64,000 nucleotides of DNA from the NCBI RefSeq assembly GCF_009906855.1, contig NZ_CP047650.1, positions 2,418,001-2,482,000 on the forward strand, read 5' to 3'. Source of the DNA: Xylophilus rhododendri (GTDB lineage Bacteria; Pseudomonadota; Gammaproteobacteria; Burkholderiales; Burkholderiaceae_C). Position 1 is the first letter of the stretch; every line of letters starts with the position of its first letter. This document shows positions 1 to 64,000 of the stretch, piece by piece. Both the position numbers and the translations under genes were made by a program. The notes beneath the pieces are model-generated. The model searched no databases. It had not been told where the DNA came from and worked only from the letters and a program-made list of their open reading frames with translations.

Positions 1-382
1 CGGCAAGCCGGTGATCGGCATCGGCGAGGCCGGCGTGCGCGCCGCCCTGGCACAGGGCCGCCGGGTGGGCGTGGTGGCGGTGGCCGATGCCTCCATCCCC
101 CGCCACATGCGCTACTGGAAGGCCCTGGGCCTGGAGCAGAGCGTGGCCGGCGAACGCGCCCTCAACCTGCGGGTGGACCAGACGGGCGATCCGGACCTGG
201 CCTTTGCGCCCATGCTGGAAGCCGCCCGCCAGCTGCGCGACGTGGACGGCGCCGACGTGATCCTGCTCGGCTGCGCCGGCATGGCCGACCTGCGCAAGCC
301 CCTGGCCGATGCCCTGGGCCTGCCGGTGATAGACCCCTGCGAGGCGGCCGCCCAGGAGGCCAGCCGCCAGGCCGGCGCCTGA
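1..382 (+). CDS. Asp/Glu/hydantoin racemase family protein, 5' truncated
   Basis: The gene enters from outside the window; the reading frame is open from base 2 and ends with TGA at 380-382. The visible C-terminal 126 residues contain an ILLGCAGM motif, whose cysteine matches the second catalytic cysteine of the Asp/Glu/hydantoin racemase superfamily, followed by the typical LPVIDPCEAA segment. Members interconvert enantiomers of amino acids or 5-substituted hydantoins in the cytoplasm. An N-carbamoyl-D-amino acid hydrolase three genes downstream on the same strand makes hydantoin racemase the best guess. Maleate isomerase or another racemase of the superfamily cannot be excluded without the N-terminal half, which holds the first cysteine. 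A valine codon GTG at base 11 lies inside the domain and is not the true start. Confidence 0.85.
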   Translation, partial: GKPVIGIGEAGVRAALAQGRRVGVVAVADASIPRHMRYWKALGLEQSVAGERALNLRVDQTGDPDLAFAPMLEAARQLRDVDGADVILLGCAGMADLRKPLADALGLPVIDPCEAAAQEASRQAGA

Positions 383-407
383 CAGACCCCACACCGGAGA
401 CAAGAAC

Positions 408-1448
408 ATGAGCGATACCAGCTACGCCCCCAGCCTCGCCGCGATCCGCCCGGATGCGAAGGAGGAGATCCCTGTCCTCGACATCGGCCCCTACTTGGCT
501 GGCGAGCCCGGCGCGCTGGAGCGCCTGGGCGCCGAGATGCGCTACGCGCTGGAGAACATCGGCTTCTATTTCGTGGTGAACCACGGCATCCCGCAGGCGC
601 TGATCGACGGCGTGTTCGATGCCGCGCGTTTGTTCCACGCCCTGCCGCTGGAGCAGAAGTCCGCCATCGCCTTCACCGAGAACAACACCGGCTACGTGCC
701 GCTGAAGGGCTCGACCACCCGCCATTCGGCGCTGACCAAGGACAACAAGCCCAACCTGGTCGAGTCCTTCTTCATCAAGCGCGACCTGCCGGCCGACCAT
801 CCCGACGTGCTGGCCGGCAAACGCTTCCGCGGCCAGAACCAGTGGCCCGAGGACCTGCCGGAATTCCGCCGCCTGGCCATGGCCTATGCCGATGCGGCAG
901 AGCGCCTGGGCACCTCCCTGCTGCCGCTCTATGCGGTGGCCCTGGGCCTGCCGGCCGACTGGTTCGCGCCGGCCTTCCGCGAGCCGATGTACACCCTGCG
1001 CCTGTCGCACTATCCGCAGCAGCCGCCGGCCGTCGATGACCAGTTCGGCCTGGCCCCGCATACCGACACCAGCTTCATGACCCTGCTGCCGCAGAACAAG
1101 GTGCAGGGCCTGTCGGTGCGCCTGCCCAACGGCAAGTGGATCGATGCGCCGGCCCTGCCGGGCAGCTTCCTGGTCAATGGCGGCGACCTGATGCGGCGCT
1201 GGACCAACGACCGCTTCCTGGCCACGCCGCACCGCGTCACGAATAAATCCGGCCAGGAGCGCTACGCCGCGCCCTTCTTCATGGACTGCGACTACGGCTG
1301 GGTGATGCGCTGCATCCCCAGCTGCCTGCCGGCCGGCGCCGAGCCCTCCTATCCGCCCATCACCTATGCCGAGTACCTGGCCTGGTACCGGGCGCAGAAC
1401 TACGCGGCGGCACCGGGCAAGGACGGCGTGAAGCTGTCCGCCTACTGA
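408..1448 (+). CDS. 2-oxoglutarate/Fe(II)-dependent oxygenase, isopenicillin N synthase-like
   Basis: This 346-residue protein has the two-part architecture of the IPNS/plant-type dioxygenase family: a DIOX_N region (about 20-130, with GFYFVVNHGI) and a C-terminal jelly-roll domain. The metal triad is visible as H218 and D220 (HTD) and H275 (TPHRV); R285 in RYAAPFF is placed to bind 2-oxoglutarate. Length is normal for the family. The ATG is preceded by GGAG at a suitable distance, 25 bases after the racemase gene, suggesting one transcript with the racemase, the Bug receptor and the carbamoylase. The substrate is unknown; ethylene-forming or amino acid hydroxylase-like activities are possible. 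Nothing indicates a defect. Confidence 0.88.
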   Translation: MSDTSYAPSLAAIRPDAKEEIPVLDIGPYLAGEPGALERLGAEMRYALENIGFYFVVNHGIPQALIDGVFDAARLFHALPLEQKSAIAFTENNTGYVPLKGSTTRHSALTKDNKPNLVESFFIKRDLPADHPDVLAGKRFRGQNQWPEDLPEFRRLAMAYADAAERLGTSLLPLYAVALGLPADWFAPAFREPMYTLRLSHYPQQPPAVDDQFGLAPHTDTSFMTLLPQNKVQGLSVRLPNGKWIDAPALPGSFLVNGGDLMRRWTNDRFLATPHRVTNKSGQERYAAPFFMDCDYGWVMRCIPSCLPAGAEPSYPPITYAEYLAWYRAQNYAAAPGKDGVKLSAY

Positions 1449-1486
1449 CCCGATCACCAGAGCCACCCAGGGAAGCGAACAAGAAC

Positions 1487-2482
1487 ATGCAGCAGGATTT
1501 CAGACTCACCCGCCGCAAAGCAATGGCCGGCTTGGCAACTGCGCCCTGGCTGCTGTCCGGCACCGCGGCCCAGGCGCAGGACGGCTGGCCCGCCAAGCCG
1601 ATCCGCTTCGTGGTGACCTTCGCGGCCGGCGGCTCCACCAGCGTCTTCGCCCGCCTGATGGCCGACCCCATCTCCAAACGCCTGGGCCAGAGCGTGTGGG
1701 TGGACAACCGCGCCGGCGCCGGCGGCCTGATCGGCGTGGACAACGTGGCCAAGTCACCGCCGGACGGCTATTCCATCGTGATGACCGCCGCCGGCCCCAC
1801 CTCGATCTTCCCGGCCATGCAGGGCACCCACATGCCCTTCGACCCGGTGAAGGACCTGACGCCCATCGTCTACCTCAGCGACCAGCCCAATGTACTGGTG
1901 GCCCACCCCAGCGTGCCCACCGCCACCTTCGGCGAGTTCGTCGCCTGGTGCAAGGCCAACCCCGGCACCGGCTATGCCACCGTGGGCGTGGGCACCACCA
2001 ACCATGTGACCGGCGCGCAGCTGGCCAACACCCTGGGCGTGGACCTGGTGCATGTGCCCTATCGCGGCGCCGGCCCGGCCATCCTCGACCTGCTCTCCGG
2101 CAACATCAAGTTGGGCATCCTGAACATCGTCGATGCCATGGCCAACATCAATGCCGGCAAGTTCAAGGCCGTGCTGGTGACCACCGACAAACGCTCCGCG
2201 CTGCTGCCGGCCGTGCCCACCATCCAGGAAGTGGGCGGCTCGCCCAATGCCTTGAAAAGCTGGCAGGGCATGTTCGGCCCGGCGGGCATGCCGCCCGCCG
2301 TGGTGCAGCAGCTCAATACCGCCTTCAACGAGGCCCTGAAGACCCCCGCCGTGCTGGAGTGGATGCAGGCCAACGGCTCCATCCCGGTGGGCGGCAGCAG
2401 CGAGCAGTTCGCCAGGTTCGTCGCCTCCGAGCAGCGGGTGTGGGGCGACCTGGTCCGCAAATACAAGATCACCGCCGAGTAA
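1487..2482 (+). CDS. Bug/TctC-family periplasmic substrate-binding protein
   Basis: A 331-residue extracytoplasmic receptor of the tripartite tricarboxylate transporter (TTT) family. The N-terminus has a twin-arginine-like TRRKAMAG stretch, a hydrophobic core and a cleavage region near AQA-QDG (about residues 29-31). The mature protein begins with the Bug signature WPAKPIRFVVTFAAGGSTSV and has the later DNRAGAGGLIG and SPPDGY blocks. No TctA or TctB membrane subunits occur in the window, so it is an orphan receptor that would use a transporter encoded elsewhere. Its place between an oxygenase and a carbamoylase suggests that it binds a hydantoin-derived or carbamoylated acid, but this is inference from context only. 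Confidence 0.93.
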   Translation: MQQDFRLTRRKAMAGLATAPWLLSGTAAQAQDGWPAKPIRFVVTFAAGGSTSVFARLMADPISKRLGQSVWVDNRAGAGGLIGVDNVAKSPPDGYSIVMTAAGPTSIFPAMQGTHMPFDPVKDLTPIVYLSDQPNVLVAHPSVPTATFGEFVAWCKANPGTGYATVGVGTTNHVTGAQLANTLGVDLVHVPYRGAGPAILDLLSGNIKLGILNIVDAMANINAGKFKAVLVTTDKRSALLPAVPTIQEVGGSPNALKSWQGMFGPAGMPPAVVQQLNTAFNEALKTPAVLEWMQANGSIPVGGSSEQFARFVASEQRVWGDLVRKYKITAE

Positions 2483-2517
2483 GGCAAAACACCTCAGCCA
2501 ATCCAAGGACAACAGAG

Positions 2518-3456
2518 ATGAACGACAACAAACGCAGCCTGGGCCTGGCCGTGGCCCAGATGGGCGCCGTGAACCTGGCCGACACCCGCGAGAGCGTGGT
2601 CGCCCGCCTGATGGCCATGATGCGCGAGGCCAAGTCGCGCGGCGCCGAGTTCGTGGTCTTCCCCGAACTGGCGCTCACCACCTTCTTCCCCCGCTACTGG
2701 ATGAGCGAGGCCGAGGCGCAGCAGCGTTTCTTCGAGCCCGCCATGCCCGGCCCCGCCACCCAGCCGCTGTTCGACCTGGCGCGCGAGCTGCAGATGGGCT
2801 TCTACCTGGGTTATGCCGAACTCACGCCCGAAGGCCAGCCCTTCAACACCGCCATCCTGGTGGACCGCGCCGGCAAGATCACGGGCAAGTACCGCAAGAT
2901 CCACCTGCCCGGCCACAGCGAACACAAGCCCGAGGCGCCTTTCCAGCACCTGGAGAAGAAGTTCTTCGAGGTGGGCGACCTGGGCTTCCGTGTCTTCGAC
3001 ACCGACGCGGTGCGCATGGGCATGTGCATCTGCAACGACCGCCGCTGGCCCGAGACCTACCGGGTGATGGCGCTGCAGAGCGCCGAGGTCGTGGTGCTGG
3101 GCTACAACACGCCCTCGGTCAACATCCACTGGAACGAGCCGGCCCACCTGCGCACCAGCACCCACCTGGTCTCGCTGCAGTCGGCCGCCTACCAGAACGG
3201 CATCTGGGTGGCTGCCGCCGCCAAGTGCGGCAGCGAGGACGGCCACCACATGATCGGCAGCTCGGTCATCGTCGCCCCCACCGGCGAGATCGTGGCCCGC
3301 GCGCTGAGCGAGGAGGACGAGGTCATCTGCGTGAAGGCCGACCTGACGCTGGGCGAATTCTTCCGCGAGCATGTCTTCAACTTCGCCAAGCACCGCCGGC
3401 CGGAGCACTACAAACTCATCACCGAGCGCACCGGCGCCGGCGAGCCCGTCGCCTGA
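2518..3456 (+). CDS. N-carbamoyl-D-amino acid hydrolase (nitrilase superfamily)
   Basis: A 312-residue nitrilase-superfamily enzyme very close in sequence to the Agrobacterium N-carbamoyl-D-amino acid amidohydrolase, which converts N-carbamoyl-D-amino acids to D-amino acid, CO2 and ammonia. The catalytic triad is in place: E50 (VFPELALTTFFPR), K127 (GKYRKIHLPGH) and C172 (ICNDRRWPE). The C-terminal EHVFNFAKHRRPEHY segment also matches that enzyme. The frame is open far upstream, but the ATG at 2518 fits the family's N-terminus and follows the Bug gene by 35 bases. With the upstream racemase this completes two of the three steps of the hydantoinase process; a matching D-hydantoinase (dihydropyrimidinase type) is not in the window and may lie upstream. 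Confidence 0.92.
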   Translation: MNDNKRSLGLAVAQMGAVNLADTRESVVARLMAMMREAKSRGAEFVVFPELALTTFFPRYWMSEAEAQQRFFEPAMPGPATQPLFDLARELQMGFYLGYAELTPEGQPFNTAILVDRAGKITGKYRKIHLPGHSEHKPEAPFQHLEKKFFEVGDLGFRVFDTDAVRMGMCICNDRRWPETYRVMALQSAEVVVLGYNTPSVNIHWNEPAHLRTSTHLVSLQSAAYQNGIWVAAAAKCGSEDGHHMIGSSVIVAPTGEIVARALSEEDEVICVKADLTLGEFFREHVFNFAKHRRPEHYKLITERTGAGEPVA

Positions 3457-3469
3457 AAGCGCAACGAAA

Positions 3470-3487
3470 GGCCGGCCTTCGCCGGCC
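3470..3487 (+). terminator. Candidate terminator hairpin after the carbamoylase gene
   Basis: A perfect 7-bp GC stem (GGCCGGC and GCCGGCC) with a CTTC tetraloop starts 13 bases after the stop codon and ends 15 bases before the LysR start. The following bases are CGTTAG, so there is no real U tract. It may act as a weak or Rho-assisted terminator. Confidence 0.45.
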
Positions 3488-3502
3488 CGTTAGCATCGGG
3501 CG

Positions 3503-4402
3503 ATGAACCTGCGCCAGATCGAGGTATTTCGCTCCATCATGTCCGCCGGCTCGCTGAGCGCGGCCGCCCAGCTGCTGCACGTGTCGGTGGCCGCGGTGAG
3601 CAAGGCGCTGGCGCACACCGAGCAGCAGCTGGGCTTTCCGCTCTTCGAGCGCAGCAAGAGCCGGCTGCATCCCACCGCCGCCGCGCGCCGGCTCTACAGC
3701 GAGGTGGAGCTGGTGTACCGCGGCGTGCAGCGCATCGACCAGCTGACCTATGAGCTGGCCGAACGCCGACACGGCCTGATCTCGGTGGTCACCAGCCCCA
3801 GCATCGGCCAGATGGTGGTGCCCCTGGCCATCGCCCAGTTCCGCAGCGGCAACCCGGAGGTGCATGTGCATTTCCAGTGCCTGAGCAACGCCCTGCTGCA
3901 GGAGCGGCTGGTGAACCGGCAATGCGACATGGGGGTCTCCATCCTGCCGGTGGACCATCCGCACCTGGTCTGCGAACCCATCGCCCGCAGCCGCCTGGTG
4001 TGCATCAGCCCGCGGGCCCATCCGGTGGCGGTGCGGCAGTCGCTCACCGTCGACCAGCTGGTGGAGTTCCCGATCATCGGCTACCCGCCGGACTCGCCTT
4101 TCGGCGCCCGCATCGACGCCCTCTTCGCCCAGCACGCCGCCATCCCCCAGGCCCATATCGTGGTCGGCTCGCCGCAGAACGCCTGCGCCCTGGTGCATGC
4201 CGGCGCGGGCATCGCCATCGTGGACGAGTTCTCGCTGCAGGCCTGGCAGGACGCGCGTTTCCGGGTGATTCCGCTGGAGGGCGTGGCGCCCATCGTGGCG
4301 AGCCTGGTGCATCCGCGGGGGGAGCCCTTGTCGGATAGTGCGGAGGCCTTTGTGCGGGCCTTGAAGAGTGTGTTCCTGCAGCTCGAACTGACGACACCCT
4401 AG
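3503..4402 (+). CDS. LysR-family transcriptional regulator
   Basis: A 299-residue LysR-type regulator with an N-terminal winged helix-turn-helix (about 1-60; MNLRQIEVFRSIMSAGSLSAAA, then SVAAVSKALAHTEQQLGFPLFER) and a periplasmic-binding-protein-like effector domain (about 90-295). It lies 46 bases downstream of the carbamoylase on the same strand, unlike the divergent arrangement usual for LysR genes, and probably controls the hydantoin/carbamoyl locus. The effector is unknown. Length and start are normal. Confidence 0.92.
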   Translation: MNLRQIEVFRSIMSAGSLSAAAQLLHVSVAAVSKALAHTEQQLGFPLFERSKSRLHPTAAARRLYSEVELVYRGVQRIDQLTYELAERRHGLISVVTSPSIGQMVVPLAIAQFRSGNPEVHVHFQCLSNALLQERLVNRQCDMGVSILPVDHPHLVCEPIARSRLVCISPRAHPVAVRQSLTVDQLVEFPIIGYPPDSPFGARIDALFAQHAAIPQAHIVVGSPQNACALVHAGAGIAIVDEFSLQAWQDARFRVIPLEGVAPIVASLVHPRGEPLSDSAEAFVRALKSVFLQLELTTP

Positions 4403-4470
4403 CCGCCCCGAAGCACCCGGCCCGAGCAGGTAAGCTCGCCTTTTCCCACCGCCATCCGCCCCCAAGTCCC

Positions 4471-5208
4471 ATGCCCAAGGTCTCCCCCGACACCGCCTTC
4501 CCGCCCTCGGACGGCGTGGCCGCCGTGGACCGTGCGCTGCTGGTCGCCACCGCCATCGCGGGGCCCGAGGGGCCGGTCACGCTGACCGAGCTGGCGGGCC
4601 TCACCGGCATGTACAAAAGCACGCTGCTGCGCCTGCTCGCCTCGCTGGAACGCAGCGGGCTGGTGCTGCACCGGGCGGACAAGCGTTATGCCCTGGGTCC
4701 GCTGGCCTTCGTGTTCGGCCGCTCCTTCGACCGCAGCAACGGCCTGCGCGAGGCGGTGCTGCCGGTCATGGAATGGCTGGTGAGCCAGGGCACGGAAAGC
4801 CCGTCCTTCCATGTGCGCAACGGCGAGGACACCCGCCTGTGCCTGCTGCGCATCGACTCCAACCATTCCACGCTGGACCGCGTCCGGGTGGGCGATGTGC
4901 TGCCGCTGCACCGGGGCGCCGCCGGCAAGGTGCTGCTGCGTTTCGGCGAGAGCGGCATGCCGGCCGCCGCGAGCACCGCGGAGCTGCTGTTCACCTCCTT
5001 CGGCGAACGCGATCCGCTCTGCGGCGCGGTGGCCGTGCCGCTGTTCGGGCCCAATGCGATGCTGCTGGGAGCGCTGTCGGCCTCCGGGCCGCTGGAGCGG
5101 TTTTCCGAGCTGGCCGTGCAGCGCATGAATGCCGTCATGCTGACCGCCGCCGAACGCGGCTCGCGGGCGCTGGGCGGGGGATGGCCGGCGATCAAGGCCG
5201 CCGGCTAG
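4471..5208 (+). CDS. IclR-family transcriptional regulator
   Basis: A 245-residue IclR-type regulator: an N-terminal winged HTH (about 15-75, with LTELAGLTGMYKSTLLRLLASLERSGLV) and a C-terminal GAF-like effector domain (about 90-235, with LPLHRGAAGKVLLRF). It runs convergently into the beta-hydroxyacid dehydrogenase gene, whose stop codon is only 5 bases away. A perfect 15-bp palindrome in the divergent promoter region at 7672-7686, between the aldehyde dehydrogenase and Bug genes, is a plausible operator for it; that link is inference. Confidence 0.92.
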   Translation: MPKVSPDTAFPPSDGVAAVDRALLVATAIAGPEGPVTLTELAGLTGMYKSTLLRLLASLERSGLVLHRADKRYALGPLAFVFGRSFDRSNGLREAVLPVMEWLVSQGTESPSFHVRNGEDTRLCLLRIDSNHSTLDRVRVGDVLPLHRGAAGKVLLRFGESGMPAAASTAELLFTSFGERDPLCGAVAVPLFGPNAMLLGALSASGPLERFSELAVQRMNAVMLTAAERGSRALGGGWPAIKAAG

Positions 5209-5212
5209 GTTT

Positions 5213-6145
5213 TTATCTGGCGGCGATGCGGCGGTAGATGACGGGGTGGTAGCGGGCGCCGTCGCCCGCATCGATCGCCTCCTGGAACCAGCCATCCACC
5301 GTGCGGGCGCCGCGTGCATCCACGCCGGTGTCGCGCGCCAGGCGCAGGGCGTAGTCCAGGTCCTTGCGGGCGTATTCCACCGAGAAGGCACGCTCCGGGA
5401 ACTCGCCGGGCAGCATGGCCTTCATGCCGTGGTTGCGCAGCGCGAAGCTGTCGGCGGATCCCTTGGAGAGCGTTTCGAACAGCAGCGCCGGATCCACCCC
5501 CGAACGCTCGGCGATGGCCTTGGCCTCGGCCATGGCCACCACCGTCTCGAACAGCACCATGTTGTTGAGGATCTTCACCACCTGGCCGGTGCCGACATCG
5601 CCGCAGTGGGTGATGTCGCTGGCGAAGGTGGCGATCAGCGGCCGCACCGCGTCGAAGCCCGCCACATCGGCACCCACCATCACCGACAGCGTGCCGGCCT
5701 CGGCCGCCGCCCGGGTGCGGGCCACCGGCGCATCCAGGAAGCGGGCGCCGCGCTGGGCGAAGGCGGCGGCCAGGGCGCGGGTGATGTCCACCGGCGAGGT
5801 GCTCAGGTCCACCACGATCTGGCCGGGGCGGATGCGGGCCAGCAGGCCGTCGGCGCCCTCGCACAGCTCGCGCACCACCTCGCCCGAGGGCAGCGAGAGG
5901 AAGACCACATCGGAGCCCTCCACCACCGCACCCGCATCGGCCGCCGCCACCACGCCGAAGGGCGCGACACGGGCCAGCGGCTGCGGATCGCGGTCGAGCG
6001 CGATCACCGGCAGGCCGGATTTCTGCGCCAGGTTGCGGCACATGGGCTCCCCCATCACCCCCAGGCCGATGAAGCCCAGGCGGCGGATGGCGGTGATGGC
6101 GATGGCCTCTGCGGCGGGCCGGGAAAGCGTTGCGGAAGTGTTCAT
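5213..6145 (-). CDS. NAD(P)-dependent beta-hydroxyacid dehydrogenase (HIBADH/YihU-like)
   Basis: About 310 residues with the 3-hydroxyisobutyrate dehydrogenase fold: Rossmann motif GFIGLGVMG (24-32), DLSTSPVD (113-120) and catalytic lysine K191 in GQVVKILNN. These enzymes interconvert beta-hydroxyacids and semialdehydes. The substrate loop, usually DAPVSGG, reads DAPVART here, placing R143 where sulfolactaldehyde reductase YihU carries the PVGRTS arginine that contacts an anionic group. Together with the aldehyde dehydrogenase encoded immediately upstream on the same strand (48 bases), this suggests metabolism of an anionic aldehyde. Two in-frame ATGs are possible (6145 and 6166) and neither has a convincing ribosome site; the shorter form is listed because the Rossmann fold begins close to it. 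Confidence 0.88.
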   Translation of the reverse strand: MNTSATLSRPAAEAIAITAIRRLGFIGLGVMGEPMCRNLAQKSGLPVIALDRDPQPLARVAPFGVVAAADAGAVVEGSDVVFLSLPSGEVVRELCEGADGLLARIRPGQIVVDLSTSPVDITRALAAAFAQRGARFLDAPVARTRAAAEAGTLSVMVGADVAGFDAVRPLIATFASDITHCGDVGTGQVVKILNNMVLFETVVAMAEAKAIAERSGVDPALLFETLSKGSADSFALRNHGMKAMLPGEFPERAFSVEYARKDLDYALRLARDTGVDARGARTVDGWFQEAIDAGDGARYHPVIYRRIAAR

Positions 6146-6193
6146 GTGGGGATGGACAAAAGACATAGGTGTTGAAAGAGGAAGCCGGCCGTA

Positions 6194-7648
6194 TCAGCCG
6201 CCCAGCCCGAAATAAATGCCCTTGGCCTGCTGGTAAAGCCGCATGCCGCCGGTGCCCTTCTCGCGGCCCAGGCCGCTGTCCTTGAAACCGCCGAATGGCG
6301 TGGCGATGGACAGCTGCTTGTAGGTGTTGATCCACACCGTGCCGGCTTCCAGCGCCCGCGCCACCCGCCAGGCACGGGGGAAATCGCGGGTCCAGATGCC
6401 GGAAGCCAGGCCGAAGACGGAATCGTTGGCCTGGGCGATCAGGTCGTCTTCATCGTCGAAGACCATGGCGCAGACCACCGGGCCGAAAATCTCGTTCTGC
6501 GCGATGTCGGAGCGGTTGGAGATGCCGGCGACCACCGTCGGCAGGTAGAAGGCGCCGGCCGACAGGGCCTCGTCCTCGGGCGCGCCGCCGCCGGTCAGCA
6601 CCTCGGCACCCGCGGCCCGGGCCGCATCCACCATGCCGGCGATGTGCTGGCGGTGGGCGAAGGAGGCGATGGGCCCCATCTTCGATTCCGGCCGGTCGGG
6701 CAGACCCACCTTCAGGCCCCGGGCCTTGGCCAGCAGCTTCTCGATGAAAGCCTCGTACACCGAACGCTGCACGAAGAGCCGCGAGCCCGCCACGCAGGAC
6801 TGGCCGCTGCCCTCGAAGATGCCGCCGGCCACCGCATCCGCCGCCGCATCCAGATCGGCATCGGCGAACACGATGTGCGGCGACTTGCCGCCCAGCTCCA
6901 GCGCCACCGGCATCAGCTTCTGCGCCGCCACCACCGCGATGCGCCGCCCGCTGGCCGTGCCGCCGGTGAAGGACACCATCTTCACGCCGGCATGCGCCAC
7001 CAGCGCGCTGCCCACCGCCGCCCCGGTGCCCGGCAGCACATTGAGCAGGCCCGGCGGCAGCCCGGCCTCCAGCGCGATGCGGCCCAGCAGCAGGGCGGGC
7101 GAAGGCGTCAGCTCCGAGGGCTTCAAGATCACCGCATTGCCCGCCGCCAGCGCGGGCGCCACCTTCTGCGCCTCCATGGTCATCGGCGAATTCCAGGGCG
7201 TGATCGCCACCACCACCCCATAAGGCTCGTACACCGCCATCGACAGGTAGTTGCCGCGCGATGGCGTGAGGGCCGACTCCAGCGTCTCGCACACCGAGGC
7301 GTAGTAGCGGAAGGTGGCCGCCGCGCTGCGCACCTGCACCATGCATTCGGCATGCACCTTGCCGTTCTCGATGCGCTGCAGCTCGGCGAAGGTCTCGGCA
7401 TCCCGCAGCATCAGCTCGCCGATGCGGTGCAGCACCGCCGCCCGCTGCGGCGGCTGCATGCCGCGCCACGAAGCCTGGGCGGCGGCTTGCGTGGCCGACA
7501 GCACCGCCTGCTCCACCTGCTCGGCCGTGGCGGTGTGCACCTCGTAATTGGTGGCGCCGGTGGCCGGGTTGACCGACACCAGCGGCGGCGCGGAGGAGCG
7601 TAGCCACTCGCCGCCGATCAGCAGGGGTTTGGATGTGTCTGCGTTCAT
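6194..7648 (-). CDS. Aldehyde dehydrogenase family protein
   Basis: A full-length 484-residue NAD(P)+-dependent aldehyde dehydrogenase. Visible landmarks are TPWNSP in the cofactor domain, FTGG in the Rossmann region, the general base E251 in LELGGKSP and the nucleophile C285 in GSGQSCVAGSR, 34 residues apart as in the family, and the C-terminal PFGGFKDSGLGRE. It is the first gene of a minus-strand pair with the beta-hydroxyacid dehydrogenase and diverges from a Bug receptor gene. A semialdehyde shared with the partner enzyme is likely; succinate or sulfolactaldehyde-type substrates are possible, but the sequence does not fix this. Confidence 0.92.
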   Translation of the reverse strand: MNADTSKPLLIGGEWLRSSAPPLVSVNPATGATNYEVHTATAEQVEQAVLSATQAAAQASWRGMQPPQRAAVLHRIGELMLRDAETFAELQRIENGKVHAECMVQVRSAAATFRYYASVCETLESALTPSRGNYLSMAVYEPYGVVVAITPWNSPMTMEAQKVAPALAAGNAVILKPSELTPSPALLLGRIALEAGLPPGLLNVLPGTGAAVGSALVAHAGVKMVSFTGGTASGRRIAVVAAQKLMPVALELGGKSPHIVFADADLDAAADAVAGGIFEGSGQSCVAGSRLFVQRSVYEAFIEKLLAKARGLKVGLPDRPESKMGPIASFAHRQHIAGMVDAARAAGAEVLTGGGAPEDEALSAGAFYLPTVVAGISNRSDIAQNEIFGPVVCAMVFDDEDDLIAQANDSVFGLASGIWTRDFPRAWRVARALEAGTVWINTYKQLSIATPFGGFKDSGLGREKGTGGMRLYQQAKGIYFGLGG

Positions 7649-7671
7649 GACGCGTTTCCGATCTTCTAGAA

Positions 7672-7686
7672 TTCTGTTGAACAGAA
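7672..7686. promoter_or_regulatory. Perfect 15-bp palindromic operator candidate
   Basis: TTCTGTT and AACAGAA flank a single central G, a perfect 7+1+7 palindrome 24 bases upstream of the aldehyde dehydrogenase start. Single half-sites recur on the side of the divergent Bug gene: AACAGAA at 7779-7785 and ACAGAA at 7796-7801. The size resembles IclR-family operators, and an IclR gene lies at 4471-5208. Confidence 0.6.
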
Positions 7687-7829
7687 CTATCGTTCTTTTT
7701 TAAAGCGGTGCGAACAAGGGTTAACCATGCAGCCAGCGCCTTGACGCACCGCAGGATTCCGCAAAGACTATAAAAAGGAACAGAAGTTTTATCTGACAGA
7801 ACAATCCAAAAAGATCAAAGGAGACACCC

Positions 7830-8816
7830 ATGATCGACCGCCGCCAGACCCTTGCCCGCGCCGCCGCCCTGCTGGCCGCCGGCGCCACCGCCCTGCCCGG
7901 CCTCGCCCTGGCCGCGGACGACTTCCCCAGCAAGCCGGTGCGCCTGGTGATCCCCTACCCGGCCGGCGGCGCCACAGACCTGATCGCCCGCATCGTGGCC
8001 GACAAGCTCACCGCCAAATGGGGCCAGAGCGTGATCGCCGACAACCGTCCCGGCGCCGGCACCACCATCGGCGCCGAGGCCGTCGCCAAGTCGCCGCCGG
8101 ACGGCTACACCCTGTTCATGACCACCTCGGCGCACACCATCAGCGCCAGCCTGTACAAGAAGCTGAGCTACGACCCGCTGAAGGATTTCACGCCCATCAC
8201 CCTGGTGGCGACCATCCCGCTGGTGCTGGTGGTGGCGCCCGAACTGCCGGTGAAAAACGTGCAGGAGCTGGTGGCCCTGGCGCAGTCCTCGCCCAAGGGC
8301 CTGTCGATCGCATCGCCCGGCAACGGCACGGCCCAGCACCTGGCCGGCGAGCTGTTCAAGAACCGGGCGAAGATCGAATCCACCCACATCCCCTACCGCG
8401 GCGACGCGCCCATGATCAACGACCTGCTGGGTGGCCAGGTGCAGGCGGGTTTCGTCACGCTGTCGGTGGCCATCCCCTACATCCAGGGCGGCAAGCTGAA
8501 GGCGCTGGCCCTGGCGCACGGCAAACGCATCGACGCCATCAAGGCCGTGCCCACCTTCGCCGAGGCCGGCTACCCGGGCTTCGAGGCCGCCACCTGGTTC
8601 GGCCTGATGGGCCCGGCCGGCATGCCGCCCGCACTGGTGAAAAAGATCCGCACCGACGTGGCCGCCATCGTGGACACGCCGCAGACGCGGGACAAGCTGG
8701 TGGAGATGGGGGCCGAGGTGAACAACAGCACGCCGGAGGCATTCGAGGCGTTCATGACCAAGGAGAGTGCGCGGTGGAAGGAGGCGGTGAGGATTTCGGG
8801 GGCTCGGCTGGATTGA
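7830..8816 (+). CDS. Bug/TctC-family periplasmic substrate-binding protein
   Basis: A 328-residue orphan TTT receptor. Residues 1-28 form an export signal (two arginines at 4-5, an alanine-rich core, cleavage near ALAADD). The mature part starts FPSKPVRLVIPYPAGGATDL and includes SPPDGYTLF, GNGTAQHLAGELF and the C-terminal ESARWKEAVR block. It diverges from the aldehyde dehydrogenase across a 181-bp region with repeated AACAGAA half-sites, so receptor and enzymes are probably co-regulated and the ligand is probably the precursor of their substrate. No membrane subunits are nearby. Confidence 0.93.
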   Translation: MIDRRQTLARAAALLAAGATALPGLALAADDFPSKPVRLVIPYPAGGATDLIARIVADKLTAKWGQSVIADNRPGAGTTIGAEAVAKSPPDGYTLFMTTSAHTISASLYKKLSYDPLKDFTPITLVATIPLVLVVAPELPVKNVQELVALAQSSPKGLSIASPGNGTAQHLAGELFKNRAKIESTHIPYRGDAPMINDLLGGQVQAGFVTLSVAIPYIQGGKLKALALAHGKRIDAIKAVPTFAEAGYPGFEAATWFGLMGPAGMPPALVKKIRTDVAAIVDTPQTRDKLVEMGAEVNNSTPEAFEAFMTKESARWKEAVRISGARLD

Positions 8817-8918
8817 GCCGCCGGGGCCGCCATCCGCCGCGGCCGTTCTCCCCACGGGCGCGGACGGGGGCGCCTTGCCGTTTCAGCGCCGCGGGCTTGC
8901 GGAGAAGCCCGCCGTCGC

Positions 8919-9899
<981 letters not shown>

Positions 9900-9915
9900 G
9901 GGCTTTGCTTCTCTG

Positions 9916-10170
9916 TTAACGGTCAGCCGGTGGCGGCGGGTTCAGGAATTTGTGCAGCACCTTTCCGGGTTGCAGCCCGCAGGCGTCGCACCAGCGGGCG
10001 AAGAGGAGGACATCGACGAAGTTCTCGCCCCGTTCCAGCTTGGAGATATAGGACTGGCCCAGGCCCAGGGCTTCGGCCATCTGGACCTGGGTAAGTTTGG
10101 CCTGCAGGCGGAGCGACTTCAGCAGGGCGCGGAGGGCGTTGTACTGTTCTTCGTAGAGGGAGACCGGCAT
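9916..10170 (-). CDS. Small XRE-family HTH protein
   Basis: An 84-residue protein that is almost entirely one helix-turn-helix domain: ALRALLKSLRLQAKLTQVQMAEALG followed by GQSYISKLERGE, the classic recognition-helix pattern. It lies 16 bases upstream of the aldo/keto reductase on the same strand and may regulate it. The frame can be extended to a TTG at 10239, but the ATG at 10170 puts the HTH at the usual distance from the N-terminus. No effector domain is present. Confidence 0.8.
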   Translation of the reverse strand: MPVSLYEEQYNALRALLKSLRLQAKLTQVQMAEALGLGQSYISKLERGENFVDVLLFARWCDACGLQPGKVLHKFLNPPPPADR

Positions 10171-10332
10171 TCCCGAATGCTCAAGTCCCAAACGGAATAG
10201 GCGTAAACAGGTTTTCTTGAGGTATGGTGACTCGGGCAAATCGATAGGCGCAAATCAACACGGAAGTGGAAGGTGATGGAGGAGCCGAATGAGCGACAAC
10301 GCCATGGATGAGATATGCCTCACCTCGAATCG

Positions 10333-10632
10333 CTACCCTGCTGTCAGCGACTTGTGGCTGCGCTCGAACTCCCCTGCCAGCTCCTGCACGGTGCATCCCA
10401 GCGCGGCGGCGATCTTCACGACACCCACGAAATTCGGCACCGTCCGCCCGTTCTCGATCGCCGACATGTTCGACCGGCTCACCGCCGCCGCAAGCCCCAG
10501 CGCCTCCTGCGACATCCCGGCCGCCGTCCTCAGCGACACCACCGCCTGCCCGAACGCCTGGGCGATCACCGGATCGGTCGATTTCGACCCCACCGGCCGT
10601 CCCTTGCGGATCTTCTTCACAGCTGCACTCAT
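10333..10632 (-). CDS. XRE-family HTH transcriptional regulator
   Basis: A 99-residue DNA-binding protein. A basic N-terminal arm (KKIRKGRPVGSKS) precedes an XRE domain at about 25-85: VVSLRTAAGMSQEALGLAAAVSRSNMSAIENGRTVPN, then a KIAAALGCTVQEL tail. It diverges from the orphan gene at 10736 across a 103-bp AT-rich region with an imperfect dyad at 10657-10677 that could be its own operator. The 162 bases between this gene's 3' end and the XRE gene at 10170 contain nothing else I can support. Confidence 0.85.
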   Translation of the reverse strand: MSAAVKKIRKGRPVGSKSTDPVIAQAFGQAVVSLRTAAGMSQEALGLAAAVSRSNMSAIENGRTVPNFVGVVKIAAALGCTVQELAGEFERSHKSLTAG

Positions 10633-10656
10633 CGAGGCAGCTTCACGATGCGTCTC

Positions 10657-10677
10657 TAGTTAAACCACACTTAATTA
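10657..10677. promoter_or_regulatory. AT-rich dyad in divergent promoter region
   Basis: TAGTTAA and TTAATTA flank seven bases; the arms match at six of seven positions. The dyad is 24 bases upstream of the XRE gene start and 58 bases upstream of the orphan gene, and is strikingly AT-rich against its surroundings. It is a candidate XRE operator overlapping divergent promoters. Confidence 0.4.
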
Positions 10678-10735
10678 AATACATTCTGGCGTAGAGTTCA
10701 GCCTTCCTGGTGAACACGATCATGGAGAGGACGGT

Positions 10736-11191
10736 ATGAGCAACAAGGTCGTCTATGAACTGGTTTGTTATGGCCTGGCGGTGTCGGCCGAGGGGGTGGA
10801 TCAGCTCTCGCGCACCAAGGTCGATCCCGAGCGGCTGGCGCTGGCGCATCGCATGGCGGGTGTGCTGCTGGGGCAGCGGCCGCCGGTGGAGGGGCACTGC
10901 CGGTATGCGGGCTGCAATGGGGAGATGCTGCTTCTTCCGGGAAATGCGGACGAAGCGATCACTGTGAAATTGGCGCTGGACGACATCGACCCGCGGACAG
11001 TGGCCGCCATGGCGGAGATCGCTGCCGCCTTGCAATGCACTTTTGTGCCCTGGGGAGGCGGGGCCTGCATCGCGGCGGAAGCGGATGCCCTGATGGCGGA
11101 TGTCGCGGGGCGCGCCGTGCGACATGTGGTCCCGCAAGGATCGACCTTGTACGAGAACACACGCATGGATGTGCGGATCGGCCTCGCCTGA
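10736..11191 (+). CDS. Hypothetical protein, 151 aa
   Basis: I do not recognise this protein. It has no signal peptide or membrane segment; it begins MSNKVVYELVCYGLAVSAEGVDQLSRTK and contains a GHCRYAGC segment with two cysteines five apart and a central helical stretch. Its ATG follows a GGA at 10722-10724 within GAGAGGACGGT, a reasonable ribosome site. It diverges from the XRE gene at 10632. The long ORF with coding-like composition and a clean start supports a real gene, probably accessory, but no function can be assigned. Confidence 0.6.
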   Translation: MSNKVVYELVCYGLAVSAEGVDQLSRTKVDPERLALAHRMAGVLLGQRPPVEGHCRYAGCNGEMLLLPGNADEAITVKLALDDIDPRTVAAMAEIAAALQCTFVPWGGGACIAAEADALMADVAGRAVRHVVPQGSTLYENTRMDVRIGLA

Positions 11192-11227
11192 GGGTGCAGG
11201 CCGCGGGCCGGTGACCCGATTAGGGCG

Positions 11228-11265
11228 TTTTAGCCAAAACCGCTAATTAGCCGATCTGGCTAAAA
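11228..11265. repeat. Nested palindrome with TTAGCC/GGCTAA units
   Basis: Outer arms TTTTAGCCA (11228-11236) and TGGCTAAAA (11257-11265) are perfectly inverted, and a second perfect palindrome GCTAATTAGC (11242-11251) sits exactly on the same axis. There is no T-run of terminator type. The layout resembles a multi-half-site operator. The stretch 11266-11513 that follows holds no ORF I can support. Confidence 0.5.
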
Positions 11266-11513
11266 CCCCCTAAACAGCCGGCGCGGACTTACCGTGGCCG
11301 CTGCATGAACTGCTCCAGCTCATCCCGGGTCAGCCCGCCGGCCGACAGTTCGAAGGCACCGAGCCCCACCGTCCACGCATCGACGACCGAGCCCCACAAC
11401 GCCATCACCTGCTGCCGCAACATCGCAAGACGGAACGCCATAACCACCGCCCTTCAGCTTGGAGAAAACACTGCCCAAACCCAAGCAGGTTCCGTGCCCC
11501 AGTCTCCCCTCAA

Positions 11514-11548
11514 TGCCCATCCTCGATATTGAGGATCTTCCCCAAGCC
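11514..11548. repeat. Left direct repeat (distal att-like copy)
   Basis: This copy is identical over 35 bases to 12066-12100. Its core ATCCTCGATATTGAGGAT is a near-perfect 18-bp palindrome with one non-complementary pair, as expected of a recombinase core site. On the minus strand it encodes the last residues of the permease and runs into a TGA stop at 11510-11512. Confidence 0.75.
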
Positions 11549-11719
11549 GGTCGTCAAAAGCAAAGGATCACCGCGGCCGGCCTAGTAGGAGCGGCAATTC
11601 ACAGTAGAGCCCGTGGTGACGCAATTTGTGTATTGCCTTAGCTCGAAAAGCTATTGAAAACCTGCCGTGTCCAACGCTCAAAATTCCAGGTTCAGCGCAC
11701 CCTCAAGTCTGAGTTCCAC

Positions 11720-12049
11720 GTGACCCAACTAGTCTCATTGCGAACGCTTGCCCACAGCCGAACGCTTGGCTCAAGGACAATCGCAACGCCCATTCGTGCC
11801 CAGGTCGAAGCGCATCTGTCGGCAGGCGATGAGGTCGTGCTGGATTTCACCGGCATCAGCATCACTCAAGGCTTTGCCGATGAACTGGTGGGCGGGATCG
11901 TTCTGGCACAAGGGCTCCAGGTTCTGGAGAAGCTGGTGTTCAAAGGCTGCTCGCGGGCCGTGCAGCAGATCATTTCCTTCGTGATCGCCGACCGAGCCGA
12001 ACAGCATCAAAGCCGAGGCCGGTCGACCGCTACAGGCCAGCCCGTCTGA
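11720..12049 (+). CDS. STAS-like domain (DUF4325-type) protein
   Basis: The region around residues 15-90 (RTLGSRTIATPIRAQVEAHLSAGDEVVLDFTGISITQGFADEL, given here in parts: LGSRTIATPIRA, EVVLDFTGISITQGFADEL) matches the STAS-like DUF4325 pattern of a small alpha/beta domain with a VxLDFxGxxxxxxxFADE core. Such proteins occur in accessory regions and often beside ATPases, and their role is poorly defined. The start is uncertain: GTG at 11720 (109 residues) fits the domain, and TTG at 11654 would add 22 residues. It is the only gene inside the repeat-bounded island. No partner kinase or ATPase is encoded beside it. Confidence 0.55.
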   Translation: MTQLVSLRTLAHSRTLGSRTIATPIRAQVEAHLSAGDEVVLDFTGISITQGFADELVGGIVLAQGLQVLEKLVFKGCSRAVQQIISFVIADRAEQHQSRGRSTATGQPV

Positions 12050-12061
12050 ACCCGCCGGGCC

Positions 12062-12883
12062 TTAGTGCCCATCCTCGATATTGAGGATCTTCCCCAAGCC
12101 CAGAAAGTAGTTGGCAAACCCCAGCACCGCCGCCGTCACCGCGATGTAGACCACCGACAGCGCCGCCAGCGTCGGGTCGGCGAACTCCCGCACATAGTTG
12201 TACATGGCCACCGGCAGGGTCTGCGTGTCCTGCGTGGTCACGAAGAGCGAGGCGGTGAACTCGCTGAAGGACATGATGGCCGCGAACAGCCAGCCGCCGA
12301 AAAGCCCGGGCGCCAGCAGCGGGATGGTCACGGTAAACAGCACCTTCACCGGCGATGCGCCCAGGCTGGCGGCGGCCTGCTCCAGGCGCTCGTCCAGGTT
12401 CTCCATCGACACGTACACGCTGCGCATCACAAAGGGCAGCACCAGCATCACATGGCACAGGATGACGATGCCGTAGCCGCGCTGGATCGAGGCCTGCGAC
12501 ACCAGGATCAGCAGCCCCAGCCCCAGCGTGAAATGCGGCACCACCAGCGGCGAATGCAGGATGGCCAGCAGGGTCTGCTTGCCCTTGAACTCCATGCGTT
12601 TGACGGCGATCGACAGGCAGGTGCCGATCACCAGCGCCAGCGACGAGGCCCAGCCGGTGATGACCACGCTGGCCTTGAAGCCCTCCTGGAAATCCGGGTA
12701 GCTGAACACCCGCTCGAACCACTTCAGCGAATACGACTCGGGCGGGAAAACGATGATGGCCTTCTCGTTGAAGGAGGCGATGGTCACCACCACCACCGGC
12801 AGCAGCACGAAGGCCAGCAGCAGGGCGATGAGCAGCGGGCCGGCGATGCGCAGCGGCAGGGGCAGTGCACTCTTGATCTTCAT
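12062..12883 (-). CDS. ABC transporter permease, PotC-like
   Basis: A 273-residue inner-membrane permease of the spermidine/putrescine-type ABC family. It has a first membrane segment at about 12-35 (LRIAGPLLIALLLAFVLLPVVVV), about five further segments, and the EAA loop near 165-185 (ENLDERLEQAAASLGASPVKVLFTVTIPLL). It starts 2 bases after the stop of the upstream permease, so translation is coupled. Its last 11 codons form the right copy of the 35-bp repeat; its TAA stop is contributed by the inserted segment. It pairs with the permease at 12886 and the receptor at 13750; the ATPase is probably the gene at 19842. Confidence 0.9.
   Translation of the reverse strand: MKIKSALPLPLRIAGPLLIALLLAFVLLPVVVVTIASFNEKAIIVFPPESYSLKWFERVFSYPDFQEGFKASVVITGWASSLALVIGTCLSIAVKRMEFKGKQTLLAILHSPLVVPHFTLGLGLLILVSQASIQRGYGIVILCHVMLVLPFVMRSVYVSMENLDERLEQAAASLGASPVKVLFTVTIPLLAPGLFGGWLFAAIMSFSEFTASLFVTTQDTQTLPVAMYNYVREFADPTLAALSVVYIAVTAAVLGFANYFLGLGKILNIEDGH
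12066..12100. repeat. Right direct repeat at the permease 3' end
   Basis: Second copy of the 35-bp repeat, overlapping the final codons of the PotC-like permease. The base outside the repeat differs from the left copy (CAC-TAA here, CAT-TGA there), but both give histidine then stop. Confidence 0.75.
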
Positions 12884-12885
12884 GC

Positions 12886-13734
12886 TCAGTGGCCTCCCAC
12901 GGTCTTCAGGCGTTTGGTCAGCTGGCCCAGGGCGGCGAGCGCGGCGGCGGTCAGCAGCAGGCCGCACACGCTCAGGCTGGCGGCCAGCGGGAAGTTCATG
13001 GACGAGAAGCCCAGCTGGTAGACCAGGGTGGACACGGTGGGCACCCGGCCGCCGCCGATCATCTGCGGGGTGGCGAAGGCGCTGAAGGTCCAGGCGAAAG
13101 CGGTGGTGATGCTGGCCAGGATGCCGGGCATGGACAGCGGCAGCGTCACCGTGACGAAGGTGCGGATGGGGCCGGCGCCCAGGCTTTGCGCAGCCTTCTC
13201 GTAGTCGCGGTCGATGTGCGAGATGGCGGTGGCCAGCATCAGCACGACCACCGGGATGGTCACATGCACCAGGGCCACCAGCACGCCGAAGTGGGTGAAC
13301 ATCAGCTGCAGCGGCCATTCGATCAGGCCGAGTTTTCTCAGGGCGCCGTTGATGAAGCCGTTGTTGCCCAGCACGGCGATCCAGGAGTAGGTGCGGACGA
13401 TCTCGCCCAGAAAGAGCGGGGTGATCGACACCACCAGGATGAAGGATTTCAGCGCCCGGTGCTTCACCCGCACCAGGGCATAGGCCAGCGGATAGGCCAC
13501 CAGCAGCGAGAAGACCGTCGTCTCCACGCTCAGCAGCAGGGTGTTGGTGAATGCGCCCAGGTAGATCGACTTGCCCAGTCCGCTGAAGTTGTCCAGCGTG
13601 AGGCCGCCCACATCCAGCGAACCGGGCACGAAGGCCCGCAAGCTGTACTGGAAGACCGCGAGCAGGGAGACGGCGATGCCCGCCGCGACGAAAACGGCCG
13701 GGGATACCAGCCAGGGCCTGAGACCAGAACGCAT
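12886..13734 (-). CDS. ABC transporter permease, PotB-like
   Basis: A 282-residue permease with an N-terminal membrane anchor (LVSPAVFVAAGIAVSLLAVF) and about five more segments. The EAA loop is at about 185-205 (DRDYEKAAQSLGAGPIRTFVTVTLPL). It is the first permease of the minus-strand set, 15 bases after the receptor gene and 2 bases before the second permease. The heterodimer would form the membrane channel of an importer for a polyamine-like or other small organic solute. Confidence 0.9.
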   Translation of the reverse strand: MRSGLRPWLVSPAVFVAAGIAVSLLAVFQYSLRAFVPGSLDVGGLTLDNFSGLGKSIYLGAFTNTLLLSVETTVFSLLVAYPLAYALVRVKHRALKSFILVVSITPLFLGEIVRTYSWIAVLGNNGFINGALRKLGLIEWPLQLMFTHFGVLVALVHVTIPVVVLMLATAISHIDRDYEKAAQSLGAGPIRTFVTVTLPLSMPGILASITTAFAWTFSAFATPQMIGGGRVPTVSTLVYQLGFSSMNFPLAASLSVCGLLLTAAALAALGQLTKRLKTVGGH

Positions 13735-13749
13735 TCCTTGGCTACCCGA

Positions 13750-14781
13750 TCAGTTCATGATGTTTTCGGTGAACCACTTGCGCCACTCGGCGGTCTTCTC
13801 GGCGCGCAGCTTGTTGTCGATCACGATGGTTTGCGTGTCCCACTGTTCCTTGGTGGTGAACACGCCGGGCAGCTTCGCATCCTCGGCCGAGACGGTGGCG
13901 TTGTCGACGACCGGGCTGGCCTTCTTGGATGCGACGATCTTGGACTGCACATCGGCCGAGAGGGCGATGTTCAGGAACTTGTAGGCCAGCTCGGTCTTGC
14001 TGCTGCCCTTCATGATGGCCATGGTGTCCACGCCCAGCACCGCGCCTTCCTTGGGCATGGCGACCTTGATCGGCACGCCCTGGCCGGCCATGTGGTACGC
14101 GTTCATCGACAGGATGACCTCGACCGGGGTTTCGCCGGTGGCGATCAGCTGCTGGGCGTTGGCGTCGTTGGTGTAGAAGGCCTTGAAGTTGGGCTTGAGG
14201 GCCTTCAACTTTTCCTGGCCCTTTTCCCAGGTCCTGGCGTCGCCGCCGGAGAGCATGGCGGAGACGGCGATCAGGTGGCTGGGGTCGAAGTCGGGGGCGC
14301 TGATCTTGCCCTTGAGGGCGGGGTTCCACAGGTCGTTCCAGCTTTCGAACTTGACGCTGGGCGGCATCAGGTCCGGGCGGTAGCCGATGGAGTAGATGTA
14401 GGCCCAGCTGCCGATGTGGTACGGGCTGATCTTGGCACGGTCCACCAGGTGGCTGAAGTTGGGGATCTTGCTGGTGTCGAGCTGCTCGAAGAGGTTGCTG
14501 CTGACGTAGAGCCAGCCCACATGCGAGGTGGTGAAGGTGATGTCGCTCTCGGGCTTGGTGGTGAGCTTGGCCTTGTTCAGGCGGTCGATGGTGCCGCCGG
14601 TGACGTACTTCACCGGCACCCCGGTCTGCTTGGTGAATTCGCGGCCGATGTTCTCGTCGATCAGGTCACGGAAGCTGCCGCCCCAGGTGCTGACCACCAG
14701 GGCGTTGTCCTGGGCCCAGGCGGAGCTGCCGGCGGCCATGGCGGCGGTGAGCGCGCACAGTGTCAAAAGCTTGCGGATCAT
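13750..14781 (-). CDS. ABC transporter periplasmic substrate-binding protein, PotD-like
   Basis: A 343-residue type-II receptor of the spermidine/putrescine-binding family. It has a Sec signal of about 23 residues (MIRKLLTLCALTAAMAAGSSAWA, with cleavage before QDN), then LVVSTWGGSFRDLIDENIGREFTKQTG, typical of PotD/AfuA-like receptors, and a mid-protein GSWAYIYSIGYRPD block. It is the first gene of the minus-strand importer operon. Nearby RidA and an ArgE-like deacylase suggest a nitrogenous solute, possibly an acylated amine or opine-like compound. This is inference. Confidence 0.9.
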   Translation of the reverse strand: MIRKLLTLCALTAAMAAGSSAWAQDNALVVSTWGGSFRDLIDENIGREFTKQTGVPVKYVTGGTIDRLNKAKLTTKPESDITFTTSHVGWLYVSSNLFEQLDTSKIPNFSHLVDRAKISPYHIGSWAYIYSIGYRPDLMPPSVKFESWNDLWNPALKGKISAPDFDPSHLIAVSAMLSGGDARTWEKGQEKLKALKPNFKAFYTNDANAQQLIATGETPVEVILSMNAYHMAGQGVPIKVAMPKEGAVLGVDTMAIMKGSSKTELAYKFLNIALSADVQSKIVASKKASPVVDNATVSAEDAKLPGVFTTKEQWDTQTIVIDNKLRAEKTAEWRKWFTENIMN

Positions 14782-14842
14782 TGATAAACCTCAATCGAAA
14801 AAGTTGAACATCTGCCGATACTGAAAACGCGGCCTGGGTCCT

Positions 14843-14877
14843 GGCCGGGCTGACGCAAACATCACGCCAGCCCGGCC
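14843..14877. repeat. 10-bp inverted repeat in a divergent promoter region
   Basis: GGCCGGGCTG and CAGCCCGGCC form a perfect 10-bp stem around 15 bases, about 62 bases upstream of the receptor start. The 292-bp region 14782-15073 separates the importer operon from ridA and must hold promoters for both. The hairpin may sit in the importer leader; no T-run follows on either strand. Confidence 0.4.
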
Positions 14878-15073
14878 GCCACCCACCCCGCATCACGGAC
14901 CGGATGATGGGAAAGCCGCGCCGCCGGGCCAAGTCGCCTTTTACGTAGAGGTGCCTCAAGTTTCCCGATGGGGCGGCGCTCGGAAATTCCTAAACGGTCG
15001 CACAGAAAAAACAAATGGCCTCGCCGCCCGGCGCGCACGACCATGGCCGCTTTCCGATGTCACCGAAGCGACC

Positions 15074-15487
15074 ATGAAGCACACCCGCATCCGCCCCTTC
15101 AATACCAAGGCCACCTATCCGGAGCAGAAGCTCGACAACGACCTGTGCCAGGCGGTGGTCGCCCGGGGCAGCATGGTCTTCCTGCGCGGGCAGATCGGCC
15201 AGAACCTCGACACTTCCGAGAGCGTGTGCATCGGCGACGTGAGCGGGCAGGCGGAGCAGGCCATGGCCAACATCGCCATGCTGCTGAAGGAGGCCGGCGG
15301 CGAGCTGCAGGACATCTGCAAGATCACCATCTACATCATCGATCCGCGCTACCGTGAGGCGGTGTACCTGGTGGTGGGCCGCTGGCTGAAGGGTGTTTTC
15401 CCGGTCTCGACCGGCATCGTGGTGTCGGCGCTGGCGCGGCCGGAGTGGCTGGTGGAGATCGACGCGACCGCGGTCATCCCCGACTGA
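15074..15487 (+). CDS. RidA-family protein
   Basis: A 137-residue member of the RidA/YjgF/UK114 family, which hydrolyse reactive enamine/imine intermediates. Recognisable parts are the QAVVARGSMVFLRGQIGQNLD strand region, the QAMANIAMLLKEAGGELQDICKITIYIID block and the C-terminal RPEWLVEIDATAVIPD. The canonical RidA arginine of the ...R...E pattern is not obvious: TIYIIDPRYR places an arginine at the expected region. The frame extends upstream, but the ATG at 15074 gives the normal length. It starts a plus-strand run with DUF1028, LysR and the ArgE-like gene. Confidence 0.85.
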   Translation: MKHTRIRPFNTKATYPEQKLDNDLCQAVVARGSMVFLRGQIGQNLDTSESVCIGDVSGQAEQAMANIAMLLKEAGGELQDICKITIYIIDPRYREAVYLVVGRWLKGVFPVSTGIVVSALARPEWLVEIDATAVIPD

Positions 15488-15498
15488 GCCGGGTTTCC

Positions 15499-16170
15499 AT
15501 GACCTTCTCCATCATCGCGCGCTGCCCGAAGACGGGGCAGTTCGGTGCGGCGGTCTCTTCCTCGTCGCCGGCCGTGGCATCGCGCTGCGTGCGCGGCCGC
15601 CAGGGCGTGGGCGCGGCGGCCAGCCAGAACATCACCGATCCGGACCTGGGCCCGCTGGCGCTGGACCTGATGGCCGGCGGCCTCACGCCAGCGCAGGCCG
15701 TGGCCGAGCTGCAGAAGCGGCCCTTCATCGCCTACCGGCAGCTGATGGCCATCGATGCGACGAACCCGCCGGTGGTCTTCACCGGCGACCAGGCCCTGGG
15801 CACGCTGGCCAGCGCGGTTGGCCGCGATGCAGCCTGCGCCGGCAATATGCTGAAGAGCCGCGAGGTGCCGCAAGCCATGCTGTCGGCCTTCGAGGCGGCC
15901 GGGGGCTCGCTGGCCGAGCGGCTGATGCTGGCCATGCTGGCCGGCCAAGATGCCGGCGGCGAGGAAGGGCCGGTGCATTCGGCCGGGCTGCTGGTCTATG
16001 GCGAGCAGAACTGGCCGATCGTGGACCTGCGGATGGACTGGGTGGAGCACGACCCGGTGCAGGCCCTCTACGCCGCCTGGAAGGTGTACGAGCCGCAGCT
16101 GCAGGCCTACATCACCCGCGCGCTCGATCCGCGTGCCGCGCCCAGCTACGGGGTGCCCGGCAACCTCTGA
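15499..16170 (+). CDS. DUF1028 domain protein
   Basis: A 223-residue protein matching DUF1028 throughout: MTFSIIARCPKTGQFGAAVSSSSPAVASRC at the N-terminus, GVGAAASQNITDP, then GDQALGTLASAVGRDAACAGNML and EGPVHSAGLLVYG. The fold is related to Ntn hydrolases, and the Ser/Cys near position 3-5 after processing has been suggested as a nucleophile, but the activity is not established. DUF1028 genes often sit with RidA and amino acid or peptide uptake genes, as here (12 bases after ridA). It could deacylate or hydrolyse a small amide. Confidence 0.87.
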   Translation: MTFSIIARCPKTGQFGAAVSSSSPAVASRCVRGRQGVGAAASQNITDPDLGPLALDLMAGGLTPAQAVAELQKRPFIAYRQLMAIDATNPPVVFTGDQALGTLASAVGRDAACAGNMLKSREVPQAMLSAFEAAGGSLAERLMLAMLAGQDAGGEEGPVHSAGLLVYGEQNWPIVDLRMDWVEHDPVQALYAAWKVYEPQLQAYITRALDPRAAPSYGVPGNL

Positions 16171-16247
16171 AAGCCCTGGGGGGCGCCGCTACACTGGCCG
16201 GCCCTTCCCCCCCGGCGCTGAGCCACGGCGCGCATCCACACACCGAC

Positions 16248-17207
16248 ATGCTCAACCGCGTCTCCCTGCGCCAGATGGAGTATTTCGTCGCCACGGCCAA
16301 GCACGGCAGCATTGCCGCGGCCTCGGCGCAGATCCACATCTCCTCGCCCTCGATCTCCGCGGCCATCGCCCATATCGAGACCGAGCTGAACGTGCAGCTC
16401 TTCGTGCGCCACCCCTCCAAGGGCCTGGGGCTGACGGCCATCGGCACGCTGGTGCTGCGCCAGTGCGAGGATGTGCTGGACCGGTCTTCCCGCCTCTACG
16501 AGATCGCCTCCGACTCGGGCGACGTGATGCAGGGCGCGCTGCGGGTGGGCAGCTTCCAGTCGCTCACCGCCATGATCGCGCCGGAGGTCATCTTCGGTTT
16601 CTCGCGCGCCTTCGAGAAGGTGCAGGTGCAGATGGTGGAAGGCGACCAGGAGGTGCTGATGAACAAGCTGCACGCGCTGGAGATCGACCTGGCCATCACC
16701 TACGACCTGCACCTGGGCGACGACATCCAGTTCGAGGCCCTGGCCACCCTGCCGCCCTATGTGCTGGTGAGCGAGCTGCATCCGCTGGCGCAGCAGGCCG
16801 CCGTCACATTCGAGGAGCTGGCGCCCCAGCCCTATGTGCTGCTGGACCTGCCGATGAGCCGCGAGTACTTCACCTCGCTCTTCGCCATGGCGGGTGTCAC
16901 GCCCAACATCGTGGCGCGATCGCGCTCCGAAGAGGTGGTGCGTTCCATGGTGGCCAACGGCATCGGTTATGCGCTGTTCAATGTGCGGCCCAAGTCCAAC
17001 CAGTCGCTGGACGGCAAACGCATGGTGCGGGTGCGCCTGGCCGGCAAGAACCGGCCGATGCTGCTGGGGCTGGCTTCGTACAAGCCGATGAAGCAGTCCA
17101 AATTGGCGCGGGTGTTCATGGAGCGCTGCCGGGCCTATATCTCCGACCAGTACATCCCCGGCATGAGCGCGGCGAGTTTCTTCGACCCCCATATTTCCGC
17201 ACCGTGA
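16248..17207 (+). CDS. LysR-family transcriptional regulator
   Basis: A 319-residue LysR-type regulator. The HTH is at about 6-65 (LRQMEYFVATAKHGSIAAASAQIHISSPSISAAIAHIE, given in parts: QMEYFVATAKHGSIAAAS and SSPSISAAIAHIETELN), followed by an effector-binding domain. The ATG at 16248 is the family-consistent start within a longer open frame. Its stop overlaps the start of the ArgE-like gene (TGATG), so the two are translationally coupled. It probably controls the RidA-DUF1028-ArgE run and perhaps the divergent importer. Confidence 0.9.
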   Translation: MLNRVSLRQMEYFVATAKHGSIAAASAQIHISSPSISAAIAHIETELNVQLFVRHPSKGLGLTAIGTLVLRQCEDVLDRSSRLYEIASDSGDVMQGALRVGSFQSLTAMIAPEVIFGFSRAFEKVQVQMVEGDQEVLMNKLHALEIDLAITYDLHLGDDIQFEALATLPPYVLVSELHPLAQQAAVTFEELAPQPYVLLDLPMSREYFTSLFAMAGVTPNIVARSRSEEVVRSMVANGIGYALFNVRPKSNQSLDGKRMVRVRLAGKNRPMLLGLASYKPMKQSKLARVFMERCRAYISDQYIPGMSAASFFDPHISAP

Positions 17208-18388
17208 TGAATACAGCCACTTCCGCCAGCGTCGAACTGCTGGAGACCCTGATCGCCTTTCCCTCGGTATCGCTTAAGCCCAATATCGGGCTGATCGAGA
17301 AGGTGCAGCAAGTGCTGGCCGATGCCGGCATCGCCTCCACCCTGGCGCCGGATCCGCAGGACGCGAGCCGCACCAATCTCTTCGCCTCGGTGGGGCCGGA
17401 GGGCGTTCCCGGTGTGCTGCTGTCGGGCCATACCGATGTGGTGCCGGTGGAGGGCCAGCCCTGGACCTCGCCGCCCTTCGAGGCCACGCACCGCGACGGG
17501 CGCATCTACGGGCGCGGCGCTTCGGACATGAAGGGTTTCGTGGCCTGCGCCGTCACCGCCATGGTGGCGGCTGCGAAAAGGCCGCTGGCCCGGCCGCTGC
17601 AGCTGGCCCTGTCCTTCGACGAGGAGATCGGCTGCGTGGGCGTGCGCCACCTGCTGCGCCGGCTCGAAGGCAGCCTGCCGGCGCCCTATCTCTGCATCGT
17701 CGGCGAGCCCACGCTGATGCGCATCGGCACCGGCCACAAGGGCAAGGCCGCCTACCGCGCGCTGTGCTGCGGGCAGGCGGGGCATTCGGGGCTGGCGCCG
17801 CGTTTCGTCAACGCCATCCACATGGCGGGCGACCTGGTGGCCTCGCTGCGGGATGTGCAGCAGGAGCTGGCCGAGACCGGCCCGCGCGAGGAGGGCTACG
17901 GCGTGCCCTACTCCACCGTGCATGTGGGCACCATTCACGGCGGGCGGGCGCTGAACATCGTGCCCAGCGAATGCGAGCTGAATTTCGAGATCCGCAATGT
18001 GTCCGAAGACCAGCCCGAGCTGATCCTCGAACGCATCCTGCAGCGGCTCACCGAGCGGGTGGCGCGCGATGCGGTGCACGCCGATGCGCCGCTGCCGGAG
18101 ATCGCGCTGGTCAACAGCTATCCCAGCCTGAACACGCCCGAGGACTCGGCCGCCGTCGGCCTGCTGAGTTCGCTGCTGCCGCCCGGCACGCCCTGCACCA
18201 AGGTCGACTACGGCAGCGAGGGCGGCCTCTTCAAGCGCAGCTGGAACCAGACACCGGTGCTGGTCTGCGGCCCGGGCAGCATCGAGGTGGCGCACAAGGC
18301 CGATGAGTACGTGGAGCTGTCGCAGCTCGAAGCCTGCGACCGCATGCTGGCCGGGCTGCTCGATTTCCTCTGCCGGCCCGGCGCCTGA
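17207..18388 (+). CDS. M20 peptidase, acetylornithine deacetylase (ArgE)-like
   Basis: A 393-residue M20 zinc amidohydrolase. Metal and catalytic motifs are visible: GHTDVVPV (metal histidine and the following catalytic aspartate), RGASDMKG (bridging aspartate), SFDEEIGCVG (catalytic and metal glutamates) and the C-terminal GSIEVAHKADEYV (metal histidine). The insert dimerisation domain carries AGHSGLAP and GGRALNIVPSECE. Length fits ArgE. It does not sit with arginine genes but with RidA, DUF1028 and an importer, so a catabolic N-acyl amino acid deacylase is as likely as biosynthetic ArgE. Confidence 0.88.
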   Translation: MNTATSASVELLETLIAFPSVSLKPNIGLIEKVQQVLADAGIASTLAPDPQDASRTNLFASVGPEGVPGVLLSGHTDVVPVEGQPWTSPPFEATHRDGRIYGRGASDMKGFVACAVTAMVAAAKRPLARPLQLALSFDEEIGCVGVRHLLRRLEGSLPAPYLCIVGEPTLMRIGTGHKGKAAYRALCCGQAGHSGLAPRFVNAIHMAGDLVASLRDVQQELAETGPREEGYGVPYSTVHVGTIHGGRALNIVPSECELNFEIRNVSEDQPELILERILQRLTERVARDAVHADAPLPEIALVNSYPSLNTPEDSAAVGLLSSLLPPGTPCTKVDYGSEGGLFKRSWNQTPVLVCGPGSIEVAHKADEYVELSQLEACDRMLAGLLDFLCRPGA

Positions 18389-18397
18389 ACCCGCGGC

Positions 18398-19648
18398 TCA
18401 GGACTTCTCGTAAGTGCGGTAGCCCTCCTGGGTCACGATGTGGTCGGCGATGTACTTCGCGTCGTGCCACACGCCGTAGATGAAGGACGAGGCCCGGTTC
18501 ACCAGGTTGGGCAAGCCCAGGAAGTAGATGCCGCTCTCGGCCGAGATGCCGCGTTTGTGGAAGGGCTCGCCCTTCTCGTCGAAGGCATCGACCTGCAGCC
18601 AGCGGTAGTCGAAAGTGAAGCCGGTGGCCCAGAGGATGGAGCTGATGCCGGCCGCCTTCAGGTCCAGGCTCTCGATGGGATGGGTGAGGCAGTCCGGGTC
18701 GGGCAGCAGCTTCCAGGCTTCGGGCTCGGGAGGGAAGTCCAGGCCGTGTTCCTCGATGTAGGCATCGGCGTCGCGCAGCACGTCGAAGTAGGCGCGGTCG
18801 CCCTCACCCACGTTCTCGGCCAGGCCCGGCTCGAAGTGGATGACGCCGTTGTCGAAGGATTTGGTGAGGCCGACCAGGTGGATGCCCTGGTGCGCCAGGC
18901 GGCGGAAATCCACCGTCTTGCCGCCCTCGTAGCCGCTGACGGCAAATGCCACATGCTTCTTCTTGGGCTTGATCTTGACCTCGTCCCACAGGCCGAGCGC
19001 GCCCAGCCACCAGCAGTAGTCGCGGCCGCGGTAGGAGCGCGGCGGGCGGTAATGCTCGCCCACCGACAGGTAGACCGTCTTGCCGGACTTCTGCAGCTCC
19101 TCGGCGATCTGCGAGCCGGAGGCGCCGGCGCCCACCACCAGCACCGCGCCTTCGGGCAGCTGTCCCGGGTTCTTGTAGGCGACCGAATGCAGCTGCCGGA
19201 TGCCGTCGCTGGCCGGCACGATCTTCGGATAGTTGGGTGTCTGGAAGGGGCCGGTGGCGGCCACCACGTTGGCGGCCTCGATCACGCCTTCGGAAGTAGT
19301 CACCTTGAAGCCGCTGCGGCCGCGGTGGCGCTCCACCTTCAGCACTTCCACACCGGTGCGCACCGGCGCCTTGAGCATGGCGGCGTAGTCCTCGAAGTAC
19401 TGGGCCATGCGTTCCTTGGGCGGGAAGGTCTCGGGCGAGACGTCGCCGAACTTCAGGCCCGGGAAACGGTCGTGCCAGGCCGGGCCGTTGGCCACCAGCG
19501 AATCCCAGCGTTCGGAGCGCCAGCGTTCGGCGATGCGGCTGCGCTCCAGCACGATGTGCGGCACCCCCATCTGCGACAGGTGCTCGCTCATCGCGATGCC
19601 GGCCTGGCCGGCACCGACGACGAGGGTGTTGATGGTTTCCACTGACAT
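18398..19648 (-). CDS. Flavin-containing monooxygenase (FMO/CzcO-like)
   Basis: A 416-residue FAD/NADPH monooxygenase. The FAD-binding GAGQAG is at 12-17, the NADPH-binding GAGASG at 173-178, and the ILWATGFTFDYRW block near the C-terminus is the conserved ATG-type motif of the class. The stretch RQLHSVAYKNP occupies the FMO fingerprint region between the two nucleotide sites. Such enzymes oxygenate N or S atoms or perform Baeyer-Villiger reactions. It converges on the ArgE-like gene and diverges from the ABC ATPase gene over 193 bp in which I see no further feature. Confidence 0.9.
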   Translation of the reverse strand: MSVETINTLVVGAGQAGIAMSEHLSQMGVPHIVLERSRIAERWRSERWDSLVANGPAWHDRFPGLKFGDVSPETFPPKERMAQYFEDYAAMLKAPVRTGVEVLKVERHRGRSGFKVTTSEGVIEAANVVAATGPFQTPNYPKIVPASDGIRQLHSVAYKNPGQLPEGAVLVVGAGASGSQIAEELQKSGKTVYLSVGEHYRPPRSYRGRDYCWWLGALGLWDEVKIKPKKKHVAFAVSGYEGGKTVDFRRLAHQGIHLVGLTKSFDNGVIHFEPGLAENVGEGDRAYFDVLRDADAYIEEHGLDFPPEPEAWKLLPDPDCLTHPIESLDLKAAGISSILWATGFTFDYRWLQVDAFDEKGEPFHKRGISAESGIYFLGLPNLVNRASSFIYGVWHDAKYIADHIVTQEGYRTYEKS

Positions 19649-19841
19649 GTAGGCTTCCTCTGGATATCGCCGCGATCGGTCTTCGATGGCGGCGAGTCTG
19701 AAGAAGCCCGCCCTGTTTTGGAACCACGTTTTTCGGACTCAGGGCTTAGGAAAAAGCAAAGCGGGGCATTTCGTTTTTTCCGAGGGGCCGCATCAATATC
19801 GGCAAAGGCCTGTGGCCGGCCGCTTGGCTTATCGTCGGCGC

Positions 19842-20975
19842 ATGAATGCCGTACCCACCACGCCCGCAGTGCAGCCGCAGGGCGATATCGCCGTCAGCCT
19901 CGAAGGCGTGGTCAAGAAGTACCACGAGCAGACGGTGCTGCACGAGGTATCGCTGAAGATCCGGCGCGGCGAGTTCCTCACGCTGCTGGGCCCCTCGGGC
20001 TGCGGCAAGACCACGCTGCTCAACCTGATCGCCGGCTTCGCCGAGGCCGACAACGGCGAGATCTTCATCGAGGGTCAGCCGGTCACCAGCGAGCCGCCGC
20101 ACAAGCGGCAGATCGGCATCGTGTTCCAGAACTACGCGCTGTTCCCGCACATGACGGTGGAGCGCAACATCGGCTATGGCCTGCGCATGCGCGGCATGCC
20201 GAAGGACGAGGTGGCGCAGCGGGTGAAGGAGGCCATGGCCATGGTCAAGCTCGACGGGCTGGGCCACCGCAAGCCGCGTGAACTCTCCGGCGGCCAGCAG
20301 CAGCGGGTGGCGCTGGCGCGGGCCCTCGTCATCCAGCCCAAGGTGCTGTTGCTGGACGAGCCTTTCTCGGCCCTGGACAAGAGCCTGCGCGGTGCCATGC
20401 AGGTGGAGATCCGCGAGATCCAGCGCCGCCTGGGCCTGACCACCGTCTTTGTCACCCACGACCAGGGCGAGGCCCTGGCCATGTCCGACCGCATCGCGGT
20501 GATGTCGGCCGGCGTGATCCGCCAGATCGCGCCGCCGGCCGAGCTGTATCAGAACCCGCAGGACCCCTTCGTGGCCTCCTTCCTGGGCGATGTGAACATC
20601 CTGCCGGCCCACTACCACGGCCAGACGGCCACCGACTTCCAGCTGCGCCTGGGCTCGGGGCTGATCAGCCTGCCGCATGCGCGGCTGGTGGATGCCTCGC
20701 ATGAAGGCGAGCGGCTCGATGTGTATGTGCGGCCCGAACACATCCGGCTGGAGAGCCTGCATGCCGGCTCGGTGCTGAGCGGCACCGTGGTCAACCATGT
20801 GTTCCAGGGCGACCACATCAATACCTTCGTCGATGTGGATGTGCCGCGCACCGCACGCCAGATCGTCACCGTGCGCAGCGCAGGCCTGGGCGCCATGCAG
20901 CAATGGCCCGTCGGCTCGGTGGCCGGGCTGGCCCTGCCCGACGAAGGCATCAGCGTTTTCAGCCCCAGGAAATAA
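19842..20975 (+). CDS. ABC transporter ATP-binding protein, PotA-like
   Basis: A 377-residue ATPase with Walker A GPSGCGKTT (50-58), Q-loop QNYALFPHM, signature LSGGQ (148-152), Walker B LLLDEP (169-174), the H-loop in FVTHDQGEALAMSD, and a C-terminal TOBE domain (about 285-370) as in PotA/CysA/FbpC-type importers. No permeases accompany it. The permeases and receptor of the same class at 12062-14781 lack an ATPase, so this is probably their missing subunit, split off by 5 kb and on the opposite strand. The ATG at 19842 is chosen because the ABC domain begins about 16 residues later. Confidence 0.92.
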   Translation: MNAVPTTPAVQPQGDIAVSLEGVVKKYHEQTVLHEVSLKIRRGEFLTLLGPSGCGKTTLLNLIAGFAEADNGEIFIEGQPVTSEPPHKRQIGIVFQNYALFPHMTVERNIGYGLRMRGMPKDEVAQRVKEAMAMVKLDGLGHRKPRELSGGQQQRVALARALVIQPKVLLLDEPFSALDKSLRGAMQVEIREIQRRLGLTTVFVTHDQGEALAMSDRIAVMSAGVIRQIAPPAELYQNPQDPFVASFLGDVNILPAHYHGQTATDFQLRLGSGLISLPHARLVDASHEGERLDVYVRPEHIRLESLHAGSVLSGTVVNHVFQGDHINTFVDVDVPRTARQIVTVRSAGLGAMQQWPVGSVAGLALPDEGISVFSPRK

Positions 20976-20982
20976 GAGACCC

Positions 20983-21990
20983 ATGATCAACACGACCCGA
21001 CTGCCCGACACCATGCAGGCCATCGTCGCCCGCGAACCCGGCGACGCCAGCGTGCTGGTGCTGGCCGAACGGCCCATGCCGGTGCCCGGTGCCGGTGAGG
21101 TGCTCTTGAAGGTGCTGGCCGCCGGCATCAACCGGCCGGACATCATGCAGCGGCAAGGGATCGCCAGGCCGGCGCCCGGCATCACCGATGTGCTGGGGCT
21201 GGAGGTGTGCGGCGAAGTCGTGGCCTGCGGGCCGGGCGCCGATCCGAAACTGCTCGGCCAGCGCTTGATGAGCCTGGTGCCGGGCGGCGGTTACGCGCCC
21301 TGGTGCACGGCCTCGGTGGAGCATTCCTTCGTGGTGCCGCAGAACCTGTCGGATGTGGAAGCCGCCGCGCTGCCCGAGGGCCTGTTCACCGTGTGGCACA
21401 ACCTGTTCGAGCTGGGGCGGCTGTCCATGGGCGAGACGGTGCTGGTGCACGGCGCGGCCGGCGGCATCGGCACGCTGGCGGTGCAGATGGCGCATGCGGC
21501 GGGCTGCACCGTCATCGTCACCGACAACGACGAGGCCCGCTTCGCCGAGCTGAAAGCGCTGGGCGCCGACCTGGCGATCCACTGGCCCAGCACCGATTTC
21601 ACCCAGGCCTGCCTGGACTTCACCGGCGGGCGCGGCGTGGACGTGGTGCTGGACATCGTCGGCGGCGAGTATGTGAGGCGCAACCTGCAGGCCATGGCCT
21701 TCGGCGGGCGGCATGTGAGCCTGTCCTTCATGCAGGGCTCGGCGGTGAATGTGGAGCTGCTCACGCTGATGCAGAAGCAGCTGAGCCTGCACTCCTCCAC
21801 CATGCGGCCGCAGAGCCCGTACGAGAAGGCGCGCATGGCCAAGGCCATCGCCCACCATGTGCTGCCCCTGCTGAAGAGCGGTCGCATCCGGCCCCGCATC
21901 CACGCCAGCTTCCCCGTGGCCGAGGCCTCGGCCGCCCATGTCGCGCTGGAAAGCGGCAAGGTCTTCGGCAAACTCGTGCTGCTGCCCTGA
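20983..21990 (+). CDS. Quinone oxidoreductase-like MDR family protein
   Basis: A 335-residue medium-chain reductase of the NAD(P)H:quinone oxidoreductase/PIG3 type. The N-terminal GroES-like domain has AGINRPDIMQRQG, with no catalytic zinc ligands. The Rossmann domain has LVHGAAGGIGTLAVQMAHAAG (nucleotide loop AAGGIG) and later GRGVDVVLDIVGG. It reduces quinones or enones with NADPH. It begins 7 bases after the ABC ATPase gene and heads a tightly packed run with GST, AroQ-like and GhrA-like genes, suggesting one transcript. Confidence 0.9.
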   Translation: MINTTRLPDTMQAIVAREPGDASVLVLAERPMPVPGAGEVLLKVLAAGINRPDIMQRQGIARPAPGITDVLGLEVCGEVVACGPGADPKLLGQRLMSLVPGGGYAPWCTASVEHSFVVPQNLSDVEAAALPEGLFTVWHNLFELGRLSMGETVLVHGAAGGIGTLAVQMAHAAGCTVIVTDNDEARFAELKALGADLAIHWPSTDFTQACLDFTGGRGVDVVLDIVGGEYVRRNLQAMAFGGRHVSLSFMQGSAVNVELLTLMQKQLSLHSSTMRPQSPYEKARMAKAIAHHVLPLLKSGRIRPRIHASFPVAEASAAHVALESGKVFGKLVLLP

Positions 21991-21994
21991 CGCC

Positions 21995-22609
21995 ATGCAA
22001 CTGCTCCACGCCACCACTTCCCCCTTCGTGCGCAAGGTGATGGTCTGCGCCCATCTCACCGGCCAGGCCGCACGCATCGAATGGCTGGCCAGCGCCGCCC
22101 ATCCGGTGAACCGCGATCCGCGCATCGCCGCCCACAACCCGCTGGCCAAGGTGCCCACGCTGATCCTGGACGATGGCAGCTCGCTCTACGACAGCCGGGT
22201 GATCTGCGAGTACCTCGACAGCCTGGCCGGCGGCACGCTCTTCCCCTCCGCCGGCCCCGCGCGCTGGACCGCCCTCACCCGCCAGGCCCTGGGCGACGGC
22301 CTGCTCGATGCCGCCCTGCTGGCCCGCTACGAACACACGGCGCGGCCGGCCGAGCTGCAATGGCCGACCTGGCGCGAGGCGCTGCTGACCAAGGTCTCGG
22401 CCTGCCTGGTGGAGATCGAAGCGGTCGCCGAGGAACTCTCCCTCGACCGGCCCACCATCGGCGAGGTCACCATCGGCTGCGGCCTGGGCTACCTGGATTT
22501 CCGTTTCCCCGAGATCGACTGGCGTGCCGCCTGCCCCCGGGCGGCGCGCTGGAACGAGGCCTTCCAGTCCCTGCCCGCCCTGCAGGCCACCCGCCCCTAC
22601 GACGCCTGA
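21995..22609 (+). CDS. Glutathione S-transferase family protein
   Basis: A 204-residue GST. The thioredoxin-like N-terminal domain (1-78) begins MQLLHATTSPFVRKVMVCAH, with the SPF-R arrangement of bacterial GSTs, and has NPLAKVPTLILDDGSSLYDSRVICEYLD, the cis-proline and glutathione-binding DS block. The helical C-terminal domain follows. It starts 4 bases after the quinone reductase gene. A glutathione-dependent step on the enone handled by the neighbour is possible; the substrate is unknown. Confidence 0.88.
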   Translation: MQLLHATTSPFVRKVMVCAHLTGQAARIEWLASAAHPVNRDPRIAAHNPLAKVPTLILDDGSSLYDSRVICEYLDSLAGGTLFPSAGPARWTALTRQALGDGLLDAALLARYEHTARPAELQWPTWREALLTKVSACLVEIEAVAEELSLDRPTIGEVTIGCGLGYLDFRFPEIDWRAACPRAARWNEAFQSLPALQATRPYDA

Positions 22610-22619
22610 GATACCCAAG

Positions 22620-23096
22620 ATGAGCGACACCCCCACCACGCCCCCCATCACCGTCTGGTTCCTCAACGGCCCCAATGCCAACCTCTATGGCCTGGATGCC
22701 AACAAGAGCTACGGCACCGACAGCTTCCCGGTGCTGCAGTCGCGCTGCGAGGCGCGGGCGGCTTCGCTGGGCGTGTCGTTGCGTTTCCTGCAGTCCAACC
22801 ACGAAGGCCAGCTGATCGACTGGATCCAGGAGGCGCGCGGCGTGGCCGACGGCATCTGCATCAACGCGGCCGGGCTCACCTACACCTCGATCGCCATCCT
22901 GGATGCGCTGATGTCCTTCCCCGGCAAGATCATCGAGACCCACATGAGCATGATCTGGAAACGCGAGCCCTTCCGCCACCACTCCTACATCTCCAAGGTG
23001 GCCGACGGCATCGTCGCCGGGCTGGGCGGCGACGGCTACGAGCTGGCCATCCAGGCCGTGGCGCAGCTGGTGCGCAAGAGCCAACAGAGCGCCTGA
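22620..23096 (+). CDS. Type II 3-dehydroquinate dehydratase-like protein lacking the loop arginine
   Basis: A 158-residue protein with the type II dehydroquinase (AroQ) fold: FLNGPNANLYG, SNHEGQLIDWIQEA, INAAGLTYTS, ETHMSMIWKREPFRHHSY, and VAGLGGDGYELAIQ. The catalytic tyrosine equivalent (SYG) and the histidine of ETHMS are present. The active-site loop, normally RREPxxYG, reads LDANKSYG, so the essential arginine of true AroQ is missing, and THTS is TYTS. It lies in a catabolic-looking operon rather than with shikimate genes. A changed substrate is likely; a working biosynthetic AroQ is less so. Confidence 0.82.
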   Translation: MSDTPTTPPITVWFLNGPNANLYGLDANKSYGTDSFPVLQSRCEARAASLGVSLRFLQSNHEGQLIDWIQEARGVADGICINAAGLTYTSIAILDALMSFPGKIIETHMSMIWKREPFRHHSYISKVADGIVAGLGGDGYELAIQAVAQLVRKSQQSA

Positions 23097-23100
23097 AGCG

Positions 23101-24048
23101 ATGAGCACGACACCCCTGGGCACCCTGGCCTTCTACAGCGAGTTCGACGATTTCCAGACCTGGAAACGCGCCCTGCAGGCGCAGCTCCCCCACCTGCAGG
23201 TGGTGCATTCCAGCGCCATCGAGCGGCCCGAAGACATCCACTACGCCATGGCCTGGAAGCCGCCGCAGGGCTTCTTCAGCAGGATGCCGAACCTGCGCCT
23301 GATCGTGAACCTGGGCGCCGGCGTCGATTCGCTGGTGGCGCGCGAGGACCTGCCCGCGGGCATCCCGATCACCCGCATCACCGATCCGCAGATGTCCCGC
23401 ATGATGGCCGGCTACGTGCTCTTCGCCGTGCTGCGCCATGCACGCGACATCCCCTTCTTCGAACAGGCCCAGCGCCTGGGCGAATGGGCCTACCGCCATC
23501 CGCGTTCGCCCGACGAGATCACCGTGGCCGTGCTCGGCCTGGGCCAGCTCGGCGCCAAGGCCGCGCACGAGATCCAGCGCCAGGGCTACCGCACCCTGGG
23601 CTGGTCGCGCAGCCAGGCCGCCATCGAAGGCGTGGAATGCTTCGCCGGCCTGGAGACCCTGGACAGCGTGCTCGCCCAGGCCGACATCGTGGTGCTGATG
23701 CTGCCGCTGACGCCGCAGACCCGGCACCTCTTCGACCGCCAGCGCCTGGAGAAGCTGCGCCCCGGCGCCGCCTTCGTCAACGTGGCCCGCGGCGCCCTGG
23801 TGGACCAGACGGCACTGACCGATCTGCTGCGCAGCGGCCAGATCGGCGCCGCCACGCTCGACGTCTTCGAGCGCGAGCCCCTGCCCGCCGCCGACCCGCT
23901 GTGGAGCATGCCCAACGTACTGATCACGCCGCACCTGGCCTCGGTGGCCATCCCGTCTTCCTCGGCCCGGCAGATCGCCGAGAACATCGAACGGGTGGGG
24001 CGCGGCGAGGCGCCGAACCACGTGATCGATCCGGCGCGGGGTTATTGA
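23101..24048 (+). CDS. D-2-hydroxyacid dehydrogenase, GhrA-like
   Basis: A 315-residue D-isomer-specific 2-hydroxyacid dehydrogenase of the glyoxylate/hydroxypyruvate reductase A group. The NAD(P) site is VLGLGQLGAKAA (about 143-154). The catalytic residues are visible in order as the arginine of NVARGALVD, the glutamate of DVFEREPLP and the histidine of ITPHLAS. Serine and arginine after GWSR suggest NADPH preference. It starts 4 bases after the AroQ-like gene and is the last gene of the run, converging on amiE. Confidence 0.9.
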   Translation: MSTTPLGTLAFYSEFDDFQTWKRALQAQLPHLQVVHSSAIERPEDIHYAMAWKPPQGFFSRMPNLRLIVNLGAGVDSLVAREDLPAGIPITRITDPQMSRMMAGYVLFAVLRHARDIPFFEQAQRLGEWAYRHPRSPDEITVAVLGLGQLGAKAAHEIQRQGYRTLGWSRSQAAIEGVECFAGLETLDSVLAQADIVVLMLPLTPQTRHLFDRQRLEKLRPGAAFVNVARGALVDQTALTDLLRSGQIGAATLDVFEREPLPAADPLWSMPNVLITPHLASVAIPSSSARQIAENIERVGRGEAPNHVIDPARGY

Positions 24049-24057
24049 GGCAGCCGC

Positions 24058-25086
24058 TCAGCAGCCCTGGTGGGGAATGCCGGGAATCGGGCATTCCTCG
24101 GTGCCCACGGTCGGCCGGGTGATGGCCTCCACCGCCTCGCGCGCGCCCTGGGGATCGGCGATCCATTTGCCGTAGAACTCGAACGGACAGTCCGCCACGC
24201 CCTGGTCGCCATCGCCGGAGTTGATGAGCCCGGTATAGCCCCGGTGCAGCAGCTTGAAGAGGTGGTTCTCCGACTGCCCGTTCTTGCGGAAGTCGCGGAT
24301 CAGCGACTTGCTCAGCGCCGCGTATTGCACGCCCATCTCCTCTTCCCCGCATTCGCCGAGCGTGCGCCCGTCGAAGCCGATCAGCGCCGAGTGCCCGAAG
24401 TAGGAATACACCCCATCGAAGCCCGTCGCGTTGGCCACCGCCACATAGCTGTTGTTGGCGAAGGCCATGGCCTTGGACATGAGGATCTGCTGTTCCTTGG
24501 CCGGGTACATATACCCCTGGCAGCGCACGATGAGTTCCGCCCCCTTCATGGCGCAGTCGCGCCAGATCTCCGGATAGTTCCCGTCGTCGCAGATGATGAG
24601 GCTCACCTTGAGCCCCTTGGGCCCGTCGCACACATAGGTGCGGTCCCCCGGATACCAGCCCTCGATGGGTGTCCAGGGCATGATCTTGCGGTACTTCTGC
24701 ACGATCTCCCCCTGGTCGTTCATGAGGATGAGCGTGTTGTAAGGCGCCTTGCGCGGATGCTCCTCATGGCGTTCGCCCGTGAGAGAAAACACCCCCCACA
24801 CCTTGGCGGACCGACAGGCCTCCGCAAAGATCTCCGTCTCCTCACCAGGAACGGTGGCCGCCGTGTCGTACATCTCCTGGCTGTCATACATGATCCCGTG
24901 CGTGCTGTACTCCGGAAAGATCACCAGATCCATCCCCGGCAGTCCGACCTTCATGCCCTTGACCATGGAAGCGATGGCCCGCGCATTGGCCAGCACCTCA
25001 GCCTTGGAATGCAGCCGCGGCATCTTGTAGTTGACGACAGCGACACCGACGGTGTCCCTGCTGCTAGAAATATCCCCATGAATCAT
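24058..25086 (-). CDS. amiE: Aliphatic amidase AmiE
   Basis: A 342-residue nitrilase-superfamily amidase, nearly colinear with Pseudomonas AmiE from MIHGDISSS to CPFEFY. The catalytic residues fall at the same positions: E59 (FPEYS), K134 (QKYRKI) and C166 ([12 protein letters not shown]). It hydrolyses short-chain aliphatic amides such as acetamide and propionamide to acid and ammonia. The ATG at 25086 is preceded by GGAGGT at the right spacing; a TTG at 25098 would put that site inside the gene. It is the last gene of the amide cluster, separated from fmdB by a repeat-rich 345-bp gap, so it may have its own promoter. Confidence 0.96.
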
Positions 25087-25214
25087 GACCACCTCCAAAA
25101 GAGAACATGAACATCAACCCAGGGCCGAGCGCAGCGAAGGCCCGTAGCGCTGCGAAGCAGCCGCTGTCCCCGCTCCCGCTCCCGGGTCCCGTGAGCCCGA
25201 GAGCGAGGAACGGA

Positions 25215-25358
25215 GCAAAGGCGGATCAGGGCCACGACCTGTTTGAGCGAAGCGAGTTGTCGTGGACCCCGCCTTTGCGAGTACCGCAGCGGTGCCCGAA
25301 GGGCCTCGGGTGTCGGGTCGCCTTTCTTTGCTTACTTTCTTTGGCGAAGCAAAGAAAG
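25215..25358. repeat. REP-like cluster of nested hairpins upstream of amiE
   Basis: This lies in the 345-bp gene-free stretch 25087-25431. First hairpin: GCAAAGGCGG (25215-25224) with CCGCCTTTGC (25269-25278), enclosing CCACGAC (25232-25238) with GTCGTGG (25259-25265). Second hairpin: CTTTCTTTGCTT (25322-25333) with AAGCAAAGAAAG (25347-25358), a perfect 12-bp stem. The whole looks like a dispersed intergenic repeat rather than coding DNA. It may stop transcription from fmdB or stabilise a transcript end. Confidence 0.6.
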
Positions 25359-25431
25359 TGAGCGCGGTCTGGGGCGCGCAGCCCCAGCCCCGCCCTCCGC
25401 CAGGAGACCCAGCGCCAGCAAAGCAAAACAG

Positions 25432-25794
25432 TCAGTGACTGATCATCCAGGGCCGCTTGGAAGGAAACCCCTTGGCCCCATTAGCCGCAGTAACAGTAGC
25501 CCCCCGCTTCCCAGCAGAAGTACTGCAACACCCACAGCCGCTGGGATGCCGCATCCGCCCATAGCTCCCCTGATCCCCATCCCGCGAAGACCGAGGCGCA
25601 TGCCGCGAACGCTCGTTGGTATCAAACGCCTTGCGCTGCTCCGCACTGACACAAGCCAGCCGAGGCGCACTCGCAAACACCCGCTGAGAAGCCCGCGCAC
25701 AGGCAGGACAAGCCGCAGGCTCATTGCGCTCCGACAGTCGCCGAATCACATCGAACCCCCCGCAGTCCGAACAGTCGTACTCATAGGTAGGCAT
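25432..25794 (-). CDS. fmdB: FmdB-family zinc-ribbon regulatory protein
   Basis: A 120-residue protein whose N-terminus MPTYEYDCSDCGGF is the FmdB-family zinc ribbon; the second zinc knuckle is the CPAC at about 31-34. The remainder is basic and low-complexity, with a GCGCC cluster near residue 90. In Methylophilus, FmdB accompanies the formamidase operon and is thought to regulate it or act as an accessory factor. It starts 2 bases after the fmdA stop on the same strand. The frame could extend to 25902, but that would lie within fmdA. Confidence 0.88.
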   Translation of the reverse strand: MPTYEYDCSDCGGFDVIRRLSERNEPAACPACARASQRVFASAPRLACVSAEQRKAFDTNERSRHAPRSSRDGDQGSYGRMRHPSGCGCCSTSAGKRGATVTAANGAKGFPSKRPWMISH

Positions 25795-25796
25795 GG

Positions 25797-27026
25797 CTAC
25801 TTGTCCTGCGAGATAGGCATGTCGATGCTCCCATCGAGCATCTTCACAGGCCCCGCCGCAGTGGGATTGATGTCGAAGTCGAAGATCTCCGTAGGCAGCC
25901 ACAGCGTCGCACAGGCATTGGGCACATCCACCACCCCACTGATGTGCCCCTGCACCGGCGCAGTCCCCAGGATCGAATAGGCCTGCGCGCCGCTGTAGCC
26001 GAACTTCTTCAGGTACTCGATCGCGTTCAGGCAGGCCTGCCGATAGGCCACGGTCACATCGAGATAGTGCTGCTTGCCAGCCTCATCCACCGAGATCCCC
26101 TCGAAGATCAGATAGTCCTTGTAGTTAGGCACGATGGGACTGGGCTTGAAGATCGGATTCTTGATCCCGTACTTGGCCATGCCACCCTTGATCAGCGACA
26201 CCTTCATGTGCACCCAACCGGCCATCTCGATGGCGCCGCAGAAGGTGATCTCCCCGTCGCCCTGGCTGAAGTGCAGATCGCCCACCGACAGGCCAGCGCC
26301 CTCGACGTACACAGGGAAGTACACCTTGGACCCGCGCGACAAATCCTTGATATCGCAGTTGCCCCCATGCTCACGCGGCGGCACAGTGCGGGCACCCTCG
26401 GCAGCAGCCTTGGCCGCAGCCTCGCCCGTCAGCATGCCCATATGCGCAGTCGGCGCATTGGGCGGATTCGCCAGGCCAGGTACGCGATCCGGATCGGTGG
26501 CAATCAGCTCAGCCTCCCGGGCGTTCCAGGCATCCAGCATCTTCTGATCCGGCAGACACCCGATCAGCCCCGGATGGATCAGCCCCGCGAAGTTCACCCC
26601 GGGGATATGCCGGCTATTGGTGAACATCCCGTGAAAGTCCCAGATCGACTTCTGCGCCAGCGGATAGTGCTCGGTGAGAAACCCCCCGCCGTTCTTCTTC
26701 GAGAAGAAGCCATTGAAACCCCAAAGGCTGTCATCCCGCGCCCCGATGTCGAGCAGATCGACCACCAGCAGGTCGCCAGGCTGCGCCCCCTTCACCCCGA
26801 CGGGGCCAGACAGAAAGTGCACCGTCGAAAGATCCACATCCCGCACGTCATCCGCACTGTCGTCGTTCTTGATCGCACCACCAGTCCAGTCATAAGTCTC
26901 CAGCTTGAACTCATCCCCCGGATTCACCCAGACGGCCATGGGAATATCCGGATGCCACCGGTTGTGCACCTTCTTGTTCTCATAGGGAGACTGCTGGAGA
27001 TCGACTTTGATCAGGGTATCGGCCAC
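25797..27026 (-). CDS. fmdA: Formamidase/acetamidase FmdA
   Basis: A 409-residue enzyme of the acetamidase/formamidase family, hydrolysing formamide to formate and ammonia. Family blocks visible include HNRWHPDIP near the N-terminus, PGDLLVVDLLDIG, the REHGGNCDIKDL metal/substrate region, GDLHFSQGDGEITFCGAIEM and the C-terminal DVPNACATLWLPTEIFDFDI. It uses a GTG start at 27026 preceded by AAAGGAG. It sits 17 bases after the last ABC transporter gene and 2 bases before fmdB. Formate produced here could be oxidised by the formate dehydrogenase encoded at 58.5-63.3 kb. Confidence 0.95.
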   Translation of the reverse strand: MADTLIKVDLQQSPYENKKVHNRWHPDIPMAVWVNPGDEFKLETYDWTGGAIKNDDSADDVRDVDLSTVHFLSGPVGVKGAQPGDLLVVDLLDIGARDDSLWGFNGFFSKKNGGGFLTEHYPLAQKSIWDFHGMFTNSRHIPGVNFAGLIHPGLIGCLPDQKMLDAWNAREAELIATDPDRVPGLANPPNAPTAHMGMLTGEAAAKAAAEGARTVPPREHGGNCDIKDLSRGSKVYFPVYVEGAGLSVGDLHFSQGDGEITFCGAIEMAGWVHMKVSLIKGGMAKYGIKNPIFKPSPIVPNYKDYLIFEGISVDEAGKQHYLDVTVAYRQACLNAIEYLKKFGYSGAQAYSILGTAPVQGHISGVVDVPNACATLWLPTEIFDFDINPTAAGPVKMLDGSIDMPISQDK

Positions 27027-27043
27027 GGAAACACTCCTTTGGT

Positions 27044-27745
27044 TCAGACAGAGAGATAGGACTTGATGCGCTGCTGGTCGGTTTCGGCACGCGAGGTCTC
27101 GTGCACCAGCCGCCCGCCCTCGATCACGAAGAGCCGGTCGGCCACGTCCATGGCGAAGGACAGCACCTGCTCGCTGACCACGATGGTCAGCTTGCGCATG
27201 CGGCGGATCTCGTTGAGCGCCTTGGCGATGTCCTTGATGATCGAAGGCTGGATGCCTTCGGTGGGCTCGTCGAGCAGCAGCACCTTGGGATCGGTCACCA
27301 GCGCGCGGGCGATGGCCAGCTGCTGCTGCTGCCCGCCGGAGAGGTTGCCGCCCTTGCGCCGGCGCATGTCCCACAGCACCGGGAACAGCGCGAAGATCTC
27401 CTCGGGAATCTTCTTGACCTTGGCGTTCTCCAGCCCGGTCTGGATGTTCTCCTCCACCGTCAGCGTGGGGAAGATCATGCGGCCCTGCGGCACATAGGCG
27501 ATGCCCTTGGCGACCCGGCGGAAGCTCTCGTCCTTGCTCACTTCCTGTCCGCCCACGGTGATGCTGCCGCTCTTGCAGGGCAGCACGCCCATCAGGCTCT
27601 TGAACAGCGTGGTCTTGCCCATGCCGTTGCGGCCCATGATGGCCACCGTCTCGTTCTCGCGGCCCTCGAAGGAGATGCCGTGCAGGGCTTCGCTCTGGCC
27701 GTAGGCCACGTGGAGGTCCCTGACCTGGAGGATGTCGGCGCTCAT
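27044..27745 (-). CDS. Amide/urea ABC transporter ATP-binding protein, UrtE-like
   Basis: A 233-residue LivF/UrtE-type ATPase: Walker A GRNGMGKTT (38-46), signature LSGGQQQQLAIARAL, Walker B LLLDEPTEGIQPSII. The EGIQPSI extension after Walker B is typical of UrtE and FmdF proteins. It starts 2 bases after the UrtD-like gene. It would power uptake together with the UrtD-like subunit. The downstream fmdA suggests short amides rather than, or as well as, urea. Confidence 0.92.
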   Translation of the reverse strand: MSADILQVRDLHVAYGQSEALHGISFEGRENETVAIMGRNGMGKTTLFKSLMGVLPCKSGSITVGGQEVSKDESFRRVAKGIAYVPQGRMIFPTLTVEENIQTGLENAKVKKIPEEIFALFPVLWDMRRRKGGNLSGGQQQQLAIARALVTDPKVLLLDEPTEGIQPSIIKDIAKALNEIRRMRKLTIVVSEQVLSFAMDVADRLFVIEGGRLVHETSRAETDQQRIKSYLSV

Positions 27746-27747
27746 GT

Positions 27748-28487
<740 letters not shown>

Positions 28488-28491
<4 letters not shown>

Positions 28492-29675
28492 GGCTGGGTT
28501 CCCTGCAGGTTGGACGGAAGGCTGGCGGGTTCGGGCGCGGGTGCCGGCGGCACGGCATGGGGCGCGGGGGCCTTGGGCGCGGCCTGCCGGAGTGCCGCGC
28601 GGCGGCCGCGCCACCAGGGCTTGACGTGTTCTTCCCAGACGCCGGCCAGGCCCATCGGGAAGGCCATGGTCACGCCGATGAAGAGCGCGGCCATCAGGAA
28701 CAGCCACAGGTCCGGGAAGCTCTCCGAGAAGTAGGTCTTGCCGGCGTTCACCAGCAGCGTGCCGTACACCGCGCCGACCAGGCTCATGCGTCCGCCGACG
28801 GCCGCGTAGATCACCATCTCGATCGAAGGCACGATGCCCACGAAGCTCGGCGACATGAAGCCCACCTGCAGCGTGAACAGCGCGCCGCCGATGCCCGACA
28901 GGGCGGCGGCCAGGCAGAAGGTGAAGACCTTGAAGTTGGACACGTCGTAGCCGGAGAACCGCACCCGGTCCTCCTTGTCGCGCATGGCCAGCAGCAGGGT
29001 GCCGAGCTTGCTGGTCTGGATGAAGCGGCACAGCAGCATGGCGGCCACCAGCAGCGCCACGCAGGCGTAGTAGAGGATGTACTTGGCCGAGTCGGTGCGG
29101 GTGTCCCAGCCCAGCACGGTCTTCAGGTCGGTCATCCCGTTGACGCCGCCGGTATAGCCCTGCTGGCCGATGATGAGCACCGTCACGATCAGCGCCACCG
29201 CCTGCGTGATGATGGCGAAATACACCCCGCCCACCCGCCGCTTGAACATGGCGAAACTCACGATCCAGGCCAGCAGCGTGGGCAGCAGGATCACCGCCGC
29301 CAGCGAGAAGGGCAGGCTCTTGAAGGGCACCCAGAAGGCCGGCAGCGCGGTGATCTGGTTCCAGTCCATGAAGTCCGGAATGCCGGGGGTGGACTGGATC
29401 TTGGTGGTGATCGGGTCCGAGGCTTCGAGCTTCAGGAACATGGCCATGGCATAGCCGCCCAGGCCGAAGAACACACCCTGCCCCAGGCTCAGCACGCCGC
29501 CATAGCCCCAGACCATCACCAGGCCGATGGCCACGAAGGCATAACTCAGGTACTTGCCCACCAGGTTGAGCCGGAAGATGTCCAGCGACAGCGGCAGCAC
29601 CACCGCCAGCAGCACGGTCAGCAGCACCATGCTGGCGAGCTGGTAGCGCACGATCCAGGATTTGATTCGGTTCAT
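28488..29675 (-). CDS. Amide/urea ABC transporter permease, UrtC-like
   Basis: A 395-residue permease of the LivM/UrtC type, with about ten membrane segments starting LASMVLLTVLLAVVLPLSLDI, the family block YAFVAIGLVMVWGYGGVLSLGQGVFFGLGGYAMAMFL (in parts: GLVMVWGYGGVLSLGQG and FFGLGGYAMAMFL) and an EAA-like loop ALSGIGGALF. The C-terminus carries an unusual Pro/Ala-rich tail of about 40 residues after the last membrane segment. It overlaps both neighbours by 4 bases, indicating a single translationally coupled operon. Confidence 0.92.
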
Positions 29676-30586
29676 CGACGCACCTTGCTAGCGAAGAGGC
29701 CTTGCGGGCGGACCATGAGGATCAGCACGATCAGCGACAGCGTGATCACCTTGGCCATGGAGCCGGCCAGGAAGAACTCGGTGATCGACTGCGTCTGCGC
29801 GATGCCGAAGGCCGACACCACCGTGCCCAGCAGGCTGGCCGCGCCGCCGAAGGTGACGACCAGGAAGCTGTCCACGATGTAGAGCGATCCCGACGTCGGC
29901 CCGGTCGAGCCGATGGTGGTGAAGGCGGCGCCCGCGATGCCGGCGATGCCGCAGCCGATGGCGAATGTCAGCCGGTCGGTGCGCTGGGTGTCGATGCCGA
30001 TGGCGTTGGCCATCACCCGGTTGCTCACCGTGGCGCGCACCCGCAGGCCCCAGCGGCTGCGGTGCAGGGCGAACAGCACGCCGCCGGTGACGACCGCGGT
30101 GAGGCCCAGCACGAACATGCCGTTGATCGGGATGTCCAGGCCCTCGGCCGGCGCCCAGGAGCCCAGCAGCCATTCGGGCAGCGTGGGGCTGACCTCCTTG
30201 GGGCCGATGAAGGAGCGGAAGCACTGCTGCAGCGCCAGGCTCACGCCCCAGGTGGCCAGCAGGGTGTCGAGCGGGCGTTTGTAGAGGTGGCGGATCAGGC
30301 CCCATTCCACCAGCCAGCCGCCGATGAAACCGAAGCCGAAGGCGGCCGCGATGGCCACCGGGAAGTAGTAGGGCAGCAGCGCCGGCGCATGGTTGCCGAC
30401 CAGCGTGGAGCCGAGATAGATGGTGTAGGCGCCTATGGTCATGAACTCGCCATGCGCCATGTTGATCACGCCCATCTGGCCGAAGATGATGGCCAGGCCC
30501 AGGCCCATCAGCAGCAGCACCGCGAACAGGCTCAGGCCCGCGAAGCCCTGCATCAGGCCGATGTTCAGCATTTCCGAAAGGCTCAT
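29672..30586 (-). CDS. Amide/urea ABC transporter permease, UrtB-like
   Basis: A 304-residue LivH/UrtB-type permease with about eight membrane segments; LGLAIIFGQMGVINMAHGEFMTIGAY is the family hallmark (given here in parts: AIIFGQMGVINMAHGEF). It lacks the long N-terminal extension seen in some urea-cluster UrtB proteins. The ATG at 30586 follows a GGGGAA; a TTG at 30601 would add five residues. It is 61 bases downstream of the receptor gene and overlaps the UrtC-like gene by 4 bases. Confidence 0.92.
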   Translation of the reverse strand: MSLSEMLNIGLMQGFAGLSLFAVLLLMGLGLAIIFGQMGVINMAHGEFMTIGAYTIYLGSTLVGNHAPALLPYYFPVAIAAAFGFGFIGGWLVEWGLIRHLYKRPLDTLLATWGVSLALQQCFRSFIGPKEVSPTLPEWLLGSWAPAEGLDIPINGMFVLGLTAVVTGGVLFALHRSRWGLRVRATVSNRVMANAIGIDTQRTDRLTFAIGCGIAGIAGAAFTTIGSTGPTSGSLYIVDSFLVVTFGGAASLLGTVVSAFGIAQTQSITEFFLAGSMAKVITLSLIVLILMVRPQGLFASKVRR

Positions 30587-30647
30587 CGGATTCCCCGGCA
30601 AGTCGAATCAAGGAAGGCACGGCCCACGGGGTGGGCCGTGGGGAGAC

Positions 30648-31901
30648 TTACTGGTAGCCCTTGGGGAACGGGTCCGGCTTGATCAGGTCGGGCGATTCCG
30701 ATACGACCTTGAAGGTGGCGTCGGCCTGGCCCTGCGCGATGCGCGACTTGCTCCACAGGTGGTGGTTGGCGTCGAGCTTCACATAGCCCTCGGGCGCGGT
30801 CTTCAGTTCGATGCCGGGCGAGGCGGCGACCACCTTGTCCACGTCGAAGCTCTTGGCCTTTTCCACCGCGGCCTTCCACAGCCAGGGGCCGAGGTAGCCC
30901 GCCTGGGTCACGTCGCCGATCACCGAGTTGGGGCCGTACTTGGCCTTGAAGGCTTCGACGAACTTCTTGTTGTTGTCGTTGTCCAGGCTCTGGAAGTACT
31001 TCATGGACGAGTAGAAGCCCTTGAAGTTCTCGCCGCCCACGCCGGTCATCTCGTCCTCGGTGACGGCCAGCGTCACCAGCAGCTGCTTGTCGCCGGTGAT
31101 GCCGGCGGCCTTGAGCGCCTTGTAGAAGGCCACGTTGGAGCCGCCGACCACGGCCACGAACAGGCAGTCGGGCTTCTGCACCTTGATCTTGTTCATCAGG
31201 GAGCCGAAGTTGGTGCTGCCCAGCGGGTAGTACTCCTCGCCGACGACCTTGCCCTTCTGGAAGTTCTCGATGTGCTTGCGGGCGATCTTCATCGAGGTGC
31301 GCGGCCAGATGTAGTCCGAGCCGATGAGGAAGAAGCTCTTGGCGTTCTTCTCCTTCTTGGCCCAGTCCAGGCTGTAGAGGATCTGCTGGGTGGCTTCCTG
31401 GCCGGTGTAGATCACGTTCTTGGACTGCTCCAGGCCTTCGTAGAAGGTGGGGTAGTACAAGAGGCCGTTTTCCTTCTCGAAGACCGGCAGCACCGCCTTG
31501 CGCGAGGCGCTGGTCCAGCAGCCGAAGACGGCGGCGCAGTGGTCGCTGATGAGCAGCTTCTTGGCCTTCTCGGCGAAGGTGGGCCAGTCGGAGGCGCCGT
31601 CTTCCTTGATGACCTTGATCTTGCGGCCGAGCACGCCGCCCATGGCGTTGATCTGGTCGATGGCGAGCTGCTCGGCCTGGATGGAGCCGGTCTCGGAGAT
31701 GGCCATGGTGCCGGTGGCCGAGTGCAGCTGGCCCACGGTGACTTCGGTGTCGGTGACCGCCAGCTTGGTGGTGTTGACCGCCGAGGTGGCCTGGGCGTGC
31801 GAGAAGCTGGGCAGGCCGGCCACGGAGGCGGCGCCCAACGCCTGGAGCAGGCGGCGGCGGCTGGATTCGGGGGCGTCGGAGGCGTCGAAACGGGAAGTCA
31901 T
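30648..31901 (-). CDS. Amide/urea ABC transporter substrate-binding protein, UrtA/FmdD-like
   Basis: A 417-residue type-I periplasmic receptor. The N-terminus has a twin-arginine export signal (SSRRRLLQALGAASVAG, cleavage near SHAQA). The mature protein shows TGTMAISETGS, the CWTSASRKAVLPVFE block and YYPTFYEGLEQS, all typical of UrtA and FmdD receptors. It is the first gene of a minus-strand operon running through the permeases and ATPases to fmdA and fmdB. It diverges from the NCS1-kinase gene over a region with two similar dyads, so the sensor probably controls it. Confidence 0.93.
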   Translation of the reverse strand: MTSRFDASDAPESSRRRLLQALGAASVAGLPSFSHAQATSAVNTTKLAVTDTEVTVGQLHSATGTMAISETGSIQAEQLAIDQINAMGGVLGRKIKVIKEDGASDWPTFAEKAKKLLISDHCAAVFGCWTSASRKAVLPVFEKENGLLYYPTFYEGLEQSKNVIYTGQEATQQILYSLDWAKKEKNAKSFFLIGSDYIWPRTSMKIARKHIENFQKGKVVGEEYYPLGSTNFGSLMNKIKVQKPDCLFVAVVGGSNVAFYKALKAAGITGDKQLLVTLAVTEDEMTGVGGENFKGFYSSMKYFQSLDNDNNKKFVEAFKAKYGPNSVIGDVTQAGYLGPWLWKAAVEKAKSFDVDKVVAASPGIELKTAPEGYVKLDANHHLWSKSRIAQGQADATFKVVSESPDLIKPDPFPKGYQ

Positions 31902-31990
31902 GGAGGGTTTTCCTGCTGCGGTCGGGGGGACGAATCGGCGTGTGGCGCCGGGCTGCCGCGAAGGTTAGGGAAAGCCCTGGAGATGACCCA

Positions 31991-32029
31991 TACGTTGTTT
32001 GACGTAGGTGGCGTACGCACGGTTGCGTA
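31991..32029. promoter_or_regulatory. Two tandem TACG-N8-CGTA dyads between divergent operons
   Basis: TACGTTGTTTGACGTA (31991-32006) and TACGCACGGTTGCGTA (32014-32029) are both 16-bp inverted repeats with 5-bp arms around 6 bases, spaced 23 bp centre to centre (about two helical turns). They lie between the receptor gene and the sensor kinase gene. They are good candidates for binding by the LuxR-type response regulator at 35523. Confidence 0.6.
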
Positions 32030-32073
32030 GGACATTTGCCGGGTTCCCACGTTTCTTGCATGCGCTTTTGGAC

Positions 32074-35000
32074 ATGGCATCCACCGACCGCGCCAACGCC
32101 CATGCGCCCGCCGCCCGGGGCACGCAGACCATCTTCCGGTTCCGCCGCGACTACAACTCCTGGGTCGCCGACGAGACCATGGAGGACTACGCCCTGCGCT
32201 ACACACCCAAGCGCTTCCGGCGCTGGAGCGAGTTCCGGGTGGCCAACACCGCCTTCGGCTCGCTGTCCTTCCTGGCGCTGGAGGCCATCGGCGGCACCAT
32301 CGCGCTGAACTACGGATTCGCCAACGCGATGTGGGCGATCCTGTGCGTGGGCATCGTGATCTTTTTGACCGGCCTGCCGATCGCCTACTACGCGGCGCGC
32401 TACGGGCTGGACATGGACCTGCTGACCCGCGGCGCCGGCTTCGGCTACCTGGGCTCGACCATCACCTCGCTGATCTACGCGGTGTTCACCTTCATCTTCT
32501 TCGCGCTGGAGGCGGCCATCATGGCGCTGGCCCTGCGCATGGTGGTGGACTGGCCGCTGGTCTGGTGCTATGTGGCCTGCTCGGTGGTGGTGCTGCCGAT
32601 CGCGATACGGGGCATCACCTTCATCTCGCGCATGCAGGCGTGGACGCAGCCGGTGTGGCTGTTCCTGCTGTTCCTGCCCTTCGTGTGGATCTTCCTGAAC
32701 CAGCCGCAGCTCTACCGCGACGTGGCGGGGCTGTCGGGGCTGCGCAGCGGCAGCGCGGGTTTCGACGCGCTCATGTTCGGTGCGGCCACGGCGGTGATCT
32801 TCTCGCTGGTGGTGCAGATCGGCGAGCAGGTGGACTTCCTGCGCTTTTTGCCCGAGCGCACCCGGGACAACCACTGGCGCTGGTGGGCGGCGCTGATCGT
32901 GGCCGGGCCGGGCTGGGTCTTCATGGGCATGCTGAAGATGGCGGCCGGGGCCTTCCTGGCCTTCGCGGCGCTGCAGTTCCAGGTGGATCCGCACCGGGCG
33001 GCCGAGCCCACGCAGATGTTCCTGGCGGGCTTCACCCAGGCGGTGGGCCTGCCGGGGGTGGCGCTGGCGCTGACCGTGGTCTTCGTGCTGGTCTCGCAGG
33101 TGAAGATCAATGTGACCAATGCCTATGCGGGGTCGCTGGCCTGGTCGAACTTCTTCGCGCGCATCACCCGCAGCCATCCGGGGCGGGTGGTGTGGCTGGT
33201 GTTCAACGTGGGCATCGCCACGCTGCTGATGACACTCGATGTGTTCGGCGCGCTGGAGAAGGTGCTGGCCTTCTACAGCAATGTGGCCATCGCCTGGGTG
33301 GGGGCGCTGGTGGCGGACCTCGTCATCAACAAGCCGCTGGGGCTGTCGCCGCCGCATATCGAGTTCCGGCGGGCGCATCTGTACGACTTCAACCCGGTGG
33401 GGCTGGGCGCGATGGTGCTGGCGGCCATCGTGGCCTGCTGCGCCCATGTGGGCTGGCTGGGCGGGACGGCGGCTGCCTTCTCGCCCTTCATCGCACTCGG
33501 CCTGTCGATGGCGCTGGCGCCGCTGCTGGCCTGGGCCACGAAGGGGTGCTACTACCTGGCGCGCGATCCGGCCACCGGATGGCAGCCGGGCGAGCTGGTG
33601 CGCTGCGCCGTCTGCGAGAAGCAGTTCGAATCCGAGGACATGGCGCGCTGCCCGGCCTATGCCGCGGCCATCTGCTCCCTGTGCTGCTCGCTGGAATCGC
33701 GCTGCCACGACCGCTGCAAGACCAACGCCCGCGCCTCCGACCAGATCCGCCTGGCGATGGCCTGGCTGCTGCCCAAGCGCTGGGGGCTGCGGGTGAATTT
33801 CCGGCTGGGGCAGTACCTGGTGATCCTGCTGTCGCTGACGGCGGTGATGGCCTTCCTGGTGGGCGTGGTCTATGTGCAGGAGAGCCTGGAGACCCCCGCC
33901 CAGTTCCTGCGCTGGCCCTTCCTCAAGGTGTTCTCGCTGATGGCGCTGATGGCCGCCGTCTGCGCCTGGTGGGTGGTGCTGTCGAGCGACAGCCGGCGCA
34001 TGGCGCAGGACGAGTCCGAGCGCCAGACCCAGCTGCTGCTGCAGGAGATCGACGCCCACCGCCGCACCGACGCCGCCCTGCAGTCGGCCAAGGACCTGGC
34101 CGAATCGGCCAACCAGGCCAAGACGCGCTACGTGGCCGGCATGACACACGAGCTGCGTTCGCCGCTCAACAGCATCCTGGGTTATTCGCAGATCCTGCTG
34201 AAGAACCCGCAGGTGGACGGCTGGCTGCGCGAGACGCTGGCCACCATGCAGCACAGCGGCCAGCACATGCATGCGCTGATCGACGGCTCGCTGGAACTGG
34301 CGCGCATCGAGGCCGGCCGGCTGCGGCTGGACCCGGTGCCGGTGCCGCTGGCCGAACTGCTGGACAACGTGGAGCGCATGATGCGGCCGCAGGCCGAAGC
34401 CAAGGCCCTGCGCTTCTCGGTGCTGGTGGAAGGGCCGGCGCCGGCCTGGATCAGAGCGGATGCCAAGCGGCTGCGGCAGATCCTGATCAACCTGCTGGCC
34501 AATGCGGTGCGTTTCACCGACCAGGGCGCGGTGACGCTGCGGCTGGACTTCCACCACCATGTGGCGCGCATCGAGGTGATAGACACCGGCATCGGCATCG
34601 CACCGCAAGACCAGGAGCGCATCTTCCTGCCCTTCGAGCGCGGCAGCGCCGGCCGCCGCGCCAGCGAGGCGGGCACCGGCCTCGGCCTGACCATCACCCA
34701 CCTGCTGACCGAGCTGATGGGCGGCCAGCTCACGCTGCAGAGCGAGCCCGGCCAGGGCAGCACCTTCACCGTGCGGCTGTACCTGCCGGGCGTGGCCATC
34801 GACGGGCCGGGGCAGCGCCCGCCTTCGGCCGTGCTGCGGCCGGTGGTGGGCTACCTCGCGCCGCGCCGCACCCTGCTGGTGGTGGACGACCAGCCCCTGC
34901 AGCGCCAGCTGCTGGCCGGCCTGCTGGTGCCGCTGGGCTTCGTGGTGCGCGAGGCGGCCAGCGGCAGCGAATGCCTGGAGATCGTGCGCCACGAGCCGCC

Positions 35001-35526
35001 CGACCTGGTACTGCTCGACATCACCATGGACGACCTCGACGGCTGGCAGACCGCCGCCCGCCTGCGCCAGATCCTGCCGGCCGAACGGCTGCCCATCGTC
35101 TTCGTGTCGGCCAATCTCTTCGATGCGCAGTCGGACCAGCTGGCGCGGCTGCAGTGCCAGGGCTTCGTTGGCAAGCCGGTGATCGAATCGGAACTGCTGT
35201 CGGCGCTGGAGCGGGCACTGGCGCTGGAATGGGTGCGCGAGCCGATGCCGCAGGAACTGGCGCCGCAGCCGCCCGCGCCGTCCGGCGCCCTGCTGTCGGC
35301 CCTGCCCGAGGAGCTGCGCGAGAACCTCGCCCGCCTGGCCCGCCTGGGCCAGGCCGCCGAACTGCGCGAGAGCCTGCGCCAGGCGCAGGCCCGGTGGCCG
35401 CGGCATGCCCAGGCCCTGCGCCTGCTGCAGGACTGCGCCGACCGCTTCGATTTCGAGACCCTGGCCCGGCTGCTGCGCGAGGCCGAAGACACCGACAACG
35501 AGACGGAAACCGAGACCGACCCATGA
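32074..35526 (+). CDS. NCS1-transporter/histidine kinase/receiver fusion (hybrid sensor kinase)
   Basis: A 1150-residue inner-membrane sensor. Residues about 20-500 resemble an NCS1 nucleobase-cation symporter (FRRDYNSWVADETMEDYALRY, then about 12 membrane segments). A cysteine-rich linker follows with C511, C514, C526, C534, C537, C538, C544 and C548. Two membrane segments at about 580-640 lead to a HisKA domain with H692 (MTHELRSPLNS), a HATPase with N-box (LINLLANAVRFT), DTGIGIA and GTGLGLTI, and a C-terminal receiver with phospho-acceptor D982. The design parallels CbrA, which has a sodium/solute symporter domain. The ATG at 32074 is preferred; a GTG at 32008 lies within the upstream dyads. 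The adjacent amide uptake operon suggests it senses an amide- or ureide-like solute. Confidence 0.9.
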   Translation: MASTDRANAHAPAARGTQTIFRFRRDYNSWVADETMEDYALRYTPKRFRRWSEFRVANTAFGSLSFLALEAIGGTIALNYGFANAMWAILCVGIVIFLTGLPIAYYAARYGLDMDLLTRGAGFGYLGSTITSLIYAVFTFIFFALEAAIMALALRMVVDWPLVWCYVACSVVVLPIAIRGITFISRMQAWTQPVWLFLLFLPFVWIFLNQPQLYRDVAGLSGLRSGSAGFDALMFGAATAVIFSLVVQIGEQVDFLRFLPERTRDNHWRWWAALIVAGPGWVFMGMLKMAAGAFLAFAALQFQVDPHRAAEPTQMFLAGFTQAVGLPGVALALTVVFVLVSQVKINVTNAYAGSLAWSNFFARITRSHPGRVVWLVFNVGIATLLMTLDVFGALEKVLAFYSNVAIAWVGALVADLVINKPLGLSPPHIEFRRAHLYDFNPVGLGAMVLAAIVACCAHVGWLGGTAAAFSPFIALGLSMALAPLLAWATKGCYYLARDPATGWQPGELVRCAVCEKQFESEDMARCPAYAAAICSLCCSLESRCHDRCKTNARASDQIRLAMAWLLPKRWGLRVNFRLGQYLVILLSLTAVMAFLVGVVYVQESLETPAQFLRWPFLKVFSLMALMAAVCAWWVVLSSDSRRMAQDESERQTQLLLQEIDAHRRTDAALQSAKDLAESANQAKTRYVAGMTHELRSPLNSILGYSQILLKNPQVDGWLRETLATMQHSGQHMHALIDGSLELARIEAGRLRLDPVPVPLAELLDNVERMMRPQAEAKALRFSVLVEGPAPAWIRADAKRLRQILINLLANAVRFTDQGAVTLRLDFHHHVARIEVIDTGIGIAPQDQERIFLPFERGSAGRRASEAGTGLGLTITHLLTELMGGQLTLQSEPGQGSTFTVRLYLPGVAIDGPGQRPPSAVLRPVVGYLAPRRTLLVVDDQPLQRQLLAGLLVPLGFVVREAASGSECLEIVRHEPPDLVLLDITMDDLDGWQTAARLRQILPAERLPIVFVSANLFDAQSDQLARLQCQGFVGKPVIESELLSALERALALEWVREPMPQELAPQPPAPSGALLSALPEELRENLARLARLGQAAELRESLRQAQARWPRHAQALRLLQDCADRFDFETLARLLREAEDTDNETETETDP

Positions 35527-36446
35527 ACGCGATCGACCAGCCCCATGCAGCGCCCGCCCCCCTGCCCGCCGCCGATGCGCGCCGGGTGATCCTGGTGGTG
35601 GACGACGCCCTGGACACCCTGCGCATGGTGAGCGACGCCCTGGCCGGCGCCGGCTATGCCGTGCTGGTGGCGCGCGATGCCGAGGAGGCCCTGCAGCGTT
35701 TCGAGATCACCGTGCCCGACGGCGTGCTGCTGGATGCGGTGATGCCGGGCATCGACGGCTTCGCCCTGTGCCGCCGGCTCAAGGCCATGCCGGCCTGGTC
35801 GCATGTGCCGGTGCTGTTCATGACCGGGCTGTCGGAGACCGAGCAGATCCTGCAGGGCTTCGCCAGCGGCGGGGTGGACTATGTCGTCAAGCCCCTGCGC
35901 ATACCCGAGGTGCTGGCGCGCCTGGCCACCCATGTGCGCAACGCCCAGGCCGCGCGGCTGGCGCGCGAGGCGGTGGACGTGGCGGGCATGGGCACGGTGG
36001 TGCTGGATGCGCTGGGGCGGGTGGCCTGGCAATCGCCGCAGGCCGCGCGCTGGCTGGACGAGGCTTTCGCCGGCCCGGCGGTCGAAGCGCGGGGCGGCTG
36101 GCTGCAATCGGTGCGGGTGGGCGAGGAGGCTTGCACCGCGCTGGGCGCCGGGCGGCGGCTGGCGGCGCGCCACATGGGCGAGAGCGGTTTCTCCGAGGCC
36201 ATGCTGCTGCTGCGCAGCGAACGCATGGATGCGGTCTCGCCGCCGCGCCAGCCGGACGTGCCGCTGACGCCGCGCGAGACCGAGGTGCTGTCCTGGCTGG
36301 CCAAGGGCAAGACCAATCGCGACATCGCCGACATCCTGGGCATGAGCCCGCGCACGGTGAACAAGCACCTGGAGCACATCTTCGAGAAGCTGGGGGTGGA
36401 GACGCGGTCCGCGGCCACCGCCATGGCTGGGCGATGGCTGGCCTAG
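35523..36446 (+). CDS. Response regulator, LuxR/NarL family
   Basis: A 307-residue two-domain regulator. The receiver (about 21-140) has VVDDALD, phospho-acceptor D71 (LLDAVMPG) and K125 (VVKPL). A linker of about 100 residues precedes a C-terminal LuxR-type HTH (about 240-300: LTPRETEVLSWLAKGKTNRDIADILGMSPRTVNKHLEHIF, in parts LTPRETEVLSWLAKG and MSPRTVNKHLEHIFEKLGV). It overlaps the sensor gene by 4 bases (ATGA), so the pair is co-translated and almost certainly cognate. Its likely targets are the paired dyads at 31991-32029. Confidence 0.93.
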   Translation: MNAIDQPHAAPAPLPAADARRVILVVDDALDTLRMVSDALAGAGYAVLVARDAEEALQRFEITVPDGVLLDAVMPGIDGFALCRRLKAMPAWSHVPVLFMTGLSETEQILQGFASGGVDYVVKPLRIPEVLARLATHVRNAQAARLAREAVDVAGMGTVVLDALGRVAWQSPQAARWLDEAFAGPAVEARGGWLQSVRVGEEACTALGAGRRLAARHMGESGFSEAMLLLRSERMDAVSPPRQPDVPLTPRETEVLSWLAKGKTNRDIADILGMSPRTVNKHLEHIFEKLGVETRSAATAMAGRWLA

Positions 36447-36464
36447 GCGCTGCGGCACCCGGCT

Positions 36465-38432
36465 TCAGGGCATGACCGGCGGAACCACGAAATTCCCCGG
36501 CAGCTTGCCGATGTCCGGCGGCATGGCGGCCTGCTGCCCGCGGATGTAGTCGTACCGGTCCATGGTCATCGAGGCCATGGCCGCGTCGTCGCGCAAGGCC
36601 ACCGGCCGCAGGAAGACGATCAGGTTGGTCTTCTTGCGCGAGCGGGCGAAACTGCGGAACACGCCGCCCACCAGGGGCAGATCGGCCACCCAGGGCAGGC
36701 GGTAGGCCTCGTCGGTGTAGCGGTCCTCGATCAGGCCGCCCAGCACGATGATCTTGCCGTCCTGCACCGTCACCGTCGATTCGATGGAGCGCTGGTTGGT
36801 CGTCGGGCCCAAGGTGGTGCTGGTCGAGGCCACCGAGGACGACTCCTGGTAGATCGACATGCGGATATTGCCGTTCTCCCCGATCTGCGGCCGCAGCCTG
36901 AGCGTGATGCCCACGTCCTTGCGCTCCACCGTCTGGAAGGGGTTGGAGTTGGTGCTGGTCGTGTACGAGCCGGTGATGTAGGGCACGTTCTGGCCCACCA
37001 CGATCTTGGCCTCCTCGTTGTCCAGCGTGACCACGTTGGCGGTGGAGAGGATGTTGGTGCCGCTCATCGACTCCAGCGCCTTGGCCACCGTGCCCAGGGT
37101 CAACGTGGTGCTGGAGCTGATGTCGAAGAGCTGCGACCACTGCACGCCCAGCTCCACCGTCTTGCTCGCGTCCACCTCCACCACCAGCGATTCCACATAG
37201 AGCTGGGCGCGCCGGCTGTCGAGCTGCTCGATGATGGGCCGCATCTCCCGGAACCGCGGCTCGGGCGCGGTGATGATCAGCGCGTTGCTGGCCGGATCGG
37301 CCTGGATGCCGCCGCCGGTGGTGGGCTGGCCGGCCGGGGTGACGGAGGAGGTGGTGGCGGCCGAGGCCTTGCTGCTGCCGGCGGTCGAAGCGGAAGCGGT
37401 GTCGGCGCTGGAAGCGGTCGTGCCGCCGCTCAGCCCTGCCGTGGCGCCGGAAGACCCGCTGCCGCGCTGCGCCGAAGCAGCGCCCTGCTCCGCCGACGCC
37501 TCGGCCGGGAACGCCGCCCGCAGCACCTGCGCCAGCCGCGTGGCCTGGGCGTTCTTCAGGTAGACCACCCGCACATTGCCGGCCTCGCGCGGCTGGTCGA
37601 GCTGCGCCACCAGGGCGCGGATGGCGGCCAGCTGGGCGCGGCTCTGGGCGCGCACCAGCAGGCTGTTGGTCTGGCTGTCCACCACGATGGAGGCATCGGC
37701 AGCGGACCTGGCGGCGCCCGCGCCGGCCGGCTGCGCGGCGGCGCCGGGCGTGGCCGCCGAGGGGGTGCCCGTGTCGGCCGCCGCACGCGACAGCGCCGAG
37801 AGCTTGCGCACCGTCGCCGCCGTGGCCGCGGCGGTGGTGTTGCGCAGCGGGATCACCTCCACATCGGTGGCGCTGGGCGTGTCCAGCGCCGCCACCAGGG
37901 TGCGCAGCCGCGCCAGGTTGCTGGTGTAGTCGGTCACCACCAGCGTGTTGTTGGCGGCATCGACGTTGATCACGTTGTTGGGGCTGATCAGCGGCCGCAG
38001 CACCGGCAGCAGGTTGCTGGCGCCCTGGTAGTCCAGGCGCATCACCTCGGTGGCGATCGCCTCGCCGCCCGGCCGCTGGCCGGGCACCAGCACCGAGGTG
38101 GACAGCAGCTTGGCATCGGCCTCCTGCACGATGCGGTAGAGGCCGTTCGACGCCACCACGCTGTAGCCCGACAGGCGCAGGGCGCCGACGAACATCTCCC
38201 AGGCCTGCGCCGGCGTGACCGGCGTGTCGGTATGCAGCGAGAGCGCGCCCTGGACCCGCGGATCGACCACGATGTTGCGCCGGGTGATGGCGTTGAGGGT
38301 GCGTGCCACGGCGGCGATGTCGGCATGGTCGAAGTCGAGCGAGACCGGCTCCTGGCCGGGCAGCCCGCCGGCCCCGGCGGGCAGGGACAGGCACAGCGCC
38401 AGGGCGATGGGCAATGGCAGGGGGAACTTCAT
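36465..38432 (-). CDS. gspD: Type II secretion system secretin GspD
   Basis: A 655-residue outer-membrane secretin. It has a signal peptide (about 1-22), an N0 domain (FDHADIAAVARTLNAITRRNIVVDPRV), successive N1-N3 KH-like domains (VMRLDYQGASNLLPVLRPL, VIPLRNTTAAATA and RVVYLKNAQATRLAQVLRA), a Ser/Ala/Thr-rich insert at about 320-385, and the C-terminal secretin core with VPYITGSYTT, GITLRLRPQIGENGNIRM and VLGGLIEDRYTDEAYRLPWVADLPLVGGVF (in parts). It normally forms the pore of the T2SS. No other gsp gene lies beside it, which is unusual, since gspD usually precedes gspE and gspF. It converges on the response regulator gene. Confidence 0.92.
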   Translation of the reverse strand: MKFPLPLPIALALCLSLPAGAGGLPGQEPVSLDFDHADIAAVARTLNAITRRNIVVDPRVQGALSLHTDTPVTPAQAWEMFVGALRLSGYSVVASNGLYRIVQEADAKLLSTSVLVPGQRPGGEAIATEVMRLDYQGASNLLPVLRPLISPNNVINVDAANNTLVVTDYTSNLARLRTLVAALDTPSATDVEVIPLRNTTAAATAATVRKLSALSRAAADTGTPSAATPGAAAQPAGAGAARSAADASIVVDSQTNSLLVRAQSRAQLAAIRALVAQLDQPREAGNVRVVYLKNAQATRLAQVLRAAFPAEASAEQGAASAQRGSGSSGATAGLSGGTTASSADTASASTAGSSKASAATTSSVTPAGQPTTGGGIQADPASNALIITAPEPRFREMRPIIEQLDSRRAQLYVESLVVEVDASKTVELGVQWSQLFDISSSTTLTLGTVAKALESMSGTNILSTANVVTLDNEEAKIVVGQNVPYITGSYTTSTNSNPFQTVERKDVGITLRLRPQIGENGNIRMSIYQESSSVASTSTTLGPTTNQRSIESTVTVQDGKIIVLGGLIEDRYTDEAYRLPWVADLPLVGGVFRSFARSRKKTNLIVFLRPVALRDDAAMASMTMDRYDYIRGQQAAMPPDIGKLPGNFVVPPVMP

Positions 38433-38542
38433 GGAGGGCGGATTCTGCGGCGGGCCGGCTCCCCCCAGGTATGCAGCAGCGCTCGGTTTGCATCCGGCAT
38501 GTTGCGCTGCGCTGGCCGATGGCTGCGCCGGCGCAAGCGATG

Positions 38543-39439
38543 TCACGAAGCGTTCGGTGCGTAGTGCTTGCGCGCCAGGGTGCGCAGCAGTTCGGCCACC
38601 AGCCGCGCCGGCCGGGTGGCCGGCCGGGCGGTGGGAATCACCAGCGCCAGCCGGTTGCGGATCGCAGGTCCCACGATGGCCGCATGGTGCAGCGGCTGGG
38701 CATAGTTCCACAGCGCCATGGCGCTGATCGGCAGCACGGTGTGGGCCACGCCGCGCGCCACCAGCGAAAGCACGGTCAGCACCGAATCGACCTCGGCCAC
38801 GATGTCCAGCGCCAGGCCGCGCGGCCGCATGCTGGACTCCAGCAGCTGGCGCAGCGCGTTCGGCCCGCTGGGCATGACCAGGGGCAGCGCCGCCACGTCG
38901 GCCAGCTTCACCCGCGCCGGCAGCGGCTTGGGGCCGAAGAGCAGCAGGGCCTCGCGCGCCAGGGTCTCGTCCTGCAGCTGGGGCGAAGGGGGCGGGTCGA
39001 ACAGGATGGCCATGTCCAGCGTGCCGGCCACCATCCATTCGCGCAGGCGGATGCTCAGCGCCTCCACCACGGTCAGCGTCACCTCCGGGTACTCGCGCCG
39101 AAAGCGCTCGATCAGGTCGGCCGCCAGCACCTGCGCCACCCGCGGCGGCAGGCCCACGGTGACCCGGCCGCGCGGGCTGGACTGGCGTTCGTGCATGTCG
39201 GCCTGGGCGCGGTCGGCCAGCTCGAAGATGCCGCGTGCATGGGCCAGCAGCGCCTGCCCGGCCTCGTTGGCCAGGGCGCCGCGGCCGTGGCGCACCAGCA
39301 GGCGCTGGCCGAGTTCCTCCTCCAGCAATCCCACCTGGCGGCTGAGTGCCGGCTGCGACAGGTGCAGCGCGGCGGCGGCCCGGCTGAAGCTGCCGCTCTC
39401 GACGACGGCGACGAAGTAGCGCAGGCGGGTCAGGTCCAT
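38543..39439 (-). CDS. LysR-family transcriptional regulator
   Basis: A 298-residue LysR-type regulator with HTH at about 2-60 (LTRLRYFVAVVESGSFSRAAAALHLSQPALSRQVGLLE, in parts YFVAVVESGSFSRAAAALHL and SQPALSRQVGLLEEELG). The effector domain resembles the Nac/Cbl subgroup in its GRVTVGLPPRVAQVL opening. It diverges from the LigI-like amidohydrolase gene across 101 bp and probably controls that gene and the following Bug receptor. Confidence 0.92.
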   Translation of the reverse strand: MDLTRLRYFVAVVESGSFSRAAAALHLSQPALSRQVGLLEEELGQRLLVRHGRGALANEAGQALLAHARGIFELADRAQADMHERQSSPRGRVTVGLPPRVAQVLAADLIERFRREYPEVTLTVVEALSIRLREWMVAGTLDMAILFDPPPSPQLQDETLAREALLLFGPKPLPARVKLADVAALPLVMPSGPNALRQLLESSMRPRGLALDIVAEVDSVLTVLSLVARGVAHTVLPISAMALWNYAQPLHHAAIVGPAIRNRLALVIPTARPATRPARLVAELLRTLARKHYAPNAS

Positions 39440-39540
39440 GGTTTTCCCTGAGGCGGTTCGGTGACAGGCATAACTTCAGCCACTATCTCATATGCACTGA
39501 ACGGATCGCACGATGGGCCGGCGCGCCGGACAATTTGCCC

Positions 39541-40413
39541 ATGCCAGATGTGCTCACCTACGACCTCCAGCCCCGCGCCGCCAGCTTCACGCCGCCGCCG
39601 GGCAGCTGCGACAGCCATGTGCATGTGTTCGGGCCGCGCGAGCGTTTTCCGTATGCGCATAAGCGAGGCTTCACGCCGGTGGATGCGCCGAAGGAATCGC
39701 TGTTCGCCCTGCACCGGGTGCTGGGAATCGAGCGCTGCGTGATCGTGCAGACCGCCCTGCACGGCTTCGACAACCGTGTGGTGGAGGATGCGATCGAGGC
39801 CGGCGAAGGCCGCTACCTCGGCATCGCCCTGGTGCCGGCCGATGTGCCCGATGCCGAGCTGGCCCGGCTGGCCGGGGCGGGGTTTCGCGGCGTGCGTTTC
39901 AACTTCATGGCGCATCTGCCGGGCACGCCGGTGGAGGATGTGATCGCGCTCACCCGCCGCCTGGCGCCGCTGGGCCTGCACCTGCAGGTGCATTTCGAAA
40001 GCGCGATGGTGCATGGCCTCGGGCCCATCCTGGCGCGCAGCGCGGTGCCGGTGGTGATCGACCATATCGGCCGGGTCGATGCGGCGCAGGGGCCGCAGCA
40101 TGCCGACTTCATCGCCCTGCGGGCCCTGCTGCGCAACCCGCTGTTCCGGGTGAAGGTGAGCGGCGTGGACCGCATCGCCACGCAGGACAGCTATCCCCAG
40201 GGCGTGGCCCTGGCCCGCATCCTGGTGGAGGAGTTCCCCGAGCGCTGCTTCTGGGGCAGCGACTGGCCGCATCCCAACCACACCCATGTGCCCGACGACG
40301 CGGCGCTGGTCGAGCTGCTGCCGGACATCGCGCCCGATGCGGGCCTGCGCGAACTGCTGCTGGTGCGCAACCCGGCGGCCTTCTACCGCTTCGAGCCCTT
40401 GCGGCCGGCCTGA
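39541..40413 (+). CDS. Amidohydrolase family 2 protein, 2-pyrone-4,6-dicarboxylate lactonase (LigI)-like
   Basis: A 290-residue TIM-barrel hydrolase of the amidohydrolase superfamily. HVH at 26-28 lies within CDSHVHVFGP, the same opening as in LigI, followed by GVRFNFMAHLPG, QVHFES, VIDHIGR and the terminal catalytic D241 in WGSDWPHPN. LigI-type enzymes open lactone rings of dicarboxylates without needing a metal. The ATG at 39541 is preferred to a TTG six bases upstream. It is followed 37 bases later by a Bug receptor, so the pair could import and open a cyclic acid. A second, divergent homologue is at 42084. Confidence 0.88.
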   Translation: MPDVLTYDLQPRAASFTPPPGSCDSHVHVFGPRERFPYAHKRGFTPVDAPKESLFALHRVLGIERCVIVQTALHGFDNRVVEDAIEAGEGRYLGIALVPADVPDAELARLAGAGFRGVRFNFMAHLPGTPVEDVIALTRRLAPLGLHLQVHFESAMVHGLGPILARSAVPVVIDHIGRVDAAQGPQHADFIALRALLRNPLFRVKVSGVDRIATQDSYPQGVALARILVEEFPERCFWGSDWPHPNHTHVPDDAALVELLPDIAPDAGLRELLLVRNPAAFYRFEPLRPA

Positions 40414-40450
40414 GCGCGGCGCGACACGAGACAAGAACAGGAGACAAGAC

Positions 40451-41425
40451 ATGAGCCACCACCACATCTCGCGCCGTGGCCTCTGCGCCCTGGCGGCCGG
40501 CCTGGCGCTGGGCGGCAGCGCACGGGCCCAGAGCGGCAGGATCACCCGCCTGGTGGTGGCCTTCCCGCCCGGCGGGCCGGTGGACTTCGTGGCCCGCACC
40601 GTGGCCGAACAGCTGGGCAAGGAGCTGGGCCACCAGGTCATCATCGAGAACCGCGCCGGGGCCAACGGCGCCATCGCCGCCGAATACGTCTCGCATGCCC
40701 CGCCGGACGGCAACACCCTCTGGCTGACCAGCGTGGGGGCGGTCGCCATCAACCCCTCGCTCTACGACAAGCTGGCCTACGACATGCAGAAGGACCTGCA
40801 GCCGGTGGGCCTGGTGGTGCGCAACGTCGAGGTGCTGGTGGTGCCGGCCGACGCGCCCTGGAAGACGGGCGCCGATTTCGTGGCCGCCGCGCGCCAGTCG
40901 AAGCAGCCGCTGACCCTGGCCTCCTCCGGCACCGGCAGCGTGCCGCACCTGGCGATGGAGCTGCTGGCCGACGCGGGCAAGGCGCCCTTGCTGCATGTGC
41001 CCTACAAGGGCGCGGCGCCGGCCATCACCGATGTGATCGCCGGCCATGTCAACGGCTTCTTCGGCGACATCCCGGGCCTGCTGCCCTTCATCAAGACCGG
41101 CAAGCTCCGGCCCATCGGCCTGGCCGCCAGCCACCGCCATCCCCTGCTGCCCGAGGTGAAGACCTTCGCCGAGATGGGTGTGCCCGGCGTGGATTCGGAC
41201 AACTGGTATGCCGTCTTCGCCGGCCGGGCGGTGCCGCCGGCCGAGATCGAACGGGTGAGCGCGGCGCTGCGCAAGACCCTGGGCGACGAGGGTGTGCGCG
41301 GCCGGCTGTCGGCCTCCGGCGCGGAGCCCGCGCCGTCCTCGCCCGCCGAACTCGCGGCCCTGCTCAAGCAGGACAGCGAGAAATGGGGCCGCGTGGTGCG
41401 GGCCAAGAACATCAAGGCCGACTAG
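40451..41425 (+). CDS. Bug/TctC-family periplasmic substrate-binding protein
   Basis: A 324-residue orphan TTT receptor with a twin-arginine-like signal (SRRGLCALAAGLALGGSARA, cleavage before QSG). The core blocks are VVAFPPGGPVDFVARTV, ENRAGANGAIAAEYV, PPDGNTLW and VPYKGAAPAITD. GGPVD replaces the more common GGxTD. GAGACAAGAC precedes the ATG. The gene follows the LigI-like hydrolase and precedes an EthD-like gene by 11 bases, so all three are probably one transcript. Confidence 0.92.
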   Translation: MSHHHISRRGLCALAAGLALGGSARAQSGRITRLVVAFPPGGPVDFVARTVAEQLGKELGHQVIIENRAGANGAIAAEYVSHAPPDGNTLWLTSVGAVAINPSLYDKLAYDMQKDLQPVGLVVRNVEVLVVPADAPWKTGADFVAAARQSKQPLTLASSGTGSVPHLAMELLADAGKAPLLHVPYKGAAPAITDVIAGHVNGFFGDIPGLLPFIKTGKLRPIGLAASHRHPLLPEVKTFAEMGVPGVDSDNWYAVFAGRAVPPAEIERVSAALRKTLGDEGVRGRLSASGAEPAPSSPAELAALLKQDSEKWGRVVRAKNIKAD

Positions 41426-41436
41426 GCCTCTTATCC

Positions 41437-42087
41437 ATGCTCCAGAACACCGATCTCCTCCTGCTGCAGGCCCGCCTAGACGAGGCCGGCGCACAGGGCT
41501 TTCACGCCGCCTGCGAAGCCGCCAACAGCGCAGCCCGCCAGCGCTGGCCGGCCAGCCATGTGCAGCGCACGGCCTGGTCGCCAGACACCGGCGATGCGTA
41601 CGGCTACCTGGTGCTGCCGGCGCGCCAGTCCATGCACGGCACGGCGCTGCAGCCGGTGCTCGATGCCTTTTCGCTGGCCCTGCCGGCCGATGCCCTGGCC
41701 CGCGTCTCCCGGCTGGAAAGGGCCTTCGAGCGCTCGGGCGCCAGCCTGGACGAACGGCCCAGCTTCCACTACGTGGTGGAGATGGATCCGGAAGACGGCT
41801 GGCGCGAGGAGCTGCTGCGCTGGTACGACAGCGAACACATGCCCGGCCTGGCCTCGGTGCCCGGCTGCGTGCGGGCGGCCCGGCTGCTCAACCACGACCA
41901 CGGCCCGCTGTCCCTGGCCTGCTACGACCTGGTGAGCCAGGAAACCCTGGGCTCGCCGCCCTGGCTGGCGGTGCGCGCCTCGGCCTGGAGCAGCCGGGTG
42001 CGGCCGCATTTCACCAACACCCGGCGCACCATGTGCCGCACGCTGGGGCTCCAGGCCCCGGCAGTGCCGCCGGTGGTGCTGGTCTAG
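41437..42087 (+). CDS. Hypothetical protein with EthD-like/dimeric alpha-beta barrel region
   Basis: A 216-residue protein of uncertain family. The second half contains VVEMDPEDGWREELLRWYDSEHMPGLASVPGCVRAARL (in parts: REELLRWYDSEHMPGLASVP), a pattern seen in EthD-like and related ferredoxin-like barrel proteins, where Y-x-x-H-x-P-x-L marks the first strand-helix unit. The first half has no recognisable motif. It follows the Bug gene by 11 bases and ends on a 4-base overlap with the convergent amidohydrolase gene. An accessory role in the catabolism of the receptor's ligand is likely, but the activity is unknown. Confidence 0.7.
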   Translation: MLQNTDLLLLQARLDEAGAQGFHAACEAANSAARQRWPASHVQRTAWSPDTGDAYGYLVLPARQSMHGTALQPVLDAFSLALPADALARVSRLERAFERSGASLDERPSFHYVVEMDPEDGWREELLRWYDSEHMPGLASVPGCVRAARLLNHDHGPLSLACYDLVSQETLGSPPWLAVRASAWSSRVRPHFTNTRRTMCRTLGLQAPAVPPVVLV

Positions 42088-42962
42088 AAACCGTAGAGCG
42101 CCTGCGGGTTGTCGACCAGGATGCGTTCGAACACCGCCTGGCTGGGGCACCAGCGGCGCAGCAACTCCAGCAGGTCGGCGTCGTTGACGCTTTCCTTCGG
42201 CTGGGTGGTGTGCGGCCAGTCGCTGCCCCAGACCATGCGTTCGGGCGCGGCTTCGAGCAGCGCGCGGCCCACCGCGTCGCGGTCGGCATAGGTCGGCCCG
42301 CCGGCGGTCGATTCCATGTAGGCGCCCGAGAGCTTCATCCAGGTGTTGCCCGCATCGAGCAGGCCGCGCACCGCACGGAAGGCATCACTGTCCACACCGA
42401 TGGCGGCATCGATGCGGCCCATGTGGTCGATCACCAAAGGCACCGGCAGGCCCTGCAGAACGGGCAGCAGCTCCATCAGCTGCGCCGCATGGGCGAACAC
42501 CTGGATATGCCAGCCCAGCGGCGCGACCTTGGCCGCCAGCGTCTGCAGCATCCGGGGTGTGGTCGTGCCCCAGGACTGCGCGGTCACGAAGTTCACCCGC
42601 AGGCCGCGAACACGCTGTTCGGCCAGCGACTGCAGCTCGGCCTCGCCCACCTCCTGCGGCACCACCGCCACGCCGCGCGCCTGCTCGCCGAAGGCGGCCA
42701 GGGCATCGAGCGTGCAGCGGTTGTCGATGCCGTAGGTGGAGGGCGTGACCACCACCGTGCGGCGGGTGCCCAGGCGCTGCTGCAGCCGGCGGTAGATGGC
42801 CACGTCGGCCACCGGCGGGGTGCGGGTCCAGTGCGGCGATGGCGCGAACCGCGGATCGAAGATATGCATGTGGCTGTCGCATGCGTTCGGCGGCACCTGC
42901 ACCGCCGGCCGGTTCAGGCCTACCGAGTGAGGGACCGGTGTGTCGATCTGGTTCGCGTTCAT
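42084..42962 (-). CDS. Amidohydrolase family 2 protein, LigI-like
   Basis: A 292-residue TIM-barrel hydrolase with HMH at 31-33 (CDSHMHIFDPRF), RGLRVNFVT, HIQVFAH, VIDHMGRIDA and the terminal WGSDWPHTTQP aspartate. It belongs to the same family as the gene at 39541 but is clearly divergent, so it is not a recent duplicate. It lies 14 bases downstream of the HMG/CHA-type aldolase gene on the same strand. In the known 4,5-cleavage pathway a LigI lactonase and a CHA aldolase are two steps of one route, but the intervening hydratase is not here. A lactone of a branched hydroxy-oxo acid is another possible substrate. Confidence 0.88.
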   Translation of the reverse strand: MNANQIDTPVPHSVGLNRPAVQVPPNACDSHMHIFDPRFAPSPHWTRTPPVADVAIYRRLQQRLGTRRTVVVTPSTYGIDNRCTLDALAAFGEQARGVAVVPQEVGEAELQSLAEQRVRGLRVNFVTAQSWGTTTPRMLQTLAAKVAPLGWHIQVFAHAAQLMELLPVLQGLPVPLVIDHMGRIDAAIGVDSDAFRAVRGLLDAGNTWMKLSGAYMESTAGGPTYADRDAVGRALLEAAPERMVWGSDWPHTTQPKESVNDADLLELLRRWCPSQAVFERILVDNPQALYGF

Positions 42963-42976
42963 CTTTGCCGCTCCGC

Positions 42977-43663
42977 TCAGATCGACTCGCCGTCCTTCAG
43001 CACACCGGCGGCGCGCAGGGCGGCCGGCAGCCACTTGGACTCGATCTCGCCGCGGGCGATGGCCTCGATGCGGGCGGCCTCGTCGGCCACCTTCTTCACC
43101 GCCAGGGCCATCATGGCGGGCGCCTTCAGGCGCTCGATCACGACCACGCCGTCGGCATCGGCCACCACCAGGTCACCGGGGTTGACCACGGTGCCGCCGG
43201 CGGAGATCGGGTGGTTGATGCGGCCAGGCACGTACTTGGTCGGGCCGGCAGGATTGAAGCCTGCCGAGAAGACCGGAAAGCCCAGGTCCAGCAGCTCCAG
43301 CCGGTCGCGGATGGCGCCGTCGACGATCACGCCGCCGAGGTTCAGCTTCTTGCAAGCGCTGAGCATCAGCGTGCCCATCAGCGCGGCCGTCTGGTCGCCC
43401 TTGCCGTCGATCACCAGCACGTCGCCGGGCTTGGCGAGCGAGATGGCCATGTGAATCATCAGGTTGTCGCCAGGGCGCACTTCGACGGTGAAGGCCGGGC
43501 CGGCCGCGACCATGTTCATCTCCACCGGCGCCACCCGCGAATGCATGGTGCCGCGGCGGCCGGACACGTCCGACAGGATGGCCGCCTGGAAGGTGCGCGC
43601 CTGGGCCACGACTTCGGGCGAGACACGTTCGAATTCGCGGATGACTTCGGGGAGCTGGCTCAT
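42977..43663 (-). CDS. HMG/CHA aldolase-type RraA-family protein
   Basis: A 228-residue member of the RraA/dimethylmenaquinone methyltransferase-like fold that includes 4-hydroxy-4-methyl-2-oxoglutarate and 4-carboxy-4-hydroxy-2-oxoadipate aldolases. The aldolase R119-D120 pair is in VDGAIRD, and the preceding GDVLVIDGKGD and GTLM region forms the pyruvate pocket. True RraA regulators lack the aldolase residues, so an enzyme is favoured. It would split a 4-hydroxy-2-oxo acid into pyruvate plus a second 2-oxo acid. The adjacent aminotransferase could supply that oxo acid from a 4-hydroxyglutamate analogue. Confidence 0.85.
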   Translation of the reverse strand: MSQLPEVIREFERVSPEVVAQARTFQAAILSDVSGRRGTMHSRVAPVEMNMVAAGPAFTVEVRPGDNLMIHMAISLAKPGDVLVIDGKGDQTAALMGTLMLSACKKLNLGGVIVDGAIRDRLELLDLGFPVFSAGFNPAGPTKYVPGRINHPISAGGTVVNPGDLVVADADGVVVIERLKAPAMMALAVKKVADEAARIEAIARGEIESKWLPAALRAAGVLKDGESI

Positions 43664-43697
43664 GGAAAGCTTTCTGGGATGGTGGTCTGGAAATCGA

Positions 43698-45668
<1,971 letters not shown>

Positions 45669-45680
45669 GTTCATGCGCTC

Positions 45681-46403
45681 CTAGAGGGCCGGGCTCGCCG
45701 CCAGGCCGCGCTGGTTGCGGCGGGCATGGATGCGCTTTTCCAGGCGCGACATGCACAGGCCCAGCGACCAGCAGATGAGGAAATAGGTCACCGCCAGGAT
45801 GGCGTAGACCTGGAAGGGCTTGGTGAGCAACTGGGCGTTGATCTGGTAGGCCGAGTAGGTCAGTTCGTTGACGCTGATGATGTAGCCGAGCGAGGTGTTC
45901 TTGATCAGGTTGATGAACTGGTTGAGGATGCTCGGCAGCATCTGGTAGAGCGCCTGCGGCAGCACGATGCGGCGCATCACGCCGAAGCCGTTGAGGCCCA
46001 GCGAACGCGCGGCCTCGATCTGGCCCTTGGGGATGGCCTGGATGCCGGCGCGCACCACCTCGCCCATGAAGGCCAGTTCGTAGACCACCAGCGCGCAGAC
46101 CACGGTGGTGACGGCCGACACGCTGGTGCCGGTGACGATGGGCACCACGAAGTAGGCCCAGAAGATGATCATCAGCACCGGCAGCCCGCGGATCGCATGG
46201 ACCAGGGTGGAGACCGGCAGGTAGATCGCCTTGTTGCTGCTGGTGCGGGCCATGCCCACCAGCACCGCCAGCGGGAAGGACAGGCAAAGCCCGGCCACGG
46301 CCAGGCACAGCGTCAGCGCCAGGCCGCCCAGCGGGCCTTGCGGGTACTGGCCGACCAGCAGCAGCAGGCCGTAGTCGTGCAGGATCTGGAGAATGTCGGC
46401 CAT
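45681..46403 (-). CDS. Amino acid ABC transporter permease, GltK-like
   Basis: A 240-residue HisMQ-type permease with about five membrane segments: GLALTLCLAVAGLCLSFPLAVLVGMAR near the N-terminus, then VLMIIFWAYFVVPIVTG. The EAA loop is EAARSLGLNGFGVMRRIVLPQA. It forms the channel with the adjacent GltJ-like permease, whose stop is 2 bases upstream of this start. The substrate is set by the receptor at 47126. Confidence 0.92.
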   Translation of the reverse strand: MADILQILHDYGLLLLVGQYPQGPLGGLALTLCLAVAGLCLSFPLAVLVGMARTSSNKAIYLPVSTLVHAIRGLPVLMIIFWAYFVVPIVTGTSVSAVTTVVCALVVYELAFMGEVVRAGIQAIPKGQIEAARSLGLNGFGVMRRIVLPQALYQMLPSILNQFINLIKNTSLGYIISVNELTYSAYQINAQLLTKPFQVYAILAVTYFLICWSLGLCMSRLEKRIHARRNQRGLAASPAL

Positions 46404-46404
46404 G

Positions 46405-47103
46405 TCAGCGGGCTCCCCGTGCGCTCAGGCGGCGGGTCCAGACGTGGCCCAGGCCCATGATGAGGAAGGAGAAGGTCCAGTAGAAGAGGGAGGCGATGGC
46501 GAAGGCCTCGAAGGTGCGGAAACTCTCGTTCTCCACCTGGTGGCTGGCATAGGTCATCTCGGCCACGCCGATGGCCATGGCCAGGCTGGTGGACTTGAAG
46601 AGGCCGAGCGACTGGTTGATGAGCGGCGGCACCGCCACCTTCAGCGCCTGCGGCAGGATCACCTTGCGCATGGCTGAGGCGTAGCTCAGGCCCAGCGCCC
46701 GCGCCGCTTCCAGCTGCGAGGGCGGCAGCGAGCGGATGCCGCTGCGCAGGTCTTCCGACATGTAGGCGGCGGCGTTCAGCGACAGCGCCAGCGTGGCGAA
46801 GATGAACTCGCTGCCGGTGGCGTTGATCCACTGCTGCCAGGCTTCGGGCAGCAGCTGCGGCACGCCGAAGTACCAGATGAAGAGCTGCACCAGCCCCGGC
46901 ACGTTGCGGTGGTAGCCGACGAAGGCGGCCGAGGCCGCCTGCAGCGCACGCAGGCCCGAGGACCGCGCCGCGGCGATCAGCAGCGACAGCAGGAAGCCGA
47001 TGAGCCAGGAGGCCGCGAACAGCATCAGGGTCTTGGCCGCGCCGGCGATCAGCCAGTCGAGATAGCGTCCTTGCAGGATCGCGGAGAAGTCCAGGGATAG
47101 CAT
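46405..47103 (-). CDS. Amino acid ABC transporter permease, GltJ-like
   Basis: A 232-residue HisMQ-type permease. The start is the ATG at 47103 (MLSLDFSAILQGRYLDWLIAGAAKTL); the longer open frame runs into the receptor gene. It has about five membrane segments, NVPGLVQLFIWYFGVPQLLPEA, and the EAA loop EAARALGLSYASAMRKVILPQA. It starts 22 bases after the receptor stop. The order receptor-permease-permease-ATPase is that of gltIJKL. Confidence 0.92.
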   Translation of the reverse strand: MLSLDFSAILQGRYLDWLIAGAAKTLMLFAASWLIGFLLSLLIAAARSSGLRALQAASAAFVGYHRNVPGLVQLFIWYFGVPQLLPEAWQQWINATGSEFIFATLALSLNAAAYMSEDLRSGIRSLPPSQLEAARALGLSYASAMRKVILPQALKVAVPPLINQSLGLFKSTSLAMAIGVAEMTYASHQVENESFRTFEAFAIASLFYWTFSFLIMGLGHVWTRRLSARGAR

Positions 47104-47125
47104 GCGTGCTTCGAAGGCTGGCGGC

Positions 47126-47956
47126 TTACAGCGCCGAGATGGGCGTGAGCTTCTTGTCGCGCGGGATGTTGTACTTGGTCTGCGGGCCGTACCACTTGGT
47201 CCACATCGCATCCAGCTCGCCGGAGGCTTCCATCTCGGCCAGGGCCTTGTTCACGGCGGCCAGCAGCTCGGGCTCGCCCTTCTTCACGCCAAGCGCGGTG
47301 GCTTCGTAGGCCAGGGTTTCGTCGAGGAACTTGAACTTGCCGCCCGATTCGTTGACGAAACGCACGCCCGAGGCCTGGGCGATGGCGAAGCCCTGGGCCT
47401 TGCCCTGCGACAGGGCGAGGAAGGCGGTGGGGCTGTCCTGGAAGGTCACGACCTCGGCGGCGGGGATGGCGCGGCGGGTGTAGAGCTCGGGGGTGGAACC
47501 CTTGTTGGCGCTGATCTTCTTGCCGGCCAGGTCGGCGAACTTGGTGATGCCGGAGTTGGTGGCGACCATGATCTTCAGCGGGATCTGGTAGTGCGAGGAG
47601 GTGAAGGCGATCTGCTCGGCGCGCTCCTTGGTGTAGCCCAGGGCGGCGGCGACCAGGTCCACGCGGCCCAGGCCCAGCTCGGGGATACGCGCTTCCACGG
47701 TCACCGGCTTGTGTTCCATCTTCACGCCCAGGTGCTTGGCGACGGCGGCGCAGGTGTCCACGTCGAAACCGACGTACTGGCGGGTGGCCGGGTCCTGGAA
47801 GGCCAGCGGCTCGGAGCCCGACAGGGTGGCGCAGACCAGGGTGCCGCGGGACTGGATGTCCTTCAGGCGGTCGGCATGGGCGGTGCCGGCGAAGGCCAGG
47901 GCGGCGACGGCGACGGTCAGGCCGGAGCGCAGGAAGCCGGAGAGGGAACGGGTCAT
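47126..47956 (-). CDS. Amino acid ABC transporter substrate-binding protein, GltI-like
   Basis: A 276-residue family-3 solute receptor with a Sec signal (about 1-28, VAVAALAFAGTAHA, cleavage before DRL). The mature part has GTLVCATLSGSEPLAFQD, YVGFDVDTCAAVAKHLGV, LVAAALGYTKERAEQIAFTS and the C-terminal GELDAMWTKWYGP. GltI-like receptors bind glutamate/aspartate. It is the first gene of the operon, 41 bases downstream of a 21-bp palindrome that looks like an IclR operator. The aldolase and aminotransferase downstream suggest a substituted acidic amino acid as ligand. Confidence 0.92.
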   Translation of the reverse strand: MTRSLSGFLRSGLTVAVAALAFAGTAHADRLKDIQSRGTLVCATLSGSEPLAFQDPATRQYVGFDVDTCAAVAKHLGVKMEHKPVTVEARIPELGLGRVDLVAAALGYTKERAEQIAFTSSHYQIPLKIMVATNSGITKFADLAGKKISANKGSTPELYTRRAIPAAEVVTFQDSPTAFLALSQGKAQGFAIAQASGVRFVNESGGKFKFLDETLAYEATALGVKKGEPELLAAVNKALAEMEASGELDAMWTKWYGPQTKYNIPRDKKLTPISAL

Positions 47957-47996
47957 GTGTCGGGTCCTTCAGTGGTTGTGAGCGAGAGCTTATCAA

Positions 47997-48017
47997 TTTC
48001 ATACGTAGCGTATGAAA
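47997..48017. promoter_or_regulatory. 21-bp palindromic operator candidate upstream of the importer operon
   Basis: TTTCATACG and CGTATGAAA are perfect 9-bp inverted arms around TAG. The site is 41 bases upstream of the receptor start and 157 bases after the end of the IclR gene. Its size and its TTTCA/TGAAA ends resemble KdgR-like IclR-family operators, so autolocal control by the IclR protein is likely. Confidence 0.65.
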
Positions 48018-48173
48018 AAACATGATGCGTGCAAACCCTGTGCCAGGGCGTGGCCGGCCGGGGCGCGGCAGCATGCGCCCCGTGCCGCGGAAATGCACGC
48101 GTGTTTGCACCACGCCAGGGCTTTCGGGCCCGGCCGTGGTGCATCGGAACGGTTGCGGAAAAGCTGCGCCGGC

Positions 48174-48917
48174 TCAGTCCAGGCGCGGTACCCGCGGGCA
48201 GCCGAGCAGCGAGGCCAGGCCCAGGGCCTGCTGCAGCAGCAGCTTGCGCACGGCAGGGTCCTGCACGTCGAAACGCAGCTTGGGGCCGGAGATGGTGAGG
48301 GCGCCGACCAGCTGGGCATCCTGCCCCAGCACCGGCGCGGAGATGGAGGCCGACCATTCGTCCAGGATGCCGGCGGACTGGCGCACGATGCTGCCCGGGT
48401 CCTCGGCCGGATAGCCCTGGCCCTCGGCGAAGTCGCGCAGCACCTGGTCGGTGGAGGTTTCGTTCAGCGGCACGACCCGGCCGGCGTTCACGCTGACACG
48501 CAGGGCGTGCGGCGAATCCTGGCGGTACAGGCACAGCCGGGTCTCGCCCTCGCGCACGTAGAAGGAGGCGCTCTCGCTGGTCAGCTCGACGATGCGGGTG
48601 AGCACCGGCAGCACGTAGGAGGAGAGTTCGAAGCCCTTCTCGTAGCTCTGCCCCAGCTGGTAGAGGCGCGAGCCGAGCTGGTAGCGGCCGTCGGCGCGGC
48701 GGTGCACATAGTGCATGGACTCCAGCGTGAGCATGTAGCGCAGGATGACGCTGCGGAACAGGCCGGTGCGGTCTTCCAGGTCCTTGAGCTTGAGCGGACC
48801 GTCCTTCTGCAGGAAGGCATCCAGGATGGACAGGGTGCGCTCGACGGCTGCAACGGAACGGTCGACTTCGGGCGTTTTCTGGGTGGCCATGTGTTTGGGG
48901 CGGGAAGCGGGCTGCAT
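48174..48917 (-). CDS. IclR-family transcriptional regulator
   Basis: A 247-residue IclR-type regulator with HTH at about 25-85 (ERTLSILDAFLQKDGPLKLKDLEDRTGLFRSVILRYMLTLE, in parts LKLKDLEDRTGLFRSVILRY) and an effector domain with YEKGFELSSYVLPVL and RQDSPHALRV. It is the furthest upstream gene of the minus-strand catabolic set 42.1-48.9 kb. The palindrome at 47997-48017 lies between it and the importer and is its probable target. An internal ATG at 48890 would remove nine residues and is a possible alternative start. Confidence 0.9.
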   Translation of the reverse strand: MQPASRPKHMATQKTPEVDRSVAAVERTLSILDAFLQKDGPLKLKDLEDRTGLFRSVILRYMLTLESMHYVHRRADGRYQLGSRLYQLGQSYEKGFELSSYVLPVLTRIVELTSESASFYVREGETRLCLYRQDSPHALRVSVNAGRVVPLNETSTDQVLRDFAEGQGYPAEDPGSIVRQSAGILDEWSASISAPVLGQDAQLVGALTISGPKLRFDVQDPAVRKLLLQQALGLASLLGCPRVPRLD

Positions 48918-48956
48918 GTTAGTGGATATGCGCCTGCGCCGCGCCGGCCCAGCCGC

Positions 48957-49826
48957 TCAGCCCAGCGCCTGGTGCATGGCCTCGCGCAGCGCCTCCAGCG
49001 CCCGGCTGTCGCCGTCGAGCTTGCGGCTGACCAGCGAGACCTGCACGAAGGGCGCGTCCGCGCCCAGCGGCAGCACCCGCACCGGATGGGCCTTGAGCAG
49101 CGCCGGATCGGCCACCTGCAGCACCGACACCCCCAGCCCCGCGCTGACCATGGCGACGATGGCCGCCGGGCTGCCCGCCTCCAGCGTGCCGCGGATGTCG
49201 CCCACCTGGCCGGCCACGTAGCGCGCGGCCACGGCGCCAGTGGCCGTCTGGCGGTCGTAGCGGATCCATTCGTAGCGCTGGAACAGCGCGGCGGGCGTGG
49301 CCTCGGTGCTCTCGGGCGGGGCGATCAGCACCAGCTCCAGGCGCAGCAGGTCGTCCCAGCGCAGGTGCGAGGCGGCGCCCTCGTCGGCCTGGCGGCCGAC
49401 CAGGCCGGCATCGATCTCGCCGGCCTTGACCGAGGCTGTCAGCTGGGTGGAGCTGCCGCGCGACAGCAGCAGCTGCAGGCGCGGATGGCGTTCGCGCAGG
49501 GTGCGCACCATGCCGGGCAGCAGCAGGGGCTGCATCTGCTCGATCACACCGATGCGCAGCGTGCCCTCCACCGCCAGCCCATTGCCCTTGCGCAGGGCCT
49601 TCAGGCCGCCCAGCATCGGCCGCGCCAGCGCCGCGATCTCTTCTGCCAGCGGCATCGGCCGGGGCTGCGCGCCGGAGCGGTCGAAGAGGGGCCGGCCCAC
49701 GTACAGCTCCAGCTGCTTCATGCGCATGCTGATGGCGCTGGGCGTGAGCTGCAGCTCGCGCGCGGCCACGGCGAAACTGCCGCAGCGCAGGATGGCGTCC
49801 AGGGCCTCGAAGTTCTCCAGCTTCAT
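48957..49826 (-). CDS. LysR-family transcriptional regulator
   Basis: A 289-residue LysR-type regulator: HTH at about 2-60 (EALDAILRCGSFAVAARELQLTPSAISMRMKQLE, in parts CGSFAVAARELQLTPSAISM) and an effector domain. It has the ArgP/IciA-like opening rather than the Nac type. It diverges from the dioxygenase gene over 106 bp with a TTTGA/TCAAA dyad, the usual LysR geometry, and so probably regulates it. Confidence 0.9.
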   Translation of the reverse strand: MKLENFEALDAILRCGSFAVAARELQLTPSAISMRMKQLELYVGRPLFDRSGAQPRPMPLAEEIAALARPMLGGLKALRKGNGLAVEGTLRIGVIEQMQPLLLPGMVRTLRERHPRLQLLLSRGSSTQLTASVKAGEIDAGLVGRQADEGAASHLRWDDLLRLELVLIAPPESTEATPAALFQRYEWIRYDRQTATGAVAARYVAGQVGDIRGTLEAGSPAAIVAMVSAGLGVSVLQVADPALLKAHPVRVLPLGADAPFVQVSLVSRKLDGDSRALEALREAMHQALG

Positions 49827-49834
49827 TCAATAAC

Positions 49835-49853
49835 TTTGATGTGGGGGGTCAAA
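49835..49853. promoter_or_regulatory. LysR-type dyad between LysR and dioxygenase genes
   Basis: TTTGA (49835-49839) and TCAAA (49849-49853) flank nine bases, mostly G. The dyad starts 9 bases upstream of the LysR start codon and lies 80 bases before the dioxygenase start. It is a plausible autoregulatory or recognition site. Confidence 0.45.
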
Positions 49854-49932
49854 ACACCGAGCTAGGCCGGATGGGGCAGGCTGCCTAGACTTTTGGCACC
49901 AGCCCGCAAGCTCCATTCGAAAGCCAAGAGAT

Positions 49933-51050
49933 ATGACCCTCGCCACCCGCCCGCAAGCCTGGACCGCCGCCGAGGCACAGGCCGACCCGTCCTGGATTCT
50001 GCGCCTGGACGCCGCCCAGGCCGACGACGTGCGTGCCGCCCTGCGCCATGCCGCCGCCCTGGACAAACCCCTGCTCGACATGGTGCAGGCCGACTTCCCC
50101 CTGGCCCCGCCACCCAGGCCCTGCTGCGCCAGGCCATCGCCACCACCCAGCAGCGCTGGGGCATGTGCCTGTTGAAGGGCTTTCCCACGGACGACTGGAC
50201 CGAAACCGAGACCCGCCTGGCCTACTGGGGCCTGGGCCTGTACATGGGCGTGGGCCGCACGCAGAACCGCGCCAGCGAGTTCATCAACGATGTGCGTGAT
50301 GCCGGCGGCTCCTACAAGGTCAAGGGCGGCCGCGGCTACAACACCAATGCCAAGCTCGATTTCCATACCGATTCCTGCGACGTCGTCGCACTGATCTGCC
50401 GGCGCACCGCCAAGTCCGGCGGCAGCAGCAAGGTGGTCAGCACCATCGCCCTGCGCGACGAGGTACAGCGCCTGCGGCCCGACCTGCTGGCCGTGCTGGA
50501 ACAGCCCTTCTTCCACACCTACCAGGGCACGCAGGACGCCAGCCAGCCGCCCTTCTATCCGCTGCCCATCTTCGGACAGCAGGGCGAATTCTTCTGCGGC
50601 CGCACCAACCGCAAGAACATCGACGGCGCCTTGCGCGACTTCCCCGAGATCCCGCGCCTGACGCCGCAGCAGCTCGAAGCCATCGACCTGCTCGAAGAAC
50701 TGATGGCCAGCGACAAGCTCTGCTTCGGCATGGAGCTCGAACGCGGCGACCTGCAGCTGCTCAACAACTTCGTGATCCTGCATTCGCGCACCGCCTTCGA
50801 GGACTTCGAGGAGCCCGACCTCAAGCGCCACCTGCTGCGCCTGTGGCTGGCCGTGCCCGGCTCGCAGCCGCTGCCCGAGGACTGGGAGGTCTACTTCATC
50901 GACGGCCGGGCCGGCGCCCTGCGCGGCGGCGTGCGCGGCAGCTCGATCACACCCGAGTTCCTGGCCTACGAGAAACGCCAGGCCGATGCCCTGGGCATGC
51001 CCAACAAGCCCTGGGCGCCCAAGGTGCTCAAGGAGGCCGTGGCCGCCTGA
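49933..51050 (+). pseudogene. TauD/TfdA-family Fe(II)/2OG dioxygenase, single-base frameshift
   Basis: Coding continues across two frames. Frame one gives MTLATRPQAWTAAEAQADPS to VQADFPLA; frame three continues PATQALLRQAIATTQQRWGM to the TGA at 51050. They join near 50105-50112, where one G seems to be missing after CCCCG, so about 372 residues would be restored. The iron ligands are in the second part: H and D of FHTDSCD (codons at 50364 and 50370) and the distal histidine of ILHSRTAF (50781); the arginine of RHLLRLWL would bind 2-oxoglutarate. Codon use and motifs are intact on both sides, so the shift is either very recent or an assembly error. The dyad and divergent LysR gene point to regulated expression. 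Confidence 0.85.
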
Positions 51051-51059
51051 CCTTTTTCC

Positions 51060-51082
51060 GAAGCCCGTGCAAGGCGGGCTTC
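51060..51082 (+). terminator. Terminator hairpin after the dioxygenase gene
   Basis: GAAGCCCG and CGGGCTTC form a perfect 8-bp stem around TGCAAGG, 10 bases after the dioxygenase stop, followed by GTTCTTGCTT, a mixed T-rich tail. The remaining 240 bases to hyuA hold the hyuA promoter region and nothing else I can support. Confidence 0.6.
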
Positions 51083-51322
51083 GTTCTTGCTTGATGCCTG
51101 CAGGCCGCCGGCATCGCCCGGCCCGCCCGGGCTCCCCCGCTCCTCCCATCGAAGGCTCCCGCCGCCCATCCTGCCCAGCGCCGCTGGCAGGGTGACGCCG
51201 GTGCTGGGCGGCCCTCGACTGTTCGCGATTCACGAAAAAACACGCCGTTTTATTCGTTGGATTTGCCGGGCGCCACTTCCCAGAATGAAGCCATGCAAAA
51301 GCATTCATCAGGAGCAAACGGC

Positions 51323-53422
51323 GTGTCGAACTGGGCCATCGGAATTGATATCGGAGGGACCTTCACGGATGTGGTGGCCCTGGACTACGAAGACGGTGCG
51401 CTGCGCACACTCAAGGTGCTCACCACCCACGGCGACCCCGCCCGCGGCGTGGCAGAAGGCGTGGAGCGGCTGATCGCCGAGCACGCCATCGAGGCCGCCA
51501 GGGTGGGCCGCGTGGTGCATGCCACCACCCTCTTCACCAACGCGCTGATCGAGCGCCGCGGCGCCCGCACCGGGCTGATCGCCACCGAGGGTTTTCGCGA
51601 CGTGCTGGAGATCGGCAACGAGCGCAAGTACGACCTCTACGACCTCAACATCGAGGCGGCCCCGGCCCTGGTGCCGCGCCGGCTGCGCGCCGAGATCGGC
51701 GCCCGCATGAACCACCGCGGCGAGGAGATCCGCCCGGTCGATGCCGAAGAGGTGAAGGCGGTGGTACGGGACCTGCTGGCCCAGGACGTGGATTCCATCG
51801 CCATCTGCCTGCTGCACGCCTATGCCGACGGCCGCCACGAGCGGGCGGTGCGCGACATCGTGCTGGCCCACGCGCCGCAGATGGACATCACCCTGTCCAG
51901 CGAAGTCGCCCCGGTGATCCGCGAATTCGAGCGCGGCTCCACCACCGTGGCCAATGCCTACATCAAGCCCCTGGCCAACCGCTACCTGGCCAGCCTGCAG
52001 CGCCGCCTGGCCGCGCTGGGCCTGCCTGCGGACGTGCTGATGATGCTGTCCAACGGCGGCCTCTCGCACCTGGACGAAGCCCGGCGCACCCCCATCGAGC
52101 TGCTGGAATCCGGCCCGGCGGCCGGCGCCATCTCCGCCTCGCACCACAGCCTGCGCGACGGCCAGGCCAATCTGCTGGCCTTCGACATGGGCGGCACCAC
52201 CGCCAAGCTCTGCCTGGTGGAGAACGGCAAGCCGGCCATCGCCTACAGCTTCGAGGCGGCGCGGCAGAAGCGTTTCGCCGAGGGCTCTGGCCTGCCGATC
52301 CGCATCACCACCATCGACCTGATCGAGATCGGCGCGGGCGGCGGCAGCATCGCCCACCGCGACGCGCTGGGTCTGATGAAGGTGGGGCCGCAGAGCGCCG
52401 GCTCCGAGCCCGGCCCGGCCTGCTACGGCCTGGGCGGCACGGCGCCCACGGTCACCGATGCCAACCTGGTGCTGGGCTATCTGAATGCCGAGTACTTCGC
52501 CGGCGGCACCATGAAGATCGACCTGGGCGAGGCGAAGAAGGCCATCGCCGCCCTGGGCGAACAGCTGGGCCGCCCGGCCGCCGAGGTGGCCTGGGGCATC
52601 CACGACATCGTGGCCGAGAACATGGCCGGCGCCGCCCGGGTGCATGTGGCCGAGCGCGGCCGCGATCCGCGCGATTTTGTGCTGCTCTGCACCGGCGGCG
52701 GCGGGCCGCTGCACTCCTACTACGTGGCGCAGAAGATCGGCGTGAAGACCATCATCTGCCCGCCCGCGGCCGGCGTGGCCTCGGCCTACGGCCTGCTGGT
52801 GGCCCCCGCCCGGGCCGATCGCTCGCGCACCGCCAGCGTGCGGCCGATGAGCGATCCGCTTGAGGTGCTGGAAGCCTCCTTCGCCGAACTCGAAGCCCAG
52901 GTCTGCGCCGTGCTGGCGCCGCTGGACGACACCTTCGGCCCGGTGCGCCTCGGCCGCAACGCCGACGGCCGTTTCGTCGGCCAGGGCTTCAACCTCACCG
53001 TGCGCCTGCCCGACGGCCCTTATGCCGGCCCCGGCGCGGCCGACACCGCCGCCATGCGCGCGGCGCTGACCCGCGCCTTCGAAAGCGGCTACCGCGACAA
53101 GTTCGGCCGCACCCCGCCGGACGTGCCGGTGGAGCTGGTCAACCTGCGTGTCACCGCCGAGGCGCCGCCGCGCCAGCAGCCCGGCAGCGCCTTCCTGGCC
53201 GAGGCCGCGCAGGCCGAGCCCAAGGCGCACCGGCCGGTGTACTTCCGCGAACTCGACCGCCATGTCGACACCCCCATCTACGACCGCGCCGCCCTGGCCG
53301 CGGGCTTCGACCGGCGCGGCCCGCTGCTGGTGGAAGACGAAGGCTCCACCCTGGTGGTGGGCCCCCTGGGCCGGGTGCGCCAGCTGGCCACCGGCAACCT
53401 GGTCATCGACATCGGAGCCTGA
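51323..53422 (+). CDS. Hydantoinase/oxoprolinase family protein HyuA
   Basis: A 699-residue HyuA-type subunit (N-methylhydantoinase A/acetone carboxylase beta-like). The ATP-grasp-like actin-fold phosphate loop GIDIGGTFTD is at about 7-16. Other landmarks are HATTLFTNALIERRGARTGL, LSSEVAPVIREFERGSTTVANAYI, FDMGGTTAKLCLVENG and the CTGGGGPLHSYYVAQKIG block. It is ATP-dependent and acts with HyuB to open hydantoin-like or 5-oxoproline rings. The GTG start at 51323 has GGAG eight bases upstream; an ATG at 51293 is also in frame. It starts 6 bases before hyuB. Confidence 0.9.
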   Translation: MSNWAIGIDIGGTFTDVVALDYEDGALRTLKVLTTHGDPARGVAEGVERLIAEHAIEAARVGRVVHATTLFTNALIERRGARTGLIATEGFRDVLEIGNERKYDLYDLNIEAAPALVPRRLRAEIGARMNHRGEEIRPVDAEEVKAVVRDLLAQDVDSIAICLLHAYADGRHERAVRDIVLAHAPQMDITLSSEVAPVIREFERGSTTVANAYIKPLANRYLASLQRRLAALGLPADVLMMLSNGGLSHLDEARRTPIELLESGPAAGAISASHHSLRDGQANLLAFDMGGTTAKLCLVENGKPAIAYSFEAARQKRFAEGSGLPIRITTIDLIEIGAGGGSIAHRDALGLMKVGPQSAGSEPGPACYGLGGTAPTVTDANLVLGYLNAEYFAGGTMKIDLGEAKKAIAALGEQLGRPAAEVAWGIHDIVAENMAGAARVHVAERGRDPRDFVLLCTGGGGPLHSYYVAQKIGVKTIICPPAAGVASAYGLLVAPARADRSRTASVRPMSDPLEVLEASFAELEAQVCAVLAPLDDTFGPVRLGRNADGRFVGQGFNLTVRLPDGPYAGPGAADTAAMRAALTRAFESGYRDKFGRTPPDVPVELVNLRVTAEAPPRQQPGSAFLAEAAQAEPKAHRPVYFRELDRHVDTPIYDRAALAAGFDRRGPLLVEDEGSTLVVGPLGRVRQLATGNLVIDIGA

Positions 53423-53427
53423 GCATC

Positions 53428-55059
53428 ATGGAACGCAAGAACAAAAGCCTGAACGAGGCAGCCGCCGACCCGATCTTCCTGGAGGTCTTCTGGACCCGGC
53501 TGCGCTCGGTGGTCAACGAGGCCGCCAAGCTGATCATCCGCACCTCCTTCTCGACCCTGTCCTCGGAGGCCAACGACTTCGCGGTGGTGGTCACCGACTC
53601 GGCCGGCCGGGCGCTGTCGGAGAACAGCGGCAGCATCCCCTCCTTCATCGGCACCCTGCCGCGCACGGTGCAGGCGGCCATCGCGCATTTCGGCACGGCC
53701 AGCATGCAGCCGGGCGACGTCTACATCACCAACAACCCCTGGATCGGCACCGGCCACCTGAACGATGTGAGCCTGGTCAAGCCGGTCTTCCACGGCGGCC
53801 GGCTGGTGGCCTTCGCCGCCTCGACCGCGCATGTGCCCGACATCGGCGGCCGCATCCGTTCGGTGGACACCCGCGAGCTGTACGAGGAGGGCTTCCACAT
53901 CCCGCTGATGCGCCTGCTGCGCGACGGCGTGGCCGACGAGAGCCTGCTGACCCTGCTGCGCACCAACGTGCGCACGCCGGAGCAGACGGTGGGCGACATC
54001 TGGTCGCAGGTGGCGGCGGTGGAGCTGATGGCCGGCCGCATCGACGACATCCTCGGCGAGTACGAGCTGCCCGGCCTGGACGAACTGGCGCAGGCCCTGT
54101 TCGACCGCAGCGAGGCGGCCATGCGCCAGGCGATCCGCGCCCTGCCCGACGGCGACTACGGCTACGAGATGTCGACCGACGGCTTCGACGACCGCCTGCT
54201 CTTCAAGGTGCAGGTGCGCATCCGCGGCGACGAGATCAGCTGCGACTTCGACGGCAGCTCGCCGCAGCAGCCGCGCGGCATCAACTGCGTCTGGGCCTAT
54301 ACGGCGGCGATGACGGTCTATGCGATCAAGGCGCTGCTGCTGCCGGACCTGTCCAACAACGAGGGGCTGTTCCGCCCGATCAAGGTGCTGGCGCCCGAGG
54401 GCTCGCTGCTCAACCCGCGCCAGCCGGCGCCGGTCGGCGGCCGCTCCTGCACCGGCCACTATGTGCCGACCGTGGTGCTGGGCGCCCTGCATGCGGTGCT
54501 GCCGGACAAGGTCATCGCCGGTGCCGGCTCGCCGCTGTGGGTGGCCAACTTCACCGGCACCCGGCCGGACGGCCGGCCGTTCGCCACCGTGCTCTTCTTC
54601 AACGGCGGCATGGGCGCCTCGGCGCTGAAGGACGGCGCCTCCGTCATGGCCTGGCCGAGCAACATCTCGCCCACGCCGGTGGAGATCGCCGAGCGCGAGT
54701 CGCCGCTGTTCTTCGAGGCCAAGCGCCTGCGCGACGGCTCCGGCGGCGCCGGCCGGCAACGCGGCGGCCTGGGCCAGGAGGTGCGTTTCATCAACCGCCA
54801 CACCGGGCCGCTCACCACCATCTTCATGGCCGAACGCACCAAGGTGCCGGCGCCCGGCATCGGCGGCGGCGGCACCGGCGGGCTGGGCGCGGTGCTGATC
54901 AACGGCGTCGAGATCGACAACCGCAAGCCCTGCGTGCTCCAGCCCGGCGACGAGGTGGTGCTGCGCACGCCCGGCGGCGGCGGCTTCGGCCGGGCCGATG
55001 AACGCAGTGCCGGGCAGCTGCGGCACGACCAGGAACAGGGTTACGCCAGCCTCGCCTGA
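53428..55059 (+). CDS. Hydantoinase B/oxoprolinase family protein HyuB
   Basis: A 543-residue HyuB-type subunit. Family blocks are DPIFLEVFWTRLRSVVNEAAKLIIRTSFSTLSSEANDFAVVV (in parts EVFWTRLRSVVNEAAKLIIR), GDVYITNNPWIGTGHLNDVSLVKPVF with the metal-binding GHLND, the AYTAAMTVYAIKALL region and the C-terminal GGGTGGLG and TPGGGGFG glycine motifs. It forms the catalytic complex with HyuA. The following Bug receptor (61 bases) probably imports the substrate. Confidence 0.92.
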   Translation: MERKNKSLNEAAADPIFLEVFWTRLRSVVNEAAKLIIRTSFSTLSSEANDFAVVVTDSAGRALSENSGSIPSFIGTLPRTVQAAIAHFGTASMQPGDVYITNNPWIGTGHLNDVSLVKPVFHGGRLVAFAASTAHVPDIGGRIRSVDTRELYEEGFHIPLMRLLRDGVADESLLTLLRTNVRTPEQTVGDIWSQVAAVELMAGRIDDILGEYELPGLDELAQALFDRSEAAMRQAIRALPDGDYGYEMSTDGFDDRLLFKVQVRIRGDEISCDFDGSSPQQPRGINCVWAYTAAMTVYAIKALLLPDLSNNEGLFRPIKVLAPEGSLLNPRQPAPVGGRSCTGHYVPTVVLGALHAVLPDKVIAGAGSPLWVANFTGTRPDGRPFATVLFFNGGMGASALKDGASVMAWPSNISPTPVEIAERESPLFFEAKRLRDGSGGAGRQRGGLGQEVRFINRHTGPLTTIFMAERTKVPAPGIGGGGTGGLGAVLINGVEIDNRKPCVLQPGDEVVLRTPGGGGFGRADERSAGQLRHDQEQGYASLA

Positions 55060-55120
55060 AGGCGGGCTGGCCGATCGGCAGGGCGGGCCTTCCGCACCAT
55101 ATGACTCCAGGGAAAAAACG

Positions 55121-56113
55121 ATGAATCTTCTGCGTACTGTCTTGCTTCATGTCTTGCGTATGCCGGCCGTGGCGGCCGCCCTCGCGCTGTCCGGCTTCGC
55201 CGTGCCGGCGCTGGCCGCCTGGCCCGACCAGCCGATCCACTTCGTCGTGCCCTACCCGGCCGGCGGCTCCACCGACGTGATGGCGCGCACCCTGGGCCAG
55301 CGGATGAGCGAGGTGCTGGGCCAGCCGGTGATCGTGGAGAACCGGGCCGGCGCCAGCGCCAACATCGGCACCAACTACGTGGCCAAGTCCAAGCCCGACG
55401 GCTACACCATCCTGCTGGCCACCTCGACCGCGCTGTCGGTCAATCCCAGCCTGTTCAAGAACCTGCCCTTCGACCCGCAGAAGGACCTCTCGCCCATCCT
55501 GCTGGCCGCGACCATGCCCAACATCGTGGTGGTGGGCAAGAACGTGAAGGCGGATTCGCTGCCCGAACTCAATGCCCTGATCAAGCGCGATCCCACCCAG
55601 GCCTCCTATGCCAGCGCCGGCAACGGCACACCCTCGCACCTGGGCGCGGAACTCTACAAACGCACCGTCGGCCTGGACGTTTCGCAGATCCCCTACAAGG
55701 GCGGCGCGCCGGCCCTGCAGGACCTGGTGGGCGGCCAGACCACCTTCATGATCGCGGTGATGCCCGAGGCCATGCCGCTGGTGAAGGACGGCCAGCTGAA
55801 GGCCCTGGCGATCACCACCAAGAACCGCCTGCCCGAGCTGCCCAACCTGCCCACCGTGGCCGAGACGGTGCCGGGCTACGAACTCACCGCCTGGTACGGC
55901 ATCCTGGCCGCGGCCGGCACGCCCGAGCCCATCGTGCGCAAGTTCAACACGGTGCTCAACGATGCGCTGAAGGACCCGGTCATCTCCGCCAAGTTCAAGA
56001 CCATGGGCTTCGACCTGCTCGGCGGCCCGCCTTCGGCGCTGACGCAGCTGATGGTGAGCGAGACGCCGAAGTGGAAGCAGGTGATCGAGGCGGCCAACAT
56101 CAAGGTCGACTAG
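55121..56113 (+). CDS. Bug/TctC-family periplasmic substrate-binding protein
   Basis: A 330-residue orphan TTT receptor. The signal peptide is a Sec type (MNLLRTVLLHVLRMPAVAAALALSGFAVPALA, in parts MPAVAAALALSGFAVPALA, with cleavage before AWP). The core is WPDQPIHFVVPYPAGGSTDVMARTLG, VENRAGASANIGTNYVAKSKPDGY, NGTPSHLGAELY and the terminal ETPKWKQVIEAANI. It is the third gene after hyuA and hyuB, so its ligand is probably a hydantoin-like ring compound. It overlaps the stop of the convergent LysR gene by 4 bases. Confidence 0.93.
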   Translation: MNLLRTVLLHVLRMPAVAAALALSGFAVPALAAWPDQPIHFVVPYPAGGSTDVMARTLGQRMSEVLGQPVIVENRAGASANIGTNYVAKSKPDGYTILLATSTALSVNPSLFKNLPFDPQKDLSPILLAATMPNIVVVGKNVKADSLPELNALIKRDPTQASYASAGNGTPSHLGAELYKRTVGLDVSQIPYKGGAPALQDLVGGQTTFMIAVMPEAMPLVKDGQLKALAITTKNRLPELPNLPTVAETVPGYELTAWYGILAAAGTPEPIVRKFNTVLNDALKDPVISAKFKTMGFDLLGGPPSALTQLMVSETPKWKQVIEAANIKVD

Positions 56114-57048
56114 AGGCCTTTGGCCAAGGTGACGCCGGCGGGCAGTTCGCTGTCCGCCAGCACCTGCAGCAGCAGGGAGACGAAAGCCTCGCCGGCCGGC
56201 GACAGCGAACGCAGGCGGCGGGTGATCAGGCAGACCTCGCGCGCCAGGGCGGGCGCCGCCAGCGGCCGAAAACGCAGATGGCGGGCGGCGTCCACCGAGA
56301 CCGACAGCGCCGTCAATATCGAATATTGCCCGGGCATTTTCATCAGCGAAAAAAGGGATGTGGTGCTGGAGACTTCGTCATGCACGCCGGCGCGTTCGAA
56401 AAAATCCGGCGCATTCGCATGCAGAAAGGCGCCGATACCGGTATCGCCGGTGAATCCGACAAAACGCCGGGCATCCAGCGCCGACCATTCGATTTCACCC
56501 TCTTCATTATTCAGCGCATCGTCCGGCCGGAATACCACGCCATAGGAATCGCGCAGCAGCGGTTGATAAACCAGCTCGTCCCGGCCGCTGAAACTGCTGG
56601 TGATGGCGAAATCGATCTCGCCCTCGTCCACCAGTTTCTCGACCAGCCGGGCACCCGCATCGCGCACCGAAAAGGTGATGCCCGGATATTTGCCGCGCAT
56701 CAGCTCGATGACCTGCACGATGAAGATGTCTAGCACCGAGGCCGCCACGGCGATACGCAAGTGCCCACGCTGCAGTTGTGAAAAGGAGCGCAGGTCGGCG
56801 ATCGAGGCATCGAAACGCTTGATCAGCTGCTCCGCATCCGCCACATAACGCGCGCCCTCGTCGGTTAGCGTGACCCGCCGGGTGCTGCGGTCGAAAAGCT
56901 TCAGCCCCACGCCTTCCTCGAACTGCTGGATGATATTGGTCAGCGAGGACTGCGTCATATACAGCCGCGAGGCCGCGGTGGTGAATGAGCCGCAGCGCGC
57001 GATTTCCAGGAAACAACGCAGGTGGCGAAGGGATATATGGCGCGACAT
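56110..57048 (-). CDS. LysR-family transcriptional regulator
   Basis: A 312-residue LysR-type regulator: HTH at about 5-65 (LRHLRCFLEIARCGSFTTAASRLYMTQSSLTNIIQQFE, in parts CGSFTTAASRLYMTQSSLTN) and an effector domain. It sits between the HyuAB-Bug set and the aminotransferase gene, from which it diverges across 113 bp. Its local base composition is clearly lower in GC than that of the neighbouring genes, so it may have been acquired separately. Confidence 0.9.
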   Translation of the reverse strand: MSRHISLRHLRCFLEIARCGSFTTAASRLYMTQSSLTNIIQQFEEGVGLKLFDRSTRRVTLTDEGARYVADAEQLIKRFDASIADLRSFSQLQRGHLRIAVAASVLDIFIVQVIELMRGKYPGITFSVRDAGARLVEKLVDEGEIDFAITSSFSGRDELVYQPLLRDSYGVVFRPDDALNNEEGEIEWSALDARRFVGFTGDTGIGAFLHANAPDFFERAGVHDEVSSTTSLFSLMKMPGQYSILTALSVSVDAARHLRFRPLAAPALAREVCLITRRLRSLSPAGEAFVSLLLQVLADSELPAGVTLAKGL

Positions 57049-57161
57049 GGGTATTAATCGGTTTTCACGAATAATAACGCCGATTTCTCCATTGGTGTAA
57101 AACCAGGCGGCTGCGTAGACTTTTCCATTCCCTTATTCCGCCCCAACCCGCAGGCCCGCCC

Positions 57162-58367
57162 GTGTCGATATTCGCCCAACGCGTACACCGCATCCAACCC
57201 TCCCCCAGTTCCATGGCCGGCGTGCGCACCCGCAAGCTGATCGCCGAGGGCCGCGACATCGTCGCGTTGACCAATGGCGAGCCGGATTTCGCCACGCCGC
57301 CCAACATCCTGGAAGCCGCCTCGCGCGCCATGGCCGCCGGCCGCACCAAGTACACCGACGTGGGCGGCACGCCCGAGCTGCGCGAGGCGGTGCGCCACAA
57401 GTTCAGCCGCGAGAACGGGCTGAGCTACCGGCAAGACGAGGTGGTCGTCGGCACCGGCGGCAAGCAGGTGGTCTTCAACGCGCTGATGTGCACGGTGGAG
57501 GCGGGCTGCGAGGTCATCATCCCGGCGCCCTACTGGGTGTCCTATCCGGACATCGTGCTGCTGGCCGGCGGCAAGCCGGTCTTCGTCGATTGCCCGGAGG
57601 CGCGCGGCTTCAAGCTGCAGCCCGAGGACCTGGAGCGCGCCATCACGCCGTCCACCCGGTGGTTGATCCTGAACGCACCCAACAACCCCAGCGGCGCCAT
57701 CTACCGCCGCGAGGAACTGCGCGCCCTGGCCGACGTGCTGCTGCGCCATCCCCATGTCTGGGTGCTGACCGACGACATGTACGAGCATGTGATCTATGAC
57801 GGCCTCGCCTTCCACACCATCGCCCAGGTGGAGCCCGCGCTGCAGGAGCGCACGCTGACGGTCAACGGCGTCTCCAAGGCCTATGCCATGACCGGCTGGC
57901 GCATCGGCTACGGCGGCGGGCCGGCGCCGCTGATCGCGCAGATGGTGAAGATGCAGTCGCACAGCACCTCCAACCCCTCCTCGGTCGGCCAGGCGGCCGC
58001 GGTGGAGGCGCTGCTCGGCCCGCAGGACTTCATCGCCGAGCGCTGCGCCATCTTCCAGGCGCGGCGCGATTTCGTGGTGGCGCAGCTGCGCGCCTGCCCG
58101 GGCCTGGACAGCCATCTGCCCGAGGGCGCCTTCTATGCCTTCCCCTCCTGCGCCGAGCTGATCGGCAGGAAGACACCGCAGGGCAGGACCATCGCCTCGG
58201 ACAGCGACCTGGTCATGTACCTGCTCGACGAGGTCAATCTCGCCGTGCTGCAGGGCGCCGCCTACGGCAGCTCGCCGTATTTCCGGCTCTCCTACGCCTC
58301 TTCCATGCCGGAGCTGGAGGAAGGCGCCCGCCGCCTGCGCCTGGCCTGCGAACGACTGCAGGACTGA
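57162..58367 (+). CDS. Class I aspartate-type aminotransferase
   Basis: A 401-residue PLP aminotransferase with K239 in [34 protein letters not shown] and DDMYEHVIYDG. It is a close relative of the enzyme at 43698 (same length, same lysine position, many identical blocks), but differs at the TNGEPDF opening and at CPEARGFKLQPEDL. It starts with GTG at 57162. Together with HyuAB it could process the amino acid released from a hydantoin. It diverges from the LysR gene at 56110. Confidence 0.9.
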   Translation: MSIFAQRVHRIQPSPSSMAGVRTRKLIAEGRDIVALTNGEPDFATPPNILEAASRAMAAGRTKYTDVGGTPELREAVRHKFSRENGLSYRQDEVVVGTGGKQVVFNALMCTVEAGCEVIIPAPYWVSYPDIVLLAGGKPVFVDCPEARGFKLQPEDLERAITPSTRWLILNAPNNPSGAIYRREELRALADVLLRHPHVWVLTDDMYEHVIYDGLAFHTIAQVEPALQERTLTVNGVSKAYAMTGWRIGYGGGPAPLIAQMVKMQSHSTSNPSSVGQAAAVEALLGPQDFIAERCAIFQARRDFVVAQLRACPGLDSHLPEGAFYAFPSCAELIGRKTPQGRTIASDSDLVMYLLDEVNLAVLQGAAYGSSPYFRLSYASSMPELEEGARRLRLACERLQD

Positions 58368-58506
58368 GCCGGGGCTGATCCCTGCCGCTATAGCCGGTTG
58401 GAAATAACGTGGGTATGTCCTAGCTTCCCCCTCTGGATTGATCCGCCTGCATGATGGGTTGCCTGCCTAAAATTGCAGCAAGAATCCGTCCCAAGAGGCA
58501 CCCACG

Positions 58507-61500
58507 ATGCAACTCTCCCGCCGCCAGTTCATGAAAGTGACTGGCTCCAGCCTGGCGGGCTCCAGCCTGGCCCTGATGGGCTTCTCGCCAGCGACCGCGC
58601 TGGCCGAAGTCCGCCAGTACAAGCTCGCCGCCACCACCGTCACACGCCAGACCTGCACCTACTGCTCGGTCGGCTGCGGCATCCTGATGTATTCCCTGGG
58701 CGACGGCGCGAAGAACGCCAAGCCCTCGGTCATTCATGTCGAGGGCGATCCGGACCACCCGGTCAACCGCGGCACGCTCTGCCCCAAGGGCGCGAGCCTG
58801 CTGGACATCGTCAACAGCCCCAACCGGCTGCTGTATCCCGAGTACCGCGCGCCCGGCTCCACCGAGTGGAAACGCATGTCCTGGGACGATGCCCTGAACC
58901 GCATCGCCGCCCTGATGAAGGCCGACCGCGACGCCAACTTCATCGAGACCCTGCCCGACGGCAAGCGCGTCAACCGCTGGACCACCACCGGCATGCTGGC
59001 CGCCTCGGCCTCCAGCAGCGAAGCCGGCTACATCACCCACAAGATCGCCCGCTCCTGGGGCCTCGTCGCATTCGATAACCAAGCCCGTGTCTGACACGGC
59101 CCGACGGTGGCAGGTCTTGCCCGACGTTTGGCCGTGGAGCGATGACGAACCATTGGGTCGACATCAAGAATGCGGACGTGATTCTGGTGATGGGCGGCAA
59201 TGCAGCCGAGGCCCATCCCTGCGGCTTCAAGTGGGTGACCGAAGCCAAGGCCCATAACAAGGCCTATTTCATGGTGGTCGATCCGCGCTTCAACCGCTCG
59301 GCATCGGTGGCCGATTTCTATGCGCCCATCCGTTCGGGCAGCGACATCGCCTTCCTGGGCGGCGTGATCCGCTGGCTGCTGGAGAACGACCGCATCCAGC
59401 ACGACTACGTGAAGGCGTACACCGACTTCAGCTTCATCGTGCGCGAGGACTTCAGCTTCGCAGACGGCTACTTCTCCGGCTACAACGAGGAAAAGCGCCA
59501 GTACGACAAGGCCAGCTGGGACTACGAGCTGGGCGAGGACGGCTTCGTCAAGACCGACCCCACGCTGCAGCACCCGCGCTGCGTCTACCAGCTGATGAAG
59601 CAGCACTACAGCCGCTACACGCCCGAGAAGGTGGAGAGCGTCTGCGGCACCCCCAAGGCCAAGTTCCTGCACATCTGCGAGAAGATGGCCAGCACCGCCG
59701 TGGCCGGCCGTGCCATGACCATCATGTACGCGCTGGGCTGGACCCAGCATTCCATCGGCGCGCAGATCCTGCGCACCGGCGCCATGGTGCAGCTGCTGCT
59801 GGGCAATATCGGCGTGGCCGGCGGCGGCATGAACGCGCTGCGCGGGCACAGCAACATCCAGGGCCTGACCGACCTGGGCCTGCTCTCGGCCAGCCTGCCG
59901 GGCTATCTGACGATGCCGCGCGATGCGGAACAGGACTACCAGGGCTACATCACGACCCGCACGCAGAAACCGCTGCGCGCCAAGCAGATGAGCTACTGGC
60001 AGAACTATCCCAAGTTCCACGTCAGCCTGATGAAGGCCTGGTACGGCCCGGCCGCCACCGCCGAGAACAACTGGGCCTACGACTACCTGCCCAAGCTCGA
60101 CAAGGAGTACGACATGCTCCAGATCTTCGAGCTGATGAAGGAAGGCAAGGTCAACGGCTACCTGGCGCAGGGCTTCAATCCGCTGGCCGCCCTGTCCAAC
60201 AAGGACCGGGTGCGCGAGGGGCTGGCCAAGCTCAAGTTCCTGGTCATCATGGATCCGCTGGCCACCGAGACATCGGAGTTCTGGAAGAACTACGGCGAGC
60301 ACAACGACGTGGACTCCTCGAAGATCCAGACCGAGGTGTTCCGCCTGCCCACCACCTGCTTCGCCGAGGAAGAGGGTTCGGTCGTCAGCTCCTCGCGGGT
60401 GCTGCAGTGGCACTGGAAGGCCGCCGCGCCGCCGGGCCAGGCCGAGACCGACATCCGCATCATGTCGGAGCTGTACCTGCGCATCAAGGCGATGTACCAG
60501 AAGGACGGCGGCAAGTTCCCGGACCCCATCGTCAACCTGTGGTGGCCCTACGCCCAGTCCGACGAGCCCACGCCCATGGAGGTGGCCAAGGAATACAACG
60601 GCCGCGCCCTGGTCGACCTGATGGACCCGGCCGACCCGACCAAGGTGCTGCGCAAGGCCGGCGAGCAGATCTCCGGCTTCGGCGAACTGCGCGACGACGG
60701 CAGCACCATGAGCGGCTGCTGGATCTTCGCCGGCAGCTGGACCCAGGCCGGCAACCAGATGGGCCGGCGCGACAACTCCGACCCCACCGGCATCGGCAAC
60801 ACCCTGAACTGGGCCTGGGCCTGGCCGGCCAACCGGCGCATCCTCTACAACCGCGCCTCCTGCGATCCCGCGGGCAAGCCCTGGAACCCCAAGCGCGACC
60901 TGGTCCACTGGAACGGCAGCGCCTGGGTGGGTGCCGACGTGGCCGACTTCGGCGCCAACCTGGCGCCCGAGACCGGCGCCGGCCCCTTCATCATGAACCC
61001 CGAGGGCGTGGCGCGTTTCTTCGCCCGCAAGGGACTCAACGAAGGCCCGTTCCCGGAGCACTACGAGCCCTTCGACACGCCGCTCGGCTACAACCCGATG
61101 AACCCCAACAACCCCAAGGCGACCAGCTCGCCGGCGGCGCGGGTGTTCAAGTCGGTGTGGGAGACCTTCGGCAAGGCGGCGGACTTCCCGCACGTGGGCA
61201 CGACCTACCGGCTGACCGAGCATTTCCACTACTGGACCAAACACGCGCTGCTCAACGCCATCGTGCAGCCGCAGCAGTTCGTGGAGATCGGCGAGGCGAT
61301 GGCCAGGGAGTTGGGCATCGCCAACGGCCAGATGGTCAAGGTCAGTTCCAAGCGCGGCTACATCAAGGCCGCGGCGGTGGTGACCAAGCGCATCAAGCCG
61401 ATGACGATCGAGGGCAAGACGGTGCACCACGTGGGCATCCCCATCCACTGGGGTTTCAAGGGCGTGACCAAGGCCGGTTTCCTGGCCAACACGCTGACTC

Positions 61501-61571
61501 CCTTCGTGGGCGACGGCAATACCAACACGCCGGAATTCAAGACCTTCCTGGTCAAAGTGGAAAAGGTCTGA
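58507..61571 (+). CDS. fdnG: Formate dehydrogenase N alpha subunit, selenocysteine-containing, one frameshift
   Basis: The catalytic periplasmic subunit oxidises formate to CO2 and feeds quinone through FdnH and FdnI. Frame one encodes a Tat signal (LSRRQFMK), the [4Fe-4S] site (CTYCSVGC to GTLCPKG) and ends at TGA 59092, which falls at residue 196, the Sec position of E. coli FdnG, within RVU-HGPTVA. A SECIS-like hairpin follows at once. Coding then shifts frame: GPTVAGLA is followed by [18 protein letters not shown] only if one C is added to the C-run at 59120-59122. From 59142 the frame is intact to TGA 61571, with [10 protein letters not shown] and the molybdopterin-binding regions of full length. 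The restored product is about 1021 residues. The intact flanks favour an assembly error or a very recent mutation. Confidence 0.93.
59092..59131 (+). promoter_or_regulatory. SECIS element directing selenocysteine at fdnG TGA
   Basis: The TGA is followed by CACGGCCCGACGGT, then a hairpin with stem GGCA (59109-59112) and TGCC (59118-59121) around the GGTCT loop. The TGACACGGCCCGA context and the AGGTCT apical region match the known E. coli fdnG and fdhF SECIS. The C deletion at 59120-59122 lies in the 3' arm. Confidence 0.85.
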
Positions 61572-61581
61572 GGAGCCCGAC

Positions 61582-62565
61582 ATGTCATTGCAATCGCTCG
61601 ATATCAAACGGCGCTCCGCCACCACCCTGCCCGAGCCGCAGGCCCGCTCGCCCCATTCGGGCGAGGTGGCCAAGCTGATCGACGTCTCCAAGTGCATAGG
61701 CTGCAAGGCCTGCCAGACCGCCTGCATGGAGTGGAACGACCTGCGCGACGACGTGGGCAGCACGCTCGGTGTGTACGACAACCCGGCCGACCTCACCGAG
61801 AACTCCTGGACGGTGATGCGTTTCACCGAATACGAGAACGAGGAGAGCGGCAACCTCGAATGGCTGATCCGCAAGGACGGCTGCATGCACTGCGAGGACC
61901 CGGGCTGCCTCAAGGCCTGCCCTTCGCCGGGCGCCATCGTGCAGTACACCAACGGCATCGTGGACTTCCACGAGGAGGCCTGCATCGGCTGCGGCTACTG
62001 CATCGCCGGCTGCCCCTTCAACGTGCCGCGCATCTCCAAGAAGGACAGCAAGGCCTACAAGTGCACCCTGTGCTCGGACCGCGTGGCCGTGGGCCAGGAG
62101 CCGGCCTGCGTGAAGACCTGCCCCACCGGCGCCATCATGTTCGGCACCAAGCAGGCCATGAAGGACCAGGCCGAGGAACGCATCGAGGACCTGAAGGAAC
62201 GCGGCTTCGACAAGGCCGGCCTGTACGACCCGGCGGGCGTGGGCGGCACGCATGTGATGTACGTGCTGCACCATGCGGACAAGCCCTCGCTGTACAGCGG
62301 CCTGCCCAACAAGCCCAAGATCAGCCCGATGGTCGGCTTCTGGAAGGGCGCGGCCAAGCCGCTGGCGCTGGCCGGCATCGCGCTGACCGCGCTGGCCGGC
62401 TTCTTCCACTACACCCGTGTCGGTCCCAACGAGACCAACCAACACGAGGAAGACGATGCCGAAGCCGAGGCGCTGGCCCGGCGCGAGGATGCGGGCGTGG
62501 ACACCGACCCGCTGGCCGAAGTGAAGGAACAGGAGGCCCGCCATGAGCAGCATCCACAAGGCTGA
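61582..62565 (+). CDS. fdnH: Formate dehydrogenase N beta subunit (iron-sulfur)
   Basis: A 327-residue ferredoxin-type subunit that carries electrons from FdnG to the cytochrome. Four [4Fe-4S] cysteine sets are visible: [35 protein letters not shown] and [21 protein letters not shown] single C-terminal membrane anchor ([18 protein letters not shown]) is followed by an acidic tail. It starts 11 bases after fdnG, with GGAGCCCGAC before the ATG, and overlaps fdnI by 23 bases. Confidence 0.95.
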
Positions 62566-63250
62566 AGCACCCACCGCGCGCGACTTCGCCACGGCCAACG
62601 AGGAGCCGGTGATCCAGCGCTACACGCCCAACGAGCGCAGCAACCACTGGATCACGGCGATCTGCTTCGTGATCCTGGCGCTGTCGGGACTGGCGCTGTT
62701 CCACCCCGCCATGTTCTGGCTGACGAACCTGTTCGGCGGCGGGCCGTGGACACGCATCCTGCATCCCTTCGTGGGCGTGGCGATGTTCATCTCCTTCACG
62801 CTGCTGGTGATCCGTTTCTGGCACCACAACTTCCTGGAACAGAAGGACGTGCAGTGGATGAGGCAGATCGGCGACGTGCTCACCAACCACGAGGAGAAGC
62901 TGCCCGCCATCGGCCGCTACAACGCCGGCCAGAAGCTGCTGTTCTGGGTGCTGCTGGCCTGCATGCTGGGCCTGCTGCTGACGGGGCTGGTGATCTGGCG
63001 GGCCTACTTCAGCCATTTCTTCCCCATCTCGGTGATCCGCGCGGCCTCGCTGCTGCATGCCTTCTTCGGCTTCGTGATCATCTGCTCCATCATCGTGCAC
63101 ATCTATGCGGCGCTGTGGATCAAGGGCTCGATCCGCGCGATGACCCGCGGCTGGGTGACCTACGCCTGGGCGCGCAAGCACCACAAGGGCTGGTATGACG
63201 AGGTGGTGGACCGGGAACGCGCGCTGGCGCGCGAGCGGCGCGATGTCTAG
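62543..63250 (+). CDS. fdnI: Formate dehydrogenase N gamma subunit (cytochrome b556)
   Basis: A 235-residue integral cytochrome b with four predicted membrane helices: [56 protein letters not shown] and [24 protein letters not shown]. Histidines in the first, second and last helices (NHWIT, LHPFVG, IVHIY) are positioned as heme b ligands. It hands electrons to the quinone pool. It begins inside fdnH and is followed by a strong terminator hairpin. Confidence 0.93.
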
Positions 63251-63275
63251 ACTGGCCTGCCCGATCCTGTAGAAA

Positions 63276-63306
63276 GACGCCGGGTCCGCCCGGCGTCCCT
63301 GTTTTT
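63276..63306 (+). terminator. Rho-independent terminator after fdnI
   Basis: GACGCCGGG (63276-63284) and CCCGGCGTC (63289-63297) form a perfect 9-bp stem around TCCG, followed by CCTGTTTTT. It stands between fdnI and fdhE, so fdhE may depend on read-through or on its own promoter. Confidence 0.8.
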
Positions 63307-63336
63307 GTCGATCCTTCTGCTTTGGGATATCTGTCC

Positions 63337-64000
63337 GTGCAACGCATCCTCCAGCCCGGCGAGATCGAGACCCTCGACCGCATCCACTTCCCCCGCATTC
63401 GCCTGCCGCAGCCGGCCACGCTGTTCCAGGAGCGGGCCGCGCGGCTGCGCCAGCTCGCGGCGGGCAATCCCATCGCCGACTACCTGCTGTTCGCCGCACG
63501 GCTGGTGGATGCGCAGCATCACCAGGTGAGCCAGGCGGCGCCTGCCGAGCCGCTGCCGGCCGGAGCGGCCGAACGCGCCAGCGCGCACGGCATGCCGCTG
63601 CTGCCGGTGGCCGATGCGCTGCCCGCGGCCTGGCGCGGCACGCTGCGCGGCCTGGTCGCCGAACTGAAGGGCGATGCCGCCGTGCCGGCCGCCCTGCAGC
63701 CGGTGTTCGACCACCTGGCCGCGCTGGACGACACCGCGCTGGATGCCCTGGCCCGCCAGGTGCTGGCCGACAACATCGGCCGGGAAGAGCTGGCCGCAGC
63801 CCCGCTGGTGATGGCCGCGCTGCAGGTGGTCTACGCCATACGCGCGGCGGCGCTGTCCGAGAAGGACGTGCCCTATGCCGAGCCCGCCACCGTCTGCCCC
63901 GTCTGCGGCAGCGCCCCGGTGGCCAGCGTGCTGCGCATCGGCGGCGAGGCGGGCGGCCACCGCTATCTGCACTGCAGCTGCTGCGCCACCGAATGGCACA
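63337..64000 (+). CDS. fdhE: Formate dehydrogenase accessory protein FdhE, 3' truncated
   Basis: The open frame runs from a GTG at 63337 to the window end without a stop (221 codons). It encodes FdhE, needed for formate dehydrogenase maturation or iron-sulfur assembly. The visible features are the N-terminal ILQPGEIETLDRIHFPRIRLP opening and a rubredoxin-like metal centre, CPVCGSAPVASVLRI and LHCSCCATEWH, with the CxxC pairs in the usual order. The central helical domain fits the family. It follows the terminator at 63276-63306 by 30 bases. The last residues, about a quarter of the protein, lie beyond the window. Confidence 0.88.
   Translation, partial: MQRILQPGEIETLDRIHFPRIRLPQPATLFQERAARLRQLAAGNPIADYLLFAARLVDAQHHQVSQAAPAEPLPAGAAERASAHGMPLLPVADALPAAWRGTLRGLVAELKGDAAVPAALQPVFDHLAALDDTALDALARQVLADNIGREELAAAPLVMAALQVVYAIRAAALSEKDVPYAEPATVCPVCGSAPVASVLRIGGEAGGHRYLHCSCCATEWH

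Follow-up and report, generated by a model that had tools for sequence, protein, structure and literature searches.

An NCS1-related membrane domain fused to a hybrid histidine kinase beside amide uptake genes: a candidate amide-responsive two-component system in Xylophilus rhododendri

The window analysed here, a stretch of 64,000 nucleotides from Xylophilus rhododendri (contig NZ_CP047650.1), harbors a gene for a hybrid sensor histidine kinase, whose reading frame is open throughout and has an alternative GTG start at 32008 that would extend the protein to 1172 amino acids. The ATG of the adjoining response regulator gene overlaps the kinase stop codon (ATGA). On the opposite strand lies the amide uptake operon that the original prediction had noted beside the kinase, complete with a binding protein, two permeases, two ATPases and FmdA. 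The features are as follows.

25797..27026, minus strand: FmdA formamidase/acetamidase (PF03069, 613 bits)
27044..27745, minus strand: ABC ATPase 2
27748..28530, minus strand: ABC ATPase 1
28488..29675, minus strand: ABC permease 2 (BPD_transp_2)
29672..30583, minus strand: ABC permease 1 (BPD_transp_2)
30648..31901, minus strand: amide ABC transporter binding protein (Peripla_BP_5)
31991..32006, no strand: probable operator 1, inverted repeat TACGTCAnnTGACGTA / TACGTTGTTTGACGTA (repeat scans across loci)
32014..32029, no strand: possible operator 2, TACGCACGGTTGCGTA, a looser copy 23 bp further on
32074..35526, plus strand: hybrid sensor histidine kinase of 1150 amino acids, its NCS1-type domain at the N-terminus (reading frame, Pfam, homologues)
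32182..33546, plus strand: NCS1-fold sensor domain, residues about 37-491 (CodB fold match, profile match, model helices)
33604..33717, plus strand: eight-cysteine block C511-C548, predicted to be cytoplasmic (conservation, model)
33799..33993, plus strand: two extra membrane helices after the cysteine block (full-length model)
34117..34317, plus strand: HisKA, residues 682-748 (Pfam, above cut-off)
34459..34785, plus strand: HATPase_c, residues 796-904 (Pfam, above cut-off)
34876..35208, plus strand: receiver (Response_reg), residues 935-1045 (Pfam, above cut-off)
35308..35490, plus strand: C-terminal four-helix stretch beyond the receiver (model)
35523..36446, plus strand: response regulator with Response_reg and GerE (LuxR-type) DNA-binding domains (Pfam)

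The signalling half of the protein bears all the marks of a hybrid histidine kinase (HisKA histidine, HATPase_c, receiver aspartate), as had been anticipated: the three Pfam matches exceed their cut-offs, and the phospho-acceptor H692 as well as D982 and K1034 of the receiver are invariant in 42 aligned sequences. The downstream gene, with Response_reg and GerE, encodes a LuxR-type response regulator. In the full-length model (monomer, pTM 0.60), the two predicted membrane segments behind the cysteine block appear as residues 576-604 and the start of 609-709, with the second helix running on into the signalling and HisKA helix. The protein has no SSS transporter domain, and Pfam reported no PAS or STAC match, although its model library may lack STAC.

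The transporter-like part was more difficult to classify. An hmmscan with PF02133, the check originally proposed for an NCS1 assignment, returned no match to the window protein (E up to 1) or to its membrane part alone (E up to 10), while the stand-alone homologue L053, which is 49% identical, scores 31.8 bits against a cut-off of 23.5. A family profile built without L053, the one member matching Pfam, aligned with an NCS1 set at a probability of 97.6% (E 3.3e-12, 365 columns), in a comparison run without an unrelated control profile. This set combined E. coli CodB with 17 PF02133 loci (18 sequences; 13 of the 30 fetched NCS1 loci were left out for want of an open reading frame in the expected frame), and hhalign failed when CodB was supplied as a single sequence. 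Besides, the AlphaFold2 model (pLDDT 85.6) matched CodB and Mhp1 better than the other folds listed and has the NCS1/LeuT fold with about 12 membrane helices (hand count on the predicted model). PDB sequence searches gave matches that were insignificant or confined to the cysteine tail. By profile and predicted fold, the membrane domain is thus NCS1-related; we use this term because the window protein lacks the PF02133 match that its relative L053 has.

At several positions, the domain appears to differ from CodB. In CodB, Trp108 and Phe204 form the aromatic pair that sandwiches the base (PMC9379551). The profile alignment (18% identity) places Phe142 and Leu245 at these positions, the Phe204 column, in TM6, being F or Y in 10 of the 18 NCS1 rows. 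The Na2 sodium site of CodB comprises Thr278 and Thr279 and is not common to all NCS1 members. Here, by the same alignment, these residues are replaced by an invariant Lys344 and by Ile345; in the 18 rows, the Thr278 column holds T in five and K in none, so the threonine is not a strict family mark. The added cysteine tail is a further difference from such carriers.

The domain was present in 52 of 398 sampled Pseudomonadota genomes, in an unselected sample of 58 places, 55 of which were fetched anew (the others being the window, its paralogue and one locus of genome G107, L052). An amide ABC operon adjoins 35 and urt or urease genes adjoin 16 of the 55 loci, counts that stand without a random-locus baseline; fmdA alone adjoins two, and at another two, both on contig pieces that end early, no amide or urea neighbours were found. 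The regulator lies directly downstream of the kinase at 53 of the 55. A separate set of 80 loci from genome contigs comprised the best matches to the window protein; since these are biased, our counts rest mainly on the unselected sample. Among the 61 best-match loci with enough flank, seven had neither context within range. At two of those seven (L092, L118), urtA sits just past the range, and another best-match locus (L065) combines amide and urea contexts. An apparent kinase lacking the transporter part (L030/L054) was rejected, as it runs off the contig end. Stand-alone permeases of the family can have such neighbours too, one being next to fmdA (L037) and one next to urease genes (L053). 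In the family tree, calculated without row L076 (whose translation ends early), genomic context follows sensor phylogeny with three changes between amide and urea labels; one clade of 23 rows contains 14 urea, nine unlabelled and no amide sensors, and the urea-context rows L046 and L049 fall outside it. Similar amide ABC operons occur without the kinase in 12 of 18 sampled genomes, so the kinase is not obligatory for them.

A second kinase of this family is encoded in the same genome (C1:3983999-3987409) and is best read as a urea-type version. An operator-like site lies about 100 bp upstream of urtA at that locus, and none was found upstream of the paralogue's own kinase gene.

For the window alone, a single TACGYN6RCGTA site carries no significance (15 of 100 shuffled versions contain one), and the genome-wide scan for the inverted repeat is not significant either (two places versus three per strand for a control pattern). 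Across loci, 42 of the 64 divergent intergenic regions contained an exact copy, and none arose in 50 shuffle rounds. Within the 55 unselected loci (1.06 Mb), all 23 exact copies lay upstream of a target start at a distance of no more than 350 bp, in windows that make up 3.8% of the bases; seven of the copies precede fmdA alone and one precedes urtA alone, at a distance from the kinase gene. An exact site preceded the listed targets at only 18 of the 55 loci, and at 17 no TACGYN6RCGTA site was found there. Sigma-54 sites gave three matches in the 64 divergent promoter regions. Judged from these sequence comparisons, the repeat at 31991-32006 is likely an operator of the kinase-regulator system, and its conservation ties this system to the amide operon. 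The neighbourhood counts extend the suspected amide link beyond this one genome.

The likeness to CbrA-type kinases that the original prediction drew is borne out, in that CbrA and CrbS (MxtR) also fuse a transporter-like membrane domain to a histidine kinase. CrbS, like the window protein, ends in a receiver and is paired with a separate regulator, CrbR; as described there, however, such kinases carry an SSS-like domain, STAC and PAS instead of an NCS1-type domain, eight-cysteine tail and two helices, and CrbS/CrbR governs acetate regulation rather than adjoining amide or urea genes (PMC5436829). In Ks-Amt5, too, an uptake carrier has been repurposed and joined to a histidine kinase, yet according to its description, which mentions no receiver in the available text, the carrier is of the Amt type and the ligand ammonium (PMC5764959). 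The fmdCABDEF genes of Methylophilus methylotrophus serve uptake of short-chain amides and urea and include formamidase; formamide and urea induce them and ammonia represses them, and the available text names a putative positive regulator but, unlike the system described here, no sensor kinase (PMC10781810). In Ectopseudomonas guguanensis G3, a LuxR-family two-component regulator adjoins urtABCDE-III, the figure legend names a hybrid kinase, and the next locus tag is fmdA; the resemblance is one of description, the available text mentioning no transporter domain, cysteines or operator (PMC13296017). With SSS and Amt versions already known, the present kinase represents a new variant among transporter-type sensor kinases.

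Overall, we consider it probable that kinase and regulator form an amide-responsive two-component system with a receptor derived from an NCS1 permease, a LuxR-type regulator and the repeats as operators. The membrane domain would sense rather than, or as well as, transport, and its ligand would be a short amide of the formamide or acetamide class, or urea for its relatives. A conformational change in this receptor would pass via a metal-bound cytoplasmic tail to the two added helices and, along an unbroken helix, to the histidine kinase, from which phosphate would reach the LuxR-type regulator, whose gene overlaps that of the kinase at its downstream end. Once phosphorylated, this regulator would bind both repeats of the divergent promoter (31991-32006 and 32014-32029) and, as we infer, activate the ABC uptake operon with its formamidase, possibly along with its own gene; the paralogue would do likewise as the urea-type version. 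If true, NCS1-type permeases join SSS and Amt as transporters that were turned into sensor kinases, and in many bacteria the uptake operons for amides and urea could be assigned a regulator. The predicted operator is directly testable, and because the family comprises stand-alone permeases and fused sensors, the change from carrier to receptor is open to direct comparison.

A different role has been considered for the cysteines. As expected, all eight (C511, C514, C526, C534, C537, C538, C544 and C548; CxxC-x11-C-x7-CxxCC-x5-CxxxC) are conserved, the motif being exact at 55 of 55 unselected loci, and in the model the block folds into short strands and a helix. This conservation, and a location between sensor domain and kinase, would suit a redox or metal sensor (e.g. 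Fe-S) that gates the kinase, as originally proposed. However, 118 of the 120 permease-length proteins among the matches listed carry these eight cysteines as well, which makes a kinase-specific redox or metal-status sensor improbable and marks the block, on sequence grounds, as an older permease tail. (The annotation of P0228, one of the two exceptions, describes it as a partial kinase.) Among more distant permeases listed, 119 of 120 retain the first four-cysteine set and all 120 lack C538, C544 and C548 as a group. Cross-brace zinc folds of the RING/HIT type have two four-ligand sites, the first and third pair acting together. The joint loss fits two separate four-cysteine sites of this kind, although RING finger sequence matches to the block were insignificant (E 3.1 and 3.5). 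Metal binding is likely, and two structural metal sites fit the block better than a kinase-specific redox sensor.

Could the domain also be a working permease, with flux rather than mere binding setting the kinase? E146, Q248, K344 and N346 do not vary across the 110 aligned sensors and permeases, nor across 120 further permeases among the matches listed. Because the sensors thus share the conserved residues of stand-alone permeases, without decay of the domain, they may still transport. Moreover, at L037 the stand-alone paralogue beside fmdA is divergent from the kinase. We nevertheless regard such a transceptor as rather unlikely, since an ABC transporter already serves uptake in the window and at the 35 amide-type loci, and the module also occurs joined to PAS-GGDEF-EAL, PAS-HK-REC or plain HK outputs, a swapping that fits sensing. 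Doubtful, too, is a response to nitrogen or carbon status, a nucleobase or hydantoin rather than to the amide or urea itself: cyclic ligands predominate among characterised NCS1 carriers (PMC13390362) and some relatives are named allantoin or cytosine permease in their source annotation, yet amide or urea genes adjoin 53 of the 55 loci, the profile alignment puts Leu245 and Lys344 in place of the base-stacking phenylalanine and the sodium-site threonine, and the NCS1 carrier MetT accepts acyclic metformin (PMC13390362). Of the ligands first suggested, amides fit the context, while urea rather than ureides such as allantoin emerges as the second class. That the repeat belongs to another regulator, e.g. 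a nitrogen regulator, appears very improbable, as none of the 12 amide operons from sampled genomes lacking the kinase has it at up to one mismatch, against five of six with the kinase, and it also precedes fmdA and urtA in kinase-bearing loci.

Returning to the permease-derived receptor, we see about even chances for a broader scenario, in which a buried lysine took the place of the sodium site in a permease lineage that, still unfused, also acquired a second metal site of four cysteines and was later wired to kinases and c-di-GMP enzymes. Its descendants would be widespread direct receptors of external urea or short amides, so that a single cell could have one receptor for amides and another for urea, each with operators to match. 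At the threshold used, three conservative changes separate amide-type from urea-type sensors.

The kinase in the window is a hybrid histidine kinase carrying an NCS1-related sensor module, and as such a variant of an already known kind, the transporter-derived sensor kinases; its likeness to CrbS and Ks-Amt5 lies in the transporter-derived sensor and the way of working. No description of an NCS1-fused histidine kinase was found among the matches listed from the open-licence PubMed Central literature, which included excerpts of related papers (PMC10781810, PMC5764959, PMC9379551, PMC13390362, PMC5436829). The excerpt of PMC13296017 lists, alongside a urtABCDE operon, a LuxR-family regulator and a hybrid kinase, with fmdA at the next locus tag, and makes no remark on a membrane domain. 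The window features are:

32074-35526, plus strand, hybrid kinase ORF (1150 aa)
35523-36446, plus strand, Response_reg-GerE regulator, the next gene, sharing an ATGA overlap with the kinase stop codon
31991-32006, predicted operator copy
32014-32029, looser second copy

Pfam bore out the kinase part of the originally predicted architecture (HisKA 682-748, HATPase_c 796-904, Response_reg 935-1045), while the NCS1 model had no match on the 1150-aa protein. By Pfam, the divergent minus-strand operon comprises genes for a binding protein of the Peripla_BP_5 family, two permeases (BPD_transp_2), two ATPases and FmdA. The full-length model has a mean pLDDT of 82.8 and a pTM of 0.60; in it, helices 576-604 and 609-709 lie C-terminal to the cysteine block, and the second of them extends without interruption out of the membrane into HisKA, the domain that contains H692. 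All 42 aligned sequences share H692, D982 and K1034. The model also places a four-helix stretch with no Pfam name (35308-35490) C-terminal to the receiver.

A first protein search gave at least 7999 homologues (7999 of 7999 scored candidates), of which the best 120 were listed. With the stand-alone permease homologue L053 as query (E 1e-60 or better), the domain was found in 52 of 398 sampled Pseudomonadota genomes at 58 places, all of them open frames at least 894 aa long; in the class sample, it occurred in 18 of 369 genomes. In the cyanobacterial members L108 and L126 (Pseudanabaena, Phormidium), the frames are shorter, at 982 and 988 aa, and probe searches found no amide or urea genes near them, the L108 contig spanning just 7 kb.

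Both the architecture and the proposed amide link were borne out, the latter widening to urea. Among the 80 contig loci that best matched the window, and hence form a biased sample, 59 have a divergent upstream amide binding protein. Where the flanks sufficed (61 loci), this protein was present in 44, with FmdA in 43 of these, urt or urease genes in 11 (L065 has both contexts), neither context within range in 7, and the regulator in 59. Raw neighbour counts at the 55 unselected loci were amide in 35, urea in 16 and neither in four, and the regulator follows the kinase in 53. Two of these four (L215, L234) end at contig ends; the others, L196 and L206, are fused proteins with shorter frames (894 and 885 aa), for which fmdA was found downstream on the same strand but no LuxR regulator. 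On a 110-row tree, 3 changes account for the amide and urea labels. A starred clade of 23 rows contains the own-genome paralogue; 14 of its rows are urea, 9 unlabelled and none amide, and urea rows L046 and L049 fall outside it. This paralogue lies ~8 kb away from urtABCDE-like genes, and the UrtA encoded there shares 82% identity with a UrtA from the urea clade.

The divergent intergenic regions share the inverted repeat TACGTCAnnTGACGTA. Of 64 such regions, 42 contain TACGTN6ACGTA exactly and 50 contain it with at most one mismatch (mean over 50 shuffles, 0 and 0.12, respectively); paired copies, preferably spaced 22-23 bp, occur in 8 of 64. At the 55 unselected loci, all 23 exact copies, and 47 of the 48 that fit TACGYN6RCGTA, are found no more than 350 bp upstream of target gene starts (binding protein, fmdA, urtA, porin-like and kinase genes), windows covering 3.8% of bases; seven exact copies precede fmdA alone. 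An upstream copy was exact at 18 of these loci and of the looser form at 38, and 17 had neither before target starts. Within the class sample, 18 of the 369 genomes encode the amide binding protein (E 1e-100 or better), six of them with the kinase; the repeat is exact in five of these six (two mismatches in L043), and with at most one mismatch in none of the 12 amide genomes without the kinase (1.3-1.4 kb around the gene start). Taken alone in 64 kb, the site at 31991-32006 is not significant, a one-mismatch site arising in 15 of 100 shuffles. Scanning the own genome at up to three mismatches to TACGTCAATTGACGTA returned the window site and one lopsided match only, a count that is not significant because the reversed control pattern has 3 matches on each strand. 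TACGCCACCCGGCGTA stands at L135:8244 before the own-genome urtA, ~100 bp from its projected start.

The membrane module is also found with other outputs. In genome G137, it heads a PAS-GGDEF-EAL protein with the eight-cysteine block (L050:8849-12520, by Pfam) and a PAS-PAS-HK-REC protein (L051:10023-13841); elsewhere it joins a plain kinase without receiver (L042:10406-13372). Of the two stand-alone versions examined in context, one sits beside fmdA, divergent from a fused kinase (L037), and the other beside urease genes (L053). This swapping of outputs, together with the stand-alone versions near fmdA and urease, supports the module as the sensor and amide or urea as the family ligand. The L050 fusion may link c-di-GMP signalling to the sensing of amides or urea.

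Binding-site residues of CodB, including the sodium-site Thr278, come from the excerpt of PMC9379551, and the register was hand-counted from a printed profile alignment at 18% identity. In it, CodB Gln105, Trp108, Gly112 and Phe204 correspond to kinase Thr139, Phe142, Glu146 and Leu245, and Ala207, Thr278, Thr279 and Asn280 to Gln248, Lys344, Ile345 and Asn346. Glu146, Gln248, Lys344 and Asn346 do not vary across the 110 rows of the sequence alignment, which comprise 63 amide-type, 16 urea-type, 11 stand-alone and 15 unlabelled rows plus 5 other fusions; the same four residues stand in 120 of 120 further permeases among the matches listed. Across 18 NCS1 sequences, the residue aligned with Thr278 is T in 5, G in 6, D in 6, A in 1 and K in none; the Gly112 column already has E in 4. 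Given these equivalent residues and their invariance, we read the pocket as suited to a ligand that is small, acyclic and polar, and the carrier lineage as probably lacking the usual sodium site.

The cysteine block (CxxC-x11-C-x7-CxxCC-x5-CxxxC) proved conserved, as the original prediction had asked of an alignment: the exact pattern is found at all 55 unselected loci, in 20 of the 21 homologues from the class survey and, among the matches listed, in all 120 kinase homologues and in 118 of 120 permease-length proteins. The two exceptions in the last group are a protein with a single inserted residue and P0228, which is cut short and annotated as a partial kinase. Among the 80 best-matching loci, 78 have the pattern; L091 keeps all eight cysteines with one inserted residue, and L115 is without the last two. 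The proposed role as a redox sensor is weakened by the same block in those 118 permease-length proteins. Known NCS1 carriers have a cytoplasmic N-terminus, and with ~12 membrane helices counted by hand from the model, the block would be cytoplasmic, its cysteines likely reduced and metal-bound. In the best 120 of 5111 significant matches to L053, C511, C514 and C534 are cysteine in 120, C537 in 119, C526 in 41, and C538, C544 and C548 in none. Because these last three are absent there, the four-cysteine tail appears older, present in plain permeases, and the second set would have been gained before the fusion or near it.

Several minor observations concern neighbours and relatives. P0241-P0360 are plain permeases from a range of bacteria that includes Acinetobacter and Streptomyces, and some of them bear the name allantoin or cytosine permease; the group retains CxxC...CxxC and Lys344 and may have urea or an amide as substrate. 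In the own genome, an ORF run between the urea-type regulator and urtABCDE (L036:12519-17657) apparently shares a TFPCA-like motif, by eye, and is perhaps a repeated gene family. Between kinase and urtA, several urea-type loci carry a gene of the L046:8897-10153 type, which has no Pfam match, looks porin-like by eye and is preceded by an operator-like site in some of them; its product is reminiscent of the porin FmdC of Methylophilus.
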